DNA of 64,000 bases from Planctomycetota bacterium (GTDB taxonomy: Bacteria > Planctomycetota > UBA1135 > GCA-002686595): the NCBI GenBank assembly GCA_016779205.1, contig JADHOC010000004.1, positions 62,001 through 126,000 of the forward strand, given 5' to 3'. The translations under genes were made by a program, and so were the position numbers. The notes under the pieces were generated by a model. The model saw only the letters and a program-made list of their open reading frames with translations, was not told the DNA's origin and did no database searches. The stretch's first letter is position 1. Each line of letters begins with the position of its first letter. Below are positions 1 through 64,000 of the stretch, one piece after another.

Positions 1-739
1 GCTGCTCTCCCTCGTCGGTGGTGACGTTGAAGCCGCGATCGCCGATGGAGAAGTACAGCCGCCCGTCCGGTCCGATCACCAGGCCGTGCAGGTCGTGTCC
101 GAGCAGCGCCACGCGGAGTCCGTAGCCCGTGCTGTGCCTGGTGAGGTCCTCGGCGACGCCGTCTCCGTCCTCATCGAGGAGCCGCCAGAGGTCAGGGATG
201 CAGGTGAACCACAGCTCGGTCGCTCCGTCGGTACGGCGGCGGGCGAGGAGCCCCGCGCCGATCCCCGCGGCGGGGTCGGCGAAGTCGTCAGCGAAGGCCG
301 TCGCCTCGTCCGCGACGCCGTCCCCGTCCGTGTCCACCAGCCGCGTGATGCGCTCGGTCTCCACGGAGTACCCGTCCCTGAGCCCGTCCTCGCCCTCGTG
401 CTTGCGGAACATCGCGACGCGGTCCGCCACGGACTTGATGGCGAGGTCATCCTCCAGCCACCCCATGTGGCTGCGGATGTCCGTGACGCCCTTGTGGTGC
501 CTGAAGGTCTCGGCCACGTAGACGCGCCCGAACACGTCGAAGCAGAAGGCGACCGGATTGGCCAGCATCGGCTCGGACGCAAAGACCTCGGCGCGGAAGC
601 CCTCGGGGAGCTGCATACGAGCCAGCACCTGGCGCGCCTCGTCGGACACCTCCTGCGGGAGGGACGGCGCCGTCGGGGTGGGAAGGGGGGCGGCGGAGAG
701 GGGCGCCGCGACCAGGGCGGCGAGGATGGGGCTCGGCAT
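1..739 (-). CDS. PVC-type secreted dehydrogenase / heme-binding protein, N-terminal part (partial)
   Basis: A frame open across the window edge; about 246 N-terminal residues are visible and the rest lies beyond base 1. It begins at an ATG with a hydrophobic, Ala-rich leader (MPSPILAALVAAPLSA), so it is probably exported. It continues with the LPEGFRAEVFASEP-type opening and the FGRVYVAETF segment seen at the start of planctomycete membrane-bound dehydrogenase domain proteins (beta-propeller, usually followed by HEAT repeats and a C-terminal CxxCH heme domain). Two Asp-rich loops (DTDGDGVADE, DEDGDGVAED) look like calcium sites and GPDGRLYFSIGDRG is a propeller blade motif. The heme motif would be outside the window. 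It lies 42 bases downstream of the DUF3810 gene on the same strand. The family call is good; the substrate is unknown. Confidence 0.8.
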   Translation of the reverse strand, partial: MPSPILAALVAAPLSAAPLPTPTAPSLPQEVSDEARQVLARMQLPEGFRAEVFASEPMLANPVAFCFDVFGRVYVAETFRHHKGVTDIRSHMGWLEDDLAIKSVADRVAMFRKHEGEDGLRDGYSVETERITRLVDTDGDGVADEATAFADDFADPAAGIGAGLLARRRTDGATELWFTCIPDLWRLLDEDGDGVAEDLTRHSTGYGLRVALLGHDLHGLVIGPDGRLYFSIGDRGFNVTTDEGEQ

Positions 740-781
740 GGGGCCAGGATATCCGCTCCCCGTTGGACCTCAGCGTGGATC

Positions 782-1963
782 TCAGCGTCGATCTCCCTCG
801 GGAAGCCGCTCGCCGGCCGCTCGCCACTCGGCCGCGAGCAGGTCCACCATCCGCCCGTAGGAGGCCACCCCCTCCTGGCCCTGGGCCCGCAGGTAGGCGT
901 CGTTCACCGCCGAGGCCGCGCGGCTCGCTGCGGGGGACCGCTCGCGGTCCCAGAATCGCGCACGCTCCTCCATGGCGGACCGAATCCGAGGGTCCAGCTG
1001 ATCGATCCGAGCCGCGAGCCGCTCCCGGTCCGCGCGCCCCAGGGCGCCGAGCACGTGGCCGAGCGCGAGCAGCCGCGCCGCGGACCGCACCTCGGCGCTG
1101 GAGGACCGGCTCCCCACGCGCCACGCCAGGTAGTTGGCCTCGTCCTCCCGGGCCCAGCCCTGGGCGTGGGCCAGCTCATGGCACGCGGTGAACAGGAGGT
1201 CCGGCTCAGGCAGGTGCGCTGCCACGTGGGCCTCCTGGGTGAAGGGGCTGAAGATGCCGCTGATGCCGGCCCCCACGATGACGCCCGAGAGGGCTGGCCG
1301 GACGAGGACCCCGGAGCCGGCCCCGAGCGCGGGCTCCCGTTCGAGGGCCTCCCGCCAGGACGCCGCCGCCAGCTCCAGCGCGGCTCCCGGATCCAGCGCC
1401 CCGGAGGGTCCCGGCGCGGCGAGGTAGGGCTGGAGCTGGCTCTCCAGGGCTCCGGCGAGCCGGTCGAGCTCCGGGGCCGAGGCGCCGGCGGGCGCCAGGT
1501 CCAGGGAGTCCGCCAGCGGGAGCCGCGAGTAGTTGAGGCCCCAGAGGAACAGGAAGAGGAGCGCCCCACCGCCGCTCGCCGCGAGCCCGCACCGGAGGAC
1601 CGCGCCGGCACCACCGCGACGCCAGCCCCGGCGCACGAGCCAGCAGAGGACCACGGCCACCACGAGGATCCCCACCTCGGACAGGGACAGGAAGGGACCG
1701 GCGCGCCGTGGGGCGCCGGTCAGGGCCGCCCAACCCCGGGCGGCCTCCCCGACGAGGCCCGCGACCCTCGGGTAGATCCCGCGCGCGAAGTGCGCCTCGA
1801 CCACCCCGGGGCCCACACGGGCGACAGCCGCGAGCAGCAGCGCCGCGGCCCAGGGCGCGAGGGCCACGACCCACGGCACCAGGGGCCGTGAATGGAGCGG
1901 CGGCCGGCGCCCCCCTTCGGGATCGCCGGCCGCCTGCTGCTCCGGAGGTCCGGGGTCGCTCAC
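782..1963 (-). CDS. DUF3810-family membrane protein with HELAH zinc-peptidase-like motif
   Basis: 393 residues from a GTG whose GTGA overlaps the stop of the upstream actin gene, so translation is probably coupled. Hydrophobic segments lie near residues 30-50, 95-111 and 130-142, and the third runs into WGLNYSRLPL, a hallmark of DUF3810. A soluble domain follows, carrying HELAH (residues 262-266) and a downstream acidic stretch (EDEAN, 273-277) that could supply the third zinc ligand of a gluzincin-like peptidase. This suggests a membrane-anchored zinc peptidase; activity has not been established for the family as far as I know. An in-frame upstream extension to 2233 overlaps the actin gene and is rejected. 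The coupling suggests a shared job with the filament protein. Confidence 0.82.
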   Translation of the reverse strand: MSDPGPPEQQAAGDPEGGRRPPLHSRPLVPWVVALAPWAAALLLAAVARVGPGVVEAHFARGIYPRVAGLVGEAARGWAALTGAPRRAGPFLSLSEVGILVVAVVLCWLVRRGWRRGGAGAVLRCGLAASGGGALLFLFLWGLNYSRLPLADSLDLAPAGASAPELDRLAGALESQLQPYLAAPGPSGALDPGAALELAAASWREALEREPALGAGSGVLVRPALSGVIVGAGISGIFSPFTQEAHVAAHLPEPDLLFTACHELAHAQGWAREDEANYLAWRVGSRSSSAEVRSAARLLALGHVLGALGRADRERLAARIDQLDPRIRSAMEERARFWDRERSPAASRAASAVNDAYLRAQGQEGVASYGRMVDLLAAEWRAAGERLPEGDRR

Positions 1964-3027
1964 TTGAGCTGCTCCCAGTACTCCTCGGGCATGTCGTGCG
2001 CGATCTTCAGCGCGCCGTTCGCGCCGCCGTACATGGGCTCCTCGATGCGGATCACGTTGCCGCCGCCGAGGGTGCGCAGCATCTCCTCGGAGATGGCGCG
2101 GTCCAGCCCGCGGATCTGGCTGCCGCCACCGGCCAGCAGGACGCGCCCCTTGAGCTTGTCCTGGAACTCGGGGTCGAAGGTACTGATCAGCTTGCCGAGG
2201 CCCTCGACGATGGGCGGCACGATGCGCTGGCACGCGGTGCGCACCTGCTCGGTGATCTCGAACTCGGTGGGCTTACCCTCCACGGGGAGCTCGGTCGTGA
2301 TCTTCTCCGTGTTCACGTCGACCGTGCTGTGGCGCTCCTTGATCGCCTTGATCATCTGCTTGGTGAACTGCGCCTGCGGGAAGGCAGCGGCGATCTCCTT
2401 GCCGAGCTCCTCGTCCACGAAGTCACCCGCGGTGTTCATGGTGATCTGGTCGGACTCCTCCGGCATGGTGCCGTGCATCCGGCAGAGGTCGACCGTGCCC
2501 GCGCCGATGTCGATCACCAGCACGTCCTCGAGCATGTCCAGCCCGTAGGCGACCGAGAAGGGCTCGGAGCAGAGCATCACGGAGTCCACCGACTCGCGCG
2601 CGGCCTGGAGGATGGCGTCCTTGTTGTTGATCTGCGCCTGGGCGGGCACCCCGATGACGGCGTAGACGAGCTCGTCCTTGCGCGGCTTCGAGAGCCGGAC
2701 GATCTCCTTGACCAGGTCCATCGCCGCGCGGCGCGAGTCCTGGTTCTCAGAGCCGTCCGCGTTGAACTTGAGCACGCCGTGCTCGAGGGGCCGGTGGAGG
2801 TTGAGCGAGAGGCGCTTCTCGCGGGCCTCGGCGCCGAAGAGCACCTCCTTCTTGAGGAGCTTCATCGCCACCGGGTCCTTGGGGTAGCCCACGAAGGACT
2901 CGATGGTCTCGCGGACGCCGTTGCTCGCGGTCACCGAGGTGCGGGAGGTGCCGAGGTCGATGCCCACATAGAGGACGCCGCGGTCCTTTCCGGTCCCTTC
3001 GGTGTCGTCAGTCTGGATGTTCGTCAT
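1960..3027 (-). CDS. MamK-like bacterial actin
   Basis: 355 residues from the ATG at 3027; an in-frame start at 3093 would add 22 residues lacking actin character. All actin/Hsp70 nucleotide-binding motifs are present: phosphate-1 GIDLGTSRT (22-30), connect-1 AVIGVPA (123-129), phosphate-2 VIDIGAGTVD (171-180), adenosine VLLAGGGSQIRG (296-307) and connect-2 GGANGALKIA (334-343). It matches magnetosome MamK better than MreB, ParM or FtsA: FVGYPKD near residue 46, SEPFSVAYGLD (154-164), and an ending close to MamK's ALRLAEELPPQYW. The acidic residues in SEPF and DIGAGT, needed for MamK ATPase activity as I recall, are kept. No magnetosome genes are nearby. The likely role is a cytoplasmic ATP-driven filament that positions some other structure. 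Confidence 0.85.
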   Translation of the reverse strand: MTNIQTDDTEGTGKDRGVLYVGIDLGTSRTSVTASNGVRETIESFVGYPKDPVAMKLLKKEVLFGAEAREKRLSLNLHRPLEHGVLKFNADGSENQDSRRAAMDLVKEIVRLSKPRKDELVYAVIGVPAQAQINNKDAILQAARESVDSVMLCSEPFSVAYGLDMLEDVLVIDIGAGTVDLCRMHGTMPEESDQITMNTAGDFVDEELGKEIAAAFPQAQFTKQMIKAIKERHSTVDVNTEKITTELPVEGKPTEFEITEQVRTACQRIVPPIVEGLGKLISTFDPEFQDKLKGRVLLAGGGSQIRGLDRAISEEMLRTLGGGNVIRIEEPMYGGANGALKIAHDMPEEYWEQLK

Positions 3028-3184
3028 GGTGTTTGGATAGAGCCCCTGATCATCGAGCCATGGATCGGCCCGCGAGCGAGTCGCCACAAGCATGGCGAGT
3101 CCGGGCCGTGCGGAAAAGAGCCGCCGCGAGAACGTCGAGGGAGGGAGCCCCTGCCCCGCTGTAACCGGCTCCGGTCTGATCGGC

Positions 3185-3685
3185 TCAGGAACCGGACTTG
3201 TTGACGCTTTCCCGCAGTTCCAGGTTGGCCTGGAACAACTGGGACATGAACGCGCGCCGCTTCTCGTCCGGAGGGGTCGCGGGCAGCTGGGGCTTCACGG
3301 CGTCGTAGAAGCGCGCCTCGGTCTCGGAGGGCTGGTCGCGGTCCGCGAGGCTGCGGATCTGCTCCTCCTGCTCCGTGAGGAGCCGGGAGAGCTTCTCGAT
3401 GCGGCGCTGCAGGAGATCGGTTTCGCGTTGGCTCTGCCGGGCCTCAGCGGGGGTCGGCGCCTCGGGCGCGCTCGGGGGCGCCGCCCGCCGAGGCACAGCG
3501 GGCACGCCGGCGTCGGCCGGGGGCTGAACCGCGGGGGAGCCCTGGCGGGCCCGCTCCAGGTTCAAGCCACGCAGACCGCTCCCCGTGGCGCCCGTGCGAC
3601 GGGCGCCCGCTCGGCGAGTCGGGCCAGGGAGGACGACGCGGTGCACCACGTTGCCCTTCGCGCCCAGCTTCTTGAAGCCAGCCAT
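3185..3685 (-). CDS. Basic/Pro-rich protein with C-terminal coiled coil, upstream of the MamK-like gene
   Basis: 166 residues from the ATG at 3685, chosen because AGGGA sits 4 bases upstream; in-frame starts at 3697 and 3733 exist. No family recognised. The N-terminus is small and basic (MAGFKKLGAKGNVVHRVVLP), followed by an Arg/Gly/Pro-rich, probably disordered region. A charged heptad-like helix follows around residues 80-115 (with ETDLLQRRIEKLSRLLTEQE), then an ending rich in polar residues. No signal peptide or membrane segment. It precedes the MamK-like gene on the same strand with a 157-base gap and could be a filament partner or adaptor; that is inferred from position and architecture only. 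Confidence 0.6.
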   Translation of the reverse strand: MAGFKKLGAKGNVVHRVVLPGPTRRAGARRTGATGSGLRGLNLERARQGSPAVQPPADAGVPAVPRRAAPPSAPEAPTPAEARQSQRETDLLQRRIEKLSRLLTEQEEQIRSLADRDQPSETEARFYDAVKPQLPATPPDEKRRAFMSQLFQANLELRESVNKSGS

Positions 3686-3867
3686 ACGATCCCTCATTTC
3701 TACCATGGCAGCGTGCAGTAGGCGGTCGGTCACTGTCAGCGCGGCGCCCCTTCTACATCAGGGACAGCCGCGGGTGACGCCGCGCTCGATTTGACTCCGT
3801 TGGGGACCGCCGAAGCGGGGGTCAGCAGGGGGATTCTCTGGGGCCCTCCTCCTCCGGAAGGCCCGCG

Positions 3868-4572
3868 TCAGGGGGCGAAAAATAGTCCAGAGAGCCCCGC
3901 GAGGCCATCAATTCGGCGCGAACGAGGGTCTTCCCCGACGCGACCCGTGATGATCACGCTCGCCATTCCGGCGGCGGTCGCCCCAGCCCCGTCCACCTCC
4001 GCTCGGTCCCCCACGTACAACACGTCGCAGGGGTCCACCCCGAGGCGCTCGGCCCCCACGATGAAGCCAAGGGGGTGGGGCTTGAAGCGGTTCACCTCCG
4101 CGTCGGTCGCCGCGAGGGTCACGTCGAACAGGTCCCGCACCCCGAGCGCCTCGAGCTTGCGGTCCGGGTCGTAGTCCGAGAACACCCCCAGCGGCCTCCC
4201 GGTGGACCTCAGCCCGACCAGGATCTCCCTGAGCCCCGGCCAGGCCGCCCTCGCCAGGAAGGGCAGCGGCCGCTCGAACATCCACTCCTGAACCAGCCCA
4301 CGCAGCTCGTCCGGGGAGATCCCGAGCCGGCTGGCCGGGACCTCGTACTGCACCTCGTCGAGGGACTGGTCGTCCCTTGCAAAGTCCCGGAGCCCCTCCC
4401 GTGCCGTACGGAACTCCCGCAGTCGCCCCATCAATCCGGGGAACGCGAGGGGATGGACCGCGCCCCACCGCAGCAGCTCGAGGAGCATCCGGCGACGCAT
4501 CGGCGCCAGCCGATAGAGGGTCCCGTCGAGGTCGAACAGGACGGCCTTGGTGGATCCGAGCGCGTCGGTCAA
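3868..4572 (-). CDS. HAD-superfamily hydrolase (HAD-IA type)
   Basis: 234 residues from a TTG that overlaps the flippase stop (TTGA) and has GGAGG four bases upstream, which decides the start. Motif I is FDLDGTLYRL near the N-terminus; motif II lies around VFSDYD; the motif III lysine is in RFKPHPLGF and motif IV is VLYVGDRAEVD. A helical cap between motifs I and II fits phosphoglycolate-phosphatase-like HAD-IA enzymes. It is the last gene of a coupled operon with the flippase and the FkbM methyltransferase, so a sugar-phosphate or lipid-phosphate substrate is plausible. The exact substrate cannot be read from the sequence. Confidence 0.85.
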   Translation of the reverse strand: MTDALGSTKAVLFDLDGTLYRLAPMRRRMLLELLRWGAVHPLAFPGLMGRLREFRTAREGLRDFARDDQSLDEVQYEVPASRLGISPDELRGLVQEWMFERPLPFLARAAWPGLREILVGLRSTGRPLGVFSDYDPDRKLEALGVRDLFDVTLAATDAEVNRFKPHPLGFIVGAERLGVDPCDVLYVGDRAEVDGAGATAAGMASVIITGRVGEDPRSRRIDGLAGLSGLFFAP

Positions 4573-5927
4573 CTGGCCTCCAGGGGTTGAAGCTCGGGGT
4601 GCCTGCGGAACCAGAACCACGCGTACCCCACGTGGACAAGGCTCCAGAGGCAGGTGACCGTCAGCCCGATCGCCACGCCGATGGTCGGCAGCCACCAGGC
4701 AAAGAAGGCGACCTGGGCGGTGTTCACGCAGAGGCCCAGCAGGGACAGCCGGATGGCGACGCCCATCTGGTCCGTGACGAGATAGAAGACGTCGTTGGCC
4801 ACCGAGAAGCTCACCACGCAGAGGCCGGGGGTGAGGATCAGGATCATCGTCCACAGGGGCTCGACGAAGTCGGGCGGGAAGAGCCTGGGGAGGACGAACG
4901 GGAGGACGGGGAGCGAGAGCAGTAGCCCCGCGGTGATGGTCGCCCCGGAGAGCAGGCTCGCCTTCCAGTAGGTCCCGCGGAGCCCGGCCACATCCTTCAC
5001 GCCGGCGAGCTGAGAGAGCGCGGGCAGGGCGGTGCGGTTGATGCCCTGCATGATCACCCGCGCCACGGACACCAGGCGCTGGGCGATGCGCAGGTAGGCC
5101 ACCCACCCTGGATCCCCGAGGCTCCCCAGGATCAGCGTCGGGAGGGTCTGCACGCCGAGGGAGTCGACGTTGCGTACCAGCCCCACCTGCACCCCCTCCT
5201 GGAGGGCCGCGCGGGCCGGGACCGAGGTGGACCGGGCTGCGCCGATGAGCGACGGAAGGAGCGAGCCCTCGCGCCGCCGCTCCCTGCCGTAGGCATCGAA
5301 GGCGATCAGGCTGCCGCAGAATGAGGAGACCAGGAGCCCCAGGACAGCCCCCCAGGCGTCACCGACGATCAGCGCCCCCGAGACCACGAGGACCAGCCGG
5401 CAGAGCTCGTGCCCGAGGTCCACCCTCGCCAGGGCGGACATGCGCCGCTCGCCCTGGAGCGCCGCGGAGCACACGATCCGGGGCACATCCAGCAGGGGCA
5501 CCAGCACGAGGGCGCTCGCGAGCCGGGCGATCCGCGGCCCGTCGGCCTTGAAGGCGAGGTCGGCGCCGAGCGGGAAGAGGAGCAGGCCCGCGAGGAACGC
5601 GACGGTGGCGAGGAGCACGGACAGCCGCACGAAGACCCCCATCCAGCCGCGGATCAGCTCCTCCGACCCGCTCCGGATCGCGGCCGCGATGCGCTTGGTG
5701 ACCACGTTGGCGAGGCCCAGGTTCAGGAGCGCCCAGAGGAGCGAGTAGGTGCTCACGCCCAGGTAGAAGATCGACAGCTCGTAGGCGCCGAGGACGTGGG
5801 TCATGACCACGGCCCCCACCAGGTTGCTCACCGCCACCAGCAAGGCCCCCAGCTGGAGCGTGCTCGACTCGCGCAGGAAGCGGCTGCCGAGCGCGCGCCG
5901 CACCCTGGAGGGGGATTCGCCGCTCAC
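4569..5927 (-). CDS. Polysaccharide flippase (Wzx/MATE-like)
   Basis: 452 residues, very hydrophobic, with about 12-14 membrane segments along its length. The opening (a charged stretch, then STLQLGALLVAVSNLVGAVV) and the repeated paired-helix layout match polysaccharide biosynthesis proteins of the MOP exporter superfamily, which flip lipid-linked glycans across the inner membrane. The start is a GTG overlapping the stop of the FkbM methyltransferase gene (GTGA); its own stop overlaps the TTG of the HAD gene. The three-gene coupling argues for a surface-glycan task. Upstream in-frame extension overlaps the methyltransferase and is not used. Confidence 0.85.
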   Translation of the reverse strand: MSGESPSRVRRALGSRFLRESSTLQLGALLVAVSNLVGAVVMTHVLGAYELSIFYLGVSTYSLLWALLNLGLANVVTKRIAAAIRSGSEELIRGWMGVFVRLSVLLATVAFLAGLLLFPLGADLAFKADGPRIARLASALVLVPLLDVPRIVCSAALQGERRMSALARVDLGHELCRLVLVVSGALIVGDAWGAVLGLLVSSFCGSLIAFDAYGRERRREGSLLPSLIGAARSTSVPARAALQEGVQVGLVRNVDSLGVQTLPTLILGSLGDPGWVAYLRIAQRLVSVARVIMQGINRTALPALSQLAGVKDVAGLRGTYWKASLLSGATITAGLLLSLPVLPFVLPRLFPPDFVEPLWTMILILTPGLCVVSFSVANDVFYLVTDQMGVAIRLSLLGLCVNTAQVAFFAWWLPTIGVAIGLTVTCLWSLVHVGYAWFWFRRHPELQPLEAS

Positions 5928-6718
5928 GACCTCGGCGCGCCCGGCTGCGGCCCACCCTGCGGATGTCTGCCCTCGGGGATCAGCAGGACATCGCCCACGG
6001 TCCCGGAGAGGTCCCGCTCCAGATCCACCGCCTGATACCCGAGGGGCACATAGGCGTCCAGCGCGGCGCGTTGGCGATCGGCCAACGGGTGATAGTCCTC
6101 GGCGAGCAGCTCCACGTGGAGGACGGGACGGCAGCCCGTGCGCACCAGCCACTCCCGCAGCCCGTCGAGGACCGCGTAGTCGTACCCCTCCGTGTCCGTC
6201 TTGATGACGTCCACGTGCTCGATGCCGCGCTCGAGGAGCCAGCGCGACCCGTCGAGGAGCCGGATCTCCTCCTCCTCGATGACCGTGTCCGGCCGCACCG
6301 CAGAGTTGGGGCGACGATCGAACATGATCTCCGTGATGAGCGAGTTGGCCCCGTAGTTGTGCGCGGCCTTGTAGATGGTCCGGACGGCGTCCTCGTCCCC
6401 CATGGCCGCATGGACGACCTCGAGCCCCTCGTCCCCGGCGAAGCGCTCGCGGCACATCTCGGCGTAGCGGGCCACGGGCTCGAAGAGGAGGCCGGTGGCC
6501 CCCGGACGCTGCTCCCTGAGGAGCCGGGTGAAGATCCCGATGTTCGCCCCGATGTCCAGGAACACCCCGTCCTCGGGGAGGTACGGCAGGACCGAGTCCA
6601 CCGCCTCACGGACCGTCTCCTCGTGGCGGGCCTCCCACTCTCCGAGGGAGCGGGTGGGCACGTCAGGGGCGAAGCGGCGTCGCACCTTCTCGGCGAGCCA
6701 GAGGGCCTTCTTGAACAT
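5924..6718 (-). CDS. FkbM-family SAM-dependent methyltransferase
   Basis: 264 residues from the ATG at 6718; an in-frame GTG at 6772 would add 18 residues and neither has a clear ribosome site. The SAM site is visible as GVFLDIGANIGIFTRLL, followed by LLFEPVARYAEMC. The later VDVIKTDTEGYDYAVLDGL segment is the FkbM hallmark, with the acidic residues that usually contact the hydroxyl acceptor. FkbM enzymes commonly O-methylate sugars or polyketides. First gene of the coupled methyltransferase-flippase-HAD operon, so methylation of a surface glycan is the likely role. Confidence 0.88.
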   Translation of the reverse strand: MFKKALWLAEKVRRRFAPDVPTRSLGEWEARHEETVREAVDSVLPYLPEDGVFLDIGANIGIFTRLLREQRPGATGLLFEPVARYAEMCRERFAGDEGLEVVHAAMGDEDAVRTIYKAAHNYGANSLITEIMFDRRPNSAVRPDTVIEEEEIRLLDGSRWLLERGIEHVDVIKTDTEGYDYAVLDGLREWLVRTGCRPVLHVELLAEDYHPLADRQRAALDAYVPLGYQAVDLERDLSGTVGDVLLIPEGRHPQGGPQPGAPRS

Positions 6719-6983
6719 GGCCTCAGGCGCCCCCCGGATCCACTCGGGCCGCCCGGGCCGCCACGCAGGCACCTGCCCCCGTGACCGGTCCCCGGTGGCC
6801 TCGTTGTCGGTGCGTGCGGTTCATCCGTTGCGGACGCCCCATGCGGGGCGGGTTCGCCGTTTTGAGACGCCCGTGTGGCGCCCATGGCTCGCCGGAAGTC
6901 TACCCTGCTCGAGGGCGTGATTCGCCTCCACTCTCACCGCGCCGGACCCCGCGGATGCGCCGCTCCACCGCCACCTTCCTCCC

Positions 6984-7466
6984 ATGAGACTCTCGACAGT
7001 GATCTGGTCCGCGCTCGGGCTGATCCTCCTCGTCTTCGGGGGCAGCCGGATCATGGCTGGCCTCGGGGACCGAGAAACCCAGATCCGGCGCCAGATGGCC
7101 GCCATGGTCGAGTCCGTCATGGAAACCGGCGGGGGACGCCTCGGCCGCTATGTGTCTCGCCAGTACTTGGACGAGGACACCGGGCTGGACTACGGCGACC
7201 TGCGGTCGGCGCTCCGTGGTGGCCCGGACGACCTCGTGCCCGAGTTCGATCCGTCGACCGGGATCGAGTTCCTGTCCACCGACAGCGAGGGCGACGATGT
7301 GATCTGCACCATCCGCCTGCGGTGCCTCCTGAAGAAGCGCACCCTCGGCCAGGCGCCCCGGCCCTACTGGGACCTGGAGGCCGTGCTGGACCTGCGCCTG
7401 CGGCGCGGCACCTGGAAGGTGCTCCGCTCCCGCGAGGTCAACCACTCCGACCGCGGGCGAGCCTAG
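6984..7466 (+). CDS. Small N-terminally anchored protein of unknown function
   Basis: 160 residues, no family recognised. One hydrophobic segment at residues 5-24 (STVIWSALGLILLVFGGSRI) would act as membrane anchor or uncleaved signal. The remainder is soluble, mixed helix and strand, ending in a small sheet-like region (YWDLEAVLDLRLRRGTWKVLRS) reminiscent of NTF2/SnoaL-like folds, though I cannot confirm that. It faces away from the FkbM operon across a gap of about 260 bases and overlaps the tail of the convergent response-regulator gene by 4 bases. Confidence 0.65.
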   Translation: MRLSTVIWSALGLILLVFGGSRIMAGLGDRETQIRRQMAAMVESVMETGGGRLGRYVSRQYLDEDTGLDYGDLRSALRGGPDDLVPEFDPSTGIEFLSTDSEGDDVICTIRLRCLLKKRTLGQAPRPYWDLEAVLDLRLRRGTWKVLRSREVNHSDRGRA

Positions 7467-8872
7467 GAGAGGCCGTACTCCTTGATCTTGCGGTAGAGCG
7501 TCCGCTCACCGATCCCCATGACCTCGGCGGCCTTCTTCCGGTTGCCGTCCATCAGCTCGAGGTTGGCCCGGATCAACGCGCGCTCCACCTCATCCAGCGA
7601 TCGCCCCGCGAGGTCATAACCGCCGCCCCCCGGGGCCGCGCCGCTGTCTCCCGCGCCGGCGCCGGTCGCGGCTCGGATCGACTCGGGGACATCGTCCACG
7701 GCGAGCGTCGCTCCTCCGGCCAGGAGGACCATGTTCTCCACGGCGTTCCGGAGCTCCCGCACGTTCCCAGGCCAGCGATAGCGGGCGAGGAGCGCGCGCG
7801 CCTCGGGGGAGATGCCCTCCACCTCTCGGCCATGCAGCCCCCGGAACTCGTCGATGAAGTGATCGATGAGGAGGGGCACGTCGCCGGTCCGCTCCCGGAG
7901 CGGCGGCAGCATGAGCTCCACCACCTGGAGTCTGTGAAAGAGGTCCTCGCGGAACTCGCCGTCCTGGACCATCTCCCGCAGGTTGCGGTTGGTCGCCGCC
8001 ACCAGGCGGATGTCCACCGCGCGCGGTTCATTGCCCCCGACCTGCACCACCTCTCGGGCCTCGAGGACCCGCAGCAGCTTGGCCTGGGTGGCCAGGGGCA
8101 TGTCCCCGATCTCGTCCAGGAAGAGGGTTCCACCGTCGGCGTACGCCACCCGGCCCTCCTTGTCGCTCAGGGCTCCGGTGAAGGCCCCCTTCACGTGACC
8201 GAACAGCTCGGACTCGATGAGCCCGTCCGTGAGCGCGGCGCAGTTGACCGCGACGAAGTTCTGGTCCCGGCGGTCGCTGTTGGTGTGGATGGCCCGGGCG
8301 ATCAGCTCCTTGCCGGTCCCGCTCTCCCCGAGGATCAGCACCGTCGCGTTGGTGGGCGCGACCCGCGCGAGGATCTCGAAGACCCGCGTCATCTCCTTGG
8401 AGTGCCCGCGCAGCCCGTCGAAGCCGAAGCTCTTGTCGAACTGACGTCGGAGCTCAACGTTCTCCGAGCGGAGGGTCTCGTTGTCCCGGCGGAGCCGCCC
8501 CTTCTCGATCGCGCGCGAGAGCTTGGCCCGCAGCTCCGCGAGCTTGACCGGCTTGCTCAGGTAGTCCTCCGCCCCTTCCCGCATGGCGTTCACCGCGGTC
8601 TCCACCGTGGCGTGCCCGGTGATCAACAGCACGGGCGTCTCCGGGGTCAGGCGCTTGGCCTCCTGGAGGACCTCGAGGCCCGAGCGGTCATGCATGACCA
8701 GGTCGGTCAGGACCGCGTCGAACACGCTCTCCTCAAGGGCCTTCACGCCCTCACCTCCGGACCCGACCACCGTGCAGTCGTAGCCGTCGATCTCCAGGCC
8801 GTCGCCGAGGGCCTCGCCGTGGCCCTCGTCGTCGTCGATGATCAGGATCTTCCCTGCGCTCGCGTCACTCAT
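7463..8872 (-). CDS. Sigma-54-dependent response regulator (NtrC family)
   Basis: 469 residues with three domains. The receiver (residues 8-125) has the acidic triad at 13-15, phospho-acceptor Asp57 and conserved Lys107. The AAA+ domain has Walker A GESGTGKE (182-189), sigma-54 contact loop GAFTGA (229-234), Walker B GGTLFLDEIG and an arginine-finger region with WPGNVREL. A Fis-type helix-turn-helix closes the protein (NRKKAAEVMGIGERTLYRKI). It activates sigma-54 promoters when phosphorylated. Its ATG lies inside the last codons of the histidine kinase gene (8-base overlap), so the two form a cognate pair. Target genes are unknown. Confidence 0.95.
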   Translation of the reverse strand: MSDASAGKILIIDDDEGHGEALGDGLEIDGYDCTVVGSGGEGVKALEESVFDAVLTDLVMHDRSGLEVLQEAKRLTPETPVLLITGHATVETAVNAMREGAEDYLSKPVKLAELRAKLSRAIEKGRLRRDNETLRSENVELRRQFDKSFGFDGLRGHSKEMTRVFEILARVAPTNATVLILGESGTGKELIARAIHTNSDRRDQNFVAVNCAALTDGLIESELFGHVKGAFTGALSDKEGRVAYADGGTLFLDEIGDMPLATQAKLLRVLEAREVVQVGGNEPRAVDIRLVAATNRNLREMVQDGEFREDLFHRLQVVELMLPPLRERTGDVPLLIDHFIDEFRGLHGREVEGISPEARALLARYRWPGNVRELRNAVENMVLLAGGATLAVDDVPESIRAATGAGAGDSGAAPGGGGYDLAGRSLDEVERALIRANLELMDGNRKKAAEVMGIGERTLYRKIKEYGLS

Positions 8873-9698
8873 CGGTATCTCCTGGGTCGCCCGGCGTCCG
8901 ACCGGCCTCGTCCTGTTCGTCTGCCCCGGAGCGAGTGGGCCGGATCTCCTGCAGGAGCGGCAGCCACATCACGAAGCGAGTCCCTCGCCCCTCCTCGCTC
9001 ATGACGCCGATCTCCCCGTCGTGCATCTCGATGATGCGCTTGACCGTGGCGAGCCCCAGCCCGGTCCCGTTGCGCTTGGTCGAGTAGTAGAGGTCGAAGC
9101 ACTGCTCGAGCTGCTCCGGTGACATCCCCACCCCTGAATCGGTGATCGTCAGCTCCGCCCTTGGCCCGTCACGGCGCAGCTCGACGATGAGCTCCCCGCC
9201 GCCGGGCATCGCCTGCCGAGCGTTGACAATCAGGTTCAGGAGCGCTTGCCGGAACGTCCCCCCGTCCAGCATCACGAGCGGGAGCGACCCGGGGAGCAGG
9301 GCGTGCAGCCGGACCCCTTCGGCCTCCAGCTCGGGCTCGGCGAACTCCAGGGCGTCCCGGACCAGCGCCACCAGGTCCGCCGGCGCCCGGTTGATGTCGC
9401 CCCCGCGCGCGAAGCGCAGGAAGTCCTCGAGGATGCCCTCCAACCGCGTCACCTCTCGCTGGAGCGTCTTCACCCGCTTGAGCGAGCGCTTCTCCGCGGG
9501 CGATTGGCCGCCGTCCCCACCGGGTGCCGGCTGGAACTCCTCCTCGAGCAGGGTCAGGTTGATGGCCATGGTCGAGAGCGGGTTCTTGATCTCGTGCGCG
9601 AGGCCCCCGGCCAGGCGCGCGAGCATCCGTCGCCGTCCGCTGACCTCCTCCACCGGGCCCACGGGAGGCCGGCTGTCCCAATCAATCTCCTCTTCCAT
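8865..9698 (-). CDS. Soluble sensor histidine kinase (NtrB-like)
   Basis: 277 residues from the ATG at 9698; an in-frame TTG at 9722 preceded by GAGGA is a real alternative. The H-box is LAHEIKNPLSTM with His35; an N-box (NLIVNARQAM), G1 (DSGVGM) and G2 (GTGLGLATVK) complete the HATPase domain. There is no transmembrane segment and almost no input domain ahead of the dimerisation helix, so this is a cytoplasmic kinase that must receive its signal from a partner. It ends with an acidic Gly/Asp-rich tail and overlaps the cognate regulator. The upstream neighbour is divergent, leaving a short shared promoter gap of about 90 bases. Confidence 0.93.
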   Translation of the reverse strand: MEEEIDWDSRPPVGPVEEVSGRRRMLARLAGGLAHEIKNPLSTMAINLTLLEEEFQPAPGGDGGQSPAEKRSLKRVKTLQREVTRLEGILEDFLRFARGGDINRAPADLVALVRDALEFAEPELEAEGVRLHALLPGSLPLVMLDGGTFRQALLNLIVNARQAMPGGGELIVELRRDGPRAELTITDSGVGMSPEQLEQCFDLYYSTKRNGTGLGLATVKRIIEMHDGEIGVMSEEGRGTRFVMWLPLLQEIRPTRSGADEQDEAGRTPGDPGDTDE

Positions 9699-9787
9699 GG
9701 CGGGGGCCCGCGGATCGACCAAAATCCTCGCGAAGCACGGGGGCCCGGCGGCAGACTAACCGCACACGGCCTCCCCGTGCCCTCCCT

Positions 9788-10894
9788 TTGAGCGAGTCAG
9801 ACGACCTCACCGTCCAGGCCGGCCACCGGCCGACCGAGGACGTCATCCAGCGCCTGGTCCAGGCCCTGGAGGCCGGGGCCGTCGTCTCCATGCCCACGGA
9901 GACCGTCTACGGCCTCGCCGCGCGGGCCGACCAGCCCGAGGCCCTCGAGCGCCTGGCCGCGGTCAAGGGAACGAAGGACCCCCGGCCGTACACCTGGCAC
10001 GTGGGCGGCGCGGAGGCCCTCGCCGGGCGCGCCGCGCTGCCGGCCCTGGTGGAGCGGGCGACGGAGCGGTACTGGCCCGGCCCCCTGACGCTCGTGGTCC
10101 GCTCCTCGGCCCCGGGGCTCGACCTCATCACGGCCGACGGCTGGACGGGTGTCCGCGCCCCCGCCCATGAGGCCACCGGCGCGGTCCTCAGCGCGGCCCC
10201 CTTCCCGGTGGTGATGACCAGCGCCAACCGGGCGGGCGAGTCGCCAGCCACCGACGCCGAGACGGTTCGTCAGATCTTCGCCGATGGTGAACTGGCGGCC
10301 GTGCTCGACGGCGGCCCTTGTGCCCTCGGCGAGGCCTCCACGGTGGCGCGGCTCGGCCCCGGTGGGATAGAACTGTTGCGAGAGGGAATCGTGACCATGG
10401 AAGAGATCAAGCGCACGGCCGGTCAGCGGCTGCTTTTCGTCTGCACGGGCAACACCTGCCGTAGCCCCATGGCAGAGGCCCTGGCTCGCACCGCGCTCCG
10501 CAGCGCCCTCGAAGCCAAGGACGAGGCCGACTTCGGGTTCATGATCGGATCGGCCGGGGTCTACGCCGGGCCCGGCGCTCCCGCGTCTCCCCAGGCGATC
10601 GAGGCCCTCGCCGAGCGCGACATCCCCCTCGGGGATCACCGCTCCACCCCCGCCCTCGAGGCGCTCGTCGCCGACCAGGACCGCGTCTACTGCATGACCG
10701 CGTCGCACCGCGACGCGCTCCTCTCGATGCTGCCCGAGGGCGCCGCGGCCAACGTCGAGCTCCTCGACCCCGCCGGAGAAGACGTGCCCGATCCCTTCGG
10801 CGGTTCGCTCGAGATCTACCGCCAGACCGCCGACGCCATCTCCCGCATGGTGGACGCGCGCATGGCGGACTGGGTCGGCCCGCCGCCGAGCTGA
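9788..10894 (+). CDS. Fusion of threonylcarbamoyl-AMP synthase (TsaC/Sua5) and arginine-type low-molecular-weight phosphatase
   Basis: 368 residues from a TTG; no earlier or later start fits better. Residues 15-200 form a YrdC/Sua5 domain (SMPTETVYGLAA at 34-45, KGTKDPRP at 60-67, SANRAGESP at 145-153), which makes threonylcarbamoyl-AMP for tRNA t6A modification. Residues 214-360 are a low-molecular-weight tyrosine-phosphatase fold with the C-X5-R loop CTGNTCRS (Cys219, Arg225) and general-acid loop DPFGGS (Asp335). Thr223, where most tyrosine phosphatases have Ile, is the residue known to give YwlE-type enzymes selectivity for phospho-arginine. One continuous frame joins both domains by a short linker (about 200-213). 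B. subtilis carries the counterparts as separate neighbouring genes (ywlC, ywlE). Confidence 0.92.
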   Translation: MSESDDLTVQAGHRPTEDVIQRLVQALEAGAVVSMPTETVYGLAARADQPEALERLAAVKGTKDPRPYTWHVGGAEALAGRAALPALVERATERYWPGPLTLVVRSSAPGLDLITADGWTGVRAPAHEATGAVLSAAPFPVVMTSANRAGESPATDAETVRQIFADGELAAVLDGGPCALGEASTVARLGPGGIELLREGIVTMEEIKRTAGQRLLFVCTGNTCRSPMAEALARTALRSALEAKDEADFGFMIGSAGVYAGPGAPASPQAIEALAERDIPLGDHRSTPALEALVADQDRVYCMTASHRDALLSMLPEGAAANVELLDPAGEDVPDPFGGSLEIYRQTADAISRMVDARMADWVGPPPS

Positions 10895-10955
10895 ACCGCA
10901 GAGGTCATCGAGAGGGCCCGTCAAAAGGACCCGTCGAGGGCAGGCCCCCGAAGGC

Positions 10956-11423
10956 TCAGGACGTCCCCGCGATGAGGGCGGCTCGAGCCTCCTCGGCGTC
11001 GGCGGTGGCCAGCAGCCGCTCGCGCACGGAGTCCTTGGCCAGCACCCTGGCGATGTCCGCGAGGGTTCGGATGTGGAGCAGCTTCTGCGCCTTGGGGATC
11101 ACGAGGAGCACCACGACCCGCGTCGGCTGACCGTCGATGGACTCGAAGTCGAGCCCACCGTCACGCTGCACCACGCCCATGGCCCCGACGATCTCGGGGA
11201 GGTCGTCCACCGCGGCGTGCGGGATGGCGACCCCCAGCTCCATTCCAGTGGACATCGAGCGCTCGCGGGCGAGGACGGCCTCGCGGACCGTCTCCGACGC
11301 CTCCGGGCTCAGCCGGCCACGCTCCACCAGGTGATCCACGAGCGAGTGGATCGCCTCCCACTTGTCCGCGGGTTCAAACCCCAGGAGGAGATCCTCGGGT
11401 TGGAAGAGTTCGCTCGGTCCCAT
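10956..11423 (-). CDS. PTS EIIA domain protein (EIIA-Ntr/fructose type)
   Basis: 155 residues, the full length of a single EIIA domain. The phospho-acceptor site is His69 within GVAIPHAAV, preceded by RERSMSTGMELG, the usual EIIA-Ntr/Fru pattern. No EIIB or EIIC domain is present and no transporter gene is adjacent, so a regulatory role in a nitrogen-PTS-like relay is more likely than sugar import. It is the last gene after two membrane-protein genes on the same strand, with a 19-base gap that suggests co-transcription. Confidence 0.88.
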   Translation of the reverse strand: MGPSELFQPEDLLLGFEPADKWEAIHSLVDHLVERGRLSPEASETVREAVLARERSMSTGMELGVAIPHAAVDDLPEIVGAMGVVQRDGGLDFESIDGQPTRVVVLLVIPKAQKLLHIRTLADIARVLAKDSVRERLLATADAEEARAALIAGTS

Positions 11424-11442
11424 GGGCCGGAGGATAACGGCC

Positions 11443-12912
11443 CTAGGCCGGTGAGGTGGACCTTTCGCGCCGGACGATCCGCGCCAGGAGCGCCGCCCCG
11501 AGGAGGATCTGGAGCTGCTGGGGAGCGGTCAGGAGGCGATCGGGCGGCGCGACCCCCGTGGGCAGGAGCGGCGCGAGGGCCGAGGGGACCAGGCCGAGGG
11601 CGATCAACCCGCCGGCGCCGAGGGCGAGGGCGACGATCATGGCGGGCGGCGCGCTCGCGCGGCGCCCCTCCACGTGGCCACCCTTGACGCCCGGGCTGAA
11701 GAAGGCGAGGCGCAGGAACGGGAGCGACGTGAACACCGCCAGCGGCCCCGCGAGCACCGCGAAGGCGAGGGCCTCCGCCGCCGCCCCGTCGGATGACATG
11801 GCCTCCAGGCCGCTGGAGCGCCCCTCGAACAGGAGGGTGCCGGGGAGCGCCATCAGCGCGAGCATGCAGAGGAGTGCGAAAGCGAACGCGCTCGGGAAGA
11901 CATGCCCGAGCCCACGGCCACCGAGGCCCGGCTGCCGCGCCCGCGCGTGGGTGGTCAGCACCAACGCGAGGGCGGCCCCTGCGCCCGCGAGGGCGAGGCC
12001 GATCACGGAGAGCCCGAGGGCCCCCTGGGCCTGCTCGGACGCGATGGACGCGATCCCGAGCAGCAGGCCCAGCACCCCATACACCGAGAGCGCCAGGAAT
12101 CGGGCGGCCAGCTGCCGGCCGAGCAGGGCGAGGATCGGCGCGAGGGTCGCGACCACGAGCCCCACGTCGAGCAGGGCGTCGGACCCGGAGAAGGTGCGCC
12201 CGAGGAGGACGAGGAGCACGATCCCCCGCAGCAGCCCCGCGTTCACGAAGCTCCCGGCGTCCCGTCGAGCCGGACCGGCCGCGAGCGCCTGCCCAGCCCC
12301 TCCCCAGCTGGGGGGGAGCACCACCGGGAGGACCAGCCCGAGAAAGATGAGCGTGGTCGGGGCATCGCCGGCGAACGGCGTTCCGATCCAGGCCACCGAG
12401 AGGTCTCCCCCGTCCTGCATGCGGCCCTGGGCCCCCAGCCCGAGCAAGCTGGCGCTCGCCAGGGAGATCAAGGTGGCGCCCCGCCACGCGTGGGCCCGGG
12501 CCGTGGGCTGACCGGAGGCAGGGTCGCGCCCCGCGGCGTCCCCACCCGGGACGAGCGCTCGCTCGAGGATTCCGGCGAGGAACAGCAGCGCGGCGACCCA
12601 CCCGAGGTGGTCGAGCTGGACCACCAGGAGCAGCAGGCCCGACATGATCAGGGAGAGGCCCGGGCTCAGGGCGCTCTCCGATTCGGCGTAGTCGCGGGAT
12701 GACGCGAGCGCGGCGAGCCCGACCACCGTGAGGACGGCGATGGACCCGGTGAGGGCGAGGCCCCCCACTTCCAGGCGAGCGAACTCGAGCGCGACCCCGA
12801 TCAGGCCGAGCACGGCGATCCGCTGACCACGGAGGAGCGCGCAGCCCACCCCGAGCGCCATGAGCGCGGCACCGGGCGGCCAGTCGGGCAAGAAGGGGAG
12901 CAGGTCAACCAC
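11443..12912 (-). CDS. Polytopic membrane protein, possibly NuoN/antiporter-like
   Basis: 489 residues from a GTG that overlaps the last codons of the upstream gene (8 bases). Roughly 12-14 hydrophobic segments are spread along the chain, with short loops and one longer polar loop around residues 135-160. Ala, Leu and Gly dominate. The general layout, with a small two-helix protein encoded just ahead, recalls proton-translocating subunits of complex I or Mrp antiporters, but I do not see the conserved mid-membrane Lys/Glu signatures clearly enough to claim it. An in-frame start further upstream (13032) would overlap the neighbour extensively and is rejected. Confidence 0.7.
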   Translation of the reverse strand: MVDLLPFLPDWPPGAALMALGVGCALLRGQRIAVLGLIGVALEFARLEVGGLALTGSIAVLTVVGLAALASSRDYAESESALSPGLSLIMSGLLLLVVQLDHLGWVAALLFLAGILERALVPGGDAAGRDPASGQPTARAHAWRGATLISLASASLLGLGAQGRMQDGGDLSVAWIGTPFAGDAPTTLIFLGLVLPVVLPPSWGGAGQALAAGPARRDAGSFVNAGLLRGIVLLVLLGRTFSGSDALLDVGLVVATLAPILALLGRQLAARFLALSVYGVLGLLLGIASIASEQAQGALGLSVIGLALAGAGAALALVLTTHARARQPGLGGRGLGHVFPSAFAFALLCMLALMALPGTLLFEGRSSGLEAMSSDGAAAEALAFAVLAGPLAVFTSLPFLRLAFFSPGVKGGHVEGRRASAPPAMIVALALGAGGLIALGLVPSALAPLLPTGVAPPDRLLTAPQQLQILLGAALLARIVRRERSTSPA

Positions 12913-13216
12913 GGCGGCGCTCCCTGAGACGAACCAGACCGAAGGAGAGCGCCAGCACCGCGGCCGCGCCGATGGCCCCCAGCAGCGCGAACGCCCCGGG
13001 CCAGGCCCACCCTCGGGGGCCGGGATTGCCACCGATCCCCGCCGCGTCGGCGGCCACCGCGCCCAGGAGCGCGAGGGTCAGCAGCGCCAGCGAGCCGGAG
13101 GGGCCGCGCCCGGCAGGCGCGCCATCGGGGGTCCCGGACACCTCCCCCTGCGCCGACCCTCGAGCGCCAGCGGCGGGCTCATCCGGGTCGAGCGGGGCGG
13201 GTTCAGACTCTGCCAT
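12905..13216 (-). CDS. Small two-helix membrane protein
   Basis: 103 residues from the ATG at 13216. The first 45 residues are acidic and Pro/Gly/Ala-rich (probably cytoplasmic and disordered). Two hydrophobic helices follow (around SLALLTLALLGAVAADAAG and FALLGAIGAAAVLALSFGL), and a basic tail RLRERRRG ends the protein. It overlaps the start of the large polytopic membrane protein, so the two products probably assemble together. No family recognised. An in-frame ATG at 13291 would add 25 residues without a ribosome site. Confidence 0.55.
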   Translation of the reverse strand: MAESEPAPLDPDEPAAGARGSAQGEVSGTPDGAPAGRGPSGSLALLTLALLGAVAADAAGIGGNPGPRGWAWPGAFALLGAIGAAAVLALSFGLVRLRERRRG

Positions 13217-13651
13217 GAAGAGAGACTGACAGCGGGAGGTCCCCCGAGCAACGAACCCCGCCAAACAAGGCGAACGCCCGTTCCGCCCCACACTCTGGGC
13301 CGCGGGCCCAGGCTCCAGTCATGCAAGAATCGTGAATCGAACCCGCCTGCGGGTCGAAACAGCGGGGTGTAGACGGGAAGATAGCCCCCGGCCCTGCGTC
13401 TTTCATGACGCGTGCCACGGCTTCGGCCGCACCGCCGCTGGCCGGTCGCCCCTGGGCGCCCGCAGCCAGCACCCGAAGACTGACCTAAGACACCACACCG
13501 CAAACAGTTGCGGGCCACATGAGCACGTGGCCCGCGACCGATGCAGCCCACACCCAACCGTCCGAACCTCGACTCCCGGGTCGAGTTCCGCCAGATGAAC
13601 CACGCTCCCCGACGCGACGCCCACGCCCAGGATCCTCGGATTTCGGCAGAT
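13217..13651. other. Longest non-coding stretch of the window (435 bases)
   Basis: It separates the divergent small membrane protein gene from gspD and probably holds promoters for both. Visible content: a perfect 9-base inverted repeat at 13510-13535, a GC-rich hairpin around 13343-13354, and a T-arm-like GGTTCGATTC on the minus strand near 13340 that lacks a matching tRNA body. Open frames here have no convincing product. In-frame ATGs at 13541 and 13595 could extend gspD into this region. Confidence 0.5.
13510..13535. repeat. Perfect inverted repeat ahead of gspD
   Basis: Arms GCGGGCCAC and GTGGCCCGC (9 of 9 pairs) flank an 8-base loop. It lies 117 bases before the chosen gspD start and 6 bases before the first in-frame ATG. 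It could be an operator, an attenuator-type hairpin in the gspD leader, or the terminator of a short minus-strand transcript; no T-run follows on either side. Confidence 0.6.
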
Positions 13652-15922
13652 ATGGCCCGAAGGCTTCCCGGTCTCGGCGGTCCCCTCCGTCTCGCCGGCG
13701 CCATGGCCCGTGGGGCCTGCCTCCTGACCCTGCTGCTCGGCGCGAGCGGCGCCGCGATGGCGCAGGGCGAGGATGAGGAGCTCTACGTCATCCAGGAGCA
13801 GGGCGGCACCTACGTCCTGAACTTCGCCCAGAGCGACGAGGACGAGAGCATGACGCTCTACCAGTTCGTCCAGGCCTGCGAGCAGGTCACCGGGCTGAAC
13901 TTCACCTGGGGTGCGGAGACCGAGGCGCTGCTCAAGAACCAGCAGGTCAACCTGCTGGGCGCCAAGACCATCCAGAAGGAACGGTTCTACTCCTTCTTCC
14001 AGGTGATGATGATCATCTCCGACTTCGTCTGCACGGAGATCGGCGAGGACGACATCTCGGTCATCAAGATCGACTCCCTGGCCACCGCGGCCCGGAACAA
14101 CCTCCGCGCGGGCGCGCTCTACGTGGAGCCGGAGCGCCTCGCGGAGTACGAGGACCAGCCCGCGACCCTGATCACCACCGTGGTGAGCCTGCCCAACACG
14201 GACGTGCGGCAGGTCTCCAACTCGATGCGGTCGATGATCACCGACCCGAACACGCAGCAGATGCTGCCGGCGGGTAACTCCCAGTCCATGGTCCTGGTCG
14301 GGTTCGGCAGCAACGTGGTGGCGCTGGCGAACATGCTCAAGATCATCGACGACGCCTCCCAGACCGAGGTGATCCCGCCGGAGTTCGACGTGATCAAGCT
14401 CGAGTACGCATCGGCGGAGGACATCGCCGCGACCGTCGAGGAGCTGCTCGAGGCGGCGAACCAGAACCGCACGTCGGCGCCGCAGGCCCAGGGCCCCCAG
14501 GGCGCGCTGAACCGCAACCAGGGTGAGGCCAAGATCCTCACCGAGAGCCGGACCAACTCGCTCCTCGTGATGGCCATGCCGGAGGAGATGCCGCGCATCA
14601 AGGAGCTCGTCGCACGCCTCGACGTGGACGTCGTCGAGCGGGAGCGCAACTACCACATCTACGCCCTGGACAACGTCAGCGCCGAGGACCTCGCCGAGAC
14701 CCTCGACGAGTTCCTGCAGGACGCCGTCCAGCTGGAGCAGGGCGCGGCCGCGGGCAACCAGCGAGGCGGCGCCCCGCGGGCCTCCAACAACGCCCGCGAG
14801 TACGTCGTGGTGGCGGACGCCGAGACCAACTCCCTGCTCATCGCGGCCAACCGGACGCGCTACGAGGAGCTCAAGTCGCTCATCGAGCGCCTCGACCGCC
14901 GGCAGGACCAGGTCCTCATCGAGACCGCGCTGATCGAGCTCACCGGTCGCGACTTCCTCGACATCGGCGTGGAGCTTGGCTTCGCGGACATCCCTGGCGT
15001 CGGTGAGTCCGGCGGCTTCGGGGTCACGGGGTTCGGCCTCTCGACGATCCAGGACTCCGACGGGGACGGCGTCCCCGACCTGCGGGTCCCCACCGTCGGC
15101 CAGGGCGTCACGGCGGGCATCATCGACGGAGATGAATTCTCCATCCCCATGCTGGTGGCGCTGGTCGAGGAGAAGCGGAACTCGGACGTGCTCAACGTGC
15201 CGAGCGTCCTGGTGAACAACAACTCGGTCGCCACGGTCTCCACCCTGGACGAGCAGCCCACGACGCAGATCACCGCCACCGGCGGCGGCGTCGGCGCCGG
15301 CCAGACCCAGGAGAACTTCAACGGCTACGAGGAGGCGGGCATCACCATGGAGATCTCCCCCTCCATCAGCGCCTCACGCTACCTGCGCCTCGACGTGTAC
15401 CTCGAGGTCTCGACCTTCATCGGGGCCGTCCAGGGCGCCATCCCGCCGCCGCGGGTGACGCGGACCATCGAGACCCAGATCAACGTCCCCGATGGATCGA
15501 CCATGGTCATCGGCGGCATCGTGGTGGATAACGAGAGCAAGACGCGGACCCAGGTCCCGTGGCTCGGGGACATCCCGATCCTCGGCCGCCTGTTCTCGCG
15601 CGAGACCGGAACCAGGGACCGCACCGTCCTGTACTTCTTCGTCACGCCCCACATCCTGAAGGACACCGAGTTCGCCGACCTGGCCGAGCTCTCCTACGGG
15701 AAGAAGCTCGAGGCGGCCCGCGAGATCGGCATCGAGCGCCTGCGGAAGATCGACCCCACCTTCGGCATGTCCAGCGAGGCCGCTGGCTCATCCGTCGGGC
15801 TGGAGGGCTTCGACCTGCCGCTCTATACGCCGCCCCAGCGCGGTGAGACCGCTGGCGACCAGGTGGGACTGTCCCCCCTGGAGGCCGCCCGCATGCTCGA
15901 CGAAGAGACCCCGGAGGACTGA
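13652..15922 (+). CDS. gspD: Type II secretion system secretin GspD
   Basis: 756 residues from the ATG at 13652, chosen because it places a basic n-region and the hydrophobic core ACLLTLLLGASGAAMAQ as a normal signal peptide; ATGs at 13541 and 13595 are in frame. After the signal come an N0-like domain (about 25-130), then N1-N3 repeats, including EANYVV-type segments such as VVVADAETNSLLIAANRTRYEEL. The secretin domain follows, ending with VPWLGDIPILGRLFSRE and LYFFVTPHIL. It forms the outer-membrane channel. Two insertions are low-complexity: a Gln/Asn/Ala-rich stretch near 14455-14520 and an Ala/Gly-rich one near 14740-14790, typical of N-domain loops. First gene of the gsp operon. Confidence 0.92.
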   Translation: MARRLPGLGGPLRLAGAMARGACLLTLLLGASGAAMAQGEDEELYVIQEQGGTYVLNFAQSDEDESMTLYQFVQACEQVTGLNFTWGAETEALLKNQQVNLLGAKTIQKERFYSFFQVMMIISDFVCTEIGEDDISVIKIDSLATAARNNLRAGALYVEPERLAEYEDQPATLITTVVSLPNTDVRQVSNSMRSMITDPNTQQMLPAGNSQSMVLVGFGSNVVALANMLKIIDDASQTEVIPPEFDVIKLEYASAEDIAATVEELLEAANQNRTSAPQAQGPQGALNRNQGEAKILTESRTNSLLVMAMPEEMPRIKELVARLDVDVVERERNYHIYALDNVSAEDLAETLDEFLQDAVQLEQGAAAGNQRGGAPRASNNAREYVVVADAETNSLLIAANRTRYEELKSLIERLDRRQDQVLIETALIELTGRDFLDIGVELGFADIPGVGESGGFGVTGFGLSTIQDSDGDGVPDLRVPTVGQGVTAGIIDGDEFSIPMLVALVEEKRNSDVLNVPSVLVNNNSVATVSTLDEQPTTQITATGGGVGAGQTQENFNGYEEAGITMEISPSISASRYLRLDVYLEVSTFIGAVQGAIPPPRVTRTIETQINVPDGSTMVIGGIVVDNESKTRTQVPWLGDIPILGRLFSRETGTRDRTVLYFFVTPHILKDTEFADLAELSYGKKLEAAREIGIERLRKIDPTFGMSSEAAGSSVGLEGFDLPLYTPPQRGETAGDQVGLSPLEAARMLDEETPED

Positions 15923-15945
15923 GCGCGCTCGCGCACCACCACCCC

Positions 15946-17646
15946 ATGGTCAGCATCGGAGAATTGCTCCTGGACGCGGGACTCACCCGGGACCAGCTCG
16001 AGGAATGCCGCGGGATCTCCGCGGTCTCGGGCGACTCCATCGATCGGGTCATCCTCGCCAAGGACTTCATGGAGGAGGGCACCCTCCTCCAGATCTACGC
16101 CAAGCACCTCGGCTACGAGTTCCGCAAGAGCCTCGACGGGACGAAGGTCCCCGTGACCTTCGTGGACTCCGTTCCGGTCAACTTCGCGCGGAACTACAAC
16201 CTCGTCGCCCTCGAGTCGGGCGACGGCGTCCTGAAGGTGGCGACCTGCTCGCCCCTGGACCCCCACCCGATGGACGACCTCGCGGCCATGATCGGCACCG
16301 AGGTGGACGCGGTCCTCGCGCCCCGTCAGGAGATCACGACGCTCATCGCTCGCGCGTACCGCCACAAGGCGGACGGCGTGGACGAGGCCCTGGACGCCGT
16401 CTCCGAGGATGGAGACATCGGCTCCCTCGCCGCGGAGATCGACGACTCGGAGGACGTGCTCGACGTCTCCAACAAGGCGCCGATCATCAAGCTGGTGAAC
16501 ACCATCCTGTTCCAGGCGCTCAAGCTCCGCTCCTCGGACGTCCACTTCCAGCCGTACCCCGACCGGATGCAGGTGCGCTTCCGGATTGACGGCATCCTCT
16601 ATGACATGGACGCGATCCCCAAGCGCGTCCAAGACGCGATCATCAGCCGCGTCAAGGTCATGGGCAAGATGGACATCGCGGAGCGTCGCCTCCCCCAGGA
16701 CGGCCGCGCCTCGCTGCGCATCGGCGACGGCGAGGTCGACGTCCGGATCAGCTCGGTCCCCACCAGCACCGGTGAGCGGATCGTCATGCGTCTGCTCGAC
16801 AAGACCGCCAAGCTGTACCGCCTCAACGAGATCGGGCTCGAGGACAAGAACCTCGAGATGATCCGGGAGTACCTGGACTACAACCACGGCATCGTCCTGG
16901 TCACCGGGCCCACCGGCTCGGGAAAGACCACCACGCTCTACGCCTCCATGGCGGAGATCGACACGACCAAGAAGAACATCCTCACCATCGAGGACCCGGT
17001 CGAGTACGCCATCGGCGGCATCAGCCAGGTGCAGGTCAACCAGAAGAAGGGGCTCACCTTCGCCTCGGGCCTGCGCTCGTTCCTGCGCCAGGACCCCGAC
17101 GTCATGATGGTCGGTGAGATCCGGGACCTGGAGACGGCGGAGGTCGCCATCCGGGCGGCCCTCACCGGCCACCTGGTGTTCTCGACGGTCCACACCAACG
17201 ACTCGGCCAGCACCATCACCCGGATGGTGGACCAGGGCGTCGAGAGCTACCTGGTGGCCTCGTCCATCGTGCTCATCATCGCCCAGCGCCTGGTGCGGAC
17301 GATCTGCCCCCACTGCAAGGTGGTGGTGCCCATCGACGACGAGTGGGCCGCCAAGCTGCGCAAGGTGGACATGACGCCGGACGAGCTCGGCGGCGAGATC
17401 GCATACGGCCCCGGCTGCGACGAGTGCTTCCACTCCGGCTACGCGGGCCGTACCGCCATCTACGAGTTCCTCCCCGTGACCGAGCGAATTCGGACCATGG
17501 TCATGGAGGGCGCCAGCGCCTCGGAGATCAAGCGGGAGCAGATCAACGAGGGCTTCCAGACCCTGCGTGCCGACGGGCGCAAGAAGATCATCCAGGGCGT
17601 CACCACGCCGGACGAGGTCCTGCGCGTCACCCAGCTCGACGTCTGA
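15946..17646 (+). CDS. gspE: Type II secretion/type IV pilus assembly ATPase GspE
   Basis: 566 residues, full length. The N-terminal third is an MshEN/N1E-type domain (MVSIGELLLDAGLTRDQL). The ATPase domain has Walker A GPTGSGKT (321-328), the Asp box around ILTIEDPVEYAI, Walker B DPDVMMVGEIRD and the His box AALTGHLVFSTVHT. A tetracysteine zinc motif (CPHC ... CDEC) near residues 452-488 is typical of GspE/PilB. It powers pseudopilus assembly from the cytoplasmic side. It starts 23 bases after gspD. Confidence 0.95.
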   Translation: MVSIGELLLDAGLTRDQLEECRGISAVSGDSIDRVILAKDFMEEGTLLQIYAKHLGYEFRKSLDGTKVPVTFVDSVPVNFARNYNLVALESGDGVLKVATCSPLDPHPMDDLAAMIGTEVDAVLAPRQEITTLIARAYRHKADGVDEALDAVSEDGDIGSLAAEIDDSEDVLDVSNKAPIIKLVNTILFQALKLRSSDVHFQPYPDRMQVRFRIDGILYDMDAIPKRVQDAIISRVKVMGKMDIAERRLPQDGRASLRIGDGEVDVRISSVPTSTGERIVMRLLDKTAKLYRLNEIGLEDKNLEMIREYLDYNHGIVLVTGPTGSGKTTTLYASMAEIDTTKKNILTIEDPVEYAIGGISQVQVNQKKGLTFASGLRSFLRQDPDVMMVGEIRDLETAEVAIRAALTGHLVFSTVHTNDSASTITRMVDQGVESYLVASSIVLIIAQRLVRTICPHCKVVVPIDDEWAAKLRKVDMTPDELGGEIAYGPGCDECFHSGYAGRTAIYEFLPVTERIRTMVMEGASASEIKREQINEGFQTLRADGRKKIIQGVTTPDEVLRVTQLDV

Positions 17647-17669
17647 GCCAAGCTCGCGGACCACCTCCC

Positions 17670-18935
17670 ATGCCGATCTACGAGTACAAGGCCTACACCA
17701 GTGGCGGCGCGACCAAGTCGGGCGTCATTGACGCCGACACGGAGCGAGACGCGCGAGCGAAGCTCCGGAAGGACAGCCTGATCGTCTCGAGCATCTCGGC
17801 GACCCGTGGCGGCAAGAAGGTCAAGAAGAAGTCCAAGGACGCCGGCGAGCCGAGCCGCCTCTCGAAGCTGCTGGAGTCGCGGACCGCGAGCCAGGGGCCC
17901 GGCGCCCGTGAGATCGACATCGTGGCGGGAATGACCCGGCAGCTGGCGACCCTCCTGGGCTCCGGCATCGCGCTCAACGAGTCCCTCTCCGCGCTCGTGG
18001 ACCAGGCCGAGCAGAAGCGGGTGGAGACCCTGTGCCGGGAGCTCCGCGAGGACATCCAGCAGGGCGCCAACCTGGCCGACGCGCTGATGAAGCACCCCGG
18101 CTGGTTCACGCCGCTCTACGTGAACATGGTCCGCGCCGGACAGGCGGCGGGCAACCTCGACACGGTGCTCACGCGCCTCGCCGACTACATGCAGAGCCAG
18201 CGAGCCCTGCGGCGCAAGATCGTTGGCGCGCTGACGTACCCGCTGATGATGATCGGCATCGGCATGATCGTGGTCACCATCCTGATGGCCAAGGTCGTGC
18301 CGGAGATCACCCGGATGCTCATCGAGCAGAACAAGGAGCTCCCCCCCTCGACACGCATCCTGGTGGGCGCGAGCGACTTCCTGAAGAGCTGGTGGTGGGC
18401 GGTCTTCCTGCTGATCGGGGTGATCTCGTTCATGTTCGAGCGCACCTACAGCAAGGGTGAGAACGGACGCCTGGTGATCGACCGCACCCTGCTCCGGATC
18501 CCCGTCGTCGGCGACCTGATGCGACGGGCGGCGGTGTCCCGCTTCACGCGCACCCTCTCGACCCTGCTGCAGTCCGGCGTCCCCGTGATCCAGTCCCTGG
18601 AGATCACCCAGAGCGTCGTGGGCAACCGCGTCGTGGCCGACGCCACGGGCCACATCAAGGAGCGCGTGGTCGAGGGCACCGACATCGCGACGCCCCTGCG
18701 CAACAGCGGCGCGTTCCCCTCCACCGTCGGCTACATGGTCGTGGTCGGCGAGCAGTCCGGCGAGCTCGAGCAGATGCTCGACCGCATCGCCATCGCCTAT
18801 GACGAGGAGATCGAGGTCGCCGCCGAGCGCTTCACGAGCCTCCTCGAGCCCATCATGATCGTCCTGCTGGCGGGCGTCGTCGGCTACATCGTCTTCGCCA
18901 TCGTCCAGCCCATTCTCGACATCGGCCAGGTCTGA
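17670..18935 (+). CDS. gspF: Type II secretion inner-membrane platform protein GspF
   Basis: 421 residues from the ATG at 17670 (MPIYEYKAYTSGGATKSG, the usual GspF opening). Two homologous helical T2SSF domains are visible, each with RQLATLLGSGIAL- or TLSTLLQSGVPV-type signatures, and three membrane segments (around residues 190, 240 and 395). A Lys-rich linker (residues 45-60) follows the N-terminal domain. It starts 23 bases after gspE; upstream in-frame codons overlap gspE and are not used. Confidence 0.95.
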   Translation: MPIYEYKAYTSGGATKSGVIDADTERDARAKLRKDSLIVSSISATRGGKKVKKKSKDAGEPSRLSKLLESRTASQGPGAREIDIVAGMTRQLATLLGSGIALNESLSALVDQAEQKRVETLCRELREDIQQGANLADALMKHPGWFTPLYVNMVRAGQAAGNLDTVLTRLADYMQSQRALRRKIVGALTYPLMMIGIGMIVVTILMAKVVPEITRMLIEQNKELPPSTRILVGASDFLKSWWWAVFLLIGVISFMFERTYSKGENGRLVIDRTLLRIPVVGDLMRRAAVSRFTRTLSTLLQSGVPVIQSLEITQSVVGNRVVADATGHIKERVVEGTDIATPLRNSGAFPSTVGYMVVVGEQSGELEQMLDRIAIAYDEEIEVAAERFTSLLEPIMIVLLAGVVGYIVFAIVQPILDIGQV

Positions 18936-18985
18936 TCGGACCGGCCCGCCCACCGCACCAGCCCGGTGCCCACCCACTACCCACC

Positions 18986-19426
18986 ATGAAGATCAACCGC
19001 CGCCACCTCGCGTCCCGGAGCGCAGGCTTCTCGCTCGCCGAACTGATGGTCGTCATCGTCATCATCGGCCTCCTCGCCACGGTGGTCGTCCCCAACGTGG
19101 TCAGCAAGCTCGGCACCGCCAGCATCTCCAAGGCCAAGGCCGACATCACCGCCCTTGATGGGGCCGTCGAGTCCTTCCAGATGGACAACGCGAGCCGCCT
19201 GCCCGAGAGCCTCGAGATCCTCGTCGAGAAGGACGAGTTCGGGGCCAGCTACCTGAAGCAGACCGTGGTGCCCCGCGACCCGTGGGGCAACGAGTACATC
19301 TTCGAGCCCGATGGGAACGGCGACTCCGGCTACCTCATCTGGACCTACGGCGCCGATGGCTCCCAGGGTGGCGAGGGCAAGAACATGGACTTCAACAACC
19401 AGATGATTCGCAACGGCGAGGTCTGA
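18986..19426 (+). CDS. gspG: Major pseudopilin GspG
   Basis: 146 residues. The prepilin peptidase site is AG|FSLAE with Glu5 of the mature protein, followed by the hydrophobic helix LMVVIVIIGLLATVVVPNVV. The C-terminal half carries the GspG signature (VVPRDPWGNEYIFEPDG, then YLIWTYGADGSQGGEG). The last contains the calcium-site loop of major pseudopilins. It builds the shaft of the pseudopilus. 50 bases after gspF. Confidence 0.95.
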   Translation: MKINRRHLASRSAGFSLAELMVVIVIIGLLATVVVPNVVSKLGTASISKAKADITALDGAVESFQMDNASRLPESLEILVEKDEFGASYLKQTVVPRDPWGNEYIFEPDGNGDSGYLIWTYGADGSQGGEGKNMDFNNQMIRNGEV

Positions 19427-19428
19427 GG

Positions 19429-20013
19429 GTGCGCCGCGCGGCCTCTCCCTTCACGCCGAACAACGGCCAGCGCCGACGGGGATTCTCCCTCGTCGAGCTC
19501 ATGGTCGTGGCGGCCGTGATCGGGATGGGCACCTACATCATCTCCGTCAGCTACGACGCCTTCGTCCCCAAGGAGCGGCTCAACACCGCCGTACGCTCCC
19601 TGACCGCGCTCTTGCGCGAGACCCGCAGCCAGGCCATCAGCCGCTCCCTCGAGTTCTTCGTGGAGTACGACCTCGACGGAGAGCGGTATCGCCGGGTCAC
19701 GCCCTTCGTCCTGGGCGGCGGTCGCTTCGACGCCGAGGTGAACGATGACTCCGAGCGGGCCTACGGGAACTGGCAGAGGCTCCCGGACGGCGTCGAGTTC
19801 GAGGTCGTTGCCATCGCCGGCGAGACCTACGACGCCGGCCCCGTCTTCGCGCGCTTCGACCCCCGCGGGGCGGCCTCCGATCACCAGGTCGTCCTGAAGC
19901 AGCCGGCGTACGGGAATTTCTTCACCATCGAGATCATGGCCCTCACGGGGACCTTCAAGTTCCACCGTGACGTGTTCATCCGAGAGGCCCCGGACGACGG
20001 AGACTTCCGATGA
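19429..20013 (+). CDS. gspH: Minor pseudopilin, GspH-like
   Basis: 194 residues from a GTG 2 bases after the gspG stop, with GAGG inside the gspG stop region as ribosome site. The prepilin motif is RRRG|FSLVELMVVAAVIGMGTYI. The remainder is a beta-rich globular domain (LRETRSQAISRSLEFFVEYDL fits the GspH/FimT pattern of a helix with conserved Ala/Arg). It would sit at the pseudopilus as a minor subunit. The letter assignment to H rests on order and domain look, so it is moderately certain. Confidence 0.85.
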   Translation: MRRAASPFTPNNGQRRRGFSLVELMVVAAVIGMGTYIISVSYDAFVPKERLNTAVRSLTALLRETRSQAISRSLEFFVEYDLDGERYRRVTPFVLGGGRFDAEVNDDSERAYGNWQRLPDGVEFEVVAIAGETYDAGPVFARFDPRGAASDHQVVLKQPAYGNFFTIEIMALTGTFKFHRDVFIREAPDDGDFR

Positions 20014-20633
20014 GGCCCACCCTGCGACCCGCCGCGACGGCCCGCGCCGGCTTCACCCTCGCCGAGGCGGCGGTGACCATCGCCATCGTCGCCGTCGTGC
20101 TGACGGTCATGCTCCAGGGCCTGGAAGGCGCCAAGTTCAGCGCGGCCCACAACCGCGCCCGCAAGACGGCCTTCGAGCTCGGCTCCGAGATGATTGGGAT
20201 GATCTCCGCGGGCCTCTGGCAGGAGGAGATCGAGTCCGGCCTGACCGGCAGCTTCGCGGAGCAGGACGAGCCCGACTTCTACTGGGAGCTGGCCCTCGGA
20301 GAGGACGCGCTCGCCGAGGCGACGGACGACGACGGCACGGAGCGCCCGTTCGACAACTACGCCGCCCGGCGAGACTGGGAGGACTCGCAGGACGACGACG
20401 ACGAGGAAGATGAGGAGAGCACCGAGCCCTTCGAGAAGGTGAAGCTGCGCGTCAGCTACCCGAAGTTCTCGGACTACCCCCAGGAGCTCGTCCTCGAGCG
20501 CTGGATCCGGTGGGAGCAGGTCTACGGCCTCTCGGAGGAGGACCTGCTCGCCGAGGAGCAGGCGGGCGAGGCAGGAACCGGCGCCGGCGCCCCCGCCGGC
20601 GGCCAGAACAGCTTGGACGGTGGAGGAAGATGA
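20010..20633 (+). CDS. Minor pseudopilin, GspI-position, with acidic insert
   Basis: 207 residues; the ATG overlaps the stop of the previous gene (ATGA). The prepilin motif is ARAG|FTLAEAAVTIAIVAVVLTVML. The globular part holds a run of acidic residues (DDDDEEDEE, near residues 130-138) and ends in a Gly/Ala-rich tail. By order it is the GspI position, though the length exceeds a typical GspI (about 120-130 residues). The acidic loop suggests calcium or partner binding; this is an inference. Confidence 0.8.
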   Translation: MRPTLRPAATARAGFTLAEAAVTIAIVAVVLTVMLQGLEGAKFSAAHNRARKTAFELGSEMIGMISAGLWQEEIESGLTGSFAEQDEPDFYWELALGEDALAEATDDDGTERPFDNYAARRDWEDSQDDDDEEDEESTEPFEKVKLRVSYPKFSDYPQELVLERWIRWEQVYGLSEEDLLAEEQAGEAGTGAGAPAGGQNSLDGGGR

Positions 20634-21589
20634 TGAAGGGCACGCGACACACACCGAAGGCCAGCGCGGGCGACCGCGGCTTCACCCTCGTGGAGGTGCT
20701 GCTGGTCATCGTGATCATGAGCATGATGTTCGTCAGCATCTCGAAGCTCATGCAGGCCGCGCGTCGAACGCGCGACACCATCCACAACTTCCAGGAGATG
20801 CAGCTCGCCGGCCCCGCCGTCCTCGAGCTGATGATCCGGGATCTCCGCGGGGTGTTCACCACGAGCCGGCCGCGCAACACCTGGCTCCAGATCACGGACC
20901 GTACAGTCAACGGTCAAGACGCGGACCGTATCGACTTCGTGACCACCACCGACAGCCTGGTGGTCAACCTGAGCGACGGCTCTGAGAATGTCCGCGCCGA
21001 CGTCAATGAGGTCGGCTACATGATGCGGCCCAACCGGGACAACGATGAGTTCCTGGAGGTCTATCGCAGGGAGGACTTCGGCGTGGACGAGGAGCCCTTC
21101 AACGGCGGCTCGTACATCTTCCTTTCGGACCAGGTGAAGGGCTTCAACATCGAGGTCTTCACCGAGGACGGGCCGGACGCGGAGCCCTACGACGGCTGGG
21201 GCGAGATCTCCGGGGACGAGGAGCTGATCGGCCTCCCCGCCTGGATCCGACTCTCCCTCACCGTTGAGCTCAAGCCGCGCATCGACCGCGAGTCCATGGA
21301 CTTCAGCGGCAGGGATCGACGCACGATGACCTACACCCGCGTGGTCAGGTTCCCCGAGGCCTTGCGGGTCGCCGAGGGTGAGATCCCACGCCTCGCGCTC
21401 CCGCAGGCACCGGGCGCCACCGCCTCCGACCCCGAAGCTGGCGGCGACGACGAGGTCGTCCCCGGCAGCGGGATCACGGCCACTGGCGGCCGCGGCCAGA
21501 ACAACACCAAGGGCGGCGGTCGAGGAAGCGGGGACGGACGCGCAGCGGGTAGCGTGCGCTCCAATGTCGAGACCGTCGGCGGCCGCTAG
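20633..21589 (+). CDS. gspJ: Minor pseudopilin, GspJ-like, with Gly/Ser-rich tail
   Basis: 318 residues. GGAGG at 20622-20626 favours the second of two adjacent ATGs (20633; 20630 is the other). The prepilin motif is DRG|FTLVEVLLVIVIMSMMFVSI. A GspJ-like middle (ELMIRDLRGVFTTSRP ... ADRIDFVTTTDSL) follows, then about 60 residues rich in Gly, Ala, Pro and Asp at the end, unlike classical GspJ. Last gene of the gsp operon; the following gene is on the other strand. No GspC, K, L or M gene follows. Confidence 0.85.
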   Translation: MKGTRHTPKASAGDRGFTLVEVLLVIVIMSMMFVSISKLMQAARRTRDTIHNFQEMQLAGPAVLELMIRDLRGVFTTSRPRNTWLQITDRTVNGQDADRIDFVTTTDSLVVNLSDGSENVRADVNEVGYMMRPNRDNDEFLEVYRREDFGVDEEPFNGGSYIFLSDQVKGFNIEVFTEDGPDAEPYDGWGEISGDEELIGLPAWIRLSLTVELKPRIDRESMDFSGRDRRTMTYTRVVRFPEALRVAEGEIPRLALPQAPGATASDPEAGGDDEVVPGSGITATGGRGQNNTKGGGRGSGDGRAAGSVRSNVETVGGR

Positions 21590-21625
21590 CCCGGTCCGCG
21601 GCGGAGGGCGCCCGCCCCATCGAGC

Positions 21626-22906
21626 TCAGCTGAGCGGTTGCCCGAGCAGCTCCCGGCCGCCCAGGTAAGGGCGGAGCGGAGCAGGCACCGAGACCGTGCC
21701 GTCCTCGTTCTGGTGGTTCTCCACCAGGGCGATGAGCATCCTCGTCGACGCCGCCACCGTGTTGTTCAGGGTGTGGCAGTGGTGCACCTTGCCCTCCGCG
21801 TCCCGGTAACGCAGACCCAGGCGGCGGGCCTGGAAGTCATGGAAGCGGGACGCGCTGTGGGTCTCGCCGTAGCTCTCGCGGGAGGGCATCCAGGTCTCGA
21901 TGTCGAACTTCTGAACCTGCGGCTGACCGAGGTCCCCCCCGCAAACGTTCACGACGCGGTAGGGCAGCTCCAGCGCCTGAAGCACCGCCTCCGAGTTCCC
22001 GAGGATGGCCTGGTGATGCTCGAGGCTCTGGGCCTCGTCTGCCCTGTCGACGACCACCTGCTCCACCTTCTGGAACTGGTGGACGCGGTAGAGCCCCTTG
22101 GTGTCCTTGCCATACGTCCCCGCCTCGCGCCGGTAGCAGCTGGACTGGGCCACGAACTTGAGGGGCAGGTCCGCGCCATCCAGGATCTCGTCCTGGTAGA
22201 GCGCGGTGACCGGCACCTCGGCCGTACCGACGAGGCAGAGGTCGTCCCGGTCATCGCAACGGTAGGCCTGATCCTCGCCGCCCGGGAAGTAGCCGGTGCC
22301 GACCATGGTCTCGCTGCGCACGAGCGTGGGGACCGAGAGCGGGGTGAAGCCGCGGGCCACCATGGAGTCGAAGGCGAAGCGCATGACCGCGTGTTCCAGC
22401 AGGGACATGTCCCCCAGCAGCACGTAGTTCCGGCTCCCCGAGAGCCTCGCGCCGCGCACGGCGTCGATCCAGTTGTGCGCCTCGCCAAGCTCGCTGTGGG
22501 AGCGGGGCGTGAACCCGAAGCCCCGCGGCTCCCCCCAGCGCTTGATCTCGACGTTGTCCTCGTCCGTGGCGCCCTCCGGCACGGCCTCGGCGGGGACGTT
22601 GGGGACCAGGAGTAGCTTGGCGTCGAGCGCCTCGACGACCTCCTTCTGCCGCGCCTCCATGGCCTTGAGGGTGGCCTTCTCCTGGGCCTGGGCCTCCACG
22701 AGGGCGGGGCGCTCCTCGGGGGTGGCCTGCGCGATCGTCTTGCCCGCAGCCTTGGACCTGGAGCGCGCCTCGTCCACCTTCCCCACGAGCTCCCGCCGCT
22801 CGGCATCGAGACTCAGGATCTCGTCCACGTCGCACGGGATGTGCTTCTTGGCGGCCCCCGCCTTCACGGCGTCGGGGTTATTGACGATGAATTTCAGGTC
22901 CAGCAC
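21626..22906 (-). CDS. serS: Seryl-tRNA synthetase
   Basis: 426 residues, normal length. The N-terminal tRNA-binding coiled coil spans about residues 30-100 (charged, Lys/Glu-rich). The class II core includes motif 2 around FVAQSSCYRREAGTYGKDT and motif 3 around VHHCHTLNNTVAASTRMLIALVENHQ, and HDFQARRLGLRYR matches the DFQARR signature. It charges tRNA-Ser with serine in the cytoplasm. The start MLDLKFIVNNPDAVK is the standard SerRS opening. Convergent with the gsp operon. Confidence 0.97.
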   Translation of the reverse strand: MLDLKFIVNNPDAVKAGAAKKHIPCDVDEILSLDAERRELVGKVDEARSRSKAAGKTIAQATPEERPALVEAQAQEKATLKAMEARQKEVVEALDAKLLLVPNVPAEAVPEGATDEDNVEIKRWGEPRGFGFTPRSHSELGEAHNWIDAVRGARLSGSRNYVLLGDMSLLEHAVMRFAFDSMVARGFTPLSVPTLVRSETMVGTGYFPGGEDQAYRCDDRDDLCLVGTAEVPVTALYQDEILDGADLPLKFVAQSSCYRREAGTYGKDTKGLYRVHQFQKVEQVVVDRADEAQSLEHHQAILGNSEAVLQALELPYRVVNVCGGDLGQPQVQKFDIETWMPSRESYGETHSASRFHDFQARRLGLRYRDAEGKVHHCHTLNNTVAASTRMLIALVENHQNEDGTVSVPAPLRPYLGGRELLGQPLS

Positions 22907-23001
22907 GTCGGAGGCCCACCGCCTGGGGTGGGACGCTTGGGGTCAGGGAGAGTGGGTCAGGAGAGCGAGACGCGCCCACGCTAGGGCGCGAGCGGACATC
23001 A

Positions 23002-25014
23002 TCACTTCCAGTCGGAGGTGATCTTGCCGAAGAGCCGGTTCTTCTTCTCCATCAGCTGAACTTCCGCGTCGCCGACCTTGGCCGGGATCTCCTTGTCGAG
23101 GGGCTTCCAGAGGGCCGCCCACCCGTGCTTCTGGACCCCGTCCTGATCCAGCGCCGGCTTGAGCTTCTCCGTCATGACGGCCCGCTCGCCGCCGACCTTG
23201 CGGACGGAGGCCTCGGGGATCGGGACGGCACCGTAGATCCGCTCGTAGGACTCGCCACCGACCCCCACCACGCGCACCGAGGTCCCGTTCACGGTGACCC
23301 CGCTGCCGGAGGTCTCGTACTCGTAGTCGAAGGTGAAGGGGGACCCCGTCTCGACCACCACGTTCTTGCCCTCGAGGACGTCGTAGACCGGCATGTTCTC
23401 GGTGGGGAGGATCACGGCCTTCATCATCTGCATCTTCTTGCCCTTGCGGACGAGCCCGAAGCAGAGCTCCCAGCGGCCGATGGGCACCTCCACCTTCTTG
23501 CCCCCGGAGACGTCGATGTAGGTGTTCTCGAGGTCCTGACCGATGCCCTTGAGCACGTAGTAGTCGGGCTTGAGCCCCTTGGACTTCAGCTGAATCGTGC
23601 CGGTCTTGAACTCGAAGGGCTGCGCCTTGAGCTCGACCCCGCCGTTCACCGCCTCGAGCTTCTGCCAACCCGCGTCACCCAGGTTCACGTACTCGGAGAA
23701 GGGCTGCGCCTTCTTGGCGCCGCCGACGCGGATGGAGTCGAACTCCGGCTGGAACGCGTCCTTGACCATCCCGAAGTGCGGCCAGCGCTGGGGGAGCGAG
23801 CCGTAGATCCCGTCGATGTTGTCATCGATCACCTCGATCTTCTCTCCCGCGACCTCCCCCGTCATCGCGCCACCGGGCACGAAGTAGAGGCTGAGGGAGG
23901 TGTCGGTCATCCCGAGGTTCATGGTGATCCCCTGGTAGTAGTCCACCTCGCGCCCCATGTCGCACAGCACCGCCCACCTGCGCTTGGAGGCCCCGGTCCC
24001 GAGCTCGAAGGTCACGGGCTCGAGCTTGCCCCGCAGGGGCCAGGTGTCGTCCACGCCGCCGCCGTCGATCGTGACCTTGCTGGACGCCGCGCGCGTCATG
24101 GTGGGGCTGTCGGTGACCCGGGCGAACTTCCCCGTGGAGCCCTTGCCCTGCAGGACGACCGTGGGCCAGATCTGGCGGTGCTCGTCGAGGTAGTAGTTCG
24201 GTCGCTGGGTGTCCTTGACGTCCTTGAACGCCTCGAAGCTCAACTTCGCGGTCACCGCCTCACCGGTGGACTTCGGGCCGGCCGGCGCCGCTGCCGCGCC
24301 CCCTCCGCCAGAACCGCCGGCCTCGCCGCCGCCGTTCCCGAAGCCGAGGGCCTCCAGCGACTTCAGGCGCGGGACGCTCTGCTTGTAGGTGCGGTCCTTG
24401 ACGCCGAGGGCCTCACGGATCGCGACGAAGCGCGAGTAGCCGTCGGCCACCCGGCGGAAGTCCGCCTTCTTGCCGTGGTAGGTCTCCTCCAGCGAGGTCG
24501 CCACGCCGATGTAGCACTGCCCGAGCATCCACTGGTCCCCGATCTCCTCGAAGCCCTTGGCCAGGGACGCGTACTCGTCGGCCACGCGCAGGAGCGCCTT
24601 CTTGTCCTTCGCGGCGATGGCCTCGATCTGCTCTCGGTTGACCTTGTCGAACTTCTGCTTCTGGGTGAAGCGGTTGCGCTTCTGGTTCGCGTCGAGGCGC
24701 GCGAAGAAGCGCTCCATCTCCGACGGGAAGTTGGACTCGAAGCACCGCTTCCAGGACCCGCTCAGGGCCTCGAAGCGCTCGTAGAGCACATCGTTGGGTG
24801 AGTTCGCGATGAGCTCGGAGGTGTTCAGGATGCAGAACACGCCCGCGTCCATGTTGTCCCGCATCAGGCTGTCCATCTTCGACTTCGAGCCGATCTTCGC
24901 CGCCTTGTCGAAGGCGAGCCGGAACGTGGTGTTCGGATCCTGCGCGGCCGCCGGGGTCGCGAGCAGGAAGGCGGAGACGAGGGAGAGGAGCGCGAGGATC
25001 GGGAGACGTGCCAT
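23002..25014 (-). CDS. Large secreted protein of unknown function
   Basis: 670 residues from the ATG at 25014, which places a clear Sec signal peptide (MARLPILALLSLVSAFLLATPAAAQ). Residues 25-220 are helical and charged (a TPR-like or alpha-solenoid look: KDKKALLRVADEYASLAKGFEE). A Gly/Ala-rich spacer near residue 235 leads to a beta-rich C-terminal two-thirds (for example YYQGITMNLGMTDTSLSLYFVPGG, then FEFKTGTIQLKSKGLKPDYYVL). No catalytic motif found. It looks like planctomycete envelope proteins with a helical N-domain and sheet-rich tail. It stands alone between serS and the rhomboid gene. Confidence 0.75.
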   Translation of the reverse strand: MARLPILALLSLVSAFLLATPAAAQDPNTTFRLAFDKAAKIGSKSKMDSLMRDNMDAGVFCILNTSELIANSPNDVLYERFEALSGSWKRCFESNFPSEMERFFARLDANQKRNRFTQKQKFDKVNREQIEAIAAKDKKALLRVADEYASLAKGFEEIGDQWMLGQCYIGVATSLEETYHGKKADFRRVADGYSRFVAIREALGVKDRTYKQSVPRLKSLEALGFGNGGGEAGGSGGGGAAAAPAGPKSTGEAVTAKLSFEAFKDVKDTQRPNYYLDEHRQIWPTVVLQGKGSTGKFARVTDSPTMTRAASSKVTIDGGGVDDTWPLRGKLEPVTFELGTGASKRRWAVLCDMGREVDYYQGITMNLGMTDTSLSLYFVPGGAMTGEVAGEKIEVIDDNIDGIYGSLPQRWPHFGMVKDAFQPEFDSIRVGGAKKAQPFSEYVNLGDAGWQKLEAVNGGVELKAQPFEFKTGTIQLKSKGLKPDYYVLKGIGQDLENTYIDVSGGKKVEVPIGRWELCFGLVRKGKKMQMMKAVILPTENMPVYDVLEGKNVVVETGSPFTFDYEYETSGSGVTVNGTSVRVVGVGGESYERIYGAVPIPEASVRKVGGERAVMTEKLKPALDQDGVQKHGWAALWKPLDKEIPAKVGDAEVQLMEKKNRLFGKITSDWK

Positions 25015-25201
25015 GGCGTGATGGGTGGGCTCAGGAGATGGCCGAGGGCCTTTCCTATGGTAGCGAGGGAGGCCGCCACCGTTGCACCCCTGGGGCGCCC
25101 CGCCGGAAGATCCCAGGCCCCCCCCACCGCCCGGGCCCACGGGGACGGCGCGCCGCCACCCCGTACAGCGCTCGGCACGGGGCCGGGCCAGGGCGAAATC
25201 C

Positions 25202-26050
25202 CTAGTTCGAGCGACCGCGCTCGGAGGCCTTCTTCAGGAAGGCCTTCTCCGAGCGGCTGAGGGAGCCGATCCCCTCGCGGTTGATCTTCTCCAGCAGCGC
25301 GTCCAGCCGCTGCCGGTCTCCGATGCTCCGCTCCGCTGCCGCCACCGCGCGCTTGCGCTCCAGGCCCGCGATGGGGTCCTTCATGAGGAGCCCGTAGCGC
25401 GCCCCGAGGAAGCCGTAGAGCGCGCCGCCCAGGTGGATCAGGTGAGCGACGTTGCCCGAGGTCGGAGCCCCGGAGAGCTGGAGGACGAGCGGGTAGAGGT
25501 CCGACGCCACGTAGAGAGCCGCCATCACCCACAGCTTCACGGGGATGAAGATGAACAGCACCTGGGTGTGCGGGCGGAGGGTCGCGGTGGCCACCACCAC
25601 GCCCATGATCGCGCCGGAGGCACCGATCGCCGGGAGGTACGCCTCCTGTCCCTTGGAGAGCTCCACGACCAGGTGCAGGAGCGCCCCGGCCATCGCCGCT
25701 CCCATGTAGTGCGTGATGAAGCGCCGGGACCCGATGATCCCCTCGAGCATGGTGCCGAAGAAGTACAGCACCAGCATGTTGAAGAGCAGGTGCCCGAGGC
25801 CCCCCATGTCGTGAAGGAAGGCGTAGGTGCCCAGCTGCCACACCGCAGGGACGAACGAGCGCCACATGTCCGGGTCCAGCCCGAAGGTGTCGAGGAAGAA
25901 GTCCTGCAGCCGCAGTGACCCGAGCCCCACCACCGCCAGGAAGACGAAGACCGTCACGTTGGCGATCAGCAGCCGCCGGACCCACGGGGTGAGCGGCGGA
26001 AAGGAGACCTGCGGCCGCGGCTGGCCGTACCTGTCGTCGTAGTTCGTCAT
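25202..26050 (-). CDS. Rhomboid-family intramembrane serine protease
   Basis: 282 residues with six to seven membrane segments. The catalytic serine is in GASGAIMG (Ser145), and the partner histidine lies in VAHLIHLGGALYGF (His206). HLLFNMLVLYFFGTMLE is the conserved TM2 segment with His/Asn of the oxyanion region. The C-terminus is a basic soluble helix pair (residues 225-282), common in planctomycete rhomboids. It cleaves type I membrane proteins within the membrane; substrate unknown. Ends an operon-like run after folD. Confidence 0.92.
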   Translation of the reverse strand: MTNYDDRYGQPRPQVSFPPLTPWVRRLLIANVTVFVFLAVVGLGSLRLQDFFLDTFGLDPDMWRSFVPAVWQLGTYAFLHDMGGLGHLLFNMLVLYFFGTMLEGIIGSRRFITHYMGAAMAGALLHLVVELSKGQEAYLPAIGASGAIMGVVVATATLRPHTQVLFIFIPVKLWVMAALYVASDLYPLVLQLSGAPTSGNVAHLIHLGGALYGFLGARYGLLMKDPIAGLERKRAVAAAERSIGDRQRLDALLEKINREGIGSLSRSEKAFLKKASERGRSN

Positions 26051-26077
26051 CCCTGGATCAGGAGGTCCGCTCGAGGA

Positions 26078-26971
26078 TCAACCCCGCCCCTGACGGCGAC
26101 GGGAGGTCTCGAGCGTGTTGGCCAGCAGCATGGCGATCGTCATGGGGCCCACCCCGCCGGGGACCGGCGTGATGGCCGAGGCCCGCTCCCGTGCTCCCTC
26201 GAAGTCCACGTCACCGCGGAGCTTGCCGTCCTCGCCGCGGTTGATCCCGACGTCGAGGACCACGGCGCCCTCCTTGATCCAGGACCCCTTCACGAGCTCC
26301 GTGACCCCGACGGCGGCGACCACCACGTCGGCAGCCCGGCAGTGGGCCTCGAGGTCCCGCGTGCGGCTGTGACAGACGGTGACGGTCGCGTTCCTCGCCA
26401 GGGCCAGCTGCGCGAAGGGCTTGCCCACGAGGTGGGACCGGCCGATCACCACCACGTCCTTGCCGGCGAGGGAGATGCCGTGCCGGTCACAGATCTCGAT
26501 GCAGCCCGCAGGGGTGCACGGCACCAGCCCGTCCTGGCCGAGCACGAGGCGCGCGATGTTGTCCTTGGTCAGGCCGTCCACGTCCTTGGCGGGATCGATG
26601 AGCTCGGTGACCGCGTCCGAGTCCAGGCCCCTGGGCAGCGGCAGCTGCACGAGGATCCCGTCCACGGCGTCCTCGTCGTTGAGCCGCCGGACCGTCGCCT
26701 CCACGTCGGCCTGCGCGCTATCCGCGGGCATACGAACGGTCTCGACCCGGAAGCCGGCCTCCGTGGCTGCGCGGTCCTTGGACCGCACGTAGACCTGGCT
26801 CGCGGGGTCGTCCCCCACCAGCACCACGGTCAGCCCGGGCTGTCGGCCGCCGCCGGAGACGAGGGCCTCGACCCCCGCCGCCACATCGGACCGAACCGCG
26901 GCAGCGGTGGCCTTGCCGTCGAGGACCTGGGCGCCGCCCGTGGCGGCCGAGGGGTTGGATTCCTGGCTCAT
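26078..26971 (-). CDS. folD: Bifunctional methylenetetrahydrofolate dehydrogenase/cyclohydrolase
   Basis: 297 residues. Visible are the substrate site VYVRSKDRAATEAG with its Lys, ILVQLPLPRGLD, PCTPAGCIEI, the NAD(P)-binding VVVIGRSHLVGKPFAQL, and the closing GGVGPMTIAMLLANT. It supplies one-carbon folate units in the cytoplasm. The ATG overlaps the ccsA stop (ATGA), so it is coupled to the cytochrome maturation operon although the functions look unrelated. Confidence 0.97.
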   Translation of the reverse strand: MSQESNPSAATGGAQVLDGKATAAAVRSDVAAGVEALVSGGGRQPGLTVVLVGDDPASQVYVRSKDRAATEAGFRVETVRMPADSAQADVEATVRRLNDEDAVDGILVQLPLPRGLDSDAVTELIDPAKDVDGLTKDNIARLVLGQDGLVPCTPAGCIEICDRHGISLAGKDVVVIGRSHLVGKPFAQLALARNATVTVCHSRTRDLEAHCRAADVVVAAVGVTELVKGSWIKEGAVVLDVGINRGEDGKLRGDVDFEGARERASAITPVPGGVGPMTIAMLLANTLETSRRRQGRG

Positions 26972-29058
26972 GCTGCCCCGAGGTTACGCCGGGGACGAAC
27001 CAGGAGGTACCACCCACCCAGGGAGACCGCGACGAAGCCAGCCACCAGGTAGTAGTAGGTCCACAGGGTCCCGAGGACGCCCTCGGTGAATCCATAGGAG
27101 TGCAGGCCCACGCCGAGCTGGTTCACGTGGAACCAGGAGAAGGCCACGATCGAGCCGCCGATCACGGCGAGCACCGCGACGCCGAAGTCCTTGATGTAGC
27201 CGCCCATGCGCGCGTGGAGGATGACCAGCTCGTAGAGCACGATCATCAGGGCGCCGTTCTCCTTGGGGTCCCAGCCCCAGAAGCGACCCCAGGAGTCGTT
27301 GGCCCAGACGCCCCCGAGGATGGTCCCCACGACGGAGAACAGGAGGCCAAAGCAGAGGACGCCGTACGTCATCCGGCCGAAGCGGCGGAACCACTCGGCC
27401 TGCTCCCGGGAGAGCTCCGGCCCCCGGTTCTTGAGCCCGCGACCCAGCCGGAGGATCAACCACACGTGCCCGAGCGCCGCGGCGAGCAGGCCCGCGGAGT
27501 ACCCCATGGTCACGGTGGTGACGTGGGTCGCGAGCCAGAAGTTCGTGTTGAGGACGGCGATCAGCCCCCCCATGGTGTCGCCCTGGCTGGCGGCCTCCAC
27601 CGCCTCGTAGCGCATGGCCAGGAACATCCCGGCGGCGCCCAGCGTGGCCCCCAGCGCGAGGGCAACCCGCTCCCTCGTGAGCCGCTCGGCGGCGAGGCAA
27701 ACCAGGACCGCGATCGAGGTGATGAAGAGGATCGTCTCGTAGAGCGTGGCCACCGGCGGCCGCTCCAGGAGCAAGCAGCGGACCGTCACCCCGATCGACG
27801 CGGAGGCGAGGCCGCCCGCCACCAGGAACCACGTGAGCCGCGGGAGAAGCACCCCCTTCGGCCGGAGCCAGGAGAGGGCCACGGTCAGGAACCCGAGCAG
27901 GAAGAAGACGAGGGCCTTCGTGAAGTAGTCCCGCTTGTAGTACCCCACCTCCATCGGGATCTTCTCGAACTCCCCGCGCCCCATGGCCGCCGCCTTGCCC
28001 GCCTCGAACGCGGCGAGGACCGCGGGGCCGATCGCGTCGACGCGACTCTCGACCCCTGCGAGATCCGCGTAGGCTGAGAAGAGCTCGAGCTCCCCGGCGG
28101 TGGGGTCGGCCTGCGCGGGGTCGAGCTTGCGCTGGAGCAGCTCCCCCGCGGTCCGCCACTTCTCCTCCCCGCCGTCCTCGGCGGGGAACATGGCCAGGCT
28201 GTAGTCGGCCGTCTCGATGAGGAGGATGATCCCGTTGTAGAGCGGCGCGATGGCGCGATCTCGATCGTCACCCTCCGCGACCCCCTCGGCGGCCTGGCGC
28301 CAGGTCAGAGCCTCCGACCAGCGCTCGAGGACCACCTGGGCGCCGATGCTCCCGCCGTCCGCAGCCCCCGGGTAGATCTCCAGCAGCTCAGCGGGCGCCT
28401 CCGGACCCAGCCGGGCGGCGAGGCCGCTGAACGTGAGCTCGAGCACCTCGTACTGGATGATGTTCTCCCGGAGCGCGATCAGCTGGGTGTCGACCCGGGT
28501 CCGCTCGGAGGCCTCCTTGGCGAAGGCTGACTTCGCGAGCTCCTCCATCTCGCCGCGCCCGGAGGACAGCTGGTTGTAGGAGTAGCGATCTCGACGCTTC
28601 CGCCCCTCGAAGCGCAGCCCCATCGCCTCGAGCACGGCGTTGTCGTCCACGAGGAACAGCTCGTAGGTCCGCGCCTGCTCCGGGAAGAACATGGCGTCCA
28701 GGTACCAGGTGGTCGGGCTGAGCTTCTCCGGCGCCGTGGGGAGCCCGGAGTCCGCGGGGATCTCGAAGCTCCGCTTGCCGTTCGTGTTCAGCATCCTGAA
28801 CCCCGCCACGGTCGAGAGCGGCTTGACCCGGCCCCGGTCCTGGACCGGGAGCTGGCCGAAGGCCTCCACCACGTCCTCGGGCCAGGGCTGGGTCCGGGTC
28901 ACCTCCACGTCGGCGCGCTCGACCTTGCGCTGCGCCGCCGCGGGGGAGGCGCCGGCCAGCCCCAGCACGAGGAGCACCAACGACGCCACGAGCCTCGACC
29001 GCCGCAAGCCGTCGCGGGCGACGCACGTGCCGATGAAGAGGTTGAGCTGGGGGATCAT
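26968..29058 (-). CDS. ccsA: Cytochrome c biogenesis protein CcsA with large N-terminal extension
   Basis: 696 residues. An N-terminal hydrophobic helix and Ala-rich cleavage-like region (LVLLVLGLAGASPAAAQ) precede about 330 soluble, exported residues. This region starts with the PVQDRGRVKPLSTVAGFRML motif found in fused System II proteins. Then a membrane helix (near residue 365) leads to the CcsA core of about eight helices with the heme-handling WWD motif (WGRFWGWDPKENGALMI) and flanking histidines (for example HVTTVTMGYSAG, HVNQLGVGLHSYG). With ResB it forms the System II heme ligation complex for c-type cytochromes. Its ATG overlaps the resB stop. Confidence 0.92.
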   Translation of the reverse strand: MIPQLNLFIGTCVARDGLRRSRLVASLVLLVLGLAGASPAAAQRKVERADVEVTRTQPWPEDVVEAFGQLPVQDRGRVKPLSTVAGFRMLNTNGKRSFEIPADSGLPTAPEKLSPTTWYLDAMFFPEQARTYELFLVDDNAVLEAMGLRFEGRKRRDRYSYNQLSSGRGEMEELAKSAFAKEASERTRVDTQLIALRENIIQYEVLELTFSGLAARLGPEAPAELLEIYPGAADGGSIGAQVVLERWSEALTWRQAAEGVAEGDDRDRAIAPLYNGIILLIETADYSLAMFPAEDGGEEKWRTAGELLQRKLDPAQADPTAGELELFSAYADLAGVESRVDAIGPAVLAAFEAGKAAAMGRGEFEKIPMEVGYYKRDYFTKALVFFLLGFLTVALSWLRPKGVLLPRLTWFLVAGGLASASIGVTVRCLLLERPPVATLYETILFITSIAVLVCLAAERLTRERVALALGATLGAAGMFLAMRYEAVEAASQGDTMGGLIAVLNTNFWLATHVTTVTMGYSAGLLAAALGHVWLILRLGRGLKNRGPELSREQAEWFRRFGRMTYGVLCFGLLFSVVGTILGGVWANDSWGRFWGWDPKENGALMIVLYELVILHARMGGYIKDFGVAVLAVIGGSIVAFSWFHVNQLGVGLHSYGFTEGVLGTLWTYYYLVAGFVAVSLGGWYLLVRPRRNLGAA

Positions 29059-30272
29059 CGCGGGTCACCTTGGGCAGAAGCCGCCTGGGCGGCGCGCCGG
29101 CGCTCCTTGCCCAGGAAGAGGAAGAGGCGGTCGAGGAAGGTCCAGATCAGGCCGAGGGCGATCACCGCCACCGAGATCCAGGGGATCCGGTCGCTCGGGT
29201 TCCGGGAGACGGCGAGGACGGTGTAGGGCTCGCCGGGGACGCCTTCAGGGGGACCGTAGCTCGCCTGATAGATGATGAGGCCGTCCGAGCGAAGCGGCTT
29301 GTTCATCTCGATCAGCACGGGGACCTCGGAGCCATCCTCGTCGATCTGCACCACGGAGCTCGAGTACGCGCGCGCCATGGAGATCCCGGGGTGGTCGTCC
29401 TTGGTGAACTCCTCGAGGCGCAGGCTGAAGGGCATGGAGTGGCGCCGGTGCCGGAGCGCCACCGCCCAGTCCTTGCCCCCCGCCTCGAAGGTGAGCGGGT
29501 GCTGGTCCCGACCGAAGACAAAGGACTCTGCCACCGTCCGACCGTTCAGCGTCTCGGCGCGCAGGTAGAGACCTGGCACGTCAGCCTCCGCCTCCTTGCT
29601 GCGCCGCTGCTCGGCGAGGAAGAAGCCGTCGTAGTCCGGCGCGTCCATCTCCTCCCCTGGCGCGAGTCGCGCGACCGGGGTGGGGACCGAGTTCCGCATG
29701 TAGCGCGTCGCGACGAGCCGGAAGGGCAGGTCCGCCGTCTCGAGGACGCGCTGGCTCCCCCCATCGAGGCCCTCGAGCCGATCCTCGGGGAGCGTGTACT
29801 CCTGCACGTCGCGGGTCTGGGAGGCGTCCCAGAGGACGAGCTCCCAGCCCGAGTACTCCTCGAAGTTCGCGCCCTGCTCGCCCTCCTTCAGGGCGATCCT
29901 CCCGTAGATGCTCGTGGCGTGCTCCACGAGCCCGCCGAGCATCATGAGCGCGATGCCCACGTGGGCGATGATGACGCCCACGGTGCGCCGCGACTTCCGG
30001 ATCCGGACCATCCCGCCGACCAGGAGGTTGACCGTGAACAGGCCCATCGTGATGTAGCCGCCGGGCAGCAGCAGGCGCAGCTTCCCCGCCTTGGCGAACA
30101 CGATCCACGACTCGAAGTACTCCTCCTGGACCTGGTGGATGCCCTTCTCCACCTGCTCAAGCGTGCCGAGCCAGGTCAGCAGGAACAGGTTCACGAGGAG
30201 GGCCACCGCCAGCCAGAAGGACCCCAGCGGAGCGAGGATCTTGCCCGTGAGGGTCGTCGGTTTCTTCGCCAT
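29055..30272 (-). CDS. resB: Cytochrome c biogenesis protein ResB
   Basis: 405 residues. Membrane segments occur at about residues 12-33, 65-85 and 95-115, and near residue 370 (ISVAVIALGLIWTFLDRLFLFL). Between them lies a large exported beta-rich domain, the normal ResB/Ccs1 plan. It is the partner of CcsA in System II maturation and probably holds apocytochrome or heme. Immediately upstream of and overlapping ccsA. The pentaheme cytochrome further right in this window is a plausible client. Confidence 0.88.
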   Translation of the reverse strand: MAKKPTTLTGKILAPLGSFWLAVALLVNLFLLTWLGTLEQVEKGIHQVQEEYFESWIVFAKAGKLRLLLPGGYITMGLFTVNLLVGGMVRIRKSRRTVGVIIAHVGIALMMLGGLVEHATSIYGRIALKEGEQGANFEEYSGWELVLWDASQTRDVQEYTLPEDRLEGLDGGSQRVLETADLPFRLVATRYMRNSVPTPVARLAPGEEMDAPDYDGFFLAEQRRSKEAEADVPGLYLRAETLNGRTVAESFVFGRDQHPLTFEAGGKDWAVALRHRRHSMPFSLRLEEFTKDDHPGISMARAYSSSVVQIDEDGSEVPVLIEMNKPLRSDGLIIYQASYGPPEGVPGEPYTVLAVSRNPSDRIPWISVAVIALGLIWTFLDRLFLFLGKERRRAAQAASAQGDPR

Positions 30273-30285
30273 GGAGCGTCCCGGT

Positions 30286-31458
30286 TCAGCGAACCCCGAT
30301 GGAGTTCGCGAGGCTGATGAAGTCGGCGCGGATCGCGGCCACTTCCGCGCTGGGCCCGGTGGCCTTGAGGGTCACGATGACCCCCGCGTTCTCGACGATG
30401 GCGGCGAGCATGCGCTGTTCGGGCTTCGGCTCCGGGTCGCGCATCCCCTGTAGCGCCCCGGCTCCCTCGAACACCGTGGCCATCCGGCCCAGCATCGGAG
30501 TGGTCTCGAGCGCCGCGAGCCCGGCCTCGTCGAGGGCGTCGAGGCCCAGCTGCGCCGCCCAACGATTCACGTTGGCGAGCACCCCGCCCCGGGCCGTGGA
30601 GATGTACATCTCCACGTCTCCCTTGCGGAAGGTCACCTCCCGGAAGGAGCTGCTGGCCGCCTGCTCGGCCCAGCCGACAGGGGCATCCCAGCGGAGCCAG
30701 GACGCGGACGCGCCTGGCGGCGGGCCGGCGGATGACCCCGCACCAGGCGAGCTCGACGGCCGCGCTGCAAGGGCCAGGCTATCGAGGAACCCGTGGAAGG
30801 CCCCGCGCTGATCCGCCAGCAGGTCCGCGGGCCCGGTCATCTTGACGAAGAGCGCGGATTGGTCCCGGGCGAACACCGCGCCGTAGAGGCCGGCGTCAGG
30901 GATCTTCGTCCCGTCCATCCCCTCATAGCTGCCGTGCAGCTCCACGTACGTGGCGGCCTGGTCAAAGACCGTGCGCTCCCCGAGGGCGAGGAACTCCTCG
31001 TCGCTCATGGGCGCGAGCCCGACCTGCCTGCGCCAGCGGTCCAGGTTCGCGCGCACGCCCCCGCCGTTCCCCATCAGCATGGTCAGCGTGACCTCCGCGG
31101 GCTGCTCGCCGGGGATCTGCAGGTTGATGATCCTGAACTGGGTGGGCGGCAGCTCCTCCCACCCATCGGGGAGGTCGTACTCGAACATCGCCGCCAGCTC
31201 CGCGCCGCTGGGCGCGCTGCCGCGGGCGGGATCGACCGGCTGCGTGGCGCCCGCGGCGTCGGACCGCTGCCGGAGGGGCAGGCGCTCCGTCACCGTGGCG
31301 CCCGGCCGCACCGGGAGGGTCGGGCGCTCCGAGGTCCGGCGGCCGTCGATCTCGACCACCTCGCCGGGGCCGCAGCCCAGGAGCGTGAGGGCCCCGAGGA
31401 GGGCCGTGACCGCAGGCACGTGGCGACCGAGACCGGAGCGATGGGGATCGGTGATCAT
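30286..31458 (-). CDS. Lipoprotein with internal duplication
   Basis: 390 residues from the ATG at 31458, which places a lipobox (TLLGC, Cys near residue 29) after a short hydrophobic helix. Two homologous copies of about 140 residues are visible. Copy one starts at YDLPDGWEELPPTQFRI and includes NGGGVRANLDRWRRQVGL; copy two starts at WDAPVGWAEQAASSSFREVT and includes ARGGVLANVNRWAAQLGL. The copies are separated by a Pro/Ser/Gly-rich linker. No enzyme motif found. It sits 13 bases ahead of resB, so it may take part in cytochrome maturation or simply share the transcript. Confidence 0.78.
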   Translation of the reverse strand: MITDPHRSGLGRHVPAVTALLGALTLLGCGPGEVVEIDGRRTSERPTLPVRPGATVTERLPLRQRSDAAGATQPVDPARGSAPSGAELAAMFEYDLPDGWEELPPTQFRIINLQIPGEQPAEVTLTMLMGNGGGVRANLDRWRRQVGLAPMSDEEFLALGERTVFDQAATYVELHGSYEGMDGTKIPDAGLYGAVFARDQSALFVKMTGPADLLADQRGAFHGFLDSLALAARPSSSPGAGSSAGPPPGASASWLRWDAPVGWAEQAASSSFREVTFRKGDVEMYISTARGGVLANVNRWAAQLGLDALDEAGLAALETTPMLGRMATVFEGAGALQGMRDPEPKPEQRMLAAIVENAGVIVTLKATGPSAEVAAIRADFISLANSIGVR

Positions 31459-31486
31459 GCCCGTATTCTGGGCGATCCAGGGCCGC

Positions 31487-32545
31487 TCACCAGCGGCGGT
31501 CGAGAACAAACTCGGTGAGTGCATGCAGCGCGTCACGCGAGGGACCCTCGGGCAGACGATTGAGCCGCGCACGCGCGCGCTCCACCAGGGTCCGCGCGCG
31601 GCCCCGCGCCTCCTGGATCCCCGGCCCGAGGTCACACACCTCTAGCAGGCGCCCGAGGCGTCCACCCGGCTCATCCTCGAGCCCGGGCAGGGTGTAGGCA
31701 TCGCGGATCGCGGCCCGGGTGGAGGGCTGTGCGTCTCGATAGGTGTGCATCACGGCAAGGGTCACCTTCCCGTCCTCCACGTCGGTCCCCGTGCTCTTCC
31801 CGGCGACCGCCTCGTCCCCCTCCAGATCGATCAGGTCGTCGACGATCTGGAACGCGAGGCCCAGCTCACGGCCGAAGGCCCGCATCTCCGCGCCATCGAA
31901 CTCCGACCCGCCCGGATAGCGCATGCCCAGCTCACAGGCCGCTCCGTAGAGGGCCCCGGTCTTCGCCGTCGCGATCCGCTCGTAGTTCTCCACCGGCATC
32001 TCGAAGTCGTAGCGCCCCGCGGCCTGCTCGATCTCCCCGGCGCAGATCTCCTGGGTGATCTGGGAGAGCAGCTGGCTCACCAGGGAGGTGGGCAGCGTGG
32101 TCGAGAGGTGGAACGCCCTCGAGTAGAGGAAGTCCCCGAGCAAGACCGCCACCTGGTTGTCCCAGCGCCGGTTCACGCTCGCCACCCGGCGGCGCTTGTC
32201 TGCGCCATCGAGCACGTCGTCGTGCACGAGGGTCGCCAGGTGGATCAGCTCCACGATGGCGGAGACCACCGCGAGGTCCCCGCGCTCCGGCGTCCCCGAG
32301 GCGCGGCCGTGGGCGCAGAGGAGGACCAGCGCGCCCCGCAGCTGCTTCCCACGGAAGCGGCCGATGTGCGCCGTCATGTCCGAGACCGCCGGGACGTCCG
32401 AGGACAGCGCGTCAGAGATCACCTCTCGCATGGCCGCGAGGTCGTTGGCGATCGGGGCCACCAGGGCCTGGAGCTGGGCGTCCTTGGGACTCATGGGAGG
32501 TCGGGAGACCGGCGCCGAGGGCCCATGGGGAGCCGATTCGGCCAC
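31487..32545 (-). CDS. Trans-isoprenyl diphosphate synthase (polyprenyl synthetase)
   Basis: 352 residues from a GTG at 32545; an ATG at 32494 is possible. The first Asp-rich motif is HDDVLDGADKRRR and the second VDDLIDLEGD, with KGKQLRGALV-type early motif FRGKQLRGALVLL. It lacks bulky residues just before the first motif, consistent with a long-chain (octaprenyl-like) product for a quinone side chain; chain length is an inference. Ten bases downstream of mobA. Confidence 0.93.
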   Translation of the reverse strand: MAESAPHGPSAPVSRPPMSPKDAQLQALVAPIANDLAAMREVISDALSSDVPAVSDMTAHIGRFRGKQLRGALVLLCAHGRASGTPERGDLAVVSAIVELIHLATLVHDDVLDGADKRRRVASVNRRWDNQVAVLLGDFLYSRAFHLSTTLPTSLVSQLLSQITQEICAGEIEQAAGRYDFEMPVENYERIATAKTGALYGAACELGMRYPGGSEFDGAEMRAFGRELGLAFQIVDDLIDLEGDEAVAGKSTGTDVEDGKVTLAVMHTYRDAQPSTRAAIRDAYTLPGLEDEPGGRLGRLLEVCDLGPGIQEARGRARTLVERARARLNRLPEGPSRDALHALTEFVLDRRW

Positions 32546-32555
32546 CCCGCGCGTC

Positions 32556-33209
32556 TCAGTGGGCGCCCGGAGGGAGGTCTCGCATCACACGATCGTAGTC
32601 GGTCACGGTGTTGAGGTTCACCAGTCGGACCGATGTCTTTTCGTCGGGATGGAGTCGTTTCAGGACCGCCGCGCGACCCCCTGTCGCAGCCGGGTCGAAG
32701 ATCGCGACCAGGCGCCGCTTCCCCGCGTCGAAGGCCGCCCGTGCCGCGGGGAGGCAGGCCAGGCGATAGACGGCGCACAGGGGCTGCTCGCGCCCGTCCA
32801 CCACCCACATGGCCGCGTCGCAGGCGCCGTCCCCGGTCGCCGCCGCGGCGTCCAGCAGGGACGAGAGCTCGCCGCTCTGCACCAGGGGCATGTCGCAGGC
32901 GAGGGCGACCACCCCTGCGGCCTCCAGCTCCCTCGCTCGCTCGAGGGCGGCGACGAGCCCCGCCAGCGGCCCGGCCCCCTCGGCGACATCGTGGATCACC
33001 GGGCGACCGGCGACCGCCGCTCCTCCACGCGGCCCACGCGCGATCTCCACGCGGCCACACATGCCCTCGAGCAAGACCGCAGCCCTCTCCATGAGCGACT
33101 GGCTTCCGCCGGCCTCCGTCGGCCAGGGGAGCAGGGCCTTGTCCTGGCCCATGCGTCGGCTCTCGCCGCCCGCGAAGACCACCCCCAGGAAGTCACTGGC
33201 TTGAGCCAA
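32556..33209 (-). CDS. mobA: Molybdenum cofactor guanylyltransferase MobA-like
   Basis: 217 residues from a TTG at 33209. The nucleotide-binding opening is VVFAGGESRRMGQDKALL, and the metal/GTP site lies around VALACDMPLV. It attaches GMP to molybdopterin to form the bis-MGD or MGD cofactor. The neighbouring tatA gene would export folded molybdoenzymes, which makes sense of the order. No alternative start has a good ribosome site. Confidence 0.88.
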   Translation of the reverse strand: MAQASDFLGVVFAGGESRRMGQDKALLPWPTEAGGSQSLMERAAVLLEGMCGRVEIARGPRGGAAVAGRPVIHDVAEGAGPLAGLVAALERARELEAAGVVALACDMPLVQSGELSSLLDAAAATGDGACDAAMWVVDGREQPLCAVYRLACLPAARAAFDAGKRRLVAIFDPAATGGRAAVLKRLHPDEKTSVRLVNLNTVTDYDRVMRDLPPGAH

Positions 33210-33266
33210 CGACGGTGCTCGCCCTGCTGGTCGAGCGACGGGGCCGGCCGCAGCCGACGCGCCGCC

Positions 33267-33500
33267 TCAGGACTGCGGGTCCCCCTCGGAGCCGGGGGCA
33301 CTCTCGATCTTCTTCGCCGGCTCCTCGTCAGGGGAGTCGAGCCCCTTCTTGAACTGCGTCACGCTCGACCCCATGGCGCGGGCCATCTCGGGGAGCTTCT
33401 TGGCGCCGAAGAGGAAGACCAGTGCACCAAGCACGATCCACAGCTCGGTGGGTCCGAGAAAGGCGAGGAGGGGCTCGGTTCGGGTGTCGTCGATCTGCAT
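33267..33500 (-). CDS. tatA: Twin-arginine translocase subunit TatA
   Basis: 77 residues from the ATG at 33500. A single membrane helix (GPTELWIVLGALVFLFGAKKLPEMAR) contains the Glu and the FGAKKLPE hinge of TatA/B proteins. A short amphipathic helix and an acidic/basic tail follow. It forms the export pore for folded proteins. TatB/TatC are not in the window. Confidence 0.93.
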   Translation of the reverse strand: MQIDDTRTEPLLAFLGPTELWIVLGALVFLFGAKKLPEMARAMGSSVTQFKKGLDSPDEEPAKKIESAPGSEGDPQS

Positions 33501-33562
33501 GTGTCCGGTTCCGTGGAGGACGGTTGGCTCCAAGTGTAGGAGAATCGGGCCCCCAATGAAGA

Positions 33563-33592
33563 GGCGGGGGGCGCCAAAGTGCGCCCCCCGCC
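33563..33592 (-). terminator. Intrinsic terminator after the Ala-rich helical gene
   Basis: Perfect 12-base stem (GGCGGGGGGCGC with GCGCCCCCCGCC) around a 6-base loop, 27-56 bases below the stop of the 33619-34491 gene. Read on the minus strand it is followed by TCTTCATT. It would separate that gene from tatA. Confidence 0.8.
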
Positions 33593-33618
33593 CCGTGAGG
33601 TTGATTCCGGGAGCCGGC

Positions 33619-34491
33619 TCAGCCGGCCACGTCGAGGCCCTTGCCCCGCGGGGCGAGGCCCTCAGCCATGCGATCCGCACCGTAGACCACCCCCCTGGAA
33701 CCGGCGTCACCTTCGGCGGGTTCAAAGAGGAAGGAGAGCTGGTCCTGGAGGGCCGAGAACGACGCCGCGAACAGCTGCTGGAACGTCCCACGATCGATCG
33801 GCTCGCCCGTCTCCGGGTCGAAGAGGGCGGCGTCGAGGCGCGCGGTGGCGCTGGCGAAGGCCTCCGCCACCCCTGCCGCCATGGCGTCCCGCTTCTGGTC
33901 CGGGAACTCCGCGGACTCCAGCCGGGCCTGGATGCTGTCGGCGAAGCTCGAGAAGCGGTCACGGACCACCTCACCCACATCCACCGCGGCGGCGCCTGCG
34001 GGGGCTGCCTCGGGCCGCACCTGGGCGGCCACGGCGTCGTCCCCGGCGGGGCGGGCGGGCGTGGCCTCAGCGGCGTCCACGGCGGGCGCCTCCGAGGAAG
34101 GCGTGCTGCCCTCCTGGAGCACAGCGCTCACGCTCTGGAAGAGGTTCCCGACGCCCCGCTGGACGTCGGCCGGCTCGATCGTGCCGTCCGCCAGGCCCGC
34201 ACGGAGGCGCGCGAGGCCGGACTCCAGCTGCCCGGCGGCCTCACGGAAGGCCGGGAACTCGCTGCGGTCCGTGTCGCCGAAGGCGGACCGGAGGCGCTGC
34301 ATGAGCCCCTCGGTGAGCCCGTCGAGGCGAGCGAGGTTGGAGGCGAGCTTTTCGCCCTCGGCGCTGGAGGGGCGCTCCGCGCCTGCGGCGCTGTCCGGAA
34401 CGGCCTGCTGCTTGGTCGCCGCGGGCGTCGCGGCGGGCCGAACCTGAGCCGGAGCGACCGGCTGCTGTTGGCGCTGACTGGGAATCTGCAT
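33619..34491 (-). CDS. Ala/Gln-rich helical protein with two similar modules
   Basis: 290 residues from the ATG at 34491, which begins MQIPSQRQQQ. No family recognised, no signal peptide, no membrane helix. Residues 1-45 and about 125-155 are Ala/Pro/Gln-rich and look disordered. They flank two helical modules: one with LTEGLMQRLRSAF ... LARLRAGLADGTIEPADVQRGVGNLFQSVSAVL, the other with FADSIQARLESAEF ... ARLDAALFDPETG and FQQLFAASFSALQ. Similar spacing suggests a duplication. Followed by a strong terminator and transcribed away from the CPXCG gene. Confidence 0.65.
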   Translation of the reverse strand: MQIPSQRQQQPVAPAQVRPAATPAATKQQAVPDSAAGAERPSSAEGEKLASNLARLDGLTEGLMQRLRSAFGDTDRSEFPAFREAAGQLESGLARLRAGLADGTIEPADVQRGVGNLFQSVSAVLQEGSTPSSEAPAVDAAEATPARPAGDDAVAAQVRPEAAPAGAAAVDVGEVVRDRFSSFADSIQARLESAEFPDQKRDAMAAGVAEAFASATARLDAALFDPETGEPIDRGTFQQLFAASFSALQDQLSFLFEPAEGDAGSRGVVYGADRMAEGLAPRGKGLDVAG

Positions 34492-34665
34492 GGTTGGGTT
34501 ATCGGTAGCGCTGTCGCGAAATCCACCGGAAGAAACGGCCAGCGCAATTTTCCGGCCAGATTCGCCCGCGCGGCCCCTGGGACGGCCCTGGGGCCGTCCC
34601 CCGGCGAGAATCCGGAAAGGGATTCCGCCTGTATCCCTCGCCTGCCCCCCGGCGAATGCACCGCC

Positions 34666-34890
34666 GTGGACGACCTGATGGAGCTGGAGGGGGCCTTCGA
34701 CAGCGAGGGCGAGGCGAGCTACGCGTGCTGGGCCTGCGGTGAGGAGGTGGTGATCCCCATCGACCCCACCATGGGGCATCGCCAGGACTACGTGGAGGAC
34801 TGCCCCGTCTGCTGCCGGCCCAACGAGATCCATGTGGAGCTCGACCCCGAGGACGGCCACGTTCGCTGCTGGAACAGTCAGGTCGGATAG
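34666..34890 (+). CDS. CPXCG-type small zinc-ribbon protein
   Basis: 74 residues from a GTG at 34666; the ATG at 34678 would shorten it by four. Four cysteines form two knuckles (CWAC and CPVC, with CC at the second), spaced about 25 residues apart, and the intervening Q-x-YVEDCPVCCRPN block is the CPXCG family signature. Function unknown; probably a zinc-binding ribbon. It stands 17 bases ahead of the SMUG1-like glycosylase gene, so the two may be co-transcribed. Confidence 0.85.
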   Translation: MDDLMELEGAFDSEGEASYACWACGEEVVIPIDPTMGHRQDYVEDCPVCCRPNEIHVELDPEDGHVRCWNSQVG

Positions 34891-34907
34891 AGCATCGTGG
34901 ACCTGCC

Positions 34908-35633
34908 ATGGCCGCCGTCCCCAAGAAGCTCGTCAAGATCACCCGGGACCTGTCCCGGTCCTTGGGGAGTCTCCGCTTCGAGCCCCCCACGACCCACGTC
35001 TACAACCCCCTGGAGTACGCCCGCGGCCCCGTGGAGCAGTACCTCGAGCGGTTCGCCCGCCCCAGACCCAGGGCCATCATGCTGGGCATGAACCCCGGCC
35101 CCTACGGCATGGCCCAGACGGGTGTGCCCTTCGGCGAGGTCGCCGCGGTGCGGGATTGGCTGGGCATCGACGCGCCCGTGGGCCGGCCCCCCGAGGAACA
35201 CCCCAAGCGGCCGATCCAGGGCTTCGACTGCCCCCGTAGCGAGGTCTCCGGCCGGCGCTTCTGGGGCTGGGCGGCCGAGCGCTTCGGAGACCCCGACGCC
35301 TTCTTCGACCGCCTGTTCGTGTGGAACTACTGCCCGCTGGTCTTCATGGAGGAGGGCGGTCGCAACCGGACCCCCGACAAGCTCCTGGCCCATGAGCGGG
35401 AGGAGCTCTACCGGATCTGCGACGCGTCCCTCGCGGCCGTCGTCGACGCCCTCCAGCCCGAGCAGATCATCGGCATCGGCAAGTTCGCCCAGGGGCGGGC
35501 CGGCCTCGCCCTGCCCGACTGCGAGCTCCCCATCGGGACCGTCCTGCACCCCTCCCCCGCGAGCCCCATCGCGAACCGGGGCTGGGCCCCCCAGGCCGAG
35601 GCGCAGCTCGAGGCCCTCGGGGTGCTGGACTGA
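34908..35633 (+). CDS. SMUG1-type uracil-DNA glycosylase
   Basis: 241 residues. The active-site segment GMNPGPYGMAQTGVPFGEV is almost identical to that of vertebrate SMUG1, and later landmarks agree: EHPKRPI, SEVSGRRFWGW, NYCPLVF and LHPSPASP with the catalytic His. It would remove uracil and oxidised pyrimidines such as 5-hydroxymethyluracil from DNA. SMUG1-like enzymes occur in some bacteria, but the usual bacterial uracil glycosylase is family 1. The first 40 residues are basic and may add DNA contacts. Confidence 0.93.
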   Translation: MAAVPKKLVKITRDLSRSLGSLRFEPPTTHVYNPLEYARGPVEQYLERFARPRPRAIMLGMNPGPYGMAQTGVPFGEVAAVRDWLGIDAPVGRPPEEHPKRPIQGFDCPRSEVSGRRFWGWAAERFGDPDAFFDRLFVWNYCPLVFMEEGGRNRTPDKLLAHEREELYRICDASLAAVVDALQPEQIIGIGKFAQGRAGLALPDCELPIGTVLHPSPASPIANRGWAPQAEAQLEALGVLD

Positions 35634-35678
35634 CGGACCCCACCGACGCGGCGGAGGTCAGTCCCCTCCGTCGAGCGG

Positions 35679-36032
35679 TCAGCCCAGCAGCAGCAGCACG
35701 AGCAGCGAGAACAGCATCACCACGCCCGCCACCGCGAGGTAGCCCTTGGTCATCAGCGGGCAGCGGCGGTTGATGAAGAACAGCACCGTCGGGAAGACGT
35801 AGACGAGCTGGGTCACACCCGCGAGCGCGAGGGGCGCCAGCGGCGGCACGTCGCGGCCGATGATCCCGGTCTGGACCGACAGCACCAGCATTCCCTGGAT
35901 AGCCACGAACATGCCCACCCCGATGATCGCCCCGACCGCCACGCCGCGGTCGACGTCGACCTCGGCGTAGCGCTCCCGGTAGCTCTGGGCCTCCCCTTCC
36001 GGGGAGGCCTCGGTGCCGCCCTCTTCGGACAT
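35679..36032 (-). CDS. Small three-helix membrane protein
   Basis: 117 residues, no family recognised. An acidic polar N-terminus (30 residues) precedes three hydrophobic helices (GVAVGAIIGVGMFVAIQGML; LAPLALAGVTQLVYVFPTVL; YLAVAGVVMLFSLLVLLLL). No charged residues lie within the helices. It follows sucD on the same strand by one base, so it is probably on the sucCD transcript. Confidence 0.65.
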   Translation of the reverse strand: MSEEGGTEASPEGEAQSYRERYAEVDVDRGVAVGAIIGVGMFVAIQGMLVLSVQTGIIGRDVPPLAPLALAGVTQLVYVFPTVLFFINRRCPLMTKGYLAVAGVVMLFSLLVLLLLG

Positions 36033-36033
36033 C

Positions 36034-36921
36034 TCAGCCCAGGAGGCCCGCCTCGCGGAGGCGGCCCTCCATCATCTCGCCGAGGCGCGCAGGGCTCGGG
36101 CTCATCATCACGCCCGCGGCCTCGAGGGCCTCGACCTTCTCCTTCGCGGTGCCCTTGCCGCCAGCGATGATGGCGCCGGCGTGGCCCATCCGCTTGCCCG
36201 GAGGCGCGGTGTTGCCCGCGATGAACCCGACCATGGGCTTCTTGACGTTGGCCTTGATGAACTCGGCCGCCTCTTCCTCGGCCGAGCCGCCGATCTCGCC
36301 GATCATGATGATGGCGTCGGTCCCCTCGTCCTTGTTGAAGGCGTCGATGACGTCGATGAAGTTGGTTCCGTTCACAGGGTCACCGCCGATGCCGATGCAG
36401 CTGGACTGCCCGATCCCGCGGGAGGTCAGCTGCCAGACGGCCTCGTAGGTGAGCGTGCCGGAGCGCGAGATGACGCCCACCCGGCCCGGCTTGTGGATGT
36501 AGCCGGGCATGATGCCGATCTTGCACTCGCCAGGCGTGATGACGCCCGGGCAGTTGGGGCCCACGAGGCGGGACTTGGAGCCCTTCAGGGCCTCGCGGAC
36601 GCGCACCATGTCCAGGACGGGGACGCCCTCGGTGATGGTGACGATCAGCTCCATCTCGGCCTCGATGGCCTCGATGATGGCGTCGCCACAGAACGGCGGC
36701 GGGACGTACAGCACCGTGGCGTTCGCCCCGGTCTCCTGCTTGGCCTCGGCCACCGACCCGAAGACGGGCAGGTCGAGGTGCGTGGTCCCCGCCTTCCGGG
36801 GGTTCACGCCGCCCACCATCTTGGTGCCGTACTCGACGGCCTGCTGGCTGTGGAACGTGCCGGTCTTGCCGGTGAAGCCCTGGCAGATGACCTTGGTATC
36901 GCTGTTGACGAAGATGCTCAT
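36034..36921 (-). CDS. sucD: Succinate-CoA ligase alpha subunit
   Basis: 295 residues from the ATG at 36921, preceded by GGAGC at a good distance. The CoA-binding opening is [18 protein letters not shown] and the phospho-histidine loop is GHAGAI near residue 245. [16 protein letters not shown] is the family signature. It completes the TCA-cycle step that interconverts succinyl-CoA and succinate with ATP or GTP. Located 17 bases after sucC. Confidence 0.97.
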
Positions 36922-36938
36922 GGGTTGCTCCTTGGCCC

Positions 36939-38108
<1,170 letters not shown>

Positions 38109-38272
38109 GCCTGGGTTGGCTCCTGGCCTGTGGCGGCGGAGCCTCTAGGGGCGGGGCAGGCGGCGTGGACCCGGTCGGACCGGGCCGCCGCAGGGGGACG
38201 ATTTGGCCGAGCAGTGTAGAGACGAGCCTCGCCAGCATCCACCGGGATCGGCGCTCCGCTAGGCTCTGGCCC

Positions 38273-39469
38273 ATGAGCAGCTCCACCGCACCCGCCCACC
38301 AGGCGGGAGAGCCCACCCCGGGCCGCCCGGCGACCACCCCAGGGGCGATCCTGGTGGACGTCGAGCTACGGGCCCTGATCGCCGATGGCGCCATCCAGGG
38401 CGCCGTGGACATCGCCCCTGCCCAGGTTCAGCCCGCCAGCCTCGACCTGCGCCTGGGCCCCAAGGCGCATCGGGTCAGGGCCGGCTTCCTCCCGGGGGTC
38501 ATCCCCATGGAGGATCGCCTGGCCTCCCTGAGCACCTCGGCCCTGGACCTCGGCGCGGCGGACGGGGCGGTGCTGGAGCGCGGCCTGGTCTACCTCGTCC
38601 AGCTTGAGGAGTCCCTCCAGCTGCCGCCTGACCTCGGCGTCCGCTTCAACCCGCGCAGCTCGGCCGGGCGCTGCGACATCTTCACGCGGGTGCTCTGCCC
38701 CGGGCACCCTCGCTTCGACGAGGCGCCCCCCGGATACAACGGTCCCATCTGGCTGGAGATCAGCCCCCTCTCCTTCCCCGTACGACTCCGGCGCGGTGAT
38801 CGCCTCTGCCAGCTCCGCGTCCACCGCGGGAGCCCCGGCCTCACCACCGACGAGCTGCGCGCCGTCGTGGCCGAGACTCCGCTCGTCTTCGACGGCGACC
38901 GTCCCCTCGGCGTGGAGGAGACACGATTCGACAACGACGGGGGCCTCGAGCTGAACCTCGGGCTGCTCTCCAGGGACCCGGCCGGCTGGCGCGCCTCCCT
39001 GCACACCGAGGTCGTGGAGTTCAGCGAGGAGGGGGCCCATGACCCCGACCTCTTCTGGGAGCCGGTCCGCGCGCCCGGGGGCCGCTGCATCCTCGCCCCC
39101 GAGAGCTTCTACATCTTCGCCAGCCGCGAGCGGCTCCGCGTGCCCCCCCATCTCGCTGCCGAGATGCTCCCCGTGGACATCGGGATCGGTGAGCTGCGGA
39201 ACAACTACGCCGGCTTCTTCGACAACGGCTTCGGGTGGCGAGAGGACGCCCAGGGCCGGCCTGAGGGCAACGGCACCCCCGCTGTGCTGGAGGTACGGGC
39301 CCACGACGTCCCATTCCTCGTCGAGGACGGACAGGTCTTCTTCCGCCTCAAGTTCTTCCGGGCCTCCGCCCGACCCGAACACCTGTACGGCCAGGACCGA
39401 AAGGGCGCCAGCTACCAGCGCCAGGACCTGACCCTCGCACGGGCCTTCCGCAAACCTCCGGCAGAGTGA
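38273..39469 (+). CDS. dCTP deaminase-family protein (2'-deoxycytidine 5'-triphosphate deaminase, double-length)
   Basis: 398 residues, about twice the length of a classical Dcd. The first half contains the trimer-forming deaminase motif: QPASLDLRLG, FNPRSSAGR and GPIWLEISPLSFPVRLRRGDRLCQL. The second half has a related beta-sheet segment (VDIGIGELRNNYAGFFDNGFGW, with an acidic tract similar to the dUTPase-fold loop). The overall plan matches the long 2'-deoxycytidine 5'-triphosphate deaminases of some alphaproteobacteria. It supplies dUTP for thymidylate synthesis. The start is the ATG at 38273; the upstream in-frame region is non-coding in appearance. Confidence 0.88.
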   Translation: MSSSTAPAHQAGEPTPGRPATTPGAILVDVELRALIADGAIQGAVDIAPAQVQPASLDLRLGPKAHRVRAGFLPGVIPMEDRLASLSTSALDLGAADGAVLERGLVYLVQLEESLQLPPDLGVRFNPRSSAGRCDIFTRVLCPGHPRFDEAPPGYNGPIWLEISPLSFPVRLRRGDRLCQLRVHRGSPGLTTDELRAVVAETPLVFDGDRPLGVEETRFDNDGGLELNLGLLSRDPAGWRASLHTEVVEFSEEGAHDPDLFWEPVRAPGGRCILAPESFYIFASRERLRVPPHLAAEMLPVDIGIGELRNNYAGFFDNGFGWREDAQGRPEGNGTPAVLEVRAHDVPFLVEDGQVFFRLKFFRASARPEHLYGQDRKGASYQRQDLTLARAFRKPPAE

Positions 39470-40299
39470 CCTCCGACACCGACAGCTTCTCACCGCGCGG
39501 CAAGCGGGTCGGCGTCGTGCACTACCGCGGCCACGTCGGCCAGCGGCTCAACGCCTGGCGCAAGCGCACCCCGCTCAACCCGTACTGGCTGGACTGGCGC
39601 CACCTCCGCCGCTCGGTGGAGGGCCTCGTCGCCCACGCCTCGGGGACCCTGCTGGATGTCGGCGTCTCCGAGGGGCCGTACCGGGAGCTCTTCGAGCCCC
39701 ACGTGGACCAGTACGTCGGGCTGGAGTACCCCCCGTCGATCCTCGACAAGCAGCCCGAGATGTGGGAGATGCTCCCCAGGGTGAAGGCCCTCGTGCAGGT
39801 CTTCGGCGACGGGGCCCACCTGCCCGTTCGGTCGGGCAGCGTCCGCACGGTCCTCTCCACCGAGGTCCTCGAGCACGTCCCCGACCCCCGCGCCCTGGTG
39901 CAGGAGATGGCCAGGGTCCTGGAGCCGGGGGGCAAGCTGCTTCTCACGGTCCCCTTCATCCAGCCGCTGCACGAGCTGCCCAGCGACTACTTCCGCTTCA
40001 CGCCCTCGAGCCTGGAGCGCTTCGTGGTGGACGCCGGCCTCGAGGTGGTGTCCATCCGACCCCGCGGGAACTTCGCCACCGCCAACGGCGCCATGCTGTC
40101 CCAGTGGCTGATCCGCTCCATCGGCGCCAAGAAGCGGCAGAGCGACGGCAGCGTGATCCCCTCCCCGCTGCGGAGCCTCCTGATCATGCCCCTGACCGCG
40201 ATCCTGCAGGTGGGCTTCCACCTCGCCTCCCTGGTCACCAACGACGAGGCCGTTTGCCAGGGCTACGCGGTCGTGGCCCGCCGGCCGGACCGCGCCTGA
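39466..40299 (+). CDS. Class I SAM-dependent methyltransferase
   Basis: 277 residues from a GTG overlapping the deaminase stop (GTGA). Motif I is LLDVGVSEGPYRELF with the acidic residue in YVGLEYPPS. The later VLSTEVLEHVPDPRALVQEM and LEPGGKLLLTVPF are motifs of the ubiE/Methyltransf_11 group. No clear substrate domain. Coupling with the nucleotide enzyme may be only transcriptional. Length and layout fit small-molecule or glycan methyltransferases. Confidence 0.88.
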   Translation: MTSDTDSFSPRGKRVGVVHYRGHVGQRLNAWRKRTPLNPYWLDWRHLRRSVEGLVAHASGTLLDVGVSEGPYRELFEPHVDQYVGLEYPPSILDKQPEMWEMLPRVKALVQVFGDGAHLPVRSGSVRTVLSTEVLEHVPDPRALVQEMARVLEPGGKLLLTVPFIQPLHELPSDYFRFTPSSLERFVVDAGLEVVSIRPRGNFATANGAMLSQWLIRSIGAKKRQSDGSVIPSPLRSLLIMPLTAILQVGFHLASLVTNDEAVCQGYAVVARRPDRA

Positions 40300-40303
40300 G
40301 GCG

Positions 40304-41215
40304 TCACATCAGGACGCCGTCGTCCACCGTGGGCTCCGGCGCCAGGGCAGACTCCCCGAGCTGACGGCGCAGGTCCCCCTCGATCCGCTCCGAGAGGCTG
40401 GTCATCGGCGTGTCCGTGGGGCGATTCTCGAACGGGTCAGCCAGCGCCTCTCCGATCACCCAGATCATCCAGAAGGTCAGGATCACCGCGACGCCGACCG
40501 GGATGGTCCACCACACGAGGTCTCGGCCCAGGGACCACGGCACCAGCAGGGCGAAGAGCCAGAGGATGCGCGAGGCGAGGTAGCCGTAATGGGCGGGGAA
40601 GCCCGTGTTCTTGATGCGCTCGCAGCGCCCCATGTGGTCGGTGAGGCGAGTGAGGCTGCCCTCGATGGTCACATGCTGATAGCTGTCCAGCCACCCGGCG
40701 TCGAGCGCCCGCCGAAGGTCCCGGGCCTGGAGGTCCAGGATCTCGTTGGGCACGTTCTCGGTGGACGCCAGGGACGCGACGTCCTCCGGCGGCAGGAGCC
40801 CCTCGGTCCCCACGAGGACCTCCTCCCGACGCAGAGAGCGTGAGAGGGCGTAGGTCCAGAAGATCTGGCGGTGGACGAGGACCTCCACCATCGTCCGGAC
40901 GGCGCCCGCGTCCTCGGGCTGCGGGGGCCGCACGAAGGAGATCGCCTGGCGGCCGAAGCTCCGAGAGTCATTGACGATGCCGCCCCATACCTTGCGCGCC
41001 TCCCACCAGCGGTCATAGGCCGCGCTGGTCTTGAAGCCCAGAAGGATCGAGATGGCCGTGCCGAGCATCGCCGGGATGGCCAGCGGCAGGTCGAGCGGGG
41101 CCTCGACCTCGCGCTCGTAGACGACCACGGCCACCATGTAGATGGAGACCACGGCCAGGGGGCCAGCGGTGGCCCGGAGGACCTGCAGGGGGTCGAGGCG
41201 GCGACGGGTGATCAT
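40304..41215 (-). CDS. Bestrophin-family membrane protein
   Basis: 303 residues with four membrane segments (near residues 15-32, 45-63, 210-235 and 238-260). KTSAAYDRWWEARKVWGGIVNDSR is the signature of bacterial bestrophin-like channels. These form ion channels, usually anion or non-selective. The C-terminus is acidic and has no known domain. It begins 25 bases below the ygiQ stop on the same strand and may share its transcript; it converges with the methyltransferase gene. Confidence 0.9.
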   Translation of the reverse strand: MITRRRLDPLQVLRATAGPLAVVSIYMVAVVVYEREVEAPLDLPLAIPAMLGTAISILLGFKTSAAYDRWWEARKVWGGIVNDSRSFGRQAISFVRPPQPEDAGAVRTMVEVLVHRQIFWTYALSRSLRREEVLVGTEGLLPPEDVASLASTENVPNEILDLQARDLRRALDAGWLDSYQHVTIEGSLTRLTDHMGRCERIKNTGFPAHYGYLASRILWLFALLVPWSLGRDLVWWTIPVGVAVILTFWMIWVIGEALADPFENRPTDTPMTSLSERIEGDLRRQLGESALAPEPTVDDGVLM

Positions 41216-41240
41216 CGGCGATTCGCGGGGGAGGGGTGGC

Positions 41241-43133
41241 TCAGCCGCAGGTATCCAGGTCCATGGAGGCCGGGCGGGCGGCCTTCTGCTTCCGTGACCG
41301 GCGGGCGTCCGCCTGGGCGCGGCGCACGGCGGGGTGACCCTTGAAGCGCGCGAGCAGGTCGTCCCTGCCCGCGGACTCGAGCCCCTCCAGGACGAACCGG
41401 TAGGACTCCGGTGCCTTCCAGCGGACCAGCGCCTTCTGGATCTTGCGCTCCCGCTCCCGCCTCGGCACGTACACGTCCTTGCGCGTGATCGGGTCGACGC
41501 CGCAGACGTACTGCACGTTGGCCCGGGTCATCGGGAGGGGGAGGAACTCCTGGACCTGCTCCGGCGAGTAGTTCCGTTCGAACAGCTTCTCGAAGAGCTC
41601 GATGGCCGCCTGGATGGTCGTCCCGGGGTGGCCGACGATGAAGTAGTTCACGAGGTGCTGGTCGCGCCCCATCTCCTCGCACTTGGAGCGGTACTCCTCC
41701 TCGTACTCCTCGTAGACGTCGAAGGTGGGCTTGTTCATCACCTCGAGCACCTCCGCGGAGGCGTGCTCGGGGGCGAGCTTCATGCGCCCGGGCACGTGGT
41801 TCTCGACGAGGTCGTGATGCAAGGGGAGCATGCGTCCGTCCTTGCCCTTCAACATGTCGTAGCGGATCCCCGAGGAGACGAAGGCGTGCTTCACCCCCTT
41901 GTGCTCGCGAACGGTGGCGAGCAGCCGCCTGTAGCCCTCGCTCGTCTTGTCGAGGCGCAGGGCAGGGCACGGGTCCGGGGTGAGGCAATCACGGCCCAGG
42001 CAGGCCTCGCCCTTCTCCAGGAGCTTGCAGCCCAGGCCGTACATGTTGGCGGTCGGCCCTCCGACGTCCGTGATCGTCCCGCGGAAGTCGTGGTGCTCCG
42101 CGAGGGCCGTGACCTCCCGCATGATCGACTCCTCGGACCGGGACTGGATGCTCCGGCCCTGGTGGAAGGTGATCGAGCAGAAGGAGCAGTCGGCCATGCA
42201 CCCGCGGTGGGTGTTGACGCTCCAGCGCACGGGCTCCAGCGCAGCGATGCCGCCCCGGGCCGTGTGGTCGGGGTGCCACTCACGCTGGAAGGGCAGGTCG
42301 AACCAGCGGTCCACCTCGTCCTGCGGCGCGGGCGGCGCGGGCGGGTGCTGGAGGACCCAGCGGTCGCCGTGGGCCTGGGCCAGGATCTTGGACGAGGGGC
42401 TGTTCTCCTCTCGGACCGCGTCGAAGAGGTCCACCAGCAGGCTGTCGTCCTCAGCCAGCGCCTCGAAGGAGGGCACCACCCGGGCCCCCTCCGGGACGTC
42501 CTCGGCGCGCACGATCTCGCAGGTCCCCGCGAGTCCGCCCAGGGGCTCGCCGGCGCCAATACGCCGCGCGAGCTCGATGATCTGTCGCTCCCCCATCCCC
42601 CAGACGAGCAGGTCCGCCTTGGAGTCCACGAGGATCGAGCGACGGAAGCGCTCGTCCCAGTAGTCCCAGTAGGCGAGCCGCCGAGGGCCTGCCTCGAGGC
42701 CCCCTGCGATCACCGGCACGCCCCGGTAGAGGCTCCGGGCCTTCGCGGTGTAGGCGATGGTGGCCCGATTCGGCCGCCCCGCCTCGCCCCCAGGCCGGTA
42801 GACATCCACGCGCCGCTTCTTCTTGGCGGCGGTGTAATTGGTCACCATCGAGTCGATGGTGCCCGCGGTTACCCCGGCGAAGAGCTTCGGCGCGGGGAGG
42901 CGGTCCCAGCCCGACACGCCATCGTCGTCAATCTCGGGGCAGTCGAGGATCCCGACGCGGTAGCCCTCGGCCTCGAGGACCCGGCCGATCACCGCGGCGC
43001 CGAAGGAGGGGTGATCCACGTACCCGTCGCCGGTGACGAGCACGATGTCGAGCTCGTCCCACCCCCGGGCCGCCATCCCGGCGCGAGTACGGGGGAGGAA
43101 GGCCGCGAGGTCCTTTTCGGCGCCGGTTGTCAT
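41241..43133 (-). CDS. YgiQ-family radical SAM protein
   Basis: 630 residues. The radical SAM cluster is CMADCSFC (cysteines three and two residues apart) inside VNTHRGCMADCSFCSITFHQ. The N-terminal 250 residues are the YgiQ-specific domain (DELDIVLVTGDGYVDHPSFGAA). The C-terminal part carries PLPMTRANVQYVCGVDPIT. The reaction is unknown in the family. The ATG at 43133 is the usual YgiQ start. Confidence 0.94.
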   Translation of the reverse strand: MTTGAEKDLAAFLPRTRAGMAARGWDELDIVLVTGDGYVDHPSFGAAVIGRVLEAEGYRVGILDCPEIDDDGVSGWDRLPAPKLFAGVTAGTIDSMVTNYTAAKKKRRVDVYRPGGEAGRPNRATIAYTAKARSLYRGVPVIAGGLEAGPRRLAYWDYWDERFRRSILVDSKADLLVWGMGERQIIELARRIGAGEPLGGLAGTCEIVRAEDVPEGARVVPSFEALAEDDSLLVDLFDAVREENSPSSKILAQAHGDRWVLQHPPAPPAPQDEVDRWFDLPFQREWHPDHTARGGIAALEPVRWSVNTHRGCMADCSFCSITFHQGRSIQSRSEESIMREVTALAEHHDFRGTITDVGGPTANMYGLGCKLLEKGEACLGRDCLTPDPCPALRLDKTSEGYRRLLATVREHKGVKHAFVSSGIRYDMLKGKDGRMLPLHHDLVENHVPGRMKLAPEHASAEVLEVMNKPTFDVYEEYEEEYRSKCEEMGRDQHLVNYFIVGHPGTTIQAAIELFEKLFERNYSPEQVQEFLPLPMTRANVQYVCGVDPITRKDVYVPRRERERKIQKALVRWKAPESYRFVLEGLESAGRDDLLARFKGHPAVRRAQADARRSRKQKAARPASMDLDTCG

Positions 43134-43181
43134 GGGAGCATTCTAGACGGGGAGCGCCGCGCGAAAGTGCGGACACAAGAG

Positions 43182-43209
43182 AGGCGGCCCGATTGAAGTG
43201 GGACCGCCT
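43182..43209 (-). terminator. Second hairpin between the bL34-like gene and ygiQ
   Basis: Stem AGGCGG/CCGCCT extended by CCC/GGG with a one-base bulge, followed on the minus strand by CTCTTGTG. Together with the hairpin at 43215-43246 it would end the bL34-like transcript before ygiQ. Confidence 0.5.
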
Positions 43210-43214
43210 GACGC

Positions 43215-43246
43215 GGGACGGGCTCCGCATGGAGCCTCATCGTCCC
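43215..43246 (-). terminator. Hairpin after the bL34-like gene
   Basis: Stem of GGGACG/CGTCCC and GGCTCC/GGAGCC with a four-base bulge and a four-base loop, 11 bases below the stop of the 41-residue gene. No long T-run follows. Confidence 0.55.
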
Positions 43247-43256
43247 GTTGAGTCAA

Positions 43257-43382
43257 TCAGAAGCTGCCGTGGCGCGCGCGGTGGCGCTTGTTGACCTTCC
43301 GGCCGCCGGAGGTCTTCTGGCGGCTGAGGAAGCCCGTCTTCTTGGCCTTCTTGGACTTGCTGTTGCGAATCTTGAGCTTCAT
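43257..43382 (-). CDS. rpmH: Ribosomal protein bL34-like, 41 residues
   Basis: A short basic frame: MKLKIRNSKSKKAKKTGFL, then SRQKTSGGRKVNKRHRARHGSF. The GF-x-x-R-x-KT-x-GGRKV-x-x-x-R-x-R-x-RH pattern matches the core of bL34 (GFRARMKTKGGRKVLARRRAKGR). The N-terminal third is more Lys-rich than the classical MKRTFQPS start. bL34 genes usually lie next to rnpA and dnaA; here the gene stands alone between fumC and ygiQ with its own terminator-like hairpins. It may be the organism's bL34 or a diverged paralogue. Confidence 0.7.
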   Translation of the reverse strand: MKLKIRNSKSKKAKKTGFLSRQKTSGGRKVNKRHRARHGSF

Positions 43383-43495
43383 CGGTGTCGGGGCGCAGGG
43401 GCGCGGCGAACTTTCGGGGGGGGAAGAATAGAGATCAGGAGGCCCCTGGGGTGCACGGGATCGGTGAAATCCTGCGCAAAGGCCCCTGGGAGCGC

Positions 43496-44896
43496 TCAGC
43501 GGGGCCCGGTCATCTCGCCGGGGACCACCGCGCGCCCGAATTCCTCCTCGGTCATCAGGCCCAGCGCAGTGACGGCCTCGACGAGGGTCGTGCCCTCCTC
43601 GTAAGCCTTCTTGGCCACCTTCGCGGCGTTGTCGTACCCGATGTGGCGATTCAGCGCGGTCACCAGCATCAGGGACTGGCGCATCAGGTGGTCGATCCGC
43701 TCCCGGTCCACGTCCAGCCCGGCCACGCAGTTCTCCCGGAAGGAGTCCGCGCCGTCCGCCAGGAGGCGGATGGACTCGAGCACGTTGTGGATGATGACCG
43801 GCTTGTACACGTTCAGCTCGAAGTTGCCCTGGCTCCCTGAGACCCCGACGCAGGCGTCATTCCCGAGCACCTGGGCGCACACCATGGTCAGCGCCTCGCA
43901 CTGGGTCGGGTTGACCTTGCCCGGCATGATCGAGGAGCCGGGCTCGTTGGCGGGCAGCTTGAGCTCCCCGAGACCCGAGCGCGGGCCGCTGCCCAGCCAG
44001 CGCACGTCGTTGGCGATTTTCATCAGCGCGCACGCCGCCGTCTTCAGGGCGCCGTGGCAGAGCACCAGGGCGTCGTGCCCCGCGAGGGCGCTGAACTTGT
44101 TCGGGGCCGTCACGAAGGGCAGGCCCGTCTCCTCCGCCATCTGCGCCGCGAAGCGCTCGTCGTAGCCCGGCTTGGTGTTCAGCCCGGTCCCCACGGCCGT
44201 GCCCCCCTGGGCGAGCTCGTAGAGGGCCGGCAGCGTGGACTCCACGCCCCGGATCGCGTCCAGGATCTGCTGCCGCCAACCCGAGACCTCCTGGGAGAGT
44301 CGCAGCGGCGTGGCGTCCTGGAGGTGGGTGCGCCCGATCTTGACGATCCCATCCCACTCCTCGCCCTTGGCCGCGAAGGCATCCGCGAGGGCCTGGAGCG
44401 CGGGGACCAGCGTCCGCACGACCTCCTCGGTGGCCGCCACGTGCATGGCCGTGGGAAAGGTGTCGTTCGACGACTGGGCGCGATTGACGTGGTCGTTGGG
44501 GTGCACCGGGTCCTTGGAGCCCACCACCCCGCCGAGCATCTGGATCGCCCGGTTGGAGATCACCTCGTTGGTGTTCATGTTCGACTGCGTGCCCGAGCCC
44601 GTCTGCCAGACGACCAGGGGGAACTCGGCGTCGTGCTTGCCCTCGACCACCTCGGCCGCCGCGGCCACCAGCGCCTCCCGGGCCGCAGGCTCCAGGCCGT
44701 CCAGCTCTCCGAGCTCACTGTTCACGATGCCGGCGCACTTCTTCACCAGGCCCAGGGCCCGGATCATCGGCCGCGTGAAGCGCTGCCCGCCGATCTTGAA
44801 GTTGTGGAGGGAGCGCTGGGTCTGGGCGCCCCAGAGAGCGGCCGCAGGGACCTCGATGGGCCCCATGGAGTCGGATTCGGTGCGAGTGTCGGTCAT
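43496..44896 (-). CDS. fumC: Class II fumarate hydratase
   Basis: 466 residues. The superfamily signature [15 protein letters not shown] is intact with the catalytic serine loop. The opening ([25 protein letters not shown]) and [19 protein letters not shown] are class II fumarase motifs. It hydrates fumarate to L-malate. Located 92 bases downstream of mdh on the same strand, so two successive TCA-cycle steps are encoded together. Confidence 0.96.
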
Positions 44897-44988
44897 TGGG
44901 CGCAGCCCGCGTCGGACGCGGACCAGGTGCTTCGGTCATGGCCCGACCCGGCGGCCGGCCCTTCAGGGTGCGGTGTTCGAGGGGGAGA

Positions 44989-45942
44989 TCAGAACAGGCC
45001 GAGGTCGCGCATGGCGAGCACGTCGTCGTGGATGGCGCCCGCGGTCTTCTGGAGCAGCGCGCGGGACTCGGTCTTCAGGGGGAGCTCCACGATCCGCTCG
45101 ACGCCGCCTCGCCCGAGGATGGCGGGCACGCCCATGTAGAGGTTCTCGAGCCCGTACTCGCCGTTGAGCAGGCAGGCGCACGGCATCATTCGACGCTCAT
45201 CGCGGAGCACCGAGGCCGCCATGGCCACCGAGGCCGACGCCGGCGCGTACCAGGCGCTCCCGGTCTTGAGCAGCTTGACGATCTCGCCCCCGCCGGTCTT
45301 GGTGCGCTCCCCCATCGCCTCGACCGCGTCGCGGTCCACGAGGTCGAGGACCCCGATGCCGTTGACCGTGCAGCGGTCGGGCATGGGGACCATGGAGTCC
45401 CCGTGGGCGCCCAGCACCATCGCGTCCACGTCCTGGACCGCCGCGCCTGTGGCCTCCGAGATGAACCAAGAGTAGCGCGCCGCGTCGAGGACCCCCGCCA
45501 TTCCGATGACCCGCCGGGACGGGAAGGCGAGGCAGTGGCGCATCAGCGTCACCATGGAGTCGAGCGGGTTGGTCACCACGATCACCACCGCCTCCGGGGA
45601 CCCCGCCCGGATGTACTCGGCGACGCTCTGCATGACCTTCCCGTTCACCTCGAGGAGGTCCGAGCGGCTCATCCCCGGCTTGCGCGGGAGGCCTGCGGTC
45701 ACGATGAAGACATCGGAGTCGTAGGTGTCCCGGGGGTCGTTCGTGCCGACGATCCGGCTCGAGAACCCCTCGACCGCCGCCGACTGGTTCATGTCCAGGG
45801 CGATCCCCTGGGGGCGGCCCTCGGCGATGTCGATCAGGCAGATCTCGGGCGCCAGGTCCTTGAGGGCGGCGAGGTGGGCACAGGTCGAGCCCACATAGCC
45901 GGCCCCCACGACGGTGAGCTTGGCGTTGGTGTGCTGATTCAT
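44989..45942 (-). CDS. mdh: Malate dehydrogenase (lactate/malate dehydrogenase family)
   Basis: 317 residues from the ATG at 45942. The NAD site is VVGAGYVGSTCAHLAA. AGLPRKPGMSRSDL carries the two arginines typical of malate rather than lactate dehydrogenases, and VLGAHGDSMVP has the catalytic His. VTNPLDSMV is the other family motif. It converts malate to oxaloacetate with NAD. An in-frame upstream stretch to 46065 is Gly/Arg-rich and overlaps a large hairpin, so it is rejected. Confidence 0.95.
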   Translation of the reverse strand: MNQHTNAKLTVVGAGYVGSTCAHLAALKDLAPEICLIDIAEGRPQGIALDMNQSAAVEGFSSRIVGTNDPRDTYDSDVFIVTAGLPRKPGMSRSDLLEVNGKVMQSVAEYIRAGSPEAVVIVVTNPLDSMVTLMRHCLAFPSRRVIGMAGVLDAARYSWFISEATGAAVQDVDAMVLGAHGDSMVPMPDRCTVNGIGVLDLVDRDAVEAMGERTKTGGGEIVKLLKTGSAWYAPASASVAMAASVLRDERRMMPCACLLNGEYGLENLYMGVPAILGRGGVERIVELPLKTESRALLQKTAGAIHDDVLAMRDLGLF

Positions 45943-46010
45943 GGTCGCGAGCAGGATAGTCGGTGGGGCCCCGGGGCGATGGCGGCGCCCGCCGAATCCT
46001 GGCCAGAGCC

Positions 46011-46078
46011 GCCCTCGCCCGTCGTGGAGGGGCGGCCCGCCAATGAAGCCGCCCCGCCCCTCCACGACGGGAGAGGGC
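46011..46078 (-). terminator. Long inverted repeat after the 46108 secreted-protein gene
   Basis: Near-perfect arms: CCCGTCGTGGAGGGG pairs with CCCCTCCACGACGGG, extended by CGGC/GCCG inside and GCCCTC/GAGGGC outside with single-base offsets. It starts about 30 bases below the stop of the secreted-protein gene and ends 69 bases before the mdh start. It could end transcription on the minus strand; no T-run. Confidence 0.65.
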
Positions 46079-46107
46079 GGGGCGGCCGAGACTTCTGGAG
46101 GGCGCCC

Positions 46108-47724
46108 TTAGAAGAAGAGGACGCTCACGCCGTCGGTGAAGTTCGAGGTCGTGAAGCCGGGGATCAGGCTGTCACGGTGCCAGGCCTGGAAGTACCAGGT
46201 CTGGCCCGTCATGGCCGACATGGTGCCGTTGCCCGTGGGAATCGCGTCCAGGTCAACGGTGCCGGAGAAGGTGCCCGTGGAGCCCGAGGACTTGATGCCG
46301 CCCGCGACGCCGCGGCCGATGCTGCCGCCGAGGCACAGGTTGCCCGCGCTTCCACCCGGGCCGACCACGAAGGACTGATCCAGGGAGGAGAGGAAGAACC
46401 CGTTGGCGTTGGCGGGCAGGTTGCTCGCCTCCAGCTCCATGGTCCGGTTGGACTGATCCACGTTGGAGGCGGTGATGTCACCCGCCACGGCCGTGGAGTT
46501 CGGGTTGGCCGTGCAGTAGCTCGTGATGACCGCGCCGCTGCCGGAGGGGTCACCGGGGACCATGAGCGAGATCTGCTGGTCACCGGGGTTGCCCGGACGG
46601 AAGAGACCGAGGGTGGCCGTGCCCGCCTCGGGCTCACCGTTCGAGGTGAACCAGAAGCTGTAGGTCGTCCCCCAGCGGAGCGCGTTGGCGTTCTGGTTGA
46701 TGGCGAAGGCCTCGGTGGACCAGGTCACGGCGCCGCCGGACTGGGTCTCGGTCCAGGCCGCGTTGGTGTACGGCTCGCCGGAGTGGTAGTGCGGGAACGA
46801 GTGGCCGACGTCGAGCAGCGTCGACCCCGAGCCGACGGGCACGGAGAAGGACTCGCCGCTGAAGTGGCTGTTGTTGTTGAAGATCGCGAACTCGTAGCGC
46901 CAGGTGCCGTTGCCGAGGTCGACGACGTTCTGACCCACGAGGAACTGCCCCTCGCCGGGGACGTTGACCTCGGTGATGGTGGCGTTCGGCTCGTAGACGG
47001 CCCAGGCGCGGATCGCGGCCTGCTCACGGTTGGTGCCGCCGCCGATGCTCAGGTTGACGCCCGACTGGGGGCGGTTCAGGTTGCACCAGGAGACGTTGTT
47101 GAAGCCGTTACCGGCCGCGGCGTCGTCCGGGGCGATGTACTGGGCCTCGCCAAAGTAGCGCGCCGTGGGGTGCTCGGAAGCCAGCACGTCGTCGACGGGC
47201 ACCTGGATCCGCTTGAAGATCCGGTCGCCGGACTGGCCCTGCTGGGCGTAGGGGTAGCTGAAGGCCCCCGTGAAGGCGTTGACCTGCCAGCGCGGGCCGA
47301 GGCCCGACTGGGAGCCGTTCAGGCCGGAGCTGTAGGGGTCCGAGCAGCCCACGCCCAGGCGCGAGCCCGTGCCGGAGCTGTTGCAGTTGCAGCACAGGTT
47401 CTGCTGGAGGGCGGTGAAGCCGTGCTTCAGCCAGCTCATGCCGACCTGCTCGAAGCGGCCGTTCTCCAGGCGATAGATGTTCTGCCCGATGACCGGGTGG
47501 TTGGTGTTGTTCGCGAACCAGAGCAGCTCCTGGTCCCCGGTGTTGCAGGAGGTCGTCCCCAGCGCGTACGCGGCCATGCCGTTGAGCTCGCCGTAGTTCG
47601 AGATGTTCGGGATCTGGCCGACGATGACGTCAGCGCCCGATTGGGCGCCGGGGCATTGCGCAGCCGCGGTGGCCGAGAGCGAGGATGCGAGCAGGCCTGC
47701 GGCGAGGATGGGGAGGAATCTCAT
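46108..47724 (-). CDS. Secreted protein with lineage-type C-terminal domain
   Basis: 538 residues with a Sec signal peptide (MRFLPILAAGLLASSLSATAAAQ). The middle is rich in Asn, Gly, Ser and aromatic residues, and has a cysteine cluster (CCNCNSSG) near residue 110 plus further Cys pairs, consistent with an extracellular, disulphide-stabilised beta protein. The last 150 residues start at SYCTANPNSTA and include ITASNVDQSNRTMELEASNLP, GFFLSSLDQSFV and NLCLGGSIGRGV. They close with TWYFQAWHRD and NFTDGVSVLFF. I know this type of ending as a recurrent domain in planctomycete secreted proteins, possibly for surface attachment; function unproven. Confidence 0.78.
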   Translation of the reverse strand: MRFLPILAAGLLASSLSATAAAQCPGAQSGADVIVGQIPNISNYGELNGMAAYALGTTSCNTGDQELLWFANNTNHPVIGQNIYRLENGRFEQVGMSWLKHGFTALQQNLCCNCNSSGTGSRLGVGCSDPYSSGLNGSQSGLGPRWQVNAFTGAFSYPYAQQGQSGDRIFKRIQVPVDDVLASEHPTARYFGEAQYIAPDDAAAGNGFNNVSWCNLNRPQSGVNLSIGGGTNREQAAIRAWAVYEPNATITEVNVPGEGQFLVGQNVVDLGNGTWRYEFAIFNNNSHFSGESFSVPVGSGSTLLDVGHSFPHYHSGEPYTNAAWTETQSGGAVTWSTEAFAINQNANALRWGTTYSFWFTSNGEPEAGTATLGLFRPGNPGDQQISLMVPGDPSGSGAVITSYCTANPNSTAVAGDITASNVDQSNRTMELEASNLPANANGFFLSSLDQSFVVGPGGSAGNLCLGGSIGRGVAGGIKSSGSTGTFSGTVDLDAIPTGNGTMSAMTGQTWYFQAWHRDSLIPGFTTSNFTDGVSVLFF

Positions 47725-47970
47725 GGATTGGAATGCTGTGGAAGAACGGACCTCTGCGCGTCCTTGGCCGCGCGATCACGCCTTCGAGTGTCGTCGCCGA
47801 CTGCACCCTTCGCAACCGTCTTCACCCGCTGAGTCCACAGCCCGGTGTGGCGCGTTGTCTCGAATCGACTCCAGCCTCCAGCGCCTTGGGACAATCCGCC
47901 CACTATCGACCTGCTTGAGGGGTCGTAGGGCCACTGGCCACGTCGGGATGCACTCCCGAAATGAGCAGGT

Positions 47971-47994
47971 AAAACCGCCCCAAAAAGCAGGCGG
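47971..47994 (-). terminator. Intrinsic terminator after the threonine aldolase gene
   Basis: On the minus strand CCGCC ... GGCGG form a stem with a T-rich loop, followed at once by TTTTA. It starts 6 bases below the stop at 48000. The 47725-47970 stretch below it, before the secreted-protein gene, shows no gene; it should hold that gene's promoter. Confidence 0.7.
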
Positions 47995-47999
47995 CCGGG

Positions 48000-49028
48000 T
48001 CAGCCCATGACCGCGACCGCAGCCGTCTCCAGTCGCTGCACGTCGTCGGCTCCGAGGTCGAGGTGCGTGACGAATCGCAGCACCTGGGGCCCCATTGCCA
48101 TGACCTGGACCCCGTGTTGCCCGAGCCCATCGGCCACGGCCGCCGCGGTCAGCCCCTCGCGCTCGACGGTCACCATCACGATGTTGGTGTCCACCCGCGC
48201 GGGATCAGAGGAGAGCCCTTCGATCTTCCCCAGCCGCTCCGCCACCTCACGCGCGAGGGCGTGGTCGAGCGCGAGGCGCCCGACGTTCTGGGCGAGCGCC
48301 ACGCGGGCCGCAGCAGCCAGGAGCCCGGCTTGACGCATCCATCCGCCCAGCCGCTTGCGGACGCGCATGGCCCTCTCGATGAAGTCCCCGTCTCCGGCGA
48401 CGACGGACCCGACCGGTGCCCCGAGCCCCTTGGAGAGACAGAGCGACACCGAGTCCGCGTGCGCCGTCCAATCGGGCGCCGGGATCCCCGAGGCCACGAC
48501 CGCATTCGCGAGCCGCGCGCCATCCAGGTGGACCGGAACGCCTCTCCCTCGGGCCACCGCCGAGATCGCCTCGACCTCGGCCATGGGAATCACCACGCCC
48601 CCCGCCACGTTGTGGGTCTGCTCGAGGCAGACCAGAGCCGTCCTCGGGCAGTGGATGAAGTCCGGGCGCATGGACTCCTCCACCTCTTCGGGGCTCATCC
48701 GCCCGTCCCGTCCGCCGAGCGTCATGGACTGCACCCCGTGGAGGAAGCCAGCGGCGCCCCCCTCGAAGGTGGTCACGTGGGCCCAGCGCTGGCAGATGAT
48801 CTCGTCCCCAGGGCTCGTCCACGCCCCCAGGGCCACCTGATTGGCCATGGTGCCGGAGGGAACGAAGAGGGCTCGGTCCTTCCCCAGCCATGCCGCGGCC
48901 TCCTCCTCGAGCAGGCGCACGGTGGGATCCCCATCGAGCACGTCGTCCCCCACCTCCGCCTCGAGGATCGCCGCGCGCATTGCAGCGGACGGCCTCGTCA
49001 CGGTGTCGCTGCGGAAGTCTGCGGCCAT
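48000..49028 (-). CDS. Low-specificity L-threonine aldolase
   Basis: 342 residues from the ATG at 49028. It opens with DFRSDTVTRPSAAMRAAILEAEVGDDV, the standard threonine aldolase start. PSGTMANQVAL and VHLDGARLANA match the family, and the pyridoxal phosphate lysine is in SLCLSKGLGAPVGS. It cleaves threonine or allo-threonine to glycine and acetaldehyde, or other beta-hydroxy amino acids. Four bases below the aminotransferase stop, so one transcript. An in-frame extension to 49130 overlaps the aminotransferase and is not used. Confidence 0.93.
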   Translation of the reverse strand: MAADFRSDTVTRPSAAMRAAILEAEVGDDVLDGDPTVRLLEEEAAAWLGKDRALFVPSGTMANQVALGAWTSPGDEIICQRWAHVTTFEGGAAGFLHGVQSMTLGGRDGRMSPEEVEESMRPDFIHCPRTALVCLEQTHNVAGGVVIPMAEVEAISAVARGRGVPVHLDGARLANAVVASGIPAPDWTAHADSVSLCLSKGLGAPVGSVVAGDGDFIERAMRVRKRLGGWMRQAGLLAAAARVALAQNVGRLALDHALAREVAERLGKIEGLSSDPARVDTNIVMVTVEREGLTAAAVADGLGQHGVQVMAMGPQVLRFVTHLDLGADDVQRLETAAVAVMG

Positions 49029-49032
49029 GGCC

Positions 49033-50208
49033 TCAGGACCCCCGCTGCTCCAGGTGGGCCCGCACGCGACGGAGCCCCTCGCGGATGTTCTCCGCGCTGT
49101 TGGCGTAGCTGAAACGCATGTAGCCCTCACCGAAGTCGCCGAAGCTCGTCCCCGCGAGGCAGGCGACGCCGGCCTCGTTCAGGAGCTCGTGCTCGAGCAC
49201 CCGGCTGGAGATCCCGGTCCCGGAGGTGTTCGGGAAGGCGTAGAACGCGCCCTTGGGCATCACGCAGGAGAAGCCCGGGATGGCGTTGAGCTCCTCGTGG
49301 ATGATCTTCCGGCGGCCGTCGAAGGCCTCCAGCATCTCGTCCACCGCCCCCTGCGGGCCGCGCATGGCCTCGATGGCCGCGACCTGGGTCGCGGCGTTGG
49401 CGCAGGAGCTGGAGTTGATCTGCAGCCGCTCGGCGTGGGCCACCAGGTCGGAGGGCCACACTCCATAGCCGAGACGCCATCCGGTCATGGCGTACGTCTT
49501 GCTCCAGCCGTCGAGCATGATGGCCCGGTCCCTCACGGACTCGTACTGCAGGATCGAGACGTGCTCCTCGCCGTCGTAGAGCTGCCGGCTGTAGATCTCG
49601 TCACAGAGGATGGTCACGTGCGGGTGCTGCTCCAGCCCCGCCACCAGGGCGTCCATCTCCGACCGCGGCACGACCCCGCCTGTGGGGTTGGCCGGGGTGT
49701 TGACGATGAGCAGCGAGGTCGCGGGCGTGATCTTCGAGAGCACATCCTCGGCCGAGAAGGAGAAGCCGCGGTCCTCGGGCAGGGCGTAGGGCACGGGCTT
49801 CGCGCCCGACCAGTGGATCAGGCTCTCGTAGATCGGGAAGCCCGGGTTGGGGTAGACGATTTCCTTGCCCGGCTCGCCGAACATCATGATCGCGTAGAAC
49901 ATCGTCGGCTTGCCGCCGGGCACGATGAGCACATTGTCGGGATCGATCTCCGCGCCGCGGTACTCCTGCACGTTGTCCGCCACCGCCTCGCGGAGCTCGG
50001 GGAGCCCCTTCGCCGGGGTGTACTTGTGGTACCCGTCCGCCAGCGCCTTGCGGCCGGCCTCCACGATGTTGGGAGGCGTCTCGAAGTCCGGCGCCCCGAT
50101 GTGCAGGTGCACGACGTCCTTGCCCTGGGCCTCGAGGGCCTTGGCCTTGGCGAAGACCTCGAAGGCGGTCTCGGTCCCGAGGACCTCCATACGGTTGGCG
50201 AGGGTCAT
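49033..50208 (-). CDS. Pyridoxal-phosphate aminotransferase (AspC-like, fold type I)
   Basis: 391 residues. Motifs of class I/II aminotransferases: VIVPGGKPTMFYAIM-type segment, NTPANPTGGVV, CDEIYSRQLYDG and the lysine loop LDGWSKTYAMTGWRLGY. The C-terminal arginine region is LRFSYANSAENIREGLRRV. It transfers amino groups between an amino acid and an oxoacid; aspartate or aromatic amino acids are likely but not readable. It starts the two-gene unit with threonine aldolase. Confidence 0.92.
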   Translation of the reverse strand: MTLANRMEVLGTETAFEVFAKAKALEAQGKDVVHLHIGAPDFETPPNIVEAGRKALADGYHKYTPAKGLPELREAVADNVQEYRGAEIDPDNVLIVPGGKPTMFYAIMMFGEPGKEIVYPNPGFPIYESLIHWSGAKPVPYALPEDRGFSFSAEDVLSKITPATSLLIVNTPANPTGGVVPRSEMDALVAGLEQHPHVTILCDEIYSRQLYDGEEHVSILQYESVRDRAIMLDGWSKTYAMTGWRLGYGVWPSDLVAHAERLQINSSSCANAATQVAAIEAMRGPQGAVDEMLEAFDGRRKIIHEELNAIPGFSCVMPKGAFYAFPNTSGTGISSRVLEHELLNEAGVACLAGTSFGDFGEGYMRFSYANSAENIREGLRRVRAHLEQRGS

Positions 50209-50380
50209 TGGATCAATCGAGGGATGGGGACTCGGGGGCGATCGAGGGCAGGGCCCGCCGCCGGACGGCGGAGCGGGGCGACAAGGTTAGCGACCCTGGC
50301 GCGGCCGCGCCCCCGCGACCTCGCTCCAGGTTGCGGCGCGGCCCAGGGTCCCCTCCAAGCCGCCCCCGGCGGCGTCCGCC

Positions 50381-51169
50381 TCAGAAGCGCCGGGTGAAGC
50401 CGACGAACAGCCCGATGTCCTCGGCGCTGGAGCTCAGGCCGACCCGGGCGCCCACGTCCACGATCGCCTCGCTGGAGAGGCTCCGCGTCAGGCCGAGGTT
50501 CATGGAGGCGAGGTAGTCCCCTGGCCCCGCGACCCCGGCGTACTCGAGATAGGCTCCGGTCTGGTCATCGAGGGCGAAGCCCGCCACCGCGGTGTGGAGC
50601 ACCTCAAGGTCGTGGCGGTCCCTGATGGGATCGTGCACCGCATCGAAGCTGGCCATCAGGCCGAGGCTCACCTTCTCGAAGCTGGCCGAGAACGGCAGCG
50701 CCAGGCCACCCCCGACCTCGTCGCCGCCGACGTCGCCGCCCGTGGGGAGGCGCAGGAACGGCAGCAGGGCGAAGGCCGTATCGCCCCCATCGTTGCCCCA
50801 GAGGTTCACCTTCAGGCGAGTCACCACGTCGCCGATCCCCGTGCCGCGCGCGCCGGCCCCCTCGTCCTGCCACACGTAGGGGTCCACCAGGAACTGCAGG
50901 TCGGTCCGGTCGGAGAGGCCCACCTTGGCGTTGGCCTGGAACCCGATGAACTGCTCCCCGCCCCGGTCCCGCGACCAGTCCACCAGGCTCACCTCGAACT
51001 GCAGGTGCCCGGCGTCGACGGTGATCGGGCTCTCGGTCGCGTCCGGCCGGTCCGAGGCGAGGGGCCGCAGCGCGCCGCTCGGGACAGGATGGAACAGGCT
51101 GTAGGGCCCGGCCTCGTCCCCTTGCGGGGCACCGGCCAGGGGCAGGAGCAGGAGGGCGGTGGAGAGCAT
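50381..51169 (-). CDS. Outer-membrane beta-barrel-like protein (transporter/MetA-pathway type)
   Basis: 262 residues from the ATG at 51169, preceded by GAGGGG. A signal peptide (MLSTALLLLPLAGAPQG) is followed by ASDRPDATESPITVDAGHLQFEVSL, the opening common in outer-membrane MetA-pathway/phenol transport-like barrels. Alternating hydrophobic strands follow and the protein ends in an aromatic residue (VGFTRRF), the usual barrel C-terminal signal. It probably forms an outer-membrane channel. Substrate unknown. Divergent from the ABC importer across 104 bases. Confidence 0.75.
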   Translation of the reverse strand: MLSTALLLLPLAGAPQGDEAGPYSLFHPVPSGALRPLASDRPDATESPITVDAGHLQFEVSLVDWSRDRGGEQFIGFQANAKVGLSDRTDLQFLVDPYVWQDEGAGARGTGIGDVVTRLKVNLWGNDGGDTAFALLPFLRLPTGGDVGGDEVGGGLALPFSASFEKVSLGLMASFDAVHDPIRDRHDLEVLHTAVAGFALDDQTGAYLEYAGVAGPGDYLASMNLGLTRSLSSEAIVDVGARVGLSSSAEDIGLFVGFTRRF

Positions 51170-51273
51170 GCCCCTCGATTCTGACGCCGCCTGCCGCGTC
51201 CTGGGCCCCGATTTCGACGACAACCACCGCCAGGGGTGTGGCCCCATGGACCGGGGTGCCTATCTTCACGGAC

Positions 51274-52323
51274 ATGCGACTCCCCTCCACCCTCTTGCCC
51301 CTCGTCCTCGCCGCCACCCTCAGCGCCTGCGGGGACGGCCCGGACCTCGTCGTGCGGGTCTCCCTGGACCAGGTATTCTCCGAGGAGCTCATGCGGGAGT
51401 TCGAGGAGACCACGGGCCTCGAGGTCCGCGTTCAGTACGACATCGAGCAGTCCAAGACCGTGGGGCACGTGCGGGCGATCATCGAGGAGGCTGGACGACC
51501 CAGGACGGACGTGTTCTGGAACAACGAGATCGCCCAGACCATCCGCCTGGCCGAACTCGGGCTCCTCGAGCCATATGACTCCCCGAGCGCCGCCGAGATC
51601 CCCGAGCTCTTCCGGGACCCCGAGCGCCGGTGGACCGGCTTCGCGGCCCGTGCCCGGGTCCTCATCGTCAACACGGACCTGGTCCCGGCGGGCGAGGAGC
51701 CCAAGGGGACCATGGACCTCTTCGACCCCCGCTGGTCCGGCGCGTGCGGCATCGCCCGCCCGCTCACGGGGACCACGCTCACCCACGCCACCGGGCTCTA
51801 CGAGGTGATGGGCGAGGAGTGGGCGCGGGACTTCTTCGGGCGGATCGTCTCGGCGAACGAGGCGGGGACCGTCAACCTCCCGGAGAGCAACGGGCAGGCC
51901 ATGACCCTGGTGAAGAACGGCGCCCTGGCCTGGGCGTGGACCGACACCGACGACTTCAATGTCGCCCGCCTCCAGGGGGCCCCGGTGCGGCGGGTGTACC
52001 CCGACCAGGAGCCGGGTCCGGGCGTGCTCATGAAGGACGGCGAACCCCTCGGCACGCTGCTGATCCCCAACAGCGTGATGATCCTCAAGGACGCACCGCA
52101 CCCCGAGAACGCCCGCCGCTTCGTCGACTGGGTGCTGACCCGTGAGATCGAGGCGCGCCTCGCGGCCTCGCGCTCCGCCCAGATCCCCGTGCGCGAGGAC
52201 GTGCCCCGACCCGACCACGTCGGCCGCATCGGCGACTTCCGCGCCATGAACGTCAGGTACAGCGACATCGGCGCCACCATCGGCGCGCGCTCCGGCGAGC
52301 TCGGCGAGACCTTCATCCGCTGA
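51274..52323 (+). CDS. ABC importer substrate-binding lipoprotein (Fe3+-type)
   Basis: 349 residues from the ATG at 51274, which places a lipoprotein signal (LLPLVLAATLSAC). The fold reads as a type 2 periplasmic binding protein: VVRVSLDQVFSEELMREFEETTG at the N-terminus, DVFWNNEIAQTIRLAELGLL, LPESNGQAMTLVKNGALAWAWTDTDD, and a final helix pair. This layout is that of iron(III) or thiamine/spermidine binding proteins. The neighbouring permease is FbpB-like, which favours iron; ligand-binding tyrosines are not clear. First gene of a three-gene importer. Confidence 0.85.
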   Translation: MRLPSTLLPLVLAATLSACGDGPDLVVRVSLDQVFSEELMREFEETTGLEVRVQYDIEQSKTVGHVRAIIEEAGRPRTDVFWNNEIAQTIRLAELGLLEPYDSPSAAEIPELFRDPERRWTGFAARARVLIVNTDLVPAGEEPKGTMDLFDPRWSGACGIARPLTGTTLTHATGLYEVMGEEWARDFFGRIVSANEAGTVNLPESNGQAMTLVKNGALAWAWTDTDDFNVARLQGAPVRRVYPDQEPGPGVLMKDGEPLGTLLIPNSVMILKDAPHPENARRFVDWVLTREIEARLAASRSAQIPVREDVPRPDHVGRIGDFRAMNVRYSDIGATIGARSGELGETFIR

Positions 52324-52327
52324 CCCC

Positions 52328-54178
52328 TTGGCCGCGCCCCACCGATGCACGGCGCTCGTCAGCCGCCCCCTGCTCGCCGCCGGCCTGCTGGGGATGTTCG
52401 TGCTCTGCCTGCTCCCCCTGCTCCTCATGGCGGAGCGGCTGCTCGAGGACCCGGCCGCGATCACCGGGCTGATCGAGACGCGCACCTTCCTGCTCCTGCT
52501 GTGGACGGTGCTCCTGGGCCTGGGCGCCGCGGGGATCGCGCTGCTGGTCGGGCTCCCCTTCGGCTTCCTGGTGAGCCGCACCGACGTGCTCGGCGGACCG
52601 CTCCTGCGCGCGGTGGGCATCGTGCCCATCCTCCTGCCGCCCATCATGCTGGCCATGACCTGGACCATGCTGCTGCCCCTGCGCGGCCCGGTCATGTGCG
52701 CCCTGATCCTGGGGTTCAGCTCCTTCCCCCTGGTCGCGCTCTTCACCGCGCGCGCGGCGGAGCGGATCGACGCGCGCCGGGAAGAGGCCGCCTTGCTCAC
52801 CGGCGGACTCGGCGCCGTGCTCGCCATGGAGCTGCCGCTGATCCTCCCCTCGGCCCTGGGCGGCTCCCTGCTCGCCTTCGTCGTGGCCATCAACGACTTC
52901 GCGTTGCCCGACTACGTGTCCTCCGTGGGCCGCAAGTTCAACGTGTACGCCGGAGAGGTGTTCAGCACCTGGCAGGTGGACGGCAACGAGGCCCGGGCCG
53001 TGGCGACCGCCCTCCCGCTGCTCGCCCTCACGGCCGCCGTGGTCCTGCCGCTCCTCCGGGCGCGGGCCCGCCGAGGGGGCGTGACCATCGACGCCTCGTT
53101 CCAACACCCCAGGCCCCTCAAGCTCGGGCCCTGGCGCGCACCGGCGACGCTCTTCTGCCTCGCCGTGGTGACGGTGGGCGCGCTGCTCCCCATCGGCCGC
53201 CTCACCTACGAATCCGGCGGCGGCTCGCGGGTGTTCAGCGGGGTCTCCATCCGCAGGGACGCGTGGAGCCAGGGCGGCGGCGCCGCGCAGAACACCAACC
53301 CCGTACCGGCACCGACCCTGAATGCCACGGGGGTCACCGACGCCGTCGCCGCGGCCCAGGCGGCCGCCCGCGCCGCCGCTGGAGGCTCCCCGGCGAGCGT
53401 CGCCGCACCCCAGGGCCGGCAGCGCTCCGTGGACCCCGCCGCCCCCGAGGTGCAGGCGGCGCTCGAGGCCTCGGCCACCGACGACATGTCGGACTTCGGC
53501 GGCGGCCTCCCCGCGTTCGGGAGGAACATCGCCAAGGCCTTCGCCCGCGCCCTCGACCTCTCCCGTGAGAGCCTCCTCTGGAGCCTGCTGTTCGCCCTCG
53601 GCGCCGCGACCCTCGCCACCCCCCTGGCCCTGATCCTGGGGCACGCCATCGCCCGCGGACGCCGCGGCGTGACCCTGGAGTTCCTCGCCATCCTGCCGCT
53701 GGCCGCGCCAGGCACCCTGTTCGGGATCGGCTCCATCGTGCTCTGGAACCACGACGCCACCGGGGCCTTCTATGACTCCGGGGCGCTGGTGACCGTCCTC
53801 TTCGCGGGACGCTTCCTGGCGGTGGCCACGCTCATCTGCGCCGGCGCCGTCCGCTCCTTCGACCGCCGCCTGGAGGAGTCCGCCGAGCTTGCGGGCGCCA
53901 GCCCGGCCGGGCGCCTGTTCGGCATCGTGACGCCGGGGATCTGGACCTCCCTCGCCGGCTCGTGGATCGCCGTGTTCGCCCTCTCCGTGCGCGAGCTGGA
54001 CGCCGCGGTCCTGGTCCCCGCCGCCAACGACACGGCCATGTTCCGGGTCTTCAACGCCGTCCACTTCGGGCGGGACGACTTCGTGTCCGCCCTGTCCCTC
54101 CTGGTCGTGTTCGCCATCCTCCTCCCCGGCCTCCTCTGGACCCTCTTCTCCAGGCGCCGCCTCCGCTTCCTCCCATGA
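52328..54178 (+). CDS. ABC importer permease, two-domain FbpB-like, with Ala/Pro-rich insertion
   Basis: 616 residues from a TTG 4 bases after the binding protein gene. Two permease halves: residues 1-290 with coupling motif EEAALLTGGLGAVLAMELPL, and 398-616 with EESAELAGASPAGRLFGIVTPG. Each half has about six membrane segments. Between them residues 296-397 form an Ala/Pro/Gly-rich insertion (DAVAAAQAAARAAAGGSPAS) absent from standard FbpB. It would extend from the membrane as a flexible loop. The frame is uninterrupted, so it is not a cloning or assembly scar. Confidence 0.88.
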   Translation: MAAPHRCTALVSRPLLAAGLLGMFVLCLLPLLLMAERLLEDPAAITGLIETRTFLLLLWTVLLGLGAAGIALLVGLPFGFLVSRTDVLGGPLLRAVGIVPILLPPIMLAMTWTMLLPLRGPVMCALILGFSSFPLVALFTARAAERIDARREEAALLTGGLGAVLAMELPLILPSALGGSLLAFVVAINDFALPDYVSSVGRKFNVYAGEVFSTWQVDGNEARAVATALPLLALTAAVVLPLLRARARRGGVTIDASFQHPRPLKLGPWRAPATLFCLAVVTVGALLPIGRLTYESGGGSRVFSGVSIRRDAWSQGGGAAQNTNPVPAPTLNATGVTDAVAAAQAAARAAAGGSPASVAAPQGRQRSVDPAAPEVQAALEASATDDMSDFGGGLPAFGRNIAKAFARALDLSRESLLWSLLFALGAATLATPLALILGHAIARGRRGVTLEFLAILPLAAPGTLFGIGSIVLWNHDATGAFYDSGALVTVLFAGRFLAVATLICAGAVRSFDRRLEESAELAGASPAGRLFGIVTPGIWTSLAGSWIAVFALSVRELDAAVLVPAANDTAMFRVFNAVHFGRDDFVSALSLLVVFAILLPGLLWTLFSRRRLRFLP

Positions 54179-54861
54179 GCACCCGACAGCAAGCAGCCAT
54201 CGCGATCCGCGGCCTCACCGTGCAGGCCGGCGACAAGAGGATCATGGGCCCGGTGGACCTGGACGTGGCGGAGGGCGAGCACGTGCTCCTGGTGGGGCCG
54301 TCGGGGTCTGGCAAGAGCACGCTCCTGCGGGCCATCGCCGGCCTCGAGGCTCCGGCCGCCGGCGAGGTCCACCTGTTCGGTCGCACGGTCTCCGTCGCGG
54401 GCGGCGCCTCCGTCGCGCCCCAGGACCGCGAGGTCGGGCTCCTCTTCCAGGGGGGAGCCCTCTGGCCGCACATGACGGTGCTGCAGACCCTCCTGTTCGT
54501 CCTCAAGCGGCGCGGCGTCACCGGCGCCGAGGCGACCGCCCGGGCCCATGAGCTCCTCGAACTCGTGGACCTCACGGGGATCGACGGCCAGAAGGCGCCC
54601 ACCCTCTCGGGCGGAGAGGCGCAGCGGCTCTCCCTGGCGAGGGCCCTCGCCAGCGAGCCCCGCATCCTGCTCCTGGATGAGCCCCTCGGCCCCCTGGACG
54701 CGCCCCGCAGGGCCGCCCTCCTGGACCAGCTCTCGGGGCTGGGGACCCGGCTCGGGCTGACCGTGCTCCATGTCACCCACGACCCGGGGGAGGCCGAGCG
54801 GGTGGCCTCTCGGACGGTCTCCATCAGCGACGAGGGGACCCTCTCGGCGGCCAGCCGCTGA
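54175..54861 (+). CDS. ABC importer ATP-binding protein
   Basis: 228 residues; the ATG overlaps the permease stop (ATGA). Walker A is GPSGSGKST, the signature LSGGEAQRLSLARAL, Walker B ILLLDEPLGPLDAP, and the switch histidine lies in VLHVTHDPGEA. No C-terminal TOBE domain, so it is shorter than FbpC or PotA. It drives the importer encoded by the two genes before it. An in-frame upstream region overlaps the permease and is not used. Confidence 0.93.
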   Translation: MSTRQQAAIAIRGLTVQAGDKRIMGPVDLDVAEGEHVLLVGPSGSGKSTLLRAIAGLEAPAAGEVHLFGRTVSVAGGASVAPQDREVGLLFQGGALWPHMTVLQTLLFVLKRRGVTGAEATARAHELLELVDLTGIDGQKAPTLSGGEAQRLSLARALASEPRILLLDEPLGPLDAPRRAALLDQLSGLGTRLGLTVLHVTHDPGEAERVASRTVSISDEGTLSAASR

Positions 54862-54955
54862 TCGACCCCGGGCGGTCTGACGCAGTTCGCCCGAGCCCGC
54901 GAGGTCTTCCCTTTCCTCGCGTGACCCCATGCGTACCCTTGGCCTAAGGAAAGGC

Positions 54956-56002
54956 ATGCGCATCGCCCTCGGAATCATCGTCCTCGTGCTCGCGAGCTGG
55001 TTCTTCTCCGCCCTCATCGGCACCCCGGAGGAGACGGCGAGCGCCCAGACCCCCGCGGAGTGGGTCTCCTCCGAGCAGTGCCGGGAGTGCCACTCGCAGA
55101 TCTGGGACGAGTGGGCGGCCTCACCCCACGCGAACTCGTGGCTCAACGAGGACGTGCGGGTCCAGTCAGACCAGTTCGCCAACAAGGACTGCATCGACTG
55201 CCACGCCCCCCGGCCGATCTTCGAGACCGGGCTCGGCGAGCGGGTGCTGCCCCGGTCCGGACGCCGGGCAGAGGGCGTCGACTGCCTCACCTGTCACCTG
55301 CTCCCCGACGGGAAGATGGCCGGCAAGATCGACAACCCCCGCGCCGCCTGCCAGCCCACCACCCGGCGCGAGCTGCAGCGGGTCGAAATGTGCTCGGGCT
55401 GCCACGATCAGCACAAGACCGTCCAGCAGTGGAAGGCGACCCCGTTCGCAGAGCACAACGAGGGCTGCATGGAGTGCCACATGCCCTACCGCGACGGCAC
55501 CCCCAAGAGCGGCCGCTTCCACACCATGCCCGGCGGCCACTACATCGAGATGGTGCGCTCCGCCGTGACCTTCATGGGCGAGCGCGACGCGGCGGGCGCC
55601 CCCTCGGTCACCATCGCCAACGTCCGCGGCGGCCACTCCTACCCCACCGACGAGCGGAGCCGCGCGTCCGACATCTGGTGGCGCCCGCTCCCTGCCGACG
55701 CCGACACCCTGAACGAGGCCGGCGTGGCCGCCGGGGGCGGGCCGTGGCGGCACCTGCACCGGATCCGCGACCCCTACCGGCACGAGAAGGACATCGAGAG
55801 CACCCTCCTGCACTTCGGCGAGAGCCGGACGCTCGCGATCGACGATCCCGAGGCGGACGGCGGGGTCGAGGCGGTGCTGGTCTACAAGCGCTCCCCCTAC
55901 TATCGCGATCCCGAGACCGGGATCGCCAGGGAGATCAACGCGGTGACCGACCCCTTCGAGGACGCCGAGCTGGTCCACCGGGTGAAGGTGGGTCCCCGAT
56001 GA
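54956..56002 (+). CDS. Pentaheme c-type cytochrome, membrane anchored
   Basis: 348 residues from the ATG at 54956, which has AAGGA five bases upstream; an in-frame ATG at 54929 is possible. An N-terminal helix (IALGIIVLVLASWFFSALIG) anchors it to the membrane or serves as signal. Five CxxCH heme sites lie at residues 42, 79, 110, 146 and 171. The C-terminal half has no further CxxCH and looks beta-rich. The layout is of the cytochrome c554/NapC-like group with a large extension. Histidines after each motif (for example HSQIWDEW, HAPRP) could supply distal ligands. It may carry electrons in the periplasm; partners unknown. Confidence 0.9.
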   Translation: MRIALGIIVLVLASWFFSALIGTPEETASAQTPAEWVSSEQCRECHSQIWDEWAASPHANSWLNEDVRVQSDQFANKDCIDCHAPRPIFETGLGERVLPRSGRRAEGVDCLTCHLLPDGKMAGKIDNPRAACQPTTRRELQRVEMCSGCHDQHKTVQQWKATPFAEHNEGCMECHMPYRDGTPKSGRFHTMPGGHYIEMVRSAVTFMGERDAAGAPSVTIANVRGGHSYPTDERSRASDIWWRPLPADADTLNEAGVAAGGGPWRHLHRIRDPYRHEKDIESTLLHFGESRTLAIDDPEADGGVEAVLVYKRSPYYRDPETGIAREINAVTDPFEDAELVHRVKVGPR

Positions 56003-57639
56003 GGGCCCCCGCCGCGCTCGCTCTGCTCTCGCTCCTGGGGTCCTGCGGCCCCGGCGAGCAGGAGGCACCGAGCGCGGACCCCGGCACCGAAACGCCCGCA
56101 GCCCGTCCCACCCGCGACGTGCTCGACGCCACCCTCGCCGAGCTCGGCGTCAGCCGCCGCGAGGGCGTCCTCAGCGCCCGGGAGCTCCGGGGGAACCGCG
56201 GGCTCCTGCCTGGCGAGCTCGACGGGGAGCAGGGGAACAGCTCCCCCGAGGGCGTCCCGGCGACCGGCGCCTCTGCTGAACCCGGGGCCGAGCCCCTGGA
56301 CCCGGAGATGGTCGAATTCCGCGACGGCCTGGTGGGCATGGTGGTCAGCAACCCGCGCTATCTGGAGGCGGCCACGGGGGACGTCGCCGCCGCGGTGACC
56401 GAGCTGGCGCCAGCCCTGGCCGCGGGCCTCCGCGAGCTCGACCGCCCCGCCGAGGAGCTCAAGGTCCTCGCGCAGTTCGCGCGGTCCGCGCCCCACGCGG
56501 AAACCGCCGCCGCGCTGGCCGAGCTCTCCGCCGGCCACGACGACCCCACGGTGCGCGCCTTCGCGTCCTGGGCCCTGATCGCCTCCGCCGAGCTGGAGGG
56601 GAGCGGCGCCGCGGTCCCCGCGCTCCTGCGGCGCCTCAAGTACGAAAAGGACACCATGGCCCTGCTCTGGGCGGCGCGGGCCCTGGCCGCCCACGACAAC
56701 CTGAGCGGTCTCCCCACCCTGGCCGCCATCGCAGGCGCAGGGGTCGAGGCCTCCGACGCGGCCAACCAGCAGCTCTACGAGGTGGTCCGGCTCAATACGG
56801 GCCGGGAGGACGTCACCGCCGAGGACGCCGACCGACTGATGGCCGATTGGGCCGCGGGGAAGCGGAGCCGCTCCTCGGCCGCGCCCTCCTCCCTGCGCGG
56901 GGAGGTCTGGACGCTGATCTCCGATCTCTCCGGGGAGCACTTTCAGCTCCGCGGCGTGGACGACGCGCGCTTCATCCTCTCGCGACTGGGCCCCTGGGCA
57001 GCGGCCGAACTCGGCGCGGCCCTCGAGGATGACGACGAGTACGTCCGGCTCCACGCGGCGCAGGTGCTGGAGCGCATGGGGCCCCGAGGCGAGGGCGCCG
57101 CGCCGAGCCTGGAGCTCGCCCTGCACGATTCGAGCGACGGGGTGGCCGGCGCCGCGGCCGAGGCCCTGGCCTCGGTGGCCCCGGCTGCTGCTGGCGCAGC
57201 GCTGGCCGCGCGCCTCGACGAGGCCCCTCCCCATGAGGTCCGCGTCGCCTTGATCAGGAGCCTGGGACGGACCGACGGCCCCCCGGTCGAGCTGCTCCTG
57301 ACGGCCTTTGAAGCCGAGGGGGCGCCCGCCGACCTCCGCCTCGCCGCGGCCGAGGGGCTCATCGCGGCCCGGGAGGAGCAGGCCTGCCTCCCCTGGCTCG
57401 CGAGCGCCATGACCCAGCGCTTCGGAGACCCCGCAGGAGCCGAGGCGGTGGTGGGCCGCTGGCTGGCAGGAATCGACGCGCAGGACCCGGATCTTGGGCA
57501 CTGGGCCCTGCTCCGACCGAGCTGGGAGGACCTGGGTCCCCGGCACGCCATCATCCACACGGCCGACCAGGCCAGGGAGCGACGGGCCGGCCGCGCACAG
57601 CTGCTGGTGGATCACCTCCGCGCCCTGCCAGGGCGCTAG
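55999..57639 (+). CDS. HEAT-repeat lipoprotein coupled to the pentaheme cytochrome
   Basis: 546 residues; the ATG overlaps the cytochrome stop (ATGA). A lipobox (LLSLLGSC, Cys16) follows a short hydrophobic helix. Residues 20-110 are acidic and Pro/Gly-rich, then helical repeats of HEAT type run to the end (AAALAELSAGHDDPTVRAFA; YVRLHAAQVLERMGPRGEGA; AVAGAAAEALASV-like). No heme motif. The coupling implies a complex in which the lipoprotein docks or scaffolds the cytochrome at the periplasmic membrane face. No known family name. Confidence 0.82.
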   Translation: MRAPAALALLSLLGSCGPGEQEAPSADPGTETPAARPTRDVLDATLAELGVSRREGVLSARELRGNRGLLPGELDGEQGNSSPEGVPATGASAEPGAEPLDPEMVEFRDGLVGMVVSNPRYLEAATGDVAAAVTELAPALAAGLRELDRPAEELKVLAQFARSAPHAETAAALAELSAGHDDPTVRAFASWALIASAELEGSGAAVPALLRRLKYEKDTMALLWAARALAAHDNLSGLPTLAAIAGAGVEASDAANQQLYEVVRLNTGREDVTAEDADRLMADWAAGKRSRSSAAPSSLRGEVWTLISDLSGEHFQLRGVDDARFILSRLGPWAAAELGAALEDDDEYVRLHAAQVLERMGPRGEGAAPSLELALHDSSDGVAGAAAEALASVAPAAAGAALAARLDEAPPHEVRVALIRSLGRTDGPPVELLLTAFEAEGAPADLRLAAAEGLIAAREEQACLPWLASAMTQRFGDPAGAEAVVGRWLAGIDAQDPDLGHWALLRPSWEDLGPRHAIIHTADQARERRAGRAQLLVDHLRALPGR

Positions 57640-57654
57640 GGGCGACGGGCGCGG

Positions 57655-58569
57655 CTAGCCGATCGCGAACAGGCAGGAGGCCACGACGGCCATCCACAGC
57701 ACGCCGTTCACGGCGAAGATGAGGTCGCCGCCGAGGAGCACCTTGGTCGGGCTGCCGCCGGCCTCCTTCCTGGTGACCATCAGCAGGTATCGGAACAGCC
57801 CGAAGACGACGAACGGCACCGTCCAGACCAGGTGGTTGTCCTCACCGAACTTGGCCGCCGTCTCCTCGTCCACCGTGTACATGGAGTAGGTGATGATCGC
57901 GCAGGCCGCGAGGACCCCGGTGGCCTGGTCGAGGAACTCAGGGGTGTACTGGCCCAGGTTCTTGCGGTGGCTCGCCGCCTCCTCGCCCAGGAGGTCAATC
58001 TCCGCCCGCCGCTTGCAGAAGGCCAGGAAGAGCGCGAGGAAGAGCGTGCTCAGGAGCAGCCACTCGGAGATCGGTGCCGCGGCGGCGTAGGCGCCAGCGG
58101 TCACCCGGAGCATGAAGCCGAGCGCGATGAGGAAGGCGTCCACGATCGCGATCTGCTTGAGCTTCAGGGAGTACAGCAGGTTCGAGACCATGTAGATCCC
58201 GACCACCGCCATGACGTTGTCGCCCCCCACGGGTGTCGAGGCGCTCGCGAGCCACAGCGCCCCTGCCACGCAGCCCGCGCTCAGGACGAGGGCCTGCGGG
58301 ACGCTGACCTCACCGGCGGCGATGGGTCGCTTGCACTTCTCGGGATGCAGGCGATCCGACTCCACGTCCATCACGTCGTTGACGAGATAGATCGCGCTGG
58401 CCCCCAGGCAGAAGGCCGCCGCGGCCACCAGCACCCGCTCGATCCGGTCCACCTGGGACGCGGCGTCGACGCCGACCTCGCCCAGGGCGAAGACCAGGGC
58501 CGCCAGGACGAAGATGTTCTTCACCCACTGGTGAGGGCGAAGCGAGCGAATGAGCGCGAGGGGATGCAT
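57655..58569 (-). CDS. UbiA-family prenyltransferase (decaprenyl-phosphate phosphoribosyltransferase-like)
   Basis: 304 residues with about nine membrane segments. The opening LIRSLRPHQWVKNIFVLAALVF and the first metal motif NDVMDVESDRLHPEKCKRPIA match DPPR synthase-type UbiA proteins. The second motif region lies near VDAFLIALGFMLRVTAGAYA. Such enzymes transfer phosphoribose to polyprenyl phosphate for arabinan precursors or other glycans. The exact substrate is an inference from the opening segment. Convergent with the HEAT gene. Confidence 0.88.
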   Translation of the reverse strand: MHPLALIRSLRPHQWVKNIFVLAALVFALGEVGVDAASQVDRIERVLVAAAAFCLGASAIYLVNDVMDVESDRLHPEKCKRPIAAGEVSVPQALVLSAGCVAGALWLASASTPVGGDNVMAVVGIYMVSNLLYSLKLKQIAIVDAFLIALGFMLRVTAGAYAAAAPISEWLLLSTLFLALFLAFCKRRAEIDLLGEEAASHRKNLGQYTPEFLDQATGVLAACAIITYSMYTVDEETAAKFGEDNHLVWTVPFVVFGLFRYLLMVTRKEAGGSPTKVLLGGDLIFAVNGVLWMAVVASCLFAIG

Positions 58570-58714
58570 CAGGGAAGGGGAGGGAGTCCGTCGAACGAAT
58601 CCCCCTCCGCACTCATCGGAGGCCGCCAGGCCTCCACCGCACCCTCCGCGCCCGAAAACCGACCGCCAGCCGTCTCGATCCTGGCCACCCCTCGGCCAGG
58701 GACGGCCGCCGAGG

Positions 58715-59389
58715 CTACTTGGTCAGCGAGAGGGCCTGGAGGCCCTCGATCGGCGAGTCGGCGCCGACGGGGATGAACGTCACCTCTTCACTCTCGTCGA
58801 GCAGGCCCTCGGCCTGGACGTCGATGAGCTCGAGTGCGCGCACCTGGAGGTTGTCCCACAGCACGTTCGTGGTGGTGTCGTGGTTGCCCTCGGGGTCGTT
58901 GTCGTCCGCCACCAGGGCGGTCTTGCCCCTGCCGTTGAAGCCGCGGAGCGGCTTGCGGCGCTGGTCGCGACCCGCGTACGAGGACCACCCGCCGTCGATG
59001 GCGTCCCGGTTCTCGGGGAGGAACCAGTCCTCGGTGGGGATCCCGTCCTGACCGGGGGTCAGGAAGTTGAGCTGGACCGCGGGGCAGGTCAGCGTCTTGG
59101 TGTTCTTCACCGACGGCGCCCAGGTCTTGTCCGTGATCAGCGAGGCGAAGAAGCCCACCCCGGACTGACCGGGGATCCGGCTGTACTTGGTCTCGTACTC
59201 CAGGAAGCCCCGCTTGATCTGCTCGAGGTTCGCCCGGCACGCCGTGGACTTGCCCTGGCCGATCGCGGAGATGACGTTCGGGATCACGAACGTCGACAGG
59301 ATGCCGATGATGAGGATCACCGCCAGGATCTCGATCAGGGTGAACCCCGCCGTGCGGCGGGACATCGGGAGGTTGGCTGCAATCTTCAT
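58715..59389 (-). CDS. Type IV pilin-like / pseudopilin protein
   Basis: 224 residues from the ATG at 59389. The prepilin site is RRTAG|FTLIEILAVILIIGILSTFVIP, with the Glu5 of the mature protein. The soluble part ends with a stretch (NHDTTTNVLWDNLQVRAL) resembling the H-x9-DG C-terminal motif of planctomycete pseudopilins, here with DN instead of DG and one residue fewer. It would be processed by the same prepilin peptidase as the gsp cluster but is not part of that operon. The start could be an internal ATG at 59365. Confidence 0.85.
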   Translation of the reverse strand: MKIAANLPMSRRTAGFTLIEILAVILIIGILSTFVIPNVISAIGQGKSTACRANLEQIKRGFLEYETKYSRIPGQSGVGFFASLITDKTWAPSVKNTKTLTCPAVQLNFLTPGQDGIPTEDWFLPENRDAIDGGWSSYAGRDQRRKPLRGFNGRGKTALVADDNDPEGNHDTTTNVLWDNLQVRALELIDVQAEGLLDESEEVTFIPVGADSPIEGLQALSLTK

Positions 59390-59415
59390 CGGTGGGTCGG
59401 GAAGGGTCTGGGGTG

Positions 59416-59450
59416 GGGTACCGCGTCGCGTCCGTCCGGTCACGGTACCC
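59416..59450 (-). terminator. Hairpin after metK
   Basis: Perfect 8-base arms GGGTACCG and CGGTACCC around a 19-base loop, 14 bases below the metK stop. No T-run, so termination strength is unclear. The palindromic GGTACC core might instead be a protein site. Confidence 0.55.
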
Positions 59451-59463
59451 GCCCGGATACGTC

Positions 59464-60651
59464 TCAGGCCAGGGCAGCGGCGGCGTCCTTGAGGGCGTCC
59501 ACCTTGCTGGTGGCCTCCCAGGGGAAGCCAGGGCGCCCGAAGTGCCCGTGGGCCGCCGTCTGGCGGAAGATCGGCGCCTTGAGGCCCAGCGCGTCGATGA
59601 TGCCCCGCGGGGTCAGGTCGAAGACCTGGTCGATGGCGTTGCTGATGGCCTCCTCGGAGACCTTGGCCGTGCCGAAGGTGTCCACCCGCACGGAGAGGGG
59701 CTTGGCCACGCCGATGGCGTAGGAGAGCTGGACCTCGCAGCGGGTGGCCAGGCCAGCGGCCACGACGTTCTTGGCCACCCAGCGGGCGGCGTACGCCGCG
59801 GAGCGGTCGACCTTGGAGGCGTCCTTGCCGCTGAAGGCGCCGCCGCCGTGACGCCCCATGCCCCCGTAGGTGTCGACGATGATCTTGCGGCCGGTGAGCC
59901 CGCAGTCGCCGTGGGGACCGCCGATGACGAACTTGCCCGTGGGGTTGACGTGGAAGATCGTGTCGTCGTCCAGCATGCCGGCGTCGATCACGGGGCGGAT
60001 CACGTGCTCGATGATCTGAGCCTTGATCTCGGCGAGGACCTCCGCCTCCTCGGACTTCCCGTTCACCTCGGGGTCGTGCTGGGTGGAGATCACGACCGTG
60101 TGGACGCGCGCGGGCTTGTCCCCGTCGTACTCCACGGTCACCTGGCTCTTGGAGTCCGGTCGCAGCCAGGGGAGCGTCCCGTTCTGGCGAAGCTCCGCCA
60201 TGCGCTCCACCAGCCGGTGGGAGAGGTGGATCGGGAGGGGCATGAGCTCCTCCGTCTCGTCGCAGGCGTAGCCGAACATGAGCCCCTGGTCGCCGGCGCC
60301 CTGCTCCATGTGGAGCCCCTTGTCGTCGTCCACGCCCTGGGCGATGTCCGGCGACTGGCGGTCCAGGGTCACCATCACGGCGCAGGTGTCCGCGTTGATG
60401 CCGAACGCGTCGTCCGTGTAGCCGATGGAGCGCAGCGTCTCCCGCACGATGTCCTGGTAGTTGACGATCGCCTTGGTGGTGATCTCGCCAGCGATGACGC
60501 AGACCCCCGTGGTGACCATCGTCTCGCAGGCCACGCGGCTCGCGGGGTCCTGGTCCAGGAGGGCGTCGAGGACGGCGTCCGAGACCTGGTCAGCCACCTT
60601 GTCGGGGTGGCCCATGGAGACGGATTCGGACGTGAAGAGGCTGCGTGACAT
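59464..60651 (-). CDS. metK: S-adenosylmethionine synthetase
   Basis: 395 residues. Signatures include [44 protein letters not shown] and the phosphate-binding [19 protein letters not shown]. It makes S-adenosylmethionine from methionine and ATP and so feeds the methyltransferases and radical SAM enzyme in this window. The 104-base upstream gap to waaA shows no recognisable SAM riboswitch. Confidence 0.98.
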
Positions 60652-60755
60652 GAAGTTCTGGAGGGGTGCGGTCCGGGACGATGCGGCCCGGCCGAGATCG
60701 AGTGGGCCCTGCGACGAGGTCGCTGGGGTGGAAGAGCCTACCGTTCAGGCACCCT

Positions 60756-62129
60756 TCAGGCGAGCCCGATACGGGCGCTGAGGGCCTCCAGTGTCGCCAC
60801 TGTCGCACCCCTCTCCGCCCGGAGCGCCTTGCGGCCCGCCTTCCCCATTCGCCGCCTCATACCAGGATCGCCGGCGAGGGTGCCGAGGGCATCACCCAGC
60901 GATGCGGCGTCCGGGACCCTCAGGGCGGCCCCCGCAGCCTCGAGCATCTGGGTCTCGTTCAGGAAGTTGTCCACGTGGGGCCCGTAGACCACGGGGACTC
61001 CCTGGGCCGCGGGCTCCATCATGTTCTGGCCCCCGTGGGGGATCAGGCTGCCGCCGATGAAGACCGCGTCGGCCACCCCATAGAGCTCCTCCAGCTCTCC
61101 GATCGTGTCCACCAGCAGCGGACGGCGCGGATCCGCCCGCCGCCCCTGGGCCCGCAGCTCCGAGAGCCGCTCTGGCGCATGGTCCGGCACCCCGCCCCGG
61201 GAGAGCGCCTCCTGGACCGCCTCCGCACGCTCAGGGTGCCTGGGGACGAGGATCAGGCGGGCGTCGGGAAGGGCCCCGCGGGCGGCGGCCACGAACGCCT
61301 CCTCCTCGGGCTCGTGGGTGCTCCCCGCCACGATCACGAAGGGGGCAGGCGTGACGCCCTCGACCCCAACCTCCTCACGGAGCCGCTGCAGCCGACCATC
61401 GGAGTCCGAGTCCCCCGCCCCGCGCAGCCCGTCCACCTTCACGTTGCCGGTGACCAGCACCCGGGCAGAGGACCCCGCCAGCGCCGCGAACCGCGCGGCG
61501 TACGCCTCATCCTGCGCAGCGAAGAGCGAGATTCGTCCGAACTCCGGCAGGGCACCGAACAGCTGGTAGCGGCGGAAGGACTGCTCGGTGATTCGCCCGC
61601 TGACCACCGCCACCGGCGCGCCGCGGCGGTTGGCCGCGCGCAGGAAGCAGGGCCAGGCCTCCAGCTCCACCAGCAGCACGAAGTCCGGGCAGACCAGCCG
61701 CCAGAACCGCGTCACGATGGGCGCGAAGTCGAACGGATAACGGACCACCTCGATCTCGGGGAAGAGCTGGCGGGCCACCTGCATCCCCGTGTCGCTGAAG
61801 GCGCTCACCACGACCTCGTAGCGCTCCTGAAGCGCATGAACCAGGGACTGGGAGGCCTTGATCTCCCCCACGGAGACCCCGTGCACCAGGACGCGCTTGC
61901 GCCCCGAACCCGTGGGTGAGAGGCGAGTGAGGCCGACGGTGGACAGGGAGAGCGCCTTGCGGGCGAGCCGGGGCTTCAGGACGCCCGCCAGGAGGAAGAG
62001 CGGCAGCATCACCGCCCAGACGAGGCCGATGGCCACGTCGTACAGCAACTGGAGACCCCGCCGGCCTGGGCCGACGCGGGGGCTCGAGGTGATCGGCCCG
62101 GGGATCGCCTGGTCGGCTCCGAGCGTCAC
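60756..62129 (-). CDS. waaA: 3-deoxy-D-manno-octulosonic acid (Kdo) transferase
   Basis: 457 residues from a GTG overlapping the secA stop (GTGA). One N-terminal membrane helix (LQLLYDVAIGLVWAVMLPLFLLAG) is followed by the GT-B fold: VHGVSVGEIKASQSLV, PDFVLLVELEAWPCFLRAAN (with the catalytic Glu), VSGRITEQSF, and VIVAGSTHEPEEE. The nucleotide-sugar part has FIGGSLIPHGGQNMMEPAAQGVPVV. It links Kdo to lipid A, which argues for a lipopolysaccharide-bearing outer membrane. Confidence 0.95.
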   Translation of the reverse strand: MTLGADQAIPGPITSSPRVGPGRRGLQLLYDVAIGLVWAVMLPLFLLAGVLKPRLARKALSLSTVGLTRLSPTGSGRKRVLVHGVSVGEIKASQSLVHALQERYEVVVSAFSDTGMQVARQLFPEIEVVRYPFDFAPIVTRFWRLVCPDFVLLVELEAWPCFLRAANRRGAPVAVVSGRITEQSFRRYQLFGALPEFGRISLFAAQDEAYAARFAALAGSSARVLVTGNVKVDGLRGAGDSDSDGRLQRLREEVGVEGVTPAPFVIVAGSTHEPEEEAFVAAARGALPDARLILVPRHPERAEAVQEALSRGGVPDHAPERLSELRAQGRRADPRRPLLVDTIGELEELYGVADAVFIGGSLIPHGGQNMMEPAAQGVPVVYGPHVDNFLNETQMLEAAGAALRVPDAASLGDALGTLAGDPGMRRRMGKAGRKALRAERGATVATLEALSARIGLA

Positions 62130-64000
62130 TTGCCGTGGCACTTCTTGAACTTCTTCCCGCTCCCGCACGGGCACGGGTCGTTGCGCCCGGCGTCCCGGAA
62201 CTCGGGGCCCAGGGCTGCGCTCTTCTGGGCCGTGGCCGCAGCCGCTGGGCGCTGGGCAGGCGCCGGGCGTGGCGCAGCCCCCTGGGGCGAGGCCTCGCCC
62301 TCCGACCCCTTCCCTGCGGCGGCCCGCTGCTGGGCCTCCTGCTGGGCCTCCTGCTGGGCACGCTGCTGCTCCTCCATCGCCTTGCGGCGACGCATCACAT
62401 CGAAGGCTGCCGACGCCGCAGGACCACGCTGGGCCTGCCTCATGGCTTGCTGCTGCTGGAGCTGCTGGGCCCGGCGCTCCTCGAGCTGGCGCTTGACCTC
62501 ATCGAAGCGCTCCTGGAGCGCAGGCTCCAGCTCTCCCAGGAGCGTCTCCTGGTTGGCCTCCCCCGCCTGCATCACGGCCATCAGCTTCTGCTCATCGGGC
62601 AGCTGCTCGATCACCTTGCGCTGCTGCTCGAGCGGCAGCTCGTCGAAGCGAACCTGCCGCTGGGGCGCCTGGCCCTGGGGCACCTGTCGAGTGGGAGCGA
62701 TCCCGCGGGGCGCCAGGCCATCGCCGGCGGACTCCTCGCCTTCGCCCTCCGGCTTGGACACCTCGATGCGCATGATCTTGGACGACACGTCGGCCTCGAT
62801 CGCGGGCAGGAGGTTCTGGGCGAAGAGCTCGGTCGCCTCCTTCTTGTAGGCGATCTTCGGGTCCTGCTGGCCGTAGCCGCGCAGCCCGATCCCCGCCTTG
62901 AGGGCGTCCATGGCGTGGAGGTGGTCCTTCCACTTCTGGTCGATGGCGGTCAGAACGAGGTACGACTCGATCCTGCGGGTGAGCTCGTCACCCCAGCCTT
63001 CCCGTCGCTCGTCGTAGCGGCGGTCGATGGGCTCCAGGGTCGGCTCCAGGTCGGGCTTCTCCTCGCGCACCGCGGCCTCCGCGGCGGCGGGCTCCACGGT
63101 CACGCCGAAGTTGCGCTCCACCCAGTCCGCGAAGCCCTCGGCGTCGCCCTCGTAGGTGTAGGCCTGCCGATCCGCGACGTTGCTGATCATGGTCCCCACC
63201 CGATCCTTGAGGTCCTCGCCCTCGAGGACCGCCTGGCGAGCCGCGTAGATCTCCGTCCGCTGGTGGTCCATCACCTCGTCGTACTCGAGGAGGCTCTTGC
63301 GGATCTCGAAGTTTCGATCCTCGACCTTCTTCTGCGCCTTCGCCACCTGGCGCGTGACCATGCCCGACTCGATGGGCTGGCCCTCGCTCATGCCGAGGCG
63401 CTCCATGGCGTTCACCACCCAGTCGCGGTAGAAGATCCGCATCAGCGGGTCCTGCAGCGACAGGTAGAAGCGGCTCTCGCCGACGTTGCCCTGCCGGCCG
63501 GTCCGCCCGCGGAGCTGGTTGTCGATCCGCCGCGCCTCGTGGCGCTCCGTGCCGAGCACGTAGAGCCCGCCGAGCTCGAGGATCTCGGCCTCGTCACGGG
63601 CCGACTGCTCCTCGACCTCCTTGCGGATCCGGTCGATCTCCTCGAGGTGATCGAGGTCGCCGGCCTCGAGGCCGGCCTCCTCCAGGGCCTGCTCCAGGCG
63701 GTACTCGAAGTTGCCCCCCAGCTTGATGTCCGTACCCCGGCCCGCCATGTTCGTGGACACGGTGATGGCCCCCTTGCTGCCGGCCATGGCCACGATGTGC
63801 GCCTCGCGCTCGTGGTTCTTGGCGTTCAAGACCTCGTGGGGTACCCCGCGCTCGCGGAGCAAGCCGGAGAGGTGCTCGGAGTTCTCGACCGACGCCGTGC
63901 CGACGAGGACGGGCTGACCGATGGCCTGCACCCGCTCGATCTCGTCGCAGATGGCGTTCCACTTCTCCGGGAGCGTCCGGAACACCACGTCCACGTGATC
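62126..64000 (-). CDS. secA: Preprotein translocase ATPase SecA (C-terminal part, continues past the window)
   Basis: About 624 C-terminal residues; the N-terminal nucleotide domain is outside the window. Visible: NBD2 (LVGTASVENSEHLSGLL, ITVSTNMAGRGTDIKLGG, GLYVLGTERHEARRIDNQLRGRTGRQG), the helical scaffold (LLEYDEVMDHQRTEIYAAR), the helical wing, and a long Gln/Ala-rich charged linker. The zinc-binding tail with CPCGSGKKFKKCHGK (SEC-C motif) ends the protein. It drives Sec export. The linker (near 62250-62500) is unusually Gln/Ala-rich. Confidence 0.97.
   Translation of the reverse strand, partial: DHVDVVFRTLPEKWNAICDEIERVQAIGQPVLVGTASVENSEHLSGLLRERGVPHEVLNAKNHEREAHIVAMAGSKGAITVSTNMAGRGTDIKLGGNFEYRLEQALEEAGLEAGDLDHLEEIDRIRKEVEEQSARDEAEILELGGLYVLGTERHEARRIDNQLRGRTGRQGNVGESRFYLSLQDPLMRIFYRDWVVNAMERLGMSEGQPIESGMVTRQVAKAQKKVEDRNFEIRKSLLEYDEVMDHQRTEIYAARQAVLEGEDLKDRVGTMISNVADRQAYTYEGDAEGFADWVERNFGVTVEPAAAEAAVREEKPDLEPTLEPIDRRYDERREGWGDELTRRIESYLVLTAIDQKWKDHLHAMDALKAGIGLRGYGQQDPKIAYKKEATELFAQNLLPAIEADVSSKIMRIEVSKPEGEGEESAGDGLAPRGIAPTRQVPQGQAPQRQVRFDELPLEQQRKVIEQLPDEQKLMAVMQAGEANQETLLGELEPALQERFDEVKRQLEERRAQQLQQQQAMRQAQRGPAASAAFDVMRRRKAMEEQQRAQQEAQQEAQQRAAAGKGSEGEASPQGAAPRPAPAQRPAAAATAQKSAALGPEFRDAGRNDPCPCGSGKKFKKCHGK

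Follow-up and report, generated by a model that had tools for sequence, protein, structure and literature searches.

A MamK-type actin and its coiled-coil partner point to an uncharacterised bacterial cytoskeleton in Planctomycetota

Introduction

The bacterial actin MamK has been studied almost only as an organiser of magnetosomes. There, the MamK filament works with dedicated coiled-coil or acidic adaptors that place its cargo, i.e., MamJ in magnetospirilla and the network of Mad20, Mad23, Mad25 and Mad26 in Desulfovibrio magneticus RS-1 (PMC12748827). Deep-branching magnetotactic bacteria contain a second actin-like protein, Mad28, which is likewise paired with coiled-coil proteins. In Mad28 a serine replaces the aspartate of the phosphate-2 motif, and the identity to MamK is 15-17% (PMC10653835). 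MamK-related actins are also already known in non-magnetotactic relatives, the described example being the three-stranded BeeR of Verrucomicrobiota (PDB 8r2n, PMC11929497), a PVC bacterial actin of unknown function.

Here, we describe a MamK-type actin gene and its neighbours in a planctomycetote that shows no sign of magnetosomes. The window, i.e., the whole stretch of DNA that was analysed, comprises 64,000 nucleotides of contig JADHOC010000004.1 (GenBank assembly GCA_016779205.1).

Results

A complete MamK-family actin

The actin gene, its ATPase motifs and the gene that overlaps its stop codon are the following.

1960..3027, minus strand: MamK-type actin gene, 355 aa, with ATG at 3027 and TGA at 1960-1962
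2944..2958, minus strand: phosphate-1 motif DLGTS, residues 24-28; D24 and G26 invariant and T27 nearly so in the homologue alignment
2557..2568, minus strand: connect-1 motif SEPF, residues 154-157; E155 corresponds in the alignment to the Glu in the SEPF of MamK
2494..2511, minus strand: phosphate-2 motif DIGAGT, residues 173-178; Asp kept, unlike in Mad28
2119..2133, minus strand: adenosine motif AGGGS, residues 299-303, from the sequence and the homologue alignment
2008..2028, minus strand: connect-2 motif GGANGAL, residues 334-340, from the sequence and the homologue alignment
782..1963, minus strand: DUF3810 gene, which overlaps the stop codon of the actin gene (GTGA)

The window protein is a full-length actin of the MamK family in which no ATPase motif is missing. 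It passes the existing NCBI model of the MamK subfamily (NF040964) with 427 bits at a cut-off of 400, and the match extends over model positions 1-330 of 335. With the same model the MamK of AMB-1 scores 542 bits and a planctomycetote magnetosomal MamK, from genome G463, scores 404 bits. The best match among solved structures is the Magnetospirillum MamK 5ljw (E=6e-82, residues 9-354). In a multiple alignment the identity is 40% to AMB-1 MamK and 36% to the planctomycetote magnetosomal MamK; BeeR shares 30% of the residues, and the MreB encoded in the same genome shares 25%. A sequence-only reading of this DNA had placed a MamK-like actin at exactly these coordinates, leaving the strand unstated, and had claimed that all five nucleotide motifs are present and that the similarity to MamK covers the whole chain; all of this was confirmed. 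In an alignment of 28 homologues the active-site residues of the five motifs are invariant or nearly so. The dN/dS values of 0.04-0.08 in comparison to three congeners argue for a real and strongly constrained gene.

Other actin families fit less well. The score with Pfam MreB_Mbl is 66 bits, and the protein remains below the MreB cut-offs (66 bits versus 293, and 57 versus 366). ParM and Alp profiles gave weak matches of 12-15 bits. In contrast to BeeR-type proteins, which have an N-terminal extension of 30-50 aa, the window actin has about 16 residues ahead of its GVLYVGID strand, and it reaches 201 bits with the BeeR model at a cut-off of 530. An identity with Mad28 was also considered; the retained DIGAGT argues against it, a comparison made with the motif given in PMC10653835.

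The DUF3810 gene was rejected as a component of the module; it adjoins the actin gene only in the window genus and in close relatives, and is therefore probably not part of it. A scan for sigma-70 promoters and terminators revealed nothing, which was also the outcome with shuffled sequences.

The host genome and magnetosome genes

The host genome comprises 4.3 Mb on 36 contigs and is 90.5% complete; a separate, true MreB is encoded elsewhere in it. No magnetochrome domain (PF18509) was found in this 90.5% complete genome, and the best match to MamB has 100 bits, below the cut-off of 350. The actin is thus not encoded in or alongside a detectable magnetosome gene cluster, as the sequence-only reading had stated for the window. 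The completeness of 90.5% leaves a small chance of an overlooked cluster; the listed relatives are also magnetochrome-negative, and magnetochrome domains were found in just 4 of 392 Planctomycetota genomes.

A genuine planctomycetote magnetosome cluster is present on contig C33 of G463 (loci L201 and L202). It encodes MamE, M, N, P, A, B and MamK, together with FeoB and DtxR-type regulators, and was the source of the planctomycetote magnetosomal MamK used for comparison. The ORF upstream of this mamK encodes a protein with a long Lys/Glu-rich repeat, different from the partner protein described below, and no credible match to the C-terminal domain of that partner was found in the cluster. A further gene of the window (9788-10894, plus strand) encodes a Sua5/YrdC domain (tRNA modification) fused to a low-molecular-weight protein tyrosine phosphatase domain.

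Distribution and phylogeny

Far from being special to the host lineage, the system occurs across much of the phylum. In the host's class, 92 of 110 genomes encode an actin above the MamK cut-off, and it is chiefly members of the small-genome family f5 that do not. In an even draw of 294 Planctomycetota genomes, 112 have an actin match at E<1e-60; these belong to many families and often contain two copies.

About a dozen of the 145 actin matches in the phylum are weaker and BeeR-like. BeeR-like actins, a family described from Verrucomicrobiota, are thus found in some planctomycetote genomes too. At locus L197 the gene follows a response-regulator receiver gene, and at locus L196 it follows a small uncharacterised ORF, which could encode a BeeR partner.

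In a quick tree that included MreB, the window actin was placed beside MamK and outside MreB. In a careful maximum-likelihood tree, which has long branches and contains two magnetosomal MamKs and no Mad28, 40 non-magnetosomal planctomycetote actins formed one clade (95/97). Both magnetosomal MamKs, of AMB-1 and of G463, lie outside this clade, so the window actin does not branch with them. MamK and the planctomycetote clade together are set apart, at 100/100, from BeeR and from two BeeR-like proteins of planctomycetotes. Residues specific to the clade include Y122, D168, R183, H185, M225 and P248. The window actin shares with MamK the whole chain and the ATPase motifs, and differs from it by its own clade, clade-specific residues, a partner gene of its own, and a genome in which magnetosome genes were not detected.

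A partner gene upstream of the actin

Directly upstream of the actin, with 157 bases between the two genes, lies a small gene with the following features.

3185..3685, minus strand: partner gene, 166 aa if counted from the conserved ATG at 3685, found upstream of the actin in relatives and supported by dN/dS
3188..3442, minus strand: partner C-terminal domain (CTD), a phylum-wide signature; its middle is diverged in the window copy
3620..3655, minus strand: GNVVHRVVLPGP, a short N-terminal motif conserved among the partner proteins of the window genus

The ORF reaches up to a GTG at 3733, and the ATG at 3685 is the probable start because of its conservation. The dN/dS values of 0.26-0.42 in comparison to congeners indicate a real gene that evolves faster than the actin; both genes are under purifying selection.

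The window partner has a disordered, proline-rich N-terminus, followed by the CTD with its coiled coil and IFEANL motif. Comparison of 40 loci showed that nearly all encode, at the upstream position, a protein whose N-terminus varies and whose C-terminus is shared. The consensus of the latter in relatives is LERRIxKL..GVASIYRxVQGL..KKxxMxxIFEANLxL, in which the coiled coil LERRIxKL is followed, in most proteins, by the two other elements. The N-terminus is a short disordered tail bearing GNVVHR in the window genus, and a GGDEF-type domain (Pfam) in much of family f1; helical domains take this place in other families and in most other classes. Apart from GGDEF, no named family in Pfam or NCBIfam was found to be related to the planctomycetote partner; with MamJ and the Mad proteins, the parallel is one of working principle.

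That the GGDEF-type partners are active diguanylate cyclases was rejected, since the catalytic signature is degenerate: in ten aligned proteins the position has sequences of the VVDDR or MxDDR type, and the GG[DE]EF signature is absent. A PilZ-like appearance of the N-termini at loci L175, L177 and L198 was dropped, as Pfam gave no confirmation for L175 and L177. AlphaFold2 predicted confident helices at 95-132 and 155-181 of the window partner and no overall fold (pTM 0.35); for a relative of the helical type the model was mostly helical (pTM 0.38).

Co-occurrence of partner and actin

A search of the Planctomycetota genomes with a CTD profile yielded matches in 78 of the 294 sampled genomes. 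The actin is encoded in all 78, and the 182 genomes that lack it gave no match. The associated Fisher value of 1.5e-44 ignores phylogeny and is thus only descriptive. Of 109 CTD copies, 87 directly precede a MamK-type actin gene in the same orientation. Further genomes contain more divergent partners at this position, which were spotted by eye or by a weak score. Where a genome encodes two actins, it tends to encode two partners as well, and these differ in their N-termini (L175/L176, L198/L199). Family f28 (loci L187-L190) has the actin alone, with neither a recognisable partner nor a kinase.

In some genomes CTD copies are found away from the actin. In the host they are located at C18:57 kb (GGDEF) and at C4:34 kb (helical type), and the two proteins concerned belong to loci L161 (C4, about 34.4 kb) and L037 (1046-2086). 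Such copies are as expected if the CTD were a reusable filament-binding tag.

A tyrosine kinase gene beside the pair

In ten other families, a gene for a polysaccharide-type tyrosine autokinase adjoins the actin-partner pair. In families f2, f6, f7 and f8 of the class, it immediately precedes the partner gene and shares its orientation, and in several other classes it occupies the matching place and is divergently transcribed. All seven kinases tested exceed the cut-off of TIGR01007, the model of the polysaccharide biosynthesis tyrosine autokinases (BY-kinases). In a phylum-wide search, all of the 18 best matches were at the actin-partner locus, with a profile that had itself been built from linked copies and with match positions compared by hand with the actin positions; overall, the linkage was seen in 20 genomes. 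Of these 20 locus-linked kinases, 15 are divergent and 5 are on the same strand. The neighbourhood has thus been kept in spite of a reversal of orientation, which argues for a functional link. In contrast to known BY-kinases, the linked kinase stands beside an actin and its partner, an arrangement that was not found in the literature searched.

In the window family the kinase is unlinked, and the kinase matches of the host are on other contigs. No BY-kinase was found beside the additional CTD copies that family f1 contains (L161-L168). The sequence-only reading had named conserved non-magnetosomal neighbours as a point that would support it; those seen are the upstream partner and, in other families, the kinase.

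Discussion

The actin and its coiled-coil partner point to an uncharacterised bacterial cytoskeleton. We think it probable, from comparative sequence data, that the actin forms an ATP-driven MamK-type filament outside magnetosomes and that the upstream gene encodes a dedicated partner, the N-terminus of which would couple the filament with some cargo, site or signal. Homology and the intact motifs suggest that the actin polymerises with ATP. Co-occurrence, gene order and CTD conservation suggest that the partner docks onto the filament, or regulates it, via its CTD. More tentatively, the variable N-terminus may tie the filament to its client, an adaptor role that would resemble that of MamJ or the Mad coiled-coil proteins in magnetosomes. 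Because the kinase adjoins the pair in ten other families, what the filament originally carried, or was regulated by, was most likely the envelope or exopolysaccharide machinery; in the window family the linkage of the kinase gene has been lost. This unlinked kinase, the partnerless actin of family f28, the low pTM of the models and the diverged CTD of the window partner are points against the proposal. The sequence-only reading had suggested a separate cytomotive system in this lineage. The separateness held, in the form of a non-magnetosomal clade with neighbours of its own, and the restriction to the lineage did not, as the clade spans much of the phylum; the cytomotive activity and the cargo are what we infer.

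A more far-reaching version is rather speculative, and we regard it as possible though not likely: magnetosomal MamK and BeeR would be joined by a third cytoskeleton of the MamK level, i.e., an ancient module of actin, adaptor and kinase, in which swappable adaptor N-termini and kinase signalling would steer a filament that places envelope polysaccharide machinery or other cargo.

Other explanations have to be weighed against the proposed filament and partner. The near-universal presence in the class, family f5 excepted, would suit an MreB-like actin that serves as a scaffold for the wall or the division machinery, in a phylum that either does not need the canonical division genes or does not have them; in P. 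limnophila, division proceeds in the absence of FtsZ, and mreB, ftsI and ftsW can be deleted (PMC6952346). However, the host and many genomes of the class have a separate MreB, 182 of the 294 phylum genomes lack a MamK-type actin, most members of family f5 divide without it, and mre, fts or peptidoglycan genes are not among the neighbours, so that we consider this role unlikely. Somewhat less probable still is a partner that is merely a co-transcribed regulator and never touches the filament, the actin working with unknown factors. The GGDEF-type regulatory domains of some partners and the retention of a lone actin in family f28 would be in agreement with this, but the finding of the CTD only in genomes that have the actin, the tracking of actin paralogues by partner types, and the conservation of the C-terminal part and not of the N-terminus speak for contact.

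An actin with a small adjoining adaptor is also the layout of ParM and ParR, and a few partners have weak, sub-threshold matches to a ParS-like antitoxin domain, which would suit a DNA segregation filament with a DNA-binding adaptor. Yet the ParM profiles match weakly, a DNA-binding domain never reaches significance in the partners, and the actin is carried throughout a class, in many genomes with one or two copies. A tblastn search of a plasmid collection with the window actin gave no match on any record, which argues against a link to plasmid segregation; we consider this explanation very improbable. The idea of a relic or cryptic magnetosome actin, left over after magnetosome loss, is already largely refuted, and we give it hardly any credence: although MamK is the closest characterised relative and a few planctomycetotes do have magnetosome genes, their magnetosomal MamK is outside the clade, magnetochrome domains are very rare in the phylum, the window actin is under strong purifying selection, and it has a conserved partner of its own.

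In the open-access literature, to which our search was confined, we found no account of a MamK-type clade in planctomycetotes that has a partner of its own and a kinase. That a clade at the level of MamK, with its own conserved adaptor, is common in a class of non-magnetotactic bacteria suggests that MamK-type filaments have organised cells in other ways as well, and such roles may precede or parallel magnetosomes. For Planctomycetota, at least some of which have no canonical division machinery, this adds a concrete cytoskeletal candidate, and the CTD is a defined handle for finding filament-binding proteins. Two cultured strains encode the actin, namely, Planctomycetes bacterium Poly30, which is congeneric with the host and has an actin 85% identical to that of the window, and Pla163, which belongs to the same family. 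Family f5, largely devoid of the MamK-type actin and with an MreB-like match retained in several members, constitutes a natural set of knock-outs for phenotypic comparison.

Follow-up and report, generated by a model that had tools for sequence, protein, structure and literature searches.

The locus spanning positions 9788 to 10894 of the window, that is, the whole stretch of 64,000 nucleotides analyzed here, raises the question of whether a TsaC/Sua5 enzyme, which initiates the essential t6A modification of tRNA, and a phosphatase acting on protein arginines are encoded as a single polypeptide and, if so, whether the tether between them carries any functional meaning. Examination of the forward strand revealed one frame of 368 codons in this region, beginning with a TTG start codon, ending with a TGA stop codon and containing no internal stop. 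The features of this gene and its product are as follows:

9788..10894, forward strand: Sua5/TsaC-YwlE fusion gene, 368 residues, TTG start (open reading frame, translation and two-domain Pfam match)
9860..10387, forward strand: TsaC/Sua5 (YrdC) domain, residues 25-200 (PF01300 and TIGR00057)
9893..9913, forward strand: PTETVYG motif, residues 36-42, universal among 46 stand-alone Sua5 proteins
9965..9973, forward strand: position of the KxR motif, residues 60-62, reading K-G-T, with Arg replaced by Thr
10220..10228, forward strand: SxN motif, residues 145-147, reading SAN and intact by motif comparison
10388..10429, forward strand: linker, residues 201-214, modeled mostly as helix with high confidence
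10433..10852, forward strand: YwlE-type low-molecular-weight (LMW) phosphatase domain, residues 216-355 (PF01451; best PDB relatives are YwlE)
10442..10465, forward strand: P-loop CTGNTCRS, residues 219-226, with Thr223 at position PX5 (translation and alignment)
10790..10807, forward strand: general-acid loop DPFGGS, residues 335-340, the same as in B. subtilis YwlE

An open frame is by itself weak evidence in a gene of 74% G+C, where the chance of such a frame, as judged by stop frequency, is about 0.5%. A chance frame is excluded by the presence of two complete curated domains, by the recurrence of this fusion in 82 further genomes of the phylum and by a confident full-length model. Specifically, Pfam matched Sua5_yciO_yrdC (PF01300) to residues 25-200 with 131.5 bits (cut-off 25.1) and LMWPc (PF01451) to residues 216-355 with 85.6 bits, far over the cut-off, while TIGR00057 matched the Sua5 half with 123.5 bits, barely over its cut-off of 123.2. 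These were the only two Pfam domains found in the fusion protein, the Sua5 C-terminal domain being absent. A full-length AlphaFold2 model, built from an alignment of 28 fusions, yielded a pLDDT of 90 and a pTM of 0.83, and Foldseek searches with this model led from the N-terminal part to Sua5 and from the C-terminal part to YwlE. The single uninterrupted frame put forward in the original prediction was thus borne out by the reading frame, the two Pfam domains, the other genomes and the model, and the CTGNTCRS loop with its Thr, as well as the DPFGGS loop, read as had been claimed.

An ATG within the frame, at position 10397, lies downstream of a purine-rich stretch and was considered as an internal start for the phosphatase. 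This candidate was rejected, since that ATG is absent from the two nearest relatives, rendering separate translation of the phosphatase unlikely. As for the surroundings of the gene, sequences encoding an NtrC-like response regulator and a histidine kinase (7463-9722, reverse strand) are divergent from the fusion gene, and a PTS EIIA-like gene (10956-11423, reverse strand) is convergent with it.

The C-terminal phosphatase and its probable arginine-phosphorylation partners

The C-terminal half of the protein contains the catalytic set of an LMW phosphatase, namely, C219, R225 and S226 of the C-x5-R-S P-loop and the general acid D335. Among solved relatives, B. subtilis YwlE chains were the best (83-88 bits), with a T. 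tengcongensis relative and Geobacillus YwlE scoring 85 and 71 bits, respectively, and tyrosine phosphatases (T. thermophilus 2cwd and Wzb among them) scoring at most 46 bits. Like YwlE (B. subtilis, PDB 1zgg and 4kk3; S. aureus orthologue PtpB), the domain presents CTGNTCRS with Thr at PX5 and DPFGGS, adopts the same fold (TM 0.83-0.89 on the fusion model in Foldseek), has relatives that lie in an RpiB/GlyA neighborhood and is found in a genome encoding McsB. Unlike YwlE, the domain, a predicted arginine phosphatase, forms the C-terminal part of a longer protein and belongs to a planctomycete.

Position PX5 is the selectivity determinant of LMW phosphatases, with Thr directing the enzyme to phospho-arginine (pArg) and Ile to phospho-tyrosine (PMC8001253). 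Across 83 Planctomycetota fusions, this position is occupied by Thr in 54, Ser in 13, Leu in 8, Ile in 4, Arg in 3 and Met in one, as compared to Ile in 13, Ser in 5, Leu in 2, Met in one and Thr in none of 21 other LMW phosphatases of the phylum outside family f13. Threonine at PX5 is, therefore, typical of the fusions, though not fixed, and the genomes of the 16 fusions with Leu, Ile, Arg or Met at this position still encode McsB. A phosphatase-domain tree rooted with ArsC was poorly resolved and was not used for placement. Other variation was also noted in the P-loop. In the fused proteins at L059, L063, L077 and L139, the loop reads C-x-G-N-T-D-R-S, such that the redox disulfide of LMW phosphatases could not form within the loop, the second Cys having been replaced by Asp. 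Deviant loops (CSANRCRS/CSGNRCRS and CLGNLNRS) were seen at L034, L053, L062 and L086-L089, in families f31 and f26.

The assignment of the C-terminal half as a YwlE-type phosphatase that very probably dephosphorylates protein arginines is well supported, with the identity originally proposed being backed by the YwlE relatives, the Thr at PX5, the RpiB/GlyA neighborhood of the relatives and the presence of McsB and ClpC. It is very unlikely that the domain is instead a conventional tyrosine phosphatase or arsenate reductase. While the LMWPc family takes in both types and weak NCBIfam matches to Wzb and ArsC, far under cut-off, were obtained, such a reading has to contend with the PX5 Thr, the YwlE-identical DPFGGS loop, YwlE being the best relative, the RpiB/GlyA synteny of the relatives, McsB in the genome and a distinct ArsC-type protein already encoded there. 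The latter, the only other PF01451 match in the window genome, has the P-loop CGHNAGRS, is encoded next to a channel gene and resembles an arsenate reductase, leaving the fusion as the sole candidate YwlE in the assembly. At L002:1474-1899 (reverse strand), an arsenate-reductase-like LMW protein is likewise encoded adjoining a MIP-channel-like gene.

An McsB-like arginine kinase, for which the original prediction had suggested searching the genome, was found as a single copy in the window genome (C29:3748-4881; PF00217, 200 bits). Its sequence includes RDKLRA, an instance of the RDxxRA motif, which has a role in pArg binding. Examination of the mcsB neighborhood in this genome revealed neither an adjoining McsA gene nor an adjoining ClpC gene. 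The N-domain of the ClpC encoded by the window genome contains glutamates at the equivalents of both E32 and E106, the positions of the ClpC pArg pockets (PMC12583610), although the GTEH motif of this domain may well be general to ClpC.

McsB was detected in 81 of the 83 fused Planctomycetota genomes, with the two lacking the kinase being 73% and 79% complete, and in 30 of 36 non-fused genomes of the phylum. Nearly every genome of the phylum encodes McsB, so that finding it alongside the fusion carries little weight (Fisher p 0.009, with the species not being independent). McsB was further found in all eight additional fused genomes tested through named loci, seven of which are not labeled Planctomycetota. 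Two Bacillaceae genomes and one Bacillota MAG served as positive controls in the McsB search, and three genomes from Proteobacteria and Actinobacteria were negative. PF00217 matched none of 14 named control genomes, B. subtilis included, and PF02861 gave no match in the B. subtilis control genome either. The ctsR-mcsA-mcsB-clpC region may be missing from the B. subtilis control record, an explanation likelier than an insensitive search, given that the two Bacillaceae genomes did match PF00217.

Origin and spread of the fusion

The fusion is encoded in 83 of 119 genomes of the phylum Planctomycetota and in 55 of 78 Omnitrophota genomes, with the two genes abutting or overlapping in 11 more of the latter. 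In planctomycete family f13, stand-alone Thr-type phosphatases, encoded away from Sua5, are found instead. The survey of fused and separate arrangements that had been proposed at the outset thus returned both. Among records fetched by name, the fusion again appeared mainly in Planctomycetota, as well as in single MAGs labeled Gemmatimonadetes and Aerophobetes, while no relative of the fusion was found in viral contigs.

At 45 of the 59 loci with flanking sequence, rpiB directly adjoins the fusion, usually a few bases downstream, and at fused Omnitrophota loci, glyA follows rpiB; in the family of the window itself, rpiB does not adjoin the fusion. In B. subtilis, the gene order is ywlC-ywlD-ywlE-rpiB-glyA. 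The original prediction had described the two genes as separate neighbors in that species; in two Bacillaceae loci, Sua5 and YwlE are indeed separate, near and on the same strand, but do not abut, being about 0.7-0.85 kb apart. The gene order is common to Omnitrophota, Planctomycetota and Bacillota. Given the abutting pairs in Omnitrophota and an RpiB/GlyA order as in B. subtilis, the architecture is explained by the fusion of neighbors within an old Sua5-YwlE-RpiB-GlyA cluster. Other joints of this cluster seem to fuse as well. At L152:4090-5835, immediately downstream of a Sua5-YwlE fusion, RpiB and GlyA apparently form one open frame, and the YwlE-like domain of T. tengcongensis (4egs) was given RpiB as its molecule name by its depositors.

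The Sua5 half and its decay beside a second Sua5

In the window genome (G000; 4.3 Mb), a profile search found the fusion as the single Sua5, although at 90.5% completeness a second copy could be missing from the assembly; TsaD and TsaE are also encoded. Like characterized TsaC/Sua5 enzymes (E. coli TsaC, T. maritima TsaC2, P. abyssi Sua5 and B. subtilis YwlC), the Sua5 half of the fusion presents a full-length PF01300 domain, PTETVYG and SxN and is the only copy in its genome. Unlike these enzymes, a phosphatase replaces the Sua5 C-terminal domain, and the KxR motif reads KxT in the window member. Of the KxR/SxN catalytic tetrad, K60, S145 and N147 are kept but residue 62 is Thr, despite no second Sua5 having been found, whereas the two family-mates (L008 and L009) contain K-G-R at this position. 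When it is the sole Sua5 copy, the fused half probably makes threonylcarbamoyl-AMP (TC-AMP), with such activity possibly being reduced in the window protein, where Thr takes the place of the KxR Arg. TsaC/YrdC domains are also joined to others in TsaN (TsaD-TsaC-Sua5-TcdA, PDB 8ide), TobZ and HypF. In these proteins, however, steps of one carbamoylation pathway are joined, whereas the partner in the planctomycete fusion is a protein phosphatase.

A second Sua5, defined as a strong, stand-alone PF01300 match that is neither a fusion nor of HypF size, was found in 15 fused genomes from eight families. In these, the KxR motif of the fused half is broken in 14 of 15 cases, as opposed to 12 of 66 where no second Sua5 was found (Fisher p 7e-8), and the SxN motif is changed in 13 of 15 as opposed to none of 66. 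The median number of key residues kept, of 16, was 11 beside a second Sua5 and 16 where the fused copy is the sole one (p 1e-9); as species are not independent, comparison of family means (8 vs 42 families, p 7e-5) offers the fairer figure. These 16 residues were chosen after the fusion alignment had been viewed, but a set of 42 columns drawn only from stand-alone Sua5 proteins pointed in the same direction (25 vs 33 kept, p 5e-7).

By contrast, the phosphatase loop still reads CTGNTCRS in 11 of the 15 fused genomes that encode a second Sua5. Phosphatase scores held at 79-105 bits in nine examples, most of them decayed, while those of the Sua5 half had fallen to 23-61 bits in seven. The loss of Sua5 catalytic motifs in several lineages, with the phosphatase remaining intact, is newly described here. 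Since both the fusion and the phosphatase persist after such loss, the phosphatase does not need the synthase activity of the Sua5 half. In our reading, the fused Sua5 is released from its synthase job once a second Sua5 arrives, yet is not removed, with the decayed half remaining attached in all 14 affected genomes.

The pattern is compatible with slow neutral decay as well as with a residual non-catalytic role. Family f28, where Sua5 halves are 18-26% identical in most pairs and phosphatase halves 50-56%, leans towards the former, whereas families f6 and f31, where the two halves are conserved to about the same degree (identity ratio 0.92-0.99), lean towards the latter. At L150, only 8 of 42 universal Sua5 residues are kept, the model still comprises two ordered domains (pLDDT 87, pTM 0.78) and the top 50 Foldseek matches were phosphatases only.

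The possible meaning of the tether

The reading favored here, at a probability of about 0.78, is that this gene encodes a bifunctional planctomycete TsaC/Sua5-YwlE protein that arose from fused neighboring genes and opposes McsB. Both activities are assigned by homology, with the domains, motifs, cluster, co-occurrence and decay pattern being read from the sequences themselves. The N-terminal TsaC/Sua5 domain would provide TC-AMP for tRNA t6A, while the C-terminal YwlE-type domain would strip phosphate from protein arginines, acting against the McsB encoded elsewhere in the genome and so sparing proteins from ClpC-dependent degradation. The gene itself would have originated when neighbors of the old Sua5-YwlE-RpiB-GlyA cluster fused.

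It was originally held that the fusion hints at a link between t6A modification and arginine phosphorylation. Such a link has been published independently, with McsB in B. subtilis phosphorylating TsaD at R282, ClpCP degrading TsaD and YwlE protecting it (PMC7546277). The same two pathways are joined in the planctomycete protein, in this case with the phosphatase tethered covalently to Sua5, the upstream enzyme, whereas in B. subtilis separate proteins act through TsaD degradation. On alignment of two Bacillaceae TsaD sequences, the R282 site was placed at the last Arg of GGVAAN-x-x-LR, retained as R294 in the window genome. This placement depends on the residue numbering assumed for B. subtilis TsaD. 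As the motif is common to the three TsaD sequences compared, and probably to most, R294 supports the link weakly. The fusion on its own is likewise weak evidence, since the genes are old neighbors and fusion has occurred at further joints of the cluster as well, and the loss of Sua5 motifs in the presence of a second Sua5, with the phosphatase being kept, means that any link entails no obligate coupling of both catalytic activities. At less than even odds, the tether may also place the phosphatase close to the t6A machinery, of which TsaD is a published target of McsB and YwlE in B. subtilis.

That the tether serves a function is plausible, with neutral fusion being at least as likely. There is an even chance that the fusion is a by-product of operon compaction, in which the stop codon between two neighboring genes, in many cases overlapping ones, was lost and the halves work independently, an explanation that competes with a functional tether only and not with the identity of either enzyme. 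The gene order shared by three phyla, the abutting or overlapping pair in 11 Omnitrophota genomes, the RpiB-GlyA frame at L152, the RpiB label of the T. tengcongensis domain and the decay of redundant fused Sua5 all agree with such an origin. Less readily accommodated are retention of the fusion across two phyla even without an adjoining RpiB, as in the window family, the attachment of the decayed half in 14 of 14 affected genomes and the pTM of 0.83, which would suggest a fixed domain arrangement.

It is unlikely that the Sua5 half instead serves as a non-catalytic partner of the phosphatase in docking, dimerization or ligand sensing, with synthase activity being dispensable when another Sua5 is present. 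Loss of KxR in 14 of 15 second-Sua5 genomes with the half still fused, the conservation seen in f6 and f31 and the two ordered domains modeled for L150 speak for this role, but the divergence in f28 looks like relaxed selection, and the L150 fold search recovered phosphatases only. More specifically, and unlikely as it stands, the Sua5 domain may be a targeting module, guiding the phosphatase to TsaD and the translation apparatus, or a sensor of TC-AMP, threonine or ATP supply, thereby tuning t6A capacity with pArg-dependent proteolysis, the pseudo-synthase being kept for that role alone in several planctomycete lineages.

No publication describing a Sua5-YwlE fusion was found in the open-access collection searched, outside of which most subscription journals lie, and a search there for McsB or protein-arginine phosphorylation together with planctomycetes returned a receiver-domain paper as sole match. 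Studies of protein-arginine phosphorylation have, to our knowledge, been confined almost entirely to Gram-positive bacteria. The favored reading of a bifunctional protein opposing McsB bears on this, in that the fused phosphatase, McsB and ClpC suggest that Planctomycetota possess a complete pArg system, and the fused phosphatase and McsB are also found in Omnitrophota, these being branches very different from the Gram-positives. The annotation of such fusions as Sua5 does not always denote a TC-AMP synthase, and the proteins in which Sua5 catalytic motifs were repeatedly lost while the phosphatase stayed intact provide natural separation-of-function variants. Should the tether prove functional, the link between pArg and t6A published for B. 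subtilis would become testable within one molecule.
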